IMG/VR virus record: IMGVR_UViG_3300032323_003003 | Location: 1 to 25,195 of that record | Length of the DNA: 25,195 nt | Strand: one strand, 5' to 3' | Source of the DNA: a virus | In this document: piece after piece, positions 1 to 25,195 of the stretch | How positions within the stretch are numbered: the stretch's first letter is position 1 | How the letters are laid out: every line of letters starts with the position of its first letter | Translations under genes and position numbers: made by a program | The notes under the pieces: model-generated | The model's input: only the letters and a program-made list of their open reading frames with translations | What the model was told of the DNA's origin: nothing | Database searches by the model: none

Positions 1-203
1 GGTACGGGTACGGGGAAAACATCGGAGAGATCGCCGGCCATCAGATCCGAGCGTATCCCCCGTGGGATGGCTATCTCGCGGTCGGCTGCGAGCTGCACGC
101 CGTAGCGTGGTGGCGTGACAACTGGCGCGATCTGGCCGAGCGGCACGATGCGACGGTGACTGAGGCGCAGGCGACGGGGGTGTTAGCGAGGGTGGCACAA
201 TGA
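1..203 (+). CDS. C-terminal part of an unidentified small protein
   Basis: The open frame begins at base 3 and runs to a TGA at 201-203; its start lies outside the window. The 66 visible residues are rich in Trp and aromatic residues (…AVAWWRDNWRDLAERHD…), end in VLARVAQ and show no motif I recognise. The stop overlaps the ATG of the next ORF (ATGA at 200-203), the same coupling seen throughout this operon, which supports it being a real coding frame. Function unknown. Confidence 0.6.
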   Translation, partial: YGYGENIGEIAGHQIRAYPPWDGYLAVGCELHAVAWWRDNWRDLAERHDATVTEAQATGVLARVAQ

Positions 204-331
204 CCCTCGTCGCCCGCACCCTGTGCCGCGTCCTCGGGCATCGTTACGACACGGAGCGCAAACACTTTCCGAGCAGCTCCCCGGCGTTCATTGACTGGCC
301 GCGGTGCCAGCGATGCAGGGAGTGGGCGTGA
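200..331 (+). CDS. Small Cys-pair (zinc-ribbon-like) phage protein, 43 aa
   Basis: Starts at an ATG overlapping the previous stop and ends at TGA 329-331, which overlaps the GTG at 328 of the next gene. The peptide has an N-terminal LCRVLGHRYD segment and a C-terminal CQRC pair followed by EWA. This resembles the very small 'LGHR…CxxC' proteins common in phage accessory operons, probably a half zinc knuckle. The role is unknown. Its 4-base overlaps on both sides are the main support for it being translated. Confidence 0.55.
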   Translation: MTLVARTLCRVLGHRYDTERKHFPSSSPAFIDWPRCQRCREWA

Positions 332-949
332 TCGTCCTCAGCCTCTGCGACCGCTCCTGCCGCGCTGTTATGCCGTGGGCGGAGGCCGGCTACAAATGCA
401 TCTGCGTTGACGTGGAGGCCGGCGACTCGCCGCACCCAAACATCGAGACCGTGCGCGCGGACCTGCGCTGGTGGCTGCCGCCGCGCGGGGAGTACGCCTT
501 CGCCATGGCGTGGCCGCCGTGCACCCATCTTGCGGTGAGCGGCGCCCGGTGGTTTGCCGACAAGGGCCTGTCCGCTCTCGTAGAGGGGCTCGAGCTCGTC
601 GAGCGGTGCCGGGCTATTTGCGATTGGCTCGGCTGTCCGTGGATGCTCGAGAACCCGGTCGGGGTGCTTGGCAGCTACTGGCGAGCGCCGGACTACACGT
701 TCAACCCGAACGAGTTCGCCGGCTATCTCGATGAGCCCGATGACGAGGCGTACACCAAAAAGACGTGTCTCTGGGTGGGGGGGGGGCTTTCGGATGCCGC
801 GGCGTGACCCGGTGGCTGCGAGCGGTGGGTCGAAGATGCACCGGTTGCCGCCGTCTGATGAGCGAGCGACCCTTCGAAGCTTGACGCCCAACGGGTTTGC
901 TCGAGCGTTGTTCGTTGCCAATGCGCCGCGGCAGGGAGGGCGGAGCTAA
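328..949 (+). CDS. DNA cytosine methyltransferase-like protein, frameshifted at a G10 tract
   Basis: From GTG 328 the frame encodes an S-adenosylmethionine-fold N-terminus (VLSLCDRS, then …YKCICVDVEAG), a PPC motif near residue 63 (WPPCTHLAVSGARW) and ENPVG near residue 108. These correspond to the catalytic-loop and ENV-type motifs of C5-cytosine methyltransferases and the phage 'PPCTH…SGARW' family. In this frame translation stops at 807, just after a run of ten G (777-786). The expected C-terminus (GGSKMHRLPPS… LRS.TPNGFARALFVANA) continues in the next frame to TAA 947-949. Nine G would join both halves into about 206 aa. The gene overlaps its neighbours on both sides. The break could be a sequencing error, a real mutation or phase variation. 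Methyltransferase activity is inferred from motifs, and GTG 304 or ATG 313 are alternative starts. Confidence 0.7.
777..786 (+). repeat. G10 homopolymer at the frameshift point
   Basis: Ten consecutive G follow the Cys-Leu-Trp codons of the methyltransferase-like gene. One base fewer restores the full frame. The tract is long enough for slipped-strand mispairing, and also a classic place for sequencing indels. Confidence 0.9.
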
Positions 950-1179
950 TGGGCCGCGGCGTATGCAGTGGGTGCGGCTACTCGCTCTGGACCGAAGCGG
1001 GCAGTGAAGAGCACGCATGGAGCAAGGACAGCAAGCACCGCGCTGAGCTTTGGGAAATGGTCCCGCACAAGTTCCTCTCCGCGTACGGATGGGACGTTCC
1101 TCCGCATGAGGAGTTCCAGAAACGCTCGGTCTTGGTCTGGTGGTGCCCGAAGTGCAACCACTTGCAGGTGTTCCCGTGA
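949..1179 (+). CDS. Zinc-ribbon small protein, 76 aa
   Basis: ATG 949 overlaps the TAA of the preceding gene (TAATG). The protein has an N-terminal CSGCGYS pair (about residues 5-8) and a C-terminal CPKCNHLQ pair (about 68-71). Four cysteines in CxxC…CxxC spacing are a typical zinc ribbon. The middle (EEHAWSKDSKHRAELWEMVPHKFLSAYGWDVPPHEEF) is charged and aromatic. Such ribbons bind DNA or act as protein adaptors; which applies here cannot be told. It sits between the methyltransferase-like gene and the HTH/integrase pair and ends in a GTGA overlap. Confidence 0.7.
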   Translation: MGRGVCSGCGYSLWTEAGSEEHAWSKDSKHRAELWEMVPHKFLSAYGWDVPPHEEFQKRSVLVWWCPKCNHLQVFP

Positions 1180-1535
1180 CAGCACCCAGGCTCCTCACCC
1201 CCGCCGATGTCTCTGAGCGACTTTCGATACCGCTCCGGTCTGCGCGCGCAAGGATGCGAGAGATTGGGCTCTTGCGGATGGGCCGGCTTTTGCGCGTGCG
1301 CGAGGACTCGCTCGAGAAGTACCTTGCAAGGTTAACCGAGGCACCATGCAATACCGACTCTTTCAGCGTAGCAGCGTCTGGTTTATCGACATCCGCGACG
1401 AACGGTTCGAAGGGGGCCGACTTAAAAAGTCTCTTAGAACAAGAGATCGGCCGGAAGCTCAAAGGCTCGCGTCCCAAATCATCGCCAAGTTCTCGCCGCA
1501 GGCCATCGGCTACAAAGCACTCGGAGCGGCCTTGA
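1176..1535 (+). CDS. Excisionase-like HTH (MerR/HTH_17-type) DNA-binding protein
   Basis: GTG 1176 overlaps the TGA of the zinc-ribbon gene. Residues 5-50 (LLTPADVSERLSIP…RMREIGLLRMGRLLRVREDSLEKYL) match the winged-helix pattern of excisionase/HTH_17 proteins: a 'tpadvae.L.i' helix, a recognition helix and a 'lRvredsle.yl' C-terminal strand-helix. Position immediately upstream of the integrase supports a role as recombination directionality factor. The frame stays open for another 62 codons inside the integrase gene, giving 119 aa with a basic, Ser-rich tail of low complexity. The tail may or may not be functional. An upstream in-frame ATG at 1140 lies inside the previous gene and is less likely. 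Confidence 0.72.
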   Translation: MTAPRLLTPADVSERLSIPLRSARARMREIGLLRMGRLLRVREDSLEKYLARLTEAPCNTDSFSVAASGLSTSATNGSKGADLKSLLEQEIGRKLKGSRPKSSPSSRRRPSATKHSERP

Positions 1536-2329
1536 CCGATGTCGCCAACTCCAAGAACAAAACGGCCACCATCGCGAGCTACCTCGCCAAGGTAAAGCCC
1601 CTGACCCGGGTGCTCGGTGAGGAGTTCAATCTCCTTACGCTCGATGACGAGACCGTGGGCGCCTACATCTCCACGCGCAGGGATGGCAAGGTCTCGGACC
1701 ACACCATCCACAAGGAGCTATCGCTCCTTCGGCAGACGTGGGCGAGCTACTGCCCCGGGCGCCCGAATCCGGTGCCGAAGTTCTCCGCGAGCTACAAGCC
1801 CCGCAAACGCTTCCTCACGGTCACAGAGGCCGCCAAGCTCCTCCGGGCTGCCAACCGGAGCCAGTTCGCTCCGTGGCTCTGGATGGCGCTCTACGCTGGC
1901 TGTGAGGTCGGGGCGCTGGTGCGGATGGACTGGGGCAGCATCGATTTCGAGATGGGGCAAATCCACGTGCTTGGCACCAAGGCCGAGACCCGTGACCGGT
2001 ACGTGCCGCTAAGCGCTGATTTGCGAGCGTACCTCGAGACGTTGGACAAGGATGCGCCCCTGCTCTGCCGGTGGCCATCTGCGCAAAGGTGGCGCCAGAT
2101 GAACACGTGGTGCACGAAGTCCGGCGTGGGGCACGTCTCTATGACGGATCTGCGGCGGACGTTTGGTAGCTGGCTAAAGCAGGCCGGGGTCGATTCCAAG
2201 CGGATTGCGGACCTCATGGGCCACACGTCAACGATCATGGTGGACCGGGTCTATGGGCAGCTCGACGCCAAGGCGTATCGGGATGCGGTGGCGCAGCTGC
2301 CGAGTTTGCCGAAGTTGGTGGTGGTGTGA
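1346..2329 (+). CDS. int: Tyrosine-family site-specific recombinase (phage integrase), 327 aa
   Basis: The N-terminus (MQYRLFQRSSVWFIDIRDERF…LKKSLRTRDRPEAQRLA) is the usual arm-binding start of phage integrases; residues about 60-145 form the SAM-like core-binding domain and 155-327 the catalytic domain. Visible catalytic positions are Lys212 (LGTK), Arg270 (MTDLRRTF), His293 (MGHTS) and Tyr303 (DRVYGQL). The first catalytic Arg position is Glu187 (YAGCEVGALVRMDW, where TGLRxGEL-type sequences carry Arg), and the HxxR His is Thr267. Length and domain order are normal. ATG 1346 has GAGG just upstream. It lies beside the putative attP at 2796-2851. It would catalyse integration, but the Arg-to-Glu change leaves its activity uncertain. 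Confidence 0.9.
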   Translation: MQYRLFQRSSVWFIDIRDERFEGGRLKKSLRTRDRPEAQRLASQIIAKFSPQAIGYKALGAALTDVANSKNKTATIASYLAKVKPLTRVLGEEFNLLTLDDETVGAYISTRRDGKVSDHTIHKELSLLRQTWASYCPGRPNPVPKFSASYKPRKRFLTVTEAAKLLRAANRSQFAPWLWMALYAGCEVGALVRMDWGSIDFEMGQIHVLGTKAETRDRYVPLSADLRAYLETLDKDAPLLCRWPSAQRWRQMNTWCTKSGVGHVSMTDLRRTFGSWLKQAGVDSKRIADLMGHTSTIMVDRVYGQLDAKAYRDAVAQLPSLPKLVVV

Positions 2330-2658
2330 GCGAGCGTCGGGTCAGGTACCGAGTCTCGTTCTCGATCCCGGGGATGAACGACGGGCTTTCGATGCTGAGC
2401 GAACCATTTGACACAGAGGAAGGGGCGGTCAATTCAACCAAGGCGCTCCTCGCCCGACATCCCGGCCTGAGGTGGACCATCCAGGTCGAATGGCCAGACG
2501 GAGCCGCCATGAACGACCCCGCGTATCGGGAGATCCATTACGCCTTGCAGAAGCTCTGGACCCAGTACGCGGGGACCGATGGCTACGTGAAGGCCGACTG
2601 GGTTGCGCTCGACAACCTAATCGCTAAGGCGTGGAGGGCGCGATGGCCGGGAGCGTAA
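2326..2658 (+). CDS. Conserved-looking hypothetical protein, 110 aa
   Basis: GTG 2326 overlaps the integrase TGA by four bases. The protein starts SERRVRYRVSFSIPGMNDG, a beta-strand-like opening, followed by an alpha-helical half (…YREIHYALQKLWTQYAGTDGYVKADWVALDNLIAKAWRARWPG). No catalytic motif is visible. Acidic and aromatic content is similar to that of small phage alpha/beta proteins. Its position between int and attP is compatible with a recombination or regulatory accessory role, but nothing in the sequence shows that. Confidence 0.6.
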   Translation: MSERRVRYRVSFSIPGMNDGLSMLSEPFDTEEGAVNSTKALLARHPGLRWTIQVEWPDGAAMNDPAYREIHYALQKLWTQYAGTDGYVKADWVALDNLIAKAWRARWPGA

Positions 2659-2660
2659 CG

Positions 2661-2722
2661 GGCCCCCGATTGGGCCCTTTGACGGGCCTTCTACGGGTCC
2701 CTGGATGGTCCCAGTCGGTCCC
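2661..2722 (+). repeat. Six helically spaced GG(C/T)CC repeats beside the putative attP
   Basis: GG(C/T)CC units begin at 2661, 2673, 2685, 2696, 2707 and 2717, i.e. 10-12 bp apart, close to one DNA turn. The last three are identical (GGTCCC). The first two form an inverted GGGCCC/GGGCCC hairpin with a 6-base loop and TTT after it (2660-2680), so a weak terminator for the int operon is an alternative reading. The array lies between the int operon and the tRNA fragment, where arm-type integrase or Xis sites would be expected. Confidence 0.55.
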
Positions 2723-2795
2723 AAACGGCTTTCGTTGCCCCGTGTGTGTTCCTCTGCCGAACGCCCTTACGTTGAAAACTCCAGGGATTACCGAG

Positions 2796-2851
2796 TGGGA
2801 CAGGCCGGACTCGAACCGGCACTCCGAGATGGAAAGGGATTTTAAGTCCCT
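2796..2851 (-). other. attP: tRNA-Leu(UAA) 3' fragment, probable attP core
   Basis: Read on the minus strand from 2851 to 2796: anticodon stem AGGGA/TCCCT closing the loop CTTAAAA (anticodon TAA, Leu), a long variable arm with a TCC/GGA stem, a T-arm GCCGG-TTCGAGT-CCGGC, acceptor strand CTGTCCC and discriminator A. Type II variable arm and anticodon agree on tRNA-Leu. No matching D-arm or GGGACAG 5' acceptor strand is present upstream (2852-2900), so this is not a complete tRNA. Many phages carry the 3' end of their target tRNA gene at attP; phage-like genes on both sides and a nearby integrase fit an unintegrated attP better than attL or attR. Confidence 0.7.
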
Positions 2852-2911
2852 CTGCCGTATGAGCGTTCTAGCCTATATTTACCGCGTGTTTTTAACCGCT
2901 GCGAGCACGCT

Positions 2912-2920
2912 GGGCCTTCT
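2912..2920 (+). repeat. Second copy of GGGCCTTCT flanking the att core
   Basis: GGGCCTTCT occurs at 2684-2692 and again at 2912-2920, one on each side of the tRNA fragment. Each is followed within a few bases by a related block (GGGTCCC at 2695-2701; GGGACCC at 2924-2930, the reverse complement). This could be a P/P' arm-site pair for the integrase. A nine-base match in GC-rich DNA is not conclusive alone. Confidence 0.4.
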
Positions 2921-2962
2921 TGTGGGACCCAGGGTAGTTACGCGTAGGCTTTGGAGGCGCGT

Positions 2963-3217
2963 GTGCTAGTCCCCGGCTTCTGCTTTTACGTCGAGAAGGG
3001 CGCCTGTGACTGCTGCGGTGCCAACGACCTGGAGCGCAGGGTGCTTCGTATCCTGTGCCCCGAGCCCAAGGATTACCCCACGAATGAGCTGAGGCTCTGC
3101 ATTGGCTGCATCCATGACGAGTTTTTAGACCCGCGCCAGCTGGAGCTGGAACTCGAGCGGTTGCGGGCTGCTTGTGAACGGGTGTTTGGGTTCATACCGG
3201 ACACAGAGGGCAAGTGA
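2963..3217 (+). CDS. Cys-rich, zinc-finger-like small protein, 84 aa
   Basis: I chose GTG 2963 because GGAGG (2953-2957) sits five bases upstream; TTG 2951 is an in-frame alternative. The protein has CDCCGAND near residue 15 and LCIGC near residue 50, giving two Cys pairs about 30 residues apart, typical of a zinc-binding fold. The C-terminus (DPRQLELELERLRAACERVFGF) is helical. It opens the rightward run of small genes and ends with a GTGA overlap with the next ORF. Function unknown. Confidence 0.65.
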   Translation: MLVPGFCFYVEKGACDCCGANDLERRVLRILCPEPKDYPTNELRLCIGCIHDEFLDPRQLELELERLRAACERVFGFIPDTEGK

Positions 3218-3459
3218 CCAAGCGAACCGTGCTGGCGCCGGCGCCTGATAGCTTGAGTGCTCGCCTAGTCGATTCCCGCGTCGGGGACATTGTTATCTTT
3301 GAGAGCTACGGAGTAGACGTGTTGACGTTGCGTAGCGAAGAAGCCCGCCACCTCGCCCGCTGGCTGCGCGACAACGGGTTCTTGGACGAGCGGGGCCAGT
3401 GCAACGTGTGCAACGCCGCAGACGGCAGGTGCCAATACTGCGCGCCGGAGGACAGATAA
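3214..3459 (+). CDS. Small Cys-cluster protein, 81 aa
   Basis: GTG 3214 overlaps the previous TGA. The N-terminal half (…VGDIVIFESYGVDVLTLRSEEARHLARWLRDNGFL) looks like an alpha/beta fold with a helix of the 'eearhLarwL' type; the C-terminus has CNVCNAADGRCQYC, two CxxC pairs 6 residues apart, a probable zinc knuckle. Unrecognised family. The TAA overlaps the ATG of the next micro-ORF. Confidence 0.62.
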   Translation: MTKRTVLAPAPDSLSARLVDSRVGDIVIFESYGVDVLTLRSEEARHLARWLRDNGFLDERGQCNVCNAADGRCQYCAPEDR

Positions 3460-3530
3460 TGGAGGCTGCCTGCGCGACAATTGCAACGCTAGCCCTCTTT
3501 TTCTTTATTGCGTGGATGAGCCGTGACTAA
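3459..3530 (+). CDS. 23-aa single-span membrane micropeptide
   Basis: ATG 3459 overlaps the previous TAA (TAATG) and the frame ends at TAA 3528-3530, overlapping the GTG 3523 ORF. The peptide is almost all one hydrophobic helix (ATIATLALFFFIAWM) with a short SRD tail. Translation is supported only by its overlaps with both neighbours. It could be a membrane modulator; the sequence does not say of what. Confidence 0.45.
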   Translation: MEAACATIATLALFFFIAWMSRD

Positions 3531-3654
3531 GCCATCGCACACGACCGGGGAGGAGAGATTGAAGAACCTTAGATTTAGCTGCGAGGGCATAAAGAACGTA
3601 GCCGAACTCATGCGCCATTTTGGTGAAGAGACCCGGCGGCTAGGAAGGCCTTGA
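3523..3654 (+). CDS. Basic small protein, 43 aa
   Basis: GTG 3523 starts inside the preceding micro-ORF; the frame ends at TGA 3652-3654, two bases before the next ATG. The peptide (starts MTKPSHTTGEERLKNLRF, ends EETRRLGRP) is helical and charged, with one Cys. No family recognised. Confidence 0.45.
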   Translation: MTKPSHTTGEERLKNLRFSCEGIKNVAELMRHFGEETRRLGRP

Positions 3655-3655
3655 A

Positions 3656-3790
3656 ATGACCAAGCCAAACCGTTGGCGGGCGTTCCTGGTCAACTTCTTC
3701 CTCTGCGGCTGGCTGGGCCATGACCTGGTGTACGCGGGGCCGGTCTGGAGGTGCCACCGGTGTGGCTGCTACACGGAGCGGTTTCGATGA
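3656..3790 (+). CDS. Small membrane / Cys-knuckle protein, 44 aa
   Basis: ATG 3656 follows the previous stop by one base, and the TGA overlaps ATG 3787. The peptide has a hydrophobic stretch (FLVNFFLCGWLGHDLVY, about residues 10-26) and ends with WRCHRCGCYTERFR, a CxxC(x)C knuckle. The layout (LGHD… then CxxCG near the end) recalls the small zinc-ribbon peptides such as the one at 200-331. Confidence 0.5.
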   Translation: MTKPNRWRAFLVNFFLCGWLGHDLVYAGPVWRCHRCGCYTERFR

Positions 3791-4152
3791 GCGCCGAAAC
3801 GTCGGAGACCAGGATGAGTGAGCCGTTGACCAAAGAGGAGCTGGACCGCATCGAAAAGACCGCGTGGTTCGCAGTCCTGAAACCGGGCTCGGTTGAGCGC
3901 CGATGCTTTGCTTCTTTGCGAAGGGCGTGGCAGGAGCGGGCAACGGCCGAAGACATGCTCGCGCAATACCGAGAGATTGCGCGGACCGTCCGCACCGCCG
4001 AACGCGAGGAGATAGCGCAGCTGTTCGAGGACAGTTTGTGGTGCCTTCAAAAAGGCGTGCCAATCGACACACGGCGCCGAGTAGCCTCCGCCATCCGCGA
4101 CCGCGGCAAGGAGCCGGCCCGGCCCGAAAACGAAAAAGCCCGAGAGCCGTAG
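3787..4152 (+). CDS. Helical hypothetical protein, 121 aa
   Basis: ATG 3787 overlaps the previous stop (ATGA); an upstream in-frame start at 3751 lies within the preceding gene. The protein is almost entirely helical and charged (LTKEELDRIEKTAWFAVLK…, …EREEIAQLFEDSLW…), with a basic Pro/Glu tail. No motif or membrane segment. It is the last rightward gene; its final 26 bases overlap the leftward terminator at 4127-4161, so the two opposed transcription units end against each other. Confidence 0.6.
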   Translation: MSAETSETRMSEPLTKEELDRIEKTAWFAVLKPGSVERRCFASLRRAWQERATAEDMLAQYREIARTVRTAEREEIAQLFEDSLWCLQKGVPIDTRRRVASAIRDRGKEPARPENEKAREP

Positions 4153-4161
4153 CCCTCGGGC
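4127..4161 (-). terminator. Intrinsic terminator for the leftward late transcript
   Basis: On the minus strand a 7-bp stem GCCCGAG/CTCGGGC (4161-4155 and 4144-4138, 10-base loop) is followed by TTTTTCGTTTT. This ends transcription from the lysis cassette where it meets the rightward genes. On the plus strand there is no T-tract after the hairpin, so it acts mainly leftward. Confidence 0.85.
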
Positions 4162-4243
4162 AGCGCGGGGTTCACTCGAGGTTACCCGCCACGGGCAGAG
4201 TGACCGGGAGCTACCCGGATCCGCCCAAGCCTTCTAGAGTCTA

Positions 4244-4423
4244 TCACGGACAGTTGTCGGGTCCGCCGACGACCGCGCACCTGCACTCTGCAAGAGGTTT
4301 GGTTTTCAGGCACTCAAGCATTTGCTCTTGCCGCCTCTCCCCGCAGTCTTTGGCCCCCCAGAGCAGGAGCGCGAAGAACGCGAGGATGGCTACGAAGCAA
4401 ATCGTTTCCCCGATCTCTTTCAC
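4244..4423 (-). CDS. Small Cys-rich single-span membrane protein of the lysis cassette, 59 aa
   Basis: I chose GTG 4423 because it overlaps the endolysin TGA (GTGA); an in-frame GTG at 4459 lies inside the endolysin gene. A membrane helix spans about residues 8-24 (ICFVAILAFFALLLWGA), followed by a polar tail with Cys at 27, 38, 47, 49 and 58 ending in GGPDNCP. The tail motif CAVVGGPDN is nearly shared with the adjacent endolysin (CAVGGPDN). It is the last gene of the leftward unit. It could be a holin-like or antiholin-like factor, or a periplasmic disulfide peptide; the evidence does not decide. Confidence 0.6.
   Translation of the reverse strand: MKEIGETICFVAILAFFALLLWGAKDCGERRQEQMLECLKTKPLAECRCAVVGGPDNCP
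4253..4280 (-). repeat. Short repeat shared with the endolysin gene (second copy 4732-4756)
   Basis: GTTGTCGGGTCCGCCGAC begins a segment at 4253-4280 matched at 4732-4756 with two substitutions and a 3-base indel. In both genes it encodes a CAV(V)GGPDN peptide. The indel keeps frame. It may be a local duplication or exchange between neighbouring genes. Confidence 0.5.
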
Positions 4424-4980
4424 GGCAGCCGCACCCCCGCCACAAAGTTCTCGCGCCACTCGCCTTGCGGGTGCAGGAAGCTGTCGACCAGGGCGTACTT
4501 CTTGCCCCCGCGTTTCCGGTCCTTGTTGCCGTCGACGGTGATGAGCCGGTCTTTGTCCCTCCAGTGGCGGCGAGCGAAGGCGATATGGCTACCGACTCGG
4601 ACGCCGAAGCGGTAGCGCTTCCAAAGGAGGATGTCCCCTGGCAGGAAGTCGTCGAAAACGATGATCGCCCCGGGCACCTTGGTCATCCCGTTGAAACAGT
4701 TCTCTGCGCTCGCCAGTGGCTTGAACGGCAGGTTGTCGGGGCCGCCGACCGCACACGCCGTCTTGGCGCACACCAAGATGCAACACCAGGACGGCGCCTC
4801 TCCTACGAGCCATGGGAGGCCCGCCTCCAGGCAAAGCTGGTCGATGTATGGCCCCCGGTTGTTCTTCCCGGGGACCTCGCCTTTCCCGATGTCCTGGATG
4901 GCCCCTTCGAGGCCGAGGAGGCCCAGGGACTTGTTGGCGACGATGCGCCGGCTGGGTGGTTCGCAGACGGGGGGCTTCAT
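4420..4980 (-). CDS. Endolysin-type CHAP / NlpC-P60-like peptidoglycan hydrolase, 186 aa
   Basis: ATG 4980 overlaps the previous gene's TGA. The residue order is that of papain-like amidase/endopeptidase lysins: GKNNRGPYIDQLCLEAGLP (about 38-56), the nucleophile region APSWCCILV (Cys66 after Trp), PGDILLW (about 114-120), GSHIAF with His132, and TVDGN with Asn152, giving a plausible Cys-His-Asn triad. This family cleaves peptide or amide bonds in murein. No signal peptide or transmembrane segment is seen, so export would depend on a holin. It lies in a cassette with membrane proteins and a spanin candidate. A second Cys (67) directly after the nucleophile and several other Cys are unusual. 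The exact bond cut is not deducible. Confidence 0.75.
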   Translation of the reverse strand: MKPPVCEPPSRRIVANKSLGLLGLEGAIQDIGKGEVPGKNNRGPYIDQLCLEAGLPWLVGEAPSWCCILVCAKTACAVGGPDNLPFKPLASAENCFNGMTKVPGAIIVFDDFLPGDILLWKRYRFGVRVGSHIAFARRHWRDKDRLITVDGNKDRKRGGKKYALVDSFLHPQGEWRENFVAGVRLP

Positions 4981-5228
4981 CGCTTCACGTCTCCTGGATC
5001 CTTGGGCGCCCCCTTGATCGGGTGCGGGTAGTAGGCCAGCGACTTCTGCAAACATCTGTCCGCCGCAGCCTGCACCGAGCCCATATCGCTATGGCCGCTC
5101 TTGTAGACGATGCCGCGCAGACACCCGCGCAGACGTTCAATCTCCTGCTCGGCTCGCTCGCGTCGGTCAATCTCAACGTCAAGGAGCTCGCGTACGGCGG
5201 CCACCATGTTCTCGGGCGACAGGGTCAT
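4977..5228 (-). CDS. Coiled-coil hypothetical protein in the lysis cassette, 83 aa
   Basis: ATG 5228 overlaps the stop of the spanin candidate and the TGA overlaps the endolysin start. Residues about 8-37 form a helix with coiled-coil character (VAAVRELLDVEIDRRERAEQ…), followed by a loop with GHSDMGSVQAAADRCL and a basic tail (PHPIKGAPKDPGDVKR). No signal peptide or membrane segment. Probably cytoplasmic. Unrecognised; its place between spanin and endolysin suggests a lysis or late accessory role only by context. Confidence 0.6.
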   Translation of the reverse strand: MTLSPENMVAAVRELLDVEIDRRERAEQEIERLRGCLRGIVYKSGHSDMGSVQAAADRCLQKSLAYYPHPIKGAPKDPGDVKR

Positions 5229-5626
5229 CGTTGCACCACCAGGACGAATGCAAGGCTCATGGCGACGCCGGCCAGGACGCCGATCGCGTACGCCGACAGA
5301 CGGCTCCCGCTCGGGCAAGGCTGCTTGCTCTTTTCGCACGCCTTCCACTTGTCCACGCATCCGGCGGCGACCTGCTCCTGGACGAGGCAGGCCCGAGCGG
5401 TCGATTCGTTGATCCAGTAGCCGTCCTCGTCGGTGACCAGGATCTGGATGTCCTCGTCGGAGAGCCGCGGCTTGGTGAGCTTGGAGCCGGCGGGAAGCGG
5501 GACGCTCTGAGCGTAGGCGTCGCAGCTGTGGAAGCAGGCCGACAGAAAGAAAAAGAGGGAGGCCAGGATGAGAGGCGTCCATCCCAACCGCGACACGCCG
5601 GTGTCTGTTGTTGGAGTCCTCGTCAT
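5225..5626 (-). CDS. Candidate unimolecular spanin (outer-membrane lipoprotein with C-terminal inner-membrane helix), 133 aa
   Basis: From ATG 5626 (overlapping the upstream TGA) the protein has a basic N-region, a hydrophobic stretch and a lipobox-like LSAC at residues 28-31, then a periplasmic-type middle with Cys80, 90, 97 and 104, and a C-terminal membrane helix at about 110-131 ending VQR. Lipoprotein signal at one end and inner-membrane anchor at the other is the u-spanin layout of phage T1 gp11, which is also of similar length. Spanins disrupt the outer membrane in the last lysis step. The neighbouring holin-like and endolysin genes support this. If the signal is cut by signal peptidase I instead, it would be an ordinary membrane protein. 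Confidence 0.6.
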   Translation of the reverse strand: MTRTPTTDTGVSRLGWTPLILASLFFFLSACFHSCDAYAQSVPLPAGSKLTKPRLSDEDIQILVTDEDGYWINESTARACLVQEQVAAGCVDKWKACEKSKQPCPSGSRLSAYAIGVLAGVAMSLAFVLVVQR

Positions 5627-5853
5627 TGCGTACCTGGCCCCCCAAGCTTGTCGAGCGCCGCGGCCACCTCGGGCGGAGCCATGGCGTCGATGACGGTCCC
5701 GGCTCGGGCAACCTCGGCCTGCATGGCGTCGTTTACGTGCTCTTCGCTCTTGAGCTCGGCCTTGGCGCGCTCGAGCTCGTTGCGATAGCTTCGCCAAAGG
5801 ACGAGAGCCGCGACAACGCCCAGGACGATCGCGACGATGACCGGCCAGCCCAC
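5623..5853 (-). CDS. N-terminally anchored coiled-coil membrane protein, 76 aa
   Basis: GTG 5853 follows a GGGGGAG ribosome site by about 6 bases. Residues 3-20 (WPVIVAIVLGVVAALVLW) are a membrane helix, followed by a charged helical segment (YRNELERAKAELKSEEHVNDAMQAEVARAG) and a short tail. The shape is that of an inner-membrane i-spanin or Rz-like protein, but it is short; holin accessory protein is another option. TGA overlaps the spanin candidate's ATG. Confidence 0.6.
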   Translation of the reverse strand: MGWPVIVAIVLGVVAALVLWRSYRNELERAKAELKSEEHVNDAMQAEVARAGTVIDAMAPPEVAAALDKLGGPGTQ

Positions 5854-5854
5854 G

Positions 5855-6061
5855 CTACTCCCCCGGCTTGTACGGGTTCGTCTCGTCGAGCGGGATGGGC
5901 TTGCCGGCCTGGAGCCGGTCCGCCCACTTGCGGAGGAACGCGGCGATGTTGTCGTCCCACTTGGTCCTGGTCCAGGGCGAGACCACCAGCGCGATCGCCG
6001 CCAGCGCCCCCAAGACCAACCCCAGCGTCCGAACCATCTCATCGAATCCGAGCCATTCCAT
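5855..6061 (-). CDS. Putative holin, single membrane span, 68 aa
   Basis: I favour ATG 6061, with a GGGGG ribosome site 6 bases upstream; ATG 6067, which overlaps the previous stop, is possible but leaves no spacing. A membrane helix covers about residues 10-28 (…TLGLVLGALAAIALVVS), followed by PWTRTKWDDNIAAFL, a motif type often seen just after the helix in small phage holin-like proteins (TPT.xDD…). The tail is polar (PLDETNPYKPGE). Position in the cassette upstream of the endolysin fits a pore-forming or pinholin function that times lysis. Confidence 0.6.
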   Translation of the reverse strand: MEWLGFDEMVRTLGLVLGALAAIALVVSPWTRTKWDDNIAAFLRKWADRLQAGKPIPLDETNPYKPGE

Positions 6062-6063
6062 CG

Positions 6064-6345
6064 TCATCCCCCTGTCTGTTGGAGCAGCCACTTCGCGGCC
6101 ACGTAGACCCAAGGCGCAAACCCGCCGGTCGCAACCGTCGCCACGAGCCAGCGATAGAACTTGGCTCGCTTCTCCGCCTCCTGGTCACGAATCTCCGAGT
6201 CGGCGCGCTTGCGGAGCAGCACCTCGATGCGGTCCTCGTACTTTTCCCAGAGCGTGCACGCCCATCCAGCCTGCGACGCGCAGAGGTCGCAATGGTCGTC
6301 GGTGTGGCTGTAGCCATGGCCGGGGTCTGTGCGCGGGCGCGTCAT
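6064..6345 (-). CDS. C-terminally anchored small membrane protein with an HxxCxxC-like segment, 93 aa
   Basis: ATG 6345; an in-frame upstream extension runs into the neighbouring fibre gene and is rejected. The N-terminus carries DDHCDLCASQAGWAC (Cys19, 22, 30 with His18), then a charged helix (LWEKYEDRIEVLLRKRADSEIRDQEAEKRAK) and a C-terminal hydrophobic helix at about 65-88. It is the first gene of the lysis cassette and could be a second holin or antiholin. The possible metal site is unusual for a holin. Confidence 0.58.
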   Translation of the reverse strand: MTRPRTDPGHGYSHTDDHCDLCASQAGWACTLWEKYEDRIEVLLRKRADSEIRDQEAEKRAKFYRWLVATVATGGFAPWVYVAAKWLLQQTGG

Positions 6346-6352
6346 GTCCGTG

Positions 6353-7390
6353 TTACCAGCTCGCGATCCCGGTCTGATAGCGCACGTCCCCGAAGTGGAA
6401 GATGCGCGTGCCGGGCACGCCGCCGTCACACTTGCAGGCCAAGAGCAGCGTGTCGAGCGTGGCCCCGCCGGTGAAAGCAACGGAGCCTAGGTGTGTGCGA
6501 TTCCCGGCCCTGTCGTAGACGTACGCGTCGTAGGTGTTGGTCCGCTTCTGGATCCGCCCAGCGCACCACTGCATGGTGCGAAGCGTTGTCGAGCCCGAGG
6601 AGACTTCCCCGACTCGCCCATAGCCGCCGCTGTCTTGATGATCGAACGCAGCGCCCAAGAAGTTGCTTCCGGTGACGTTCACGAGCGGATAAACGAACAC
6701 GTTTTCTGTGGCTGCCGCATCAGTGGCAAGGCCGAGGCCGATTTGCCCGTAGTTCGTTCCAGACCACGCAACGTTGTTGTCGCTCCAGGCGCATTCAAAA
6801 TACACGCTACAATCGGCCGCGAGCGTGATCGCCTGCGACAGGATGAAGTTCGTGTTGTCAATTGGCTGGACGCTCAGGTAGCCCGGGATGATGGTGCCGT
6901 AGGCTACGCGCGGATTCGTGGCGATCGTGGCATATGGATCAATTGCCGAGCCCGAGAATGCCGTGTTGGGAGTCCATTTTGCGTCGAGCGACCCCGCGGA
7001 GAACCTGTCGTCGAACGACGAGGGGCTCGCCGGGTCTGCGACAAGCGGAGGGATGCCGCCGCGGAGGGCAAGGATCTCCGCAATCGTCGCCTTGCGTCCA
7101 GCGTTGCTGGCGCTTACGTCCTCCACTCGGACGACGTCGTCAGTGGCGAGCGTCCCGATCGCCGTCAGCGCGTTGGTCAGCCCTGACAGGTTGTCGAGCG
7201 TGGCGAACGAGGAGTAAAACTTCACCCCCGTCGAGTTGTTCTCCGTCAGGATGCGATAGCCAGACGCAGCGCCCGGGCCACCTGCCGCGTTTACGTACTC
7301 GGACACGCCGTCGGTGTGGATGGCTGTGGTGTCGCTTCCGGGACCGCCGCCGCCGCCGCCGGATCCTCGTTTTCTGTTGCCAAGCCTCAT
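6353..7390 (-). CDS. Tail fibre / receptor-binding-type protein with a jelly-roll domain, 345 aa
   Basis: ATG 7390 starts MRLGNRKRG followed by a six-Gly linker encoded by (CCG)6 on the plus strand. Residues about 20-120 resemble the generic 'ATDDVVRVEDVSASNAGRKATIAEIL' segment of phage tail proteins. From about 145 on, FDDRFSAGSLDAKWTP opens a concanavalin/LamG-like lectin jelly roll running to the end (…TLDTLLLACKCDGG…RIFHFGDVRY). This fold binds surface glycans in many phage proteins. It is the last virion gene before lysis, where receptor-binding proteins often lie. It shares its first residues with the protein at 7419-7994. Confidence 0.7.
   Translation of the reverse strand: MRLGNRKRGSGGGGGGPGSDTTAIHTDGVSEYVNAAGGPGAASGYRILTENNSTGVKFYSSFATLDNLSGLTNALTAIGTLATDDVVRVEDVSASNAGRKATIAEILALRGGIPPLVADPASPSSFDDRFSAGSLDAKWTPNTAFSGSAIDPYATIATNPRVAYGTIIPGYLSVQPIDNTNFILSQAITLAADCSVYFECAWSDNNVAWSGTNYGQIGLGLATDAAATENVFVYPLVNVTGSNFLGAAFDHQDSGGYGRVGEVSSGSTTLRTMQWCAGRIQKRTNTYDAYVYDRAGNRTHLGSVAFTGGATLDTLLLACKCDGGVPGTRIFHFGDVRYQTGIASW
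7344..7361 (-). repeat. (CCG)6 triplet repeat encoding the poly-Gly linker
   Basis: Six CCG units on the plus strand encode glycines between the short N-terminal peptide and the body of the fibre protein. Gain or loss of units would change linker length without a frameshift. Confidence 0.85.
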
Positions 7391-7418
7391 GGTCTTTCTC
7401 CTGGCGAAGCCGGGCGCG

Positions 7419-7994
7419 TCACGCGCACGCTCCGTCATCAAACACCGCGACGTAGGTCCCAACGCCAAACCCGTCTGCCTGGTCACAGTAAAGCGCAAAC
7501 GAGGACATCGCGGTCTCCGCAGGGGTCTGCGCCCAGACGACGCTCGAGAAGTAAATCTGGTCGGACAGCGGAACGCTCGCGTCGTAATAGGTGGCTCTGA
7601 CGTTGAATATGCGGTCGAAACCGGACAGCTCATCCCACCAAAGCGCGATGGCGTATTCCTCGATGTCGGTGCTCGTACCCGCAATCCAGGCGTTGCGGTC
7701 GCCGACCGCTAGCGTATTCGACCCGCCGAGTCGCTGGTAGTACATGTTCGTTGTGGCCCCCGCCGGGCGTATCGTGTACAGGTGCGTCGGCGCTGGTGTC
7801 GTCGTAAAAATGCGCGCCTCGATTCGGTATCTCCGGCCAGTCGTAAAGCTGATGGAGGACAGCCCCGAGTCACCGCCTGAGCCTGCTATGATGGTTTGCT
7901 TGGCACTGCCTGAGACGGTGTGCGAGCCGAGGAGTTCCGTGCCCCCGCCGCTTACGGCGGCGCTTACGCTTCGGCTTCTTTGCCCAAGCCTCAT
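7419..7994 (-). CDS. Beta-rich tail fibre-associated protein, 191 aa
   Basis: ATG 7994 overlaps the upstream TGA. It begins MRLGQRSRS, nearly the same as the start of the downstream fibre protein (MRLGNRKRG), then becomes beta-rich (SISFTTGRRYRIEARIFTT…, …FNVRATYYDASVPLSDQIYF…) with the alternating pattern of a jelly-roll carbohydrate-binding module. No enzyme motif. I infer a fibre or tip component using the same N-terminal peptide for docking. Confidence 0.6.
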   Translation of the reverse strand: MRLGQRSRSVSAAVSGGGTELLGSHTVSGSAKQTIIAGSGGDSGLSSISFTTGRRYRIEARIFTTTPAPTHLYTIRPAGATTNMYYQRLGGSNTLAVGDRNAWIAGTSTDIEEYAIALWWDELSGFDRIFNVRATYYDASVPLSDQIYFSSVVWAQTPAETAMSSFALYCDQADGFGVGTYVAVFDDGACA

Positions 7995-8758
7995 TGCTGC
8001 GTCTTCTTCCGCGGATAGGCGGAGACGGTGACCGCAACCGCCGCGGAGAATGTGGCGGCCACGCAGTAACCAATCGTGCCCGGCTGGTGGACGAACGGGC
8101 CATCGAGGTACGCCTGATGCGCGGTGAGCGTAACCGTGGGCACGCCTGCGACGTCATCGCCGAGCGTCGCAACCTTGGCGAGCACTACGCGGTGAGTCCG
8201 GTTGGGCCCGTCAAGGGCGAAGTCCGACAGCGTGTGAGTCCCGGTGCCATCGCCCGTGATCGAAACCAGCGCGTTAGCGTCCGCGGCCAAGGCCCCGGCC
8301 CGCGAGGTGTAAAGCCTGAACGTGTTGGCGCCCGTGACGCCGACGTAATAGAGGCCCGTCTGCCCTTGCGGACCGTGCGCAACGTACCCCGCCGGCAACG
8401 CACCGCCGCTGTTGGTCATCTGCACCGGGCCAACCCCGCTTAAAAAGCCGTGTGAGGTGATGTTCACAGTCTCGGTTGCGTGGGTCGTCGTAAACGTCGC
8501 ATCGGCGAACGTGTACGGCTCGAGCCGCATCGCATAAAGGGACGCCGCGGTGAGGTTGGTGGAACCTTCTGCAACGATTTGCAGAGCGAACTCATCTTCG
8601 GCCCAGCCTGGCGATCGTTGCCCATCGCCAATGTTCGCGATGACTCCGCAATCAGCGTCATCAGGGGGGAATGGGAGCGCGGTTTGCGCAGAGCAGATGA
8701 GCAAGCGAGAGCCACTCCATAGGGAGTCGCCCTGCCCGGTGGTGCCGAGAAGAGACAT
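7991..8758 (-). CDS. Tail-associated protein with a phage-tail beta domain, 255 aa
   Basis: ATG 8758 has AAGGAAA upstream. The middle (about residues 88-175) contains the pattern ETVNITSHGFLSGVGPVQMTN… ALPAG… YYVGVTGANTFRLYTS… GTGTHTL, which I recognise as a recurring beta domain of phage tail and baseplate-like proteins. The C-terminal third is also beta-rich. The N-terminal segment is unassigned. Overlap with the next gene suggests the three fibre-region genes are made together. Confidence 0.62.
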   Translation of the reverse strand: MSLLGTTGQGDSLWSGSRLLICSAQTALPFPPDDADCGVIANIGDGQRSPGWAEDEFALQIVAEGSTNLTAASLYAMRLEPYTFADATFTTTHATETVNITSHGFLSGVGPVQMTNSGGALPAGYVAHGPQGQTGLYYVGVTGANTFRLYTSRAGALAADANALVSITGDGTGTHTLSDFALDGPNRTHRVVLAKVATLGDDVAGVPTVTLTAHQAYLDGPFVHQPGTIGYCVAATFSAAVAVTVSAYPRKKTQQ

Positions 8759-8802
8759 GCTGTTTCCTTTTCAGCCAGCTCTTTGCCGGCGTCGTTAATT
8801 GC

Positions 8803-11160
8803 TTAGCCGGCGCGGTTTTGCGCTGGCGTAGGCTCAAAAGCTTTGGATGAGACGCTGCCGAACTGGGGCGTTGCCTTGGGCGCGGTTCCGTCCTCGGTTC
8901 CGGGTTCGGCGAACTGCGTCTGGAGGGTGCGGAGAACTGCGGGGTGAAACGAGGGGTCCATCGGAACGCCGGTGAAGATGGTGAGCGCGAGCTTCTTCTT
9001 GTACGAAATCTTCCCCTTCTGCATTTCGGGGAGCTTTTCGATGACCTCGAGCTTCACCTGCTCGAACCATTCGGGATAGACCGACCGGAAGGCTTCCGCG
9101 TCCTCGGTGGTAACGTTGCCAGAAGAGAGACGCTCAAGCACCCCGGCGGGGTCCTGGGCTGCCTGCGCGGACCTGGCAAACGAGGCAATCTCCATTTCGG
9201 AGGGGCGCCACGAATCTTGCCCGAGCTGCATGGTGCCAAACTCGGGCCGCCTCGGAAGCTTGCTGGCGAGGAAGGCGATGCGTCGGGCCGCAACGGTCTC
9301 CATCCTGTCCGCCAGGAGCGGGCTCTGGAGCCTCAGCGGGGCCAGGGTCATCGCCATGCGCTCGCGCGCCTCCGGGCGCATCTCGAACGTCCCATCCGGC
9401 AGGGGCGCGGTCTGGTCGCGGAGTTCGCGCTCGCGCTCGCGGAACGACGCCACGAGTTTGAGCTTGGTGGGCGCCTGTGACAGAGGCGCAGCGGCGGCCG
9501 GTGCGTAACTCGTACCAGAGAGCACCTGAAGCGCTCCCCGCCGGGTCATGGGCGTGGCCTTGGCGGCCGTGTCGGCAAACGCCCCGATCGCCGCCGATGC
9601 CCGGCCGGCGACTTCTGCGCCAGCCTTGCCGAGACGGCCCGAGACGAGCCCGGTAAAGCGCTCGCCGAGTTCACGGCCAACCATGCCGCCGACCATTGCG
9701 CCGGCAGGCCCTGCGATCATGCCGCCGACCGTGGCAGCTCCGCCGGTGATGGCGGTGCTGGCGACGTTGGATGCCACGCTGCCGACAAGGCCCTTGCCGG
9801 CCCGTCTGGCCGCATCGAGCTCCTCGACGAGGGCGTAAAGCTTTTCGTTCTGCTCGAGGATCTGCGGTAGGCGCTCGTAGGCCTCTCGCCGCATGGAGGC
9901 AACCTGGCCGTCGCGAAGAGCGTCTCGGAACTTGGACGCGTCCCCAGCGTCCACCGACATCGTCGCGCCTCTCTCGGCCTTGAGCGTGGACTCCGGGTCT
10001 ACGCCGTTTTTCCAGTTAACAAACTTCCGGGTCTCAGCCGCGTCGAGCTGCACGATGTTGTCGTCGGCCCGGGACTTGATGCGCGAATCGAGAGCGCCTG
10101 CCATGCGGTCTTCTTCTTTGGCGACGCGGGCGAGGAACTTGTCATCGGCGATGGCTTCGCGGAGCGCCTCGCTCTCTTTTTCGAGATGCTTGCGCACAGT
10201 CCAGGGGGTGCGCTCGAGCTCCTTGGGCGTGTCGGCAAGCTTGCCCATCCTGCTGCGGGCGTCCCACGCCTTGCCGGACGGGGCCCCGTCCAGGGCGAGA
10301 GCAACGTCGCGGTCGGTTGCGCTGCGATACGTCGTAAGCTGAGGGGCGAGCCCGTCCTCGGGCACCACGTCTGTGCGATTCTTCAGCCCCTCGGCATACT
10401 CGCCCGCAACCTTGCCCGCCTTCTTGAGGCCAAGCTCCGCAGCCTTGCCAAAGATGCCCAGCGCTCCGCCGATTGCCCCGCCGTAGAGCGCCTTTTCGCC
10501 AAGAACCGAGACCAGCCGCTCGGCGGTCACGGGGTCGTCTGAGAGACTGAGCTCGGTTACGCCTTGGCCGACGCCGAAGGCCACACCTTCAAGCCCCGTG
10601 GCGATACCGGCACCGGCAATCTTTGATACCGCACCGGCGCCCGCTCGGGCCGCCAGACGCTCGCCGAGGGCCGCGGTGCCGCGAGTGACTGCGCCGGCCG
10701 GAAGAGCCGTAACGCCTTTGGCGAGAGCGCCAGAGCCCCCTGCGGCCAGCGCTGCGACACCGCCAACGACCTCGCCGGCCAGCCCCGCGTTCGGATTGGC
10801 CTCGGTACGGAGGCGCATCTCCCTTTGCCGGTCGTCGCTGGCGAGCGCATCGGACAGGCCGAGAGTGAGCGTGCCGAGGCCCCGCTCCCCGAATGTCTGA
10901 ACCGTGTCCAGCGCTCCGCCGTACTGACTCTCGACTTGCGCTGTTCGGGCCTGGTTAAACGACTCGGACAGGCTCGGGGACGAATAGCCGCGACGGAGGA
11001 ACTTGGCAGCCTCGGACGCAGGAACGGCGAGGTCTCGCCCCGAGATCGGGTCTCGGACCGGGACGGATGACGCGCCAAAGCCCTCGCCGATCGCTGCCTC
11101 GAGCTCGTCGGCCGAGTTTACCGCTCGGACTTCCCCGCCCCTGTTTACGAGAATCGGCAT
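8803..11160 (-). CDS. Large internal virion / DNA-ejection-type protein, 785 aa
   Basis: ATG 11160 lies one base after the preceding TAG. The N-terminus has two 'VxVxxxExxxAxxxGY' units (about residues 10-30 and 40-60, ending FLRRGYS), a feature I associate with podovirus internal proteins. Glycine/alanine-rich amphipathic or membrane-prone stretches follow at about 126-205, 222-245 and 457-496, separated by charged helical segments. Such proteins are packaged in the capsid and enter the envelope to form an ejection conduit, as T7 gp15/gp16 do. No lysozyme or transglycosylase motif is visible. Pairing with the 692-aa and 300-aa proteins upstream suggests a three-part ejectosome, by analogy only. 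Confidence 0.68.
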   Translation of the reverse strand: MPILVNRGGEVRAVNSADELEAAIGEGFGASSVPVRDPISGRDLAVPASEAAKFLRRGYSSPSLSESFNQARTAQVESQYGGALDTVQTFGERGLGTLTLGLSDALASDDRQREMRLRTEANPNAGLAGEVVGGVAALAAGGSGALAKGVTALPAGAVTRGTAALGERLAARAGAGAVSKIAGAGIATGLEGVAFGVGQGVTELSLSDDPVTAERLVSVLGEKALYGGAIGGALGIFGKAAELGLKKAGKVAGEYAEGLKNRTDVVPEDGLAPQLTTYRSATDRDVALALDGAPSGKAWDARSRMGKLADTPKELERTPWTVRKHLEKESEALREAIADDKFLARVAKEEDRMAGALDSRIKSRADDNIVQLDAAETRKFVNWKNGVDPESTLKAERGATMSVDAGDASKFRDALRDGQVASMRREAYERLPQILEQNEKLYALVEELDAARRAGKGLVGSVASNVASTAITGGAATVGGMIAGPAGAMVGGMVGRELGERFTGLVSGRLGKAGAEVAGRASAAIGAFADTAAKATPMTRRGALQVLSGTSYAPAAAAPLSQAPTKLKLVASFRERERELRDQTAPLPDGTFEMRPEARERMAMTLAPLRLQSPLLADRMETVAARRIAFLASKLPRRPEFGTMQLGQDSWRPSEMEIASFARSAQAAQDPAGVLERLSSGNVTTEDAEAFRSVYPEWFEQVKLEVIEKLPEMQKGKISYKKKLALTIFTGVPMDPSFHPAVLRTLQTQFAEPGTEDGTAPKATPQFGSVSSKAFEPTPAQNRAG

Positions 11161-11161
11161 T

Positions 11162-13240
11162 CTATTGCTGCGGCTTCCCTGCGCGTTTCAGCACGCCGTT
11201 GAATCCGAGCTTTTGGAGCTCGCCGGTTTCCTTGGCCTTCACCAAGATCGCCTTCTGCTCCGGCGTAAACTCCGATCGCCAGCCATCGCTGTATTCCGGG
11301 AACTCTTGCTTGAAGAGCTCGTCGGAGCTGGTGCGCTGGAGGGTTTGCCTCATCCCAGCGACGCCCTCCGCCCCCACGACCTTCTCTGCGTTGGCGAGCC
11401 CCTGCGCGAATGCCGGGTCGAAGGCTAGGCTCGGAGTGTCGCGAAGCACCGTCCGCAGAGACTCAAGGCCCTGCTTCACGTCTGCCGGGTTGGATGAGTT
11501 CAGGCCGGCGAGGGCTACCCTGTCCGGGCTCTGGGTGCTCTTCGGTGCCGTGTCGTGGAGGAACGGGAACTGCTGGAGGTCGATGTCCTTGTCCACGTCG
11601 AGGGCTTCTCGTTTGAATGCGTCACGGGCCTGCTTCATGAAGGCGTTACCCTTGGTGAGGGCCGCCGTGTCGCGGATGGAGGTCGGGTCTCCGACGACGG
11701 TGTCCATGAATTTGACGTAACCCTCGTCAAGCGTGCCGCCCTTGGATGCCTTGCGATAGTCGTCCTTTATCCCGCCGCCCAGACCCTCGATCTCCTGCAT
11801 TTTCTCGCCGTAGAGCGGGCTGCTTTTTTCCGTGACAGAAAGCTCGCCGCGAAGCTCAACGATTCGCCTCCACTTCGCATCCATGGACGCCAGCGCGTTC
11901 TTCTTTTCCTCGAACTCGGTGAGCTGCTTTTCCGTACGCGCAACGACGGGCGCCTGCGTGACCGTGCCGTCTGCGTTCTTCACGTTCTTCATGACGGTCT
12001 GGCTTTGGCGCTGGCCCATCTCGGCCATGTGCTTTGTGTACTGCTCCGCGGTGAGGCCGCCGTATTTGCCCTTCTCGGCCTGGAGGTCGTTGTACTCGCG
12101 CACGTCTTGCTCATATCGCTTCTCGCCCGTGACTGCGCCCTTCCACGAAGCCGCGGCACTCGTCTGCGCAGCCTTGGCCTGGCGCAACTTGATGCCCTCT
12201 TCGAACATCTGCTGGCGCTGCTTTTCGCGAGACGCTGCGATGGCGTCGTCCACAGACTTCACAGCCGCGGCCGCTCGCCGGTAAGAGTCGCCAGCCGGGT
12301 CGAACTGGCCCATCGCCACCTCGGCCTTCTGCTTCAAGTCCTGAAGCATGGCGAGGCGCGACGTTTCCATCGCTTCATAGACGTTTTTGCCGCGGTTAAC
12401 CTGGTCGTTCACGAGGCCCCGGCGCTCGCCAAGGCCGGCGCGCTGATTCATCAGGTCCTGGCGCTGAGCTTCGACGTCGCCGTCGATCTCTTTCATGACC
12501 AGGTCCAGGCCCGAGTTCTGTCCCCCACGATAGGGCGAAAGCAGGCCGCCGATGATGGCGGAGAACATCGCGCCAATCTTTCCGGCGGTGGACTGGTTTC
12601 TAAACCACCGGCCGCGGTCTTCTTTCGTGCCTGCGATGGCCTTGGCCTCTCGGTCAAACTCGTCAGCCTTATCGTCGGCAAACCTGTTCAGGTCGGCGAC
12701 GAACCGCGCGCCATCGCGAACCTGACGCTCGTTTTCGATGATGCCGTCCTCAACGACCTTGAGGCCAACCTGCTCCCTGTCGCTCTCGGCCAGGCTGCTG
12801 TCTTTGGCGAATTCCTGCGGGGTCTTTGTGTACTCGGCCTGAACCCCCGCCGCTGTCGGGTCCGCAGGCTGAGCCTGCGCGGGGGCGGACGCCGCGCCCT
12901 GCTGGGTCGGAGTAGCCTTTGCGAACGCAGCGCCAAACGCAGGGATCTTCCACGCATCCGGCAGCGGCTCTTCTGGGGCCGCTTGAAACATCGGAGCCTG
13001 CTCTGGCTCGGGGGCAACGAGCTGAGGAGCCTGCTCGGGGGCGGCCCCGAACAGCGGCGCAGCTGGCGCCTGTAGCTCCTGCGGACCCGCATCGCTAAAC
13101 CACGCCGGTGGCGGGAATGGGCCTGCGTCTACGGGCTCAGGAGCAGCCGCTGGCTGCTGCATCCATGGCGCAGGCGGAAGCTCTTCGCCCGGCATGGGCG
13201 AATAAGGAGCGGTTAGCGTCGGGTCAAAGGGGTTCGACAT
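11162..13240 (-). CDS. Internal virion-type coiled-coil protein with Pro/Ala-rich head, 692 aa
   Basis: The first about 130 residues are low-complexity and rich in Pro, Ala and Gln (…PAPWMQQPAAAPEPVDAG…). The remainder is mostly alpha-helical: a hydrophobic helix at about 218-235 (GKIGAMFSAIIGGLLSPYRGG) followed by NSGLDLVMKEIDGDVEAQ, a motif type found in phage ejection proteins, then long coiled coils to the end. The gene lies between the S74 protein and the 785-aa ejection-type protein. I infer an internal capsid or ejectosome component. The antisense frame opposite is long but only a shadow of the GC-rich code. Confidence 0.65.
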   Translation of the reverse strand: MSNPFDPTLTAPYSPMPGEELPPAPWMQQPAAAPEPVDAGPFPPPAWFSDAGPQELQAPAAPLFGAAPEQAPQLVAPEPEQAPMFQAAPEEPLPDAWKIPAFGAAFAKATPTQQGAASAPAQAQPADPTAAGVQAEYTKTPQEFAKDSSLAESDREQVGLKVVEDGIIENERQVRDGARFVADLNRFADDKADEFDREAKAIAGTKEDRGRWFRNQSTAGKIGAMFSAIIGGLLSPYRGGQNSGLDLVMKEIDGDVEAQRQDLMNQRAGLGERRGLVNDQVNRGKNVYEAMETSRLAMLQDLKQKAEVAMGQFDPAGDSYRRAAAAVKSVDDAIAASREKQRQQMFEEGIKLRQAKAAQTSAAASWKGAVTGEKRYEQDVREYNDLQAEKGKYGGLTAEQYTKHMAEMGQRQSQTVMKNVKNADGTVTQAPVVARTEKQLTEFEEKKNALASMDAKWRRIVELRGELSVTEKSSPLYGEKMQEIEGLGGGIKDDYRKASKGGTLDEGYVKFMDTVVGDPTSIRDTAALTKGNAFMKQARDAFKREALDVDKDIDLQQFPFLHDTAPKSTQSPDRVALAGLNSSNPADVKQGLESLRTVLRDTPSLAFDPAFAQGLANAEKVVGAEGVAGMRQTLQRTSSDELFKQEFPEYSDGWRSEFTPEQKAILVKAKETGELQKLGFNGVLKRAGKPQQ

Positions 13241-13244
13241 CGGT

Positions 13245-14147
13245 TTAGCCGCGCGCCTCCACCTTGGAGAGCCGTTTGTCGAGGCTGGCCGCGGCAGCCG
13301 CTAACGCGCCGGCAAGCTTGGCACCGTGAACAGCCTTGCCCTCGCTGGTCTCGATGACCGCCTGCCTGCCGAGCCGGGTCTTCTCCAGATCCTGCGCCAT
13401 GATGCCGAGCTGCTCGCCCTTGCCGTGCTTTTCGTCTTTGTACTTGTACTTGTACGCCTTGAGCGCGCGCAGAAACTGAGTGGCGTCGTCGTCGGCGCCT
13501 GCGATGTCCTGCTTGAGACGACGGTCGGACATCATCGCTATGCCAGCTCCGCCCATTGCAGCCCCCAGCAGCCCCTCCGTGGCAGTCGGCGCGCCTGCGA
13601 GGGCACCATAGCGACCCGTACGAGCGTTCTCGATGCCTTGGAGGCCCTGCATCTCGCTTTGCCGGGACTGAAGCCCCACGTTCATACCGCCGGTCATGCG
13701 AGCCTGTTCGTTCTGAGCAAATAGCTTCTGCGCAAGGTCGCGCTCCTGCATCGCCGCGAGCGCAGCCTGTCCGCTCATCCCTGCCCCGAGGCGGGCCGAG
13801 TTCATCATGGCCGTGCGCGCTGCCATCGCTTGGTTCGCGGGGCTTGCACCCGCCGCCATCGATTGTTGAGCAGCCTGGTTTTGCTGGAGGCCCTGGCGAA
13901 GCTGCTCGGTCGAGACGAGGTTTCTGCCCTGCATCTGCGCGCCAAGGGCTGCGCTCAGGCCGCCAAGGTTTCTGTCGCTGCGCCCGTAGTTCACCTGCCC
14001 CTGGTTGGCGAAGTTGTGGGCCTTGTATGCGGCATAACCAACGTCGCCGTTCGGATCGACGTCGCGAAACTCGTTATTCCCGCGCTCAAGCCCTGAGCGG
14101 AGCTTTTTCGCGATGAAACCCTGCGGGGTGTAGTCATACCAGGCCAT
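13245..14147 (-). CDS. Virion protein with C-terminal S74-type intramolecular chaperone, 300 aa
   Basis: ATG 14147 has AAGGGAG upstream. Residues 1-200 are rich in Gln, Ala, Met and Asn, helical and without beta-helix repeats, like small internal virion proteins. From Ser207 the sequence SDRRLKQDI… RALKAYKYKYKDE… GIMAQDLEKT… AVHGAKLAGALAAAAASLDKRLSKVE matches the S74 autoprocessing chaperone of endosialidases and neck appendages. Ser207 and Lys212 have the i/i+5 spacing of its catalytic dyad, so cleavage before Ser207 is predicted. The family is known for trimeric fibres; finding it on a non-fibre protein beside ejection-type genes is notable. A short fibre role remains possible. Confidence 0.8.
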   Translation of the reverse strand: MAWYDYTPQGFIAKKLRSGLERGNNEFRDVDPNGDVGYAAYKAHNFANQGQVNYGRSDRNLGGLSAALGAQMQGRNLVSTEQLRQGLQQNQAAQQSMAAGASPANQAMAARTAMMNSARLGAGMSGQAALAAMQERDLAQKLFAQNEQARMTGGMNVGLQSRQSEMQGLQGIENARTGRYGALAGAPTATEGLLGAAMGGAGIAMMSDRRLKQDIAGADDDATQFLRALKAYKYKYKDEKHGKGEQLGIMAQDLEKTRLGRQAVIETSEGKAVHGAKLAGALAAAAASLDKRLSKVEARG

Positions 14148-14158
14148 GATGTTCTCCC

Positions 14159-17100
14159 TTATGTCTTCTGTGCTGCCGGCAGCCTGTGAAGGCCGCCCCG
14201 TTGGCCGAGCTCGAGCGTGATGCCCGAGAGCTTGAACGCCTCGCTGGTCGGATAGGTTGTGAGTTCGCCGACCGCGCGGGCCGTGATTTGGATCTGTAGG
14301 GTCGCCATCCTCTGAACGCTCGGACGATGCACCACGATCTCGGGCCCGCCTGCGGTCGTTGGCGACACGGTCCAGAGCTTGGTCTGAAACGCCGTGCTCT
14401 CATGATTCCTGAAGAGCTCAATCTTTAGGCTGTGAGCTGTTCGGTATTCGCCGAGCACCCCAATCCCGAGCACCCGCATCGAGCCGAGTGACAGGTCGTT
14501 GATGGAAATGGGCGCAGATTTCCAGGTGAGCGAATACAGGTTGGCTTGAGTGAACGCGACCGCCTCGCGCCTCACCTTGGACGGAGTCTCGGACGTTAGC
14601 AGCCAGTGCCCGCTCTGCGTGCCGGTGTCGGTAACGTTCCAGTAGCAGGAGCTCCTCGTGAGCGTCTCCTCCCACTCGGACCACGACCCCTCCGGGCCTG
14701 CGCCGTAGTCGAAGAGGAGGACCCGAGACGGACTCGCGCAGCGGATTTGCCGCTTGTTCTCAATGAGCGTCACCGAGTTCCAGGCGTCGGAGTTGTAATC
14801 CTCGACCTTTTCGCCGACGTAGCGCAGCGAAAACGACCTGTCGAGCAGGTACCAGCCCTTGTTCGAGAAGAAGAAGAGGCCGTTGTCTGTTGCCGTGACG
14901 AGGTCGGCCGACGATGCGCCGAGGTTGGTGGAAATGAGCTGAGGAGCGCCGTAGTTCTGCCCGCCCCCGACGTTGTCAAACCCTTCGCCGGGCATTGCAT
15001 AGATGGCAGTCTCTTTGAAGACCACCAGCGTGTTATTCAGGAACGCAAGCGCGGTGATGTCACCGCCGGTGCTCGGGACGGAAAACGTGAGCTCGTCGCT
15101 AAACGCTGCGACCTCGTCTTCGCCGCGCTGTTTGGAGTACCAGACGAGCAGCGGGTTGTAAGCGATGCCGGCGAGGAAGAGCCGTGTATCGCTGGCTGCG
15201 ATGATACTCGCAGCTGGTGGCGCGACGTTTACCAGAACGTTTTGGTTTTCGTAAAACGTCTCCTTGGTCGCAAGGGTTACGTCGGCCATGTCGTCGTCAA
15301 ACGTCGTGTTCGAGACGGTGGGCTGAATTATCTGATTGTAGACGTAGCTGTTGGCACCCGACGTCGTCGCAGGGTTGCTCCCTGTTGCCAGATAGAACAG
15401 CACAGGGTCTGTGGGGTTCACGGTGGTACGCCAGAGCTCGAACGCTGCTTGCGCCCGACCTGCCAGCCCGCCGTCTGAGTCTGGCTTGTTTACGCCCTTT
15501 CGGGTGAAGTTGACTGCGCCTGCGTTCGTCATCCTGCCGCTGTCGTTTGAAACGGCCGTGATGGTGTCCCACGCAAGGCTCCCCGACCGGTCGGTCTCCC
15601 CCTTGGCGTTGTCCCAGCGAAGGCTTGCCTGATACGTGTACTCGCCCGCCGAGAGGCTGCCGCCGCTGCCGAGCGCTGTCATGTTCAGGTAATAGGGGAC
15701 GACGTGGAAGCCAACCTCCGTCACACCTTCGCCGTCGTATTGGCAGACCTGCCCACCAGCAATGTAGAGCGTGCGCCCGAGACGGGCCACGCGACGAGCC
15801 TCGTCGCAATCAAACTCCACTTCGACATCGCGAGGGCCGCGGTCTGCGAAATTGCTCCCGCCGTCCTCGCCGATGGGGACGCGCCGTCGCTCGGTGCCGC
15901 AGAAGCTATACTTGTTCGTCGCGGTGTTCTGGACGTTTGGCAGCCAGCCCTCGACTGCCGCCGCCGACGTGTCTCCGCCAGAGAAGCCCCCGCAGACAGC
16001 TTGCGCGGCCTTGGCGACGAGCAGCCCGTCGTCTCGGTAGAGAAAATACGTGTTTTGCACCTGCGCCGTGATGCCCTCTCGGACGTTCGACTGCACCACG
16101 AACGCCACCCAGACGAACACCCTGCCGTCATGGTTGAACGCACGCGACGCTACCACTGCATAGTCGCAGAGGCTAAGCTGCCCGGCCCCCGACCCCCTGG
16201 CGCCTCCTGTGTCGATCCAGTTGACGGTGGTATCGTACTGATTCGTCGCGGCCTCATAGTCCCCGTTGACCGTGGCCGAAAAGATGTAGCAGCGATACGC
16301 GCCAGAATCCTGCGTCGAGCGAAACGCTGCCGTGACGAAGCGCTCGGCTCCCGCGGTGAACCCTGATGCTTCGATCGCCTGGGACGTGTGCACGTCCGCG
16401 AATGCGATCGAAAGAATGTCCGACGTGAGCGTCGTCCCATCGGTTCGCGCCACGCAAATCCCTGTCGAGTAGTCTGCGGTGACCGCAACAGCGATCGGGC
16501 CGTCGCACGTTCGGCCCTTGGTGTTCGCAGTGACGGTCGGCGTTGTGCCGCTGTTGGTGATCGACGCGTATCCGTAGGCCGTGGTCACGGTCCGGCGCCA
16601 GACCGCCACCGATGACGTGGCAGAGAGCGCGGTGACGTCGTACGAGACGTCGTAATTGGTGGCCACGCTTGTCCAAGCTGCCGCGGCGGTGGATGCGATC
16701 AGCGCCGCGGTGGACGTGTCGATGACCTTGACGGAAAGCGTGTTGGTTGCAGTCTGGGCGAACAGCTGGACATATCGCGACGACGACCCCTGCGAGAACC
16801 TTGGCTTGGTGGTGTTAGCCCCGAGGCTTGTTGGCCGGACGATGGTCGCCCCGGTGTTCTTGTCCCTGGCCGCAACGAAGACAGCCGTCGCCCCGTCCCC
16901 GTTGTCGAGCCAAGCGTAGAGGATGACCGAACCGGTATCCCATCGCTCGCAAAGCGTCTGCTCGGTGTTCTTCGTGAACACGCTCCGCTCGGTGACCTTG
17001 GGCGCCAAATAGACACCGCGCGAGATGAAGCTGTCTTCGGCGTCCGACCAGCTGTAGAGAGCGTCTTTGGTGAAGAGCAACAGCTCGTCACCGAAGGGCA

Positions 17101-17281
17101 CCAGCTTGCGCCCGTCTGTCTGGGTCGTAATCTGCGTGTACGGGTTGCGCGTCTGATAGCCGCCGGCCTCGTCAAACAGTGCGTTTTTGAGAACGGACGC
17201 GTTAGGCGGACGCACGAGACGTGAGTCGCTCTTGCTGTCGAGCCCTCCGCCGAACGGAATCTGCACCGTTGCTTTTTGCAT
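14159..17281 (-). CDS. Tail nozzle / packaged-DNA stabilisation-type protein, 1040 aa
   Basis: The start (MQKATVQIPFGGGLDSKSDSRLVRPPNASVLKNALFDEAGGYQTRNPY) has the pattern of podovirus nozzle and P22 gp10-like proteins, where the first strand is followed by an 'NxxxxxxGxxxxRxP' turn. The body is beta-rich, with propeller-like blades such as ITALAFLNNTLVVFKETAIYAMPG (near residues 760-785) and GLFFFSNKGWYLLDRSFSLRYVGEKVEDYN. It follows the adaptor and small fibre genes, as expected for the tube below the portal. At 1040 aa it is longer than the usual nozzle proteins (P22 gp10 about 470 aa, T7 gp12 about 790 aa), with extra beta domains in the middle. Confidence 0.7.
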   Translation of the reverse strand: MQKATVQIPFGGGLDSKSDSRLVRPPNASVLKNALFDEAGGYQTRNPYTQITTQTDGRKLVPFGDELLLFTKDALYSWSDAEDSFISRGVYLAPKVTERSVFTKNTEQTLCERWDTGSVILYAWLDNGDGATAVFVAARDKNTGATIVRPTSLGANTTKPRFSQGSSSRYVQLFAQTATNTLSVKVIDTSTAALIASTAAAAWTSVATNYDVSYDVTALSATSSVAVWRRTVTTAYGYASITNSGTTPTVTANTKGRTCDGPIAVAVTADYSTGICVARTDGTTLTSDILSIAFADVHTSQAIEASGFTAGAERFVTAAFRSTQDSGAYRCYIFSATVNGDYEAATNQYDTTVNWIDTGGARGSGAGQLSLCDYAVVASRAFNHDGRVFVWVAFVVQSNVREGITAQVQNTYFLYRDDGLLVAKAAQAVCGGFSGGDTSAAAVEGWLPNVQNTATNKYSFCGTERRRVPIGEDGGSNFADRGPRDVEVEFDCDEARRVARLGRTLYIAGGQVCQYDGEGVTEVGFHVVPYYLNMTALGSGGSLSAGEYTYQASLRWDNAKGETDRSGSLAWDTITAVSNDSGRMTNAGAVNFTRKGVNKPDSDGGLAGRAQAAFELWRTTVNPTDPVLFYLATGSNPATTSGANSYVYNQIIQPTVSNTTFDDDMADVTLATKETFYENQNVLVNVAPPAASIIAASDTRLFLAGIAYNPLLVWYSKQRGEDEVAAFSDELTFSVPSTGGDITALAFLNNTLVVFKETAIYAMPGEGFDNVGGGQNYGAPQLISTNLGASSADLVTATDNGLFFFSNKGWYLLDRSFSLRYVGEKVEDYNSDAWNSVTLIENKRQIRCASPSRVLLFDYGAGPEGSWSEWEETLTRSSCYWNVTDTGTQSGHWLLTSETPSKVRREAVAFTQANLYSLTWKSAPISINDLSLGSMRVLGIGVLGEYRTAHSLKIELFRNHESTAFQTKLWTVSPTTAGGPEIVVHRPSVQRMATLQIQITARAVGELTTYPTSEAFKLSGITLELGQRGGLHRLPAAQKT

Positions 17282-17878
17282 CTACGCTTTCACTTCTCGG
17301 CAAATGATCCGCGACCACTCGGACTCAAGGGTTACCGTGTTGGCGCCGGTGGTGGACGTGCAGCGAAGGCCAACGGTCGCCCCGCCCGTGAGCCACGCCA
17401 TCGCGCCGATGGCCGAGCTTGTGTTGCCAGTGTTGGTGGCGCTCGTTTCGAATCCCGTCAAACCGATCGCCGTGTTCGTGCTCGCCGGGTACGAGTAGAA
17501 CCGGAACTGGGCCGTTCCGAGAGCCGAGTGCGTGAGCGCCACCTGAGCGTGAACCTCCCACTGATGCCCTGGCGTGTTGGTGGGCAGCGTGATAATTCCC
17601 GCCGAAACCGTGACCCCGTGGCTGGTCGATCCGTCAGAGACGGTGTCGAACGCGGTGACCAGGTCGGGGACGGACTCATCAATGCCCGCCTGGTCCGCGC
17701 TCGCCGTAACAACCGCCCACGCCCCGACGATGCTCCCGGTAAGGTCCGAGACGTCGGCATCCAACAACTCCACGGCCCTGGTAAGCGCCCGGAGAGTCTC
17801 GGCGTGCGACCTTCTGGTACGCTCGGCCGCTGGCTCCGCGAGCGTCTCGTCGGTGAAGTTTGGGATGCGAACCGTCAT
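17282..17878 (-). CDS. Small fibre / spike protein with C1q-TNF-like head, 198 aa
   Basis: ATG 17878 overlaps the adaptor TGA, and the TAG abuts the nozzle start. The N-terminal helix (about 12-45, …AAERTRRSHAETLRALTRAVELLDADV) could form a trimeric coiled coil. The remainder is a jelly roll (VTVSAGIITLPTNTPGHQWEVHAQV… RFYSYPASTNTAIGLTG… GLRCTSTTGANTVTLESEWSRIICREV) with the strand order of C1q/TNF-like heads. It looks like a short appendage between adaptor and nozzle, a collar fibre or head fibre. Confidence 0.62.
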   Translation of the reverse strand: MTVRIPNFTDETLAEPAAERTRRSHAETLRALTRAVELLDADVSDLTGSIVGAWAVVTASADQAGIDESVPDLVTAFDTVSDGSTSHGVTVSAGIITLPTNTPGHQWEVHAQVALTHSALGTAQFRFYSYPASTNTAIGLTGFETSATNTGNTSSAIGAMAWLTGGATVGLRCTSTTGANTVTLESEWSRIICREVKA

Positions 17879-18939
17879 CGCGGCCAGAACTCACCCTCGT
17901 CGCGGAAGACGTCGCTAAAGCCCTCGAGTACCGGACGCCGGGGACTGTTCAGCGCCCGAAGGACAGCCCACTCATGTAGGCGTGCCCTGGCGTCGTTCCG
18001 GTCGTCCTTGAGCGAAACCAGGAGGCCCTGCTCGGCCTCTTCTTTGGTGAGAATCTTGAGAGCGACGTGCGCCACGATGAACTCTTCGCCGTCTGGCGTC
18101 ACCACGTCGATAACGGCCGCAGTGGGCGTAGACGATAAGTCCACAGCCTGCGGCGCATAGGTGTGAACGTAGCGCTGGCCGGCTGTCGGGTTCGGATGGA
18201 GGAAAATCTGGTGGCCCTTGATCGAGTAGGCCATGGCCGTCCCGCTCCGCCCTGAGAACTGGTGCCGCTCCTGGACCATAAGCTCAGACAGCGGGCGCCT
18301 CTCGTTGGTGGCGGTGCTTACGACATACTCAACGCCGACCGTGGACAGGTAGTTGGGCGGCAACGAGTAGCTGCCCCCGCCCCCGCGCATGTCGGTGATG
18401 GAGAATCCGGTGTTGGCCACGCTGTCGAAAGACTGCTGATTGCCCGCAAAGCCGGTGGCGTCATGGATGAGCGCGACCGTCCCCGCCGAGTTCGTGGCCG
18501 AGATGCGAAAGCTTGTGCCGTCTGCGTGCGTCGCAGCGTCGATTGCCGTCTCGGCCCGTGCGCCCACCTCGGTTGCCGAGGTGTCGCTCGAAACGTTGAT
18601 GCGGACGTTGCCCTGGACGAGCACCCCGGAGCCGTCAACGTCGAACTCAAACGTGAGCGGGCCGTAGCCGTCGTGAAGCGTAAAGGTCTCGCCGTCTACG
18701 AGGCTCGCCTTGGCCACGCAAACGAGTGTGCCGGTGGCGTAGGTGTCGGCGATGGTCGTGATTTCCTGCTCGGATTCGAAATAGCGCATCCCCGAAGCGG
18801 TCAAGATCGACGTGAGCTCCCCGTATGCCGTGGAGATGAGCCCTTTGAGCTCAGCATCCGAGACGAATTCGGAGTCTTCCTGGTCCGCGCGCTGGCGGCA
18901 CCGCGTCATCAACGCAGACAGTGTGAAATTACGCGCCAT
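17875..18939 (-). CDS. Head-to-tail adaptor (portal-proximal) with an inserted beta domain, 354 aa
   Basis: The N-terminus (FTLSALMTRCRQRADQEDSEFVSDAELKGLISTAYGELTSILTASG) is the helical adaptor signature of gp4/gp11-like podovirus head-completion proteins. The usual following strand (YFESEQEITTIADTYA) is interrupted at about residue 68 by a beta-rich block to about 190 (…TFTLHDGYGPLTFEFDVDGSG… ISATNSAGTVALIHDATG…), after which the family pattern resumes (SLPPNYLSTVGVEYV… C-terminal helix EFIVAHVALKILTKEEAEQG). The insert resembles repeated beta modules seen in tail tube proteins. The start codon lies just beyond a terminator at 18948-18982, with AGGGG as ribosome site. Confidence 0.78.
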   Translation of the reverse strand: MARNFTLSALMTRCRQRADQEDSEFVSDAELKGLISTAYGELTSILTASGMRYFESEQEITTIADTYATGTLVCVAKASLVDGETFTLHDGYGPLTFEFDVDGSGVLVQGNVRINVSSDTSATEVGARAETAIDAATHADGTSFRISATNSAGTVALIHDATGFAGNQQSFDSVANTGFSITDMRGGGGSYSLPPNYLSTVGVEYVVSTATNERRPLSELMVQERHQFSGRSGTAMAYSIKGHQIFLHPNPTAGQRYVHTYAPQAVDLSSTPTAAVIDVVTPDGEEFIVAHVALKILTKEEAEQGLLVSLKDDRNDARARLHEWAVLRALNSPRRPVLEGFSDVFRDEGEFWPR

Positions 18940-18947
18940 TTTCCCCT

Positions 18948-18982
18948 AAAAACGGAGAGGCGAGCCGAGGCCCGCCCCTCCG
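18948..18982 (-). terminator. Intrinsic terminator between capsid genes and adaptor gene
   Basis: On the minus strand CGGAGGGGCG (18982-18973) pairs with CGCCTCTCCG (18962-18953) around a 10-base loop, one G-U pair, followed by TTTTT (18952-18948). It lies after the capsid decoration gene and 9 bases before the adaptor ATG. It would lower transcription of neck, ejection and lysis genes relative to capsid genes. Confidence 0.85.
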
Positions 18983-18991
18983 GTCGGTTGA

Positions 18992-19360
18992 TTACCCGGC
19001 AACCGCGGTCTGCTTGAACTTGACAGTCCCGTTCAGCCACTCGAGGGCTGCGAGGTCGGTCAAGGTGCCGCTCTCGTACAGATAGACATCGAGCGTAAAT
19101 GCGCTCGTGTCATAGGCCCCGTGAACTGCCTCATAGTTCCGCACGTCTGCGGGCGTCGTGGCCTGGAAGCTCCAGACCGCGCCAGCGAACACGCCCGGGT
19201 TTTCGGGCCACGTGAGGCGAAAGCGTCCCGTGCTTACGTACGAGAGCGCAACGCCGCTCGTGGTGTTGGTGACCTCGGTAACAGCAGCACTGCCGCCGAC
19301 GCCGAGGACTTCATAAGTGACCAGCTCGGGCTCGGCCGACCTGCTTGTGTATCCCCCCAT
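18992..19360 (-). CDS. Capsid-associated beta protein, 122 aa
   Basis: ATG 19360 has GGGAG seven bases upstream; longer in-frame extension enters the next gene and is rejected. The protein is beta-rich (…YVSTGRFRLTWPENPGVFAGAVWSFQ…, …AFTLDVYLYESGTLTDLAALEWLNGTVKF). This is the layout of small jelly-roll proteins that follow the major capsid gene in many podoviruses. I infer a head decoration or stabilising protein. It ends just before the terminator. Confidence 0.6.
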   Translation of the reverse strand: MGGYTSRSAEPELVTYEVLGVGGSAAVTEVTNTTSGVALSYVSTGRFRLTWPENPGVFAGAVWSFQATTPADVRNYEAVHGAYDTSAFTLDVYLYESGTLTDLAALEWLNGTVKFKQTAVAG

Positions 19361-19361
19361 G

Positions 19362-20108
19362 CTATCGCTCCCAATATCCGAGTTCGAGCTCAAACGAGCT
19401 CGCCGCGGTCTGTGCCGTTTGGTGAATCGAGAACACGAACTGATCTGTGGGCCCGAGCACAACCGGCGGATGTTTGATGAGGATGTTGGCAACCGCCGCT
19501 CCTGCGACGGCGTGAGCGGCCGGAAGGGCCGGCTGCCCGCCGAAGTCGAAGGTGTAGACGTCGCCAACAACAGCGATGACGTTGCGGACAAGGCCGTTCG
19601 AGATCAGGCGCGCTGCCGACGAAGCCGCTGCCGAAGCCACAGCGCCAAACTGCACCGTCGCCTTGGTGGTCTCGGTCGATTGCATGTTGACGTTCACCGG
19701 CGTAATGGCCGAGCCGCCCGAGCCGATACGGGTTGCGCCCGTGTCAAGCTTAGAGACGTATCGGACATCGGAGCCGTTGGCGCCTGCCGCAGTCACGGTA
19801 AGCCGCAGGTAGTCGAGGTAGATTCTCGTACCCTCGGCCGCCGTGGCGAAGTTGCGAACGAAGAGCAGAGACTCCGCGTCCGCAAATGCACCCGTCGCCG
19901 CGATGCCGGCAATGCCGGTTCCGGGCGTTGGATTGGTCGCCATGAAATAGCGACCCTCGTCCGCGTGACGGTAGGCAGGCTTTGACAACACCTGAACGAG
20001 CTGCTCGCCGCGACGCCCGAGGGCAAGCGGCGCTTCGTTGTTATCCGTGTTCGTCGAGTGCCAAGTCTGAGAGGCTACGCCATAGGGCTTGGTTGGATCT
20101 GCTGTCAT
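19362..20108 (-). CDS. Capsid-associated protein of the 'ATNPTPGTGIA' phage family, 248 aa
   Basis: ATG 20108 has AAAGGGG upstream. The segment ADEGRYFMATNPTPGTGIAGIA (residues about 48-69, quoted here in part) is a conserved string I recognise from uncharacterised proteins adjacent to podovirus major capsid genes. The remainder is beta-rich with a jelly-roll character (RIYLDYLRLTVT…, …NVIAVVGDVYTFDFGGQP…, FVFSIHQTAQTAASSFELELGYWE). The next gene begins just after its TAG. Probably a decoration or auxiliary capsid protein. Confidence 0.65.
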   Translation of the reverse strand: MTADPTKPYGVASQTWHSTNTDNNEAPLALGRRGEQLVQVLSKPAYRHADEGRYFMATNPTPGTGIAGIAATGAFADAESLLFVRNFATAAEGTRIYLDYLRLTVTAAGANGSDVRYVSKLDTGATRIGSGGSAITPVNVNMQSTETTKATVQFGAVASAAASSAARLISNGLVRNVIAVVGDVYTFDFGGQPALPAAHAVAGAAVANILIKHPPVVLGPTDQFVFSIHQTAQTAASSFELELGYWER

Positions 20109-20126
20109 TGTTTTCCGGCCCCTTTC

Positions 20127-21323
20127 TTAGATAGCGAAGACGCCCCAGGAGGCCGGGCGCTTGTGGATGACGTTACCCATGTGACGGACGCGGGCTTCGA
20201 TGCCGTCGTCTGCCGCTTGGCGCAGATTCGGCCGGCCATCATCGGAGATGATATGGACGAATCCTTTGAGGTGCTTGATGTAGACGTCCTCAAGCTTGCC
20301 GGCATAGCCGCGATTCATCGGCAGATCCGGGTCCGAGATGAGCTTGATGGAGCCAGCCGGGGTGTGGATGTCGATTGACTCGAATCCATACGCCGCCTTC
20401 ATCCCGCCGCCGTCGTAACAGACCTTGGCATTGAGACGCCGGACGACCTGCCAGAAGTTGATCGGGTTCAAGAATCCGACGTTGGCTTTCTGGCCGCTCT
20501 GGCGGATCTTGACGCCAAGGAGACCCGTGTTCTCCTCGATTGGGGTCGAGGTGTCGTTGATGCGAGCACCGGCTAGGAGCCGGTTGTCCTCGAACCGATC
20601 GACGCCGCGGAAGGTCGCACCCGCGGTCGGGGCGGTCAGCGGAATGAGGTCCGACATCCCGTCCCAGCAGGTGATGTTTCCCGAACGAAACAGATAGTCG
20701 TTGTTCGAGAACGATGCGATCTGCGACTGGTCGGTCAGGGTGACCGTGCCGGCGTCCATGTCCACAGCCGCCACCGTGGTGGTGCCGGTACGCGGAGCGG
20801 AGCCGTCTGCGTTAGACGACGCCATCACCAGCATGCCCCGTTTGAAGTTCCGGGCATCGTCGGCAACGGTGAGCGTCACGGTGTTCGAGTTGATGCTCGA
20901 ACGACGGCCGCGGTTACCGGTACCATCGCGCCAGAAGTCGAAGGCGAGGGTGTCGCCAACTTCTTCAAGCACGCCTTCGGTCTCGGTGGTGACAAGGTCC
21001 ATAAAGGCGCCCTTGTTGTCCTCGGACGCCGCCATGGCTTCACCGTCGAGGGTGATGTAGCCGTAGGTCTTGGCGCGAGCCGCCGCCCACTGCACGCCAC
21101 TCGAAGAGTTGACGGCGGTGATGGCGGAGCCGAGGCTATTACCGATGCCCTGCGGGTTGCCGTATTTGGTGTGATAGTAAAACGAGAGCCCCGTCCAGCC
21201 CGCTTCTTTGCGGAACATGGTGAGGGCTGCGTGGTCTCTAGAAGCGACATCCCCTGCTTGGTTGTCGCCATACAGCCGCTTAAAAAGATAGGCGGCGGTA
21301 CTGGTGGTACTTGCGCTCGGCAT
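20127..21323 (-). CDS. Major capsid protein, 398 aa
   Basis: ATG 21323 has AAGGGG about 9 bases upstream. Assignment rests on position directly after the scaffold gene, size, and an alpha/beta content typical of HK97-fold coat proteins: N-terminal helix (AAYLFKRLYGD), GWTGLSFYYHTKY… GNSLGSAI (P-loop-like beta/alpha), a long spine-type helix (EDNKGAFMDLVTTETEGVLEEVGDTLAFDFW), and C-terminal strands (ESIDIHTPAGSIKLISDPDLPMNRGYAGKLEDVYI). It has no obvious N-terminal delta domain; scaffolding comes from the separate upstream gene. Confidence 0.82.
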   Translation of the reverse strand: MPSASTTSTAAYLFKRLYGDNQAGDVASRDHAALTMFRKEAGWTGLSFYYHTKYGNPQGIGNSLGSAITAVNSSSGVQWAAARAKTYGYITLDGEAMAASEDNKGAFMDLVTTETEGVLEEVGDTLAFDFWRDGTGNRGRRSSINSNTVTLTVADDARNFKRGMLVMASSNADGSAPRTGTTTVAAVDMDAGTVTLTDQSQIASFSNNDYLFRSGNITCWDGMSDLIPLTAPTAGATFRGVDRFEDNRLLAGARINDTSTPIEENTGLLGVKIRQSGQKANVGFLNPINFWQVVRRLNAKVCYDGGGMKAAYGFESIDIHTPAGSIKLISDPDLPMNRGYAGKLEDVYIKHLKGFVHIISDDGRPNLRQAADDGIEARVRHMGNVIHKRPASWGVFAI

Positions 21324-21367
21324 AAAAATTCACCCCTTGTGTGTTGGCGAAGCCAGCGCTCACCCGC

Positions 21368-22459
21368 TTAGGTTCCGATGCGGCCCTCTTCGAGCTCGCG
21401 GCGGACCTCGTCCATAAGCTCTTGACGAGTTTTTGGAGCGGTGGAACGCGGCTTGGTTGATTTGGAAAGATCCGTACTGAGTGTCTTTGCCGTTTTGTTC
21501 TCGCCGGCAGGGGTGGGTTTTGACTTCGTTCTCGAAGCGAACGCCGACAGATCGACGCCGTCCTCTTCGAGTTCTTTTCTGCGAATCTTTTCGACCTCGC
21601 GGGCCACGTCTATCGGGTCCGGGGTCTCGCCTGTGGCATCGAGCAAGCGCACCGCGACGTCTGCGAGCCGCTGCTCTGCTCTGGCCGGGTTCTTCTCGAG
21701 CCAGTTCCGAAGGATTGGCGTCTCGTCGCTGGCTGCGCGCGCTACCTTCTGGATGTACTCCTGCGCCTGGCGCTCGTAGGACTGCTGCGCGAGCTGCTGC
21801 TTTACCTCTGCCATCTCGCGGCGCGTTGCCGTGAGCTCGTCGGCGTACTCGCGCTCACGCATCTCGCGGGCTGCCTGTTCGCGGAGCCGCGGGTCGGCCT
21901 GAGCGGCTTTGCTGCGCGCGTAAACTTGTTTGGCTGCGAGCTCGAGGGCGTCCTCGCCCACGCCGAGCTCGATGAGGAGTCCGGCCGGGTCGTACTTGGC
22001 GCGCTGCGCTGCTCGCTCGAGCTGTTCAAGCCGGTCAAGCTTTGGCTGAAGCTGTCGGACGTGTGACTCAAACCTTTCGCGCTCAGCTGCGATGGCTTCC
22101 TTTTGCCGACGCTCCGCCTGCTGGATGACATCCAGGCGCTTTTGCAGGTCCTTGTCCGGCGCCTCTTTGGGAGCCGTCTCCGCCTTGTCGGGCAGAGTGT
22201 CAGGTTCGTCTCCGGGGTCTGCCTCGTCGGACGCAGGAGCGGGGGCCTCTTCCGTCTCCGTCTCCGCATCGTTTGCCTCATCGACGGACTCTGGCGCTGC
22301 TTCTTCGGGTGCGTCGTCGGACGGGGTTTCCGTCTTCTCGACCGCCGCGGGTGTTTCGTTTGCGGCTCCTGCCTCGAGCTCCGCCAACACCTTCGAACGC
22401 AAATCGGGCGCTACCGCTGGGGCTTTCGCCTGCGGGGCCGCCTCTTGGGCTTCCTGCAT
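21368..22459 (-). CDS. Scaffold protein, 363 aa
   Basis: ATG 22459 follows AAGGAGAG by 5 bases, a strong ribosome site as expected for an abundant assembly factor. The N-terminal third is acidic and rich in Glu, Asp, Ala and Pro (…ETPSDDAPEEAAPESVDEA…), the centre (about 105-235) is a long coiled coil (…LQKRLDVIQQAERRQKEAIAAERERFESHV…), and the tail is basic (KSKPTPAGENKTAKT…). Location between portal and major capsid genes is the standard scaffold slot. Confidence 0.75.
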   Translation of the reverse strand: MQEAQEAAPQAKAPAVAPDLRSKVLAELEAGAANETPAAVEKTETPSDDAPEEAAPESVDEANDAETETEEAPAPASDEADPGDEPDTLPDKAETAPKEAPDKDLQKRLDVIQQAERRQKEAIAAERERFESHVRQLQPKLDRLEQLERAAQRAKYDPAGLLIELGVGEDALELAAKQVYARSKAAQADPRLREQAAREMREREYADELTATRREMAEVKQQLAQQSYERQAQEYIQKVARAASDETPILRNWLEKNPARAEQRLADVAVRLLDATGETPDPIDVAREVEKIRRKELEEDGVDLSAFASRTKSKPTPAGENKTAKTLSTDLSKSTKPRSTAPKTRQELMDEVRRELEEGRIGT

Positions 22460-22485
22460 CGTCTCTCCTTAGGGTTCTGTCTTCG

Positions 22486-24261
22486 TTAGGCCGGGGTTAC
22501 GCCAATCGCCTCCGGCGCAATCGCCGGGGTGGGCGCTACCTGTTCGGGCCCGCCTTGCATCTGCGCCATCGCCGGGTCTTGGCCCTGCATGGACAGAAGG
22601 AACGCCGCGTTCGTGATGTACTCGCGCAGCGCCTCGAGAATCTCTTCGGGCGCGTCTTCGCTCCGAACCTTCAAATACTCCTGCTGGCCTCGCCAGACGA
22701 GCATCTTCAGGTTTTGGAACGGCTCAGGCGCCATGTCCTTGCCGTCGAGAATCTCCTCGAGGCAGTACTCGATGTCTTCGAGCGCGCTCGTGTAGAGGCT
22801 CATCGCGCGCTCAAGGTCCGGGTGCCGGATGAGGCGCCGTGCCTCGTCCATCGAAATCAGGCCGCCCTGGGCGAACTCCATGACGAGCTGGAGGCGTCCG
22901 GCTGGCGTACGCGAGAGCGTGGAGGCTGCGGCTATCTGGACGCGAATCTCGACCGGGTCAACCTTGCCCCAGGGGATTTTCTTGGCGCCGAATCGGTGGT
23001 GTCGCGTGATGACCGGGGCTTTGCTGCCGAGCTTTTTGCAGCAATCGAGCATCCGCACGATGACGGCGAGGCGGAACCGCTCCCAGTACTTTTCCTGGAT
23101 CGCGAAACGCTGAGTCGTCTGGTCGCGGTACTCGCGGAGAGCCACGCCCGAGTCCAACCCTGCCGGCTTGGCACCGGTGGCGCCGAGGCGCGACATGCCG
23201 GTCTCTTCATACGAGCCGTCGTTGAGTTCTTGGCGACGAGCGCGGCCTTCGTTGGAGAAGCCCTGCGGGATGACGGTAATCGGCGGTTGGTCTTTGTAGA
23301 CGCCAAAGCGCCCGAGCTGGTTCACCGAGCGAACGGCGATGTTGGCGTCCGCCATCCGCACCCATGTCGTCGGAACGGCGAAGCGGTCGCGACAGGCGTC
23401 TTCCTGAAAGTTGAGTTTGTTGACTTCGCGCTGCCGGCCAGCGAGACGCTCGCCAAGGCCGATGCCGTGCCAGCCCTTGTCGCGCTCAGACCAGATGACG
23501 CGGACGATCGGAAACTCTTCCTCGTTAAACTCTTCGTGGACGAGTTCGCAGCCGTCGATCGAAATCACGTGGCGCTGGCCGAGGTACCAGCTTTCCACCA
23601 CAAGCACGTCGTCGCGCTCGAACTGGCGATAGGAAACAAGCTGGCGCCAGGTCGAGCCGGAGCTGCCGCCCTGGGCTCTGCCGATCTGCTCCTCATGCTC
23701 GGGGAACTCGGCGATGAGCTTCTCCTTCGGCACCACCATCACGTGGTGCATCTGGCGAGGCTTGCCGGAGACGCGGCACTCGACTTCGTCCACGCGGATG
23801 TCGTCAACCATGACCCGCTCGACGCAGATCTTGTCTTTGCTGTTGATGTAGACTTTGACGAGCCCGGTGCCCTTGAGGCTCGCGTCTTTGAACGCGCGCC
23901 GACAGACCTCGGCGCCGTCGAGAAGCTTGTCGAGTCCCTCGGCGTACCACTCGAGATGACGGGCGAGGCGCTGCGCACCCCAGTCAGCGTCGTCCGTCAT
24001 GAAACGCGCGCGGACGTCGGTCACTGCGATGACGGCGTTCACAGAATCTACGTTGGTGGCGACGAAGTTTTCCGAGACCTGCGTCATCGGACCGCGGCCA
24101 CGATCCCAGGAGACCTCGAGACCCGAGATGTCGTGCGGATCGTAGAGCACGGCGAGCTTTAGGAAGCGCTCGTAGAGCTCGGATTGCGCGCTCTCAAGTC
24201 CCGCGATGTACGCAAAGACCTTGTCGCTCGTTTCCCCTTCAGGGGCCTCGTACCATTGCAT
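22486..24261 (-). CDS. Portal protein, 591 aa
   Basis: ATG 24261 overlaps the TAA of the small ORF before it. Order terminase-portal-scaffold-capsid identifies it, and features fit: N-terminal helical clip region (…SAQSELYERFLKLAVLYDPHDISGLEVSWD), a wing alpha/beta part (VYINSKDKICVERVMVDDIRVDEVECR… KGWHGIGLGERLAGRQREVNKLNFQEDACRD) and a long C-terminal stem/crown helix (…DLERAMSLYTSALEDIEYCLEEILDGKD…). The dodecameric portal is the DNA channel for packaging and ejection. The C-terminus is Pro/Gln-rich. A 629-codon open frame on the opposite strand is a shadow. Confidence 0.85.
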   Translation of the reverse strand: MQWYEAPEGETSDKVFAYIAGLESAQSELYERFLKLAVLYDPHDISGLEVSWDRGRGPMTQVSENFVATNVDSVNAVIAVTDVRARFMTDDADWGAQRLARHLEWYAEGLDKLLDGAEVCRRAFKDASLKGTGLVKVYINSKDKICVERVMVDDIRVDEVECRVSGKPRQMHHVMVVPKEKLIAEFPEHEEQIGRAQGGSSGSTWRQLVSYRQFERDDVLVVESWYLGQRHVISIDGCELVHEEFNEEEFPIVRVIWSERDKGWHGIGLGERLAGRQREVNKLNFQEDACRDRFAVPTTWVRMADANIAVRSVNQLGRFGVYKDQPPITVIPQGFSNEGRARRQELNDGSYEETGMSRLGATGAKPAGLDSGVALREYRDQTTQRFAIQEKYWERFRLAVIVRMLDCCKKLGSKAPVITRHHRFGAKKIPWGKVDPVEIRVQIAAASTLSRTPAGRLQLVMEFAQGGLISMDEARRLIRHPDLERAMSLYTSALEDIEYCLEEILDGKDMAPEPFQNLKMLVWRGQQEYLKVRSEDAPEEILEALREYITNAAFLLSMQGQDPAMAQMQGGPEQVAPTPAIAPEAIGVTPA

Positions 24262-24506
24262 TAAGAGAACTCTTCTTCGGTGGACTTACGATTGAGCCGC
24301 GGCATGGAGCCGCCAAAGGTCGCCGGGTCGTTGAGTGGGTCGCCCCAGTCGTCCTCGATGCGAGGCGGAGACGATGGCAAGGTCGGTTCCGGTGGCGCCA
24401 GGTCCACTTCGAGGCCCTCGAGCTTGATGCGAGTGACACCTGCTTCGCGCAGCGGCTTGGCGTGCGTACGGAGCAGGCGCAAAAGGTCGGATGGTCTCGT
24501 TGCCAT
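24261..24506 (-). CDS. Small linker protein between terminase and portal, 81 aa
   Basis: ATG 24506 lies 8 bases after the terminase TGA. The protein has a helical N-terminus (SDLLRLLRTHAKPLREAG), a short strand motif VTRIKLEGLEVDLAPPEP, and an acidic, disordered end (…DDWGDPLNDPATFGG). The strand motif '(V)TRhKhGxhEVxL' is recurrent in small proteins at this site in phage packaging modules. Role unknown; possibly portal or terminase docking. Confidence 0.6.
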   Translation of the reverse strand: MATRPSDLLRLLRTHAKPLREAGVTRIKLEGLEVDLAPPEPTLPSSPPRIEDDWGDPLNDPATFGGSMPRLNRKSTEEEFS

Positions 24507-24514
24507 TGTTTCTC

Positions 24515-25195
24515 TCAGTCAAAGAAGCGATCGAAGCTGTCGTCGCCGAGGTAGTTCTCGAACTCGTCCGGCGCCTTCGCTGCCCGGTCTTCTTCCGCCT
24601 TCGCCTCGAGCTCGCGTGCCGCCAGCGACCCGCGCCGCGGCTTGGCCTCAGGCAATGACTCTTGGAAGAGGTGCATCGCGCGCCTGCGCGCATAAACGAA
24701 AGCGTCGCTCGCGTCGTTTCGGTCGCCGCGCTTCTCCTTTAGGCGCCCGTATTCGTCGGCCACCCACTGGAGATGCATGAGCTGTTTTTCAAGCTCGGAC
24801 CCTTTGAGGATCTTGATGCGCCCGTCTACGAAGTCACCGTTCGTGATTTCGATGGCGTCAAACTTCTGCTTCTGCTCGGCCTTCTGCGCACGAATCTGAT
24901 AAACGCTCGCGAGCTCGTCCAAGACCGCACCACCCAAGCCGCTCATGTCGGCATCGAACGCGTCCGGGTAGCCGGTTATCTTGAAGATGCCCCGGGGCCT
25001 TGCGTGAGCCGCCTCGACGGCGTCTTGCGTGTCGAGCCCCGGGCCAAGGAGCAGCTCGGCAATCGTCCGAGCAAACATCTTCGGCTTGGTGAACTCGTAG
25101 ACGTGATAGAGCGTCGGAGACGTGGGCGCGTACGCAACGACTTGCAGCGCAAACGGGTCTGAGTGCCCCATGTCTGCGCCGTAGACGAAGCGCCA
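24515..25195 (-). CDS. Terminase large subunit, C-terminal nuclease part
   Basis: The frame enters from the right edge without a start (WRFVYGADMGHSDPFAL…). GADMGHSDP gives the first catalytic Asp of the RNase H-like headful nuclease, and GDRNDASDAFVYARRRAMHL near the end of the fold gives the C-terminal acidic pair with the usual DA…YA helix. A basic/acidic tail (…LGDDSFDRFFD) follows, which in TerL proteins contacts the portal. The ATPase domain lies outside the window. This protein pumps DNA into the procapsid and cuts the concatemer. The next genes are the linker ORF and portal. Confidence 0.85.
   Translation of the reverse strand, partial: WRFVYGADMGHSDPFALQVVAYAPTSPTLYHVYEFTKPKMFARTIAELLLGPGLDTQDAVEAAHARPRGIFKITGYPDAFDADMSGLGGAVLDELASVYQIRAQKAEQKQKFDAIEITNGDFVDGRIKILKGSELEKQLMHLQWVADEYGRLKEKRGDRNDASDAFVYARRRAMHLFQESLPEAKPRRGSLAARELEAKAEEDRAAKAPDEFENYLGDDSFDRFFD

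Follow-up and report, generated by a model that had tools for sequence, protein, structure and literature searches.

A virus gene that appears to be broken by a run of ten guanines is, with a probability that we put at about 0.62, an intact and selected C5-cytosine methyltransferase gene with a slipped-strand contingency tract, which would switch reversibly between ON and OFF states and would have been captured OFF. The gene lies in the window, meaning the whole stretch of 25,195 bases that was analyzed, which is one whole virus record of the metagenome type without a larger assembly behind it. Comparison of relatives shows recurrent gain and loss of single and double bases at the tract site, and such copying slips can probably switch the gene on and off. 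In the proposed mechanism, the poly-G in a tri-glycine motif is one base beyond its in-frame length and would turn the gene OFF at translation. Replication slippage would then flip the product between a full-length form (206 aa) and a truncated form (159 aa), which is without the conserved RSxTPxGFA end and presumably inactive.

The tract consists of exactly ten G at positions 777-786 on the plus strand of the window sequence, and every other homopolymer in a scan of the whole window is 6 nt or shorter. It is positioned at the border between two frames of one phrog_757 C5-cytosine-methyltransferase-like gene. The first frame, from the GTG at 328, reads MIVLSLCDRS...PPCTHLAVSGARWF...ENPV...KKTCLWVGGGLSDAAA to the TGA stop at 805-807 and holds both the motif IV-like PPC and the motif VI-like ENP, while the second frame, 3' of the tract, reads ...GGGFRMPRRDPVAASGGSKMHRLPPSDERATLRSLTPNGFARALFVANAPRQGGRS to the TAA stop at 947-949. 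The phrog_757 'DNA methyltransferase' profile (247 positions) matches the two frames consecutively, over 17-168 and then 161-221 (E-values in Table 1). The tri-glycine of the conserved motif is encoded by the G-run, and with nine G the codons read TGG GTG GGG GGG GGC TTT. The original prediction of a gene split into two frames at this run is confirmed, and so is its statement that nine G would give one intact protein. The codon-use score strongly prefers frame 1 up to position 776; 3' of the tract, frame 2 is top of the three yet weak (-6 vs. -16 and -18), and the codon bias is weaker in the C-terminal half (C half), with a GC3 of 0.72 vs. 0.86 in the N-terminal half (N half). A run of G9 or longer arose in 7 of 100 dinucleotide shuffles, and the bare presence of the tract is unremarkable at such a composition. 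What matters is that the G10 is placed exactly at the frame change and within a conserved motif. The C half is 60% identical to the relative L113 and the N half 58%; being as similar to relatives as the N half, the C half is therefore not decayed.

Table 1. Coordinates of the features discussed (window positions unless a relative is named).
Feature	Position	Strand	Basis or remark
Small upstream ORF, 43 aa	200..331	+	TGA 329-331 overlaps methyltransferase GTG 328-330
OFF reading frame as sequenced, 159 aa	328..807	+	GTG start; PPC and ENP motifs; phrog_757 E 9e-51
G10 tract in conserved motif KKTCLWxGGGFxMP	777..786	+	Sequence and relatives
Methyltransferase C-terminal half, other frame, FRMP...RSLTPNGFARALFVAN...	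788..949	+	phrog_757 E 4e-8; 60% identity to L113
Downstream ORF, 76 aa, Cys-rich	949..1179	+	ATG overlaps ON-frame stop (TAATG, 947-951)
Tyrosine integrase	1346..2329	+	Phage_integrase PF00589, phrog_1
phrog_22007 gene (relatives)	L344:3598-3801; L345:4678-4881; L341-L343 ~3597; L490:1428-1632; L491:1433-1632		

Because its start overlaps the ORF before it and its ON-frame stop the ORF after it, the two-frame gene slots exactly into an operon. The overlap of the ON-frame stop with the next ATG resembles that of translationally coupled genes, and the two may be coupled; translation in the OFF frame stops 142 nt before the ON-frame stop. No family matches were found for the adjoining ORFs at 200..331 and 949..1179. 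The integrase gene marks the virus as a temperate phage or a descendant of one. The head and tail genes occupy the other strand of the window, and a search via the portal protein found no near relatives of the phage. The gene at 13245-14147 on the minus strand encodes a virion protein, likely a tail spike or fibre, whose Peptidase_S74 domain is an intramolecular chaperone of the endosialidase type.

By fold and motifs, the product is filed as a predicted C5-type DNA methyltransferase. The PPC, ENP, KKTCLWxGxGFxMP and RSxTPxGFAxA motifs are common to the relatives, C66 and E109 are invariant, and P64 and N110 are each conserved in at least 90% (in A2). For L113, an intact relative with 58% identity, the AF2 model reaches a pLDDT of 93.7, and its top 24 PDB matches in Foldseek are all C5-methyltransferases, including DNMT3A, M.HaeIII and DNMT1 (E 3e-5 to 8e-4, probability 1.00, with a TM-score of only ~0.5). 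This high-confidence model and the phrog_757 match support the methyltransferase call made originally. The fold of the intact relative and the PC and EN motifs are like those of M.HaeIII, DNMT3A and DNMT1, but the window enzyme is much shorter, and its read-through protein had no match in Pfam (DNA_methylase included) or NCBIfam, and none in a PDB sequence search, where a profile gave one meaningless match only. The same family and the KKTCLWxGxGF motif are found in phrog_757 phage proteins such as Azospirillum phage Cd gp13, Jilinvirus ECO1230-10 Orf43, phage D6 Orf64 and Arthrobacter phage Kovu gp54. Unlike the window gene, five phrog_757 phage genes read in sequence (and an unverified ET-SD-TH record) are in frame with a motif G-run of 3 or fewer. 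A search of E. coli genomes found nothing close to the ECO1230-10 gene, and the distant matches to the L043 gene were on plasmids only.

The family set comprised 225 distinct members from all loci, with a tract defined as a G-run of 7 or more at the motif. Such a run is carried by 43 of the 225 members, and 13 of these 43 are out of frame, vs. none of the 172 assessable members without a tract. The contrast holds against the 106 of the 172 that had not been selected for being in frame (13/43 vs. 0/106, Fisher 2e-8). Tract lengths range from 7 to 15. The offset from the in-frame length is -1 in L034, L325, L342, L520 and L522, +1 in the window, L062, L090, L097, L100 and L105, and +2 in L038 and L074, and there are also in-frame expansions, G11 in L094 and G15 in L099. 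The last of these (~10636), on a contig of 42% GC, has five or more glycines at the motif. Relatives of the window gene above ~60% identity were not found.

The features expected of slipped-strand switching are seen in this set, namely a repeat inside the ORF that sets the frame, ON and OFF lengths among relatives, and a selected downstream part in OFF copies. Frameshifts at the tract are confined to members whose G-run is 7 or longer, so slippage in the family, as originally proposed together with phase variation, is strongly supported by the counts and the mixed offsets, while switching in the window phage itself is what we infer from them. In two clades sampled via the N-terminal half only, a run of 7 or more is present in 18 of the 35 members with a readable motif, and the gene is OFF in 8 of these 18 and in none of the 17 others. 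A FastTree of N halves, in which many branches are weakly supported, has 25 changes of the tract label, compared with a mean of 40 after shuffling; well-supported branches force at least 13 of the changes, and OFF has at least 9 origins. When IMG/VR was scanned with a pattern of the motif containing G8, dozens of the hits were true members of the family. Sampling that was blind to the tract gave runs of 1-6 in 106 of 108 members and of 8 or more in only 2, and long tracts are therefore a minority trait; the idea of a tract in the whole family was given up.

The maintenance of the tract differs with the group considered. Family-wide, ~20% of the codons for glycine are GGG. A GGG pair occurs in 8 of 114 in-frame members and, in other ORFs, at 3-4 of 108-161 tri-Gly sites (p 0.08-0.2). 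GGG at the first codon is linked to GGG at the second (Fisher 7e-4), an association confounded by ancestry and GC. Judged by codon usage, the family-wide tract frequency is close to chance and selection is hardly visible. In the clade of Pseudomonas prophages, all 10 members have GGG at the two tract Gly codons although synonymous sites are near saturation. All the other conserved glycine columns vary, and elsewhere a pair with one GGG has GGG at both codons with a probability of 0.07. The tract itself played no part in finding most of these members. A class-wise host search for tract-bearing genomes gave few true members, and the small neighboring gene then led to Pseudomonas. The codon pattern indicates that the tract is kept beyond codon drift in this clade.

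The small gene adjoining the methyltransferase in the Pseudomonas clade belongs to phrog_22007, is 68 aa in frame and begins ATG-YCT-A-C(n). Its poly-C varies from 5 to 10 and is in frame only at C9 (L344 and L345, with a conserved body), while C8 (L343), C10 (L342) and C5ACC (L341) are out of frame. The gene is also shifted in the complete phages UFJF_PfDIW6 (C10) and phiAH14a (C8), where no CDS is annotated across its body. Out-of-frame copies, too, have a conserved body. That a single locus has two variable tracts is hard to put down to chance.

Other G/C-runs were seen as well. Runs of G9-G10 stand a few bases 5' of an ATG in three phage contigs (L006 ~9222, L011 ~3431, L013 ~7766), and in such a ribosome-binding-site position the tract length could tune translation. 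The contigs of Geminisphaera colitermitum TAV2 (L118, L129, L166, L167, L174, L175, L186, L194, L197, L198, L212 and L221) have many G-runs of at least 13, which commonly follow a GT-rich stretch, and their G/C runs of 8 or more number 5.6 per 10 kb vs. 2.4 in other loci selected with the same pattern.

The original prediction named sequencing or assembly error as the main rival for a lone case, and the relatives weaken that rival, although it keeps some weight for the window contig. The real tract would then be in frame and the contig off by one G, which is rather unlikely, even though the contig rests on one virus record of the metagenome type, errors are classically expected at a G10, and one error would account for everything in a window whose structural module has no obvious frame breaks elsewhere. 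By the IMG identifier convention, which we take to tell genome-type from metagenome records, OFF is at least as common among tract members in the former (7/18) as in the latter (5/24). Of three Pseudomonas genomes, one (L521) is ON, and OFF copies with a -1 offset lie in a complete chromosome of 6,179,442 bases (L520) and in a 5,817,980-base contig (L522). Offsets of +2 (L038, L074) are unlikely as single errors, tract lengths are equal within near-identical pairs from independent assemblies (L057/L079 and L061/L107), and the poly-C of the neighboring gene family is shifted in the complete published UFJF_PfDIW6. The equal lengths within L057/L079 and L061/L107 also count against switching. A true pseudogene, in which the window phage has lost its methyltransferase for good, is highly improbable. 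The weak codon bias of the C half would fit such a loss, but all strongly conserved C-half residues are present without a stop or second indel, the C half has diverged as much as the N half, and the ON stop still looks coupled to the start that follows it. Among relatives, dN/dS in the C halves behind OFF tracts is 0.03-0.05 (L344 and L342, against ON relatives) and 0.12-0.20 in the all-OFF trio L314/L315/L316 (0.12 for the pair L314/L316); the L520 C half has a pN of ~0.03-0.05 vs. a pS of ~0.7. N-half and C-half identities were compared on selected pairs. By these measures, the reading beyond broken tracts is under strong purifying selection, except in L523 (G1173), a decayed Pseudomonas prophage that was left out, whose methyltransferase has a second frameshift and whose small gene has a stop. 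Breaks shared by relatives with decayed downstream codons, which would have told against switching, were thus found only there.

A mutational hot spot without adaptive switching is a doubtful reading, and one that deserves serious weight. A Gly-rich motif and GGG codons would make a slippery run by chance, and the OFF copies would be short-lived losses in prophages under relaxed selection. The tract frequency near codon chance across the family, the repeated gain and loss of the tract and the one decayed prophage agree with it, but GGG-GGG in all ten Pseudomonas members despite near-saturated synonymous divergence, a second tract of the same locus that behaves alike and the constrained C halves retained in OFF members do not. 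Programmed ribosomal frameshifting or transcriptional slippage on the G-run, which would give a full-length protein from the sequence as it is, seems quite improbable. Long G-runs are slippery, and C halves stay selected though three related prophages (L038, L074 and L105) are all OFF; however, the offsets vary by member (-1, +1 and +2) and the gene is plainly in frame in most of the family. Programmed frameshifting in a fixed direction was rejected on the differing offsets. Leaky slippage and switching could coexist.

The preferred reading, a reversible contingency tract, has counterparts in known systems. In Campylobacter phages, as related in PMC11868660 and PMC10877375, hypermutable poly-G tracts switch a receptor-binding protein (Sorensen et al., 2021, Cell Rep 35:109214). 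There too a phage gene is switched by replication slippage in poly-G, but the target in that account is the receptor-binding protein, whereas in the window it would be a DNA methyltransferase. Homopolymer-switched methyltransferases are known in bacteria, for example the Type IIG enzyme of Campylobacter jejuni NCTC11168 (PMC4889913). Phase-variable bacterial Type III mod, Type I and Type IIG genes likewise have a homopolymer in the methyltransferase ORF and are turned ON or OFF by frame. However, these enzymes belong to restriction-modification systems, while the window gene encodes a short (~200 aa) phage orphan enzyme of the C5 type for which no restriction partner is recognised. A search confined to the open-access literature found no phage methyltransferase reported to be switched by a homopolymer.

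If the reading is true, annotations that show genes of this kind as broken, or as a pair of ORFs, would be wrong, and the fixed motif of the tract means that existing read sets are screenable at once. Methylating and non-methylating members would coexist in a population of phages or lysogens, with bet-hedging as the likely benefit: methylation would shield the progeny DNA from some restriction enzymes, at the cost of exposure to modification-dependent enzymes of the McrBC/MspJI type. Modification-dependent restriction enzymes attack modified phage DNA (PMC12707154). A broader proposal, which we hold tentatively and at slightly less than even odds, is that phrog_757 orphan methyltransferases repeatedly evolve poly-G contingency tracts at one Gly motif, that populations of mixed methylation hedge against restriction and modification-dependent restriction, and that Pseudomonas prophages carry a two-tract phase-variable locus of methyltransferase and small gene. 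Phage and lysogen populations would in that case hedge between the restriction of unmethylated and of methylated DNA.
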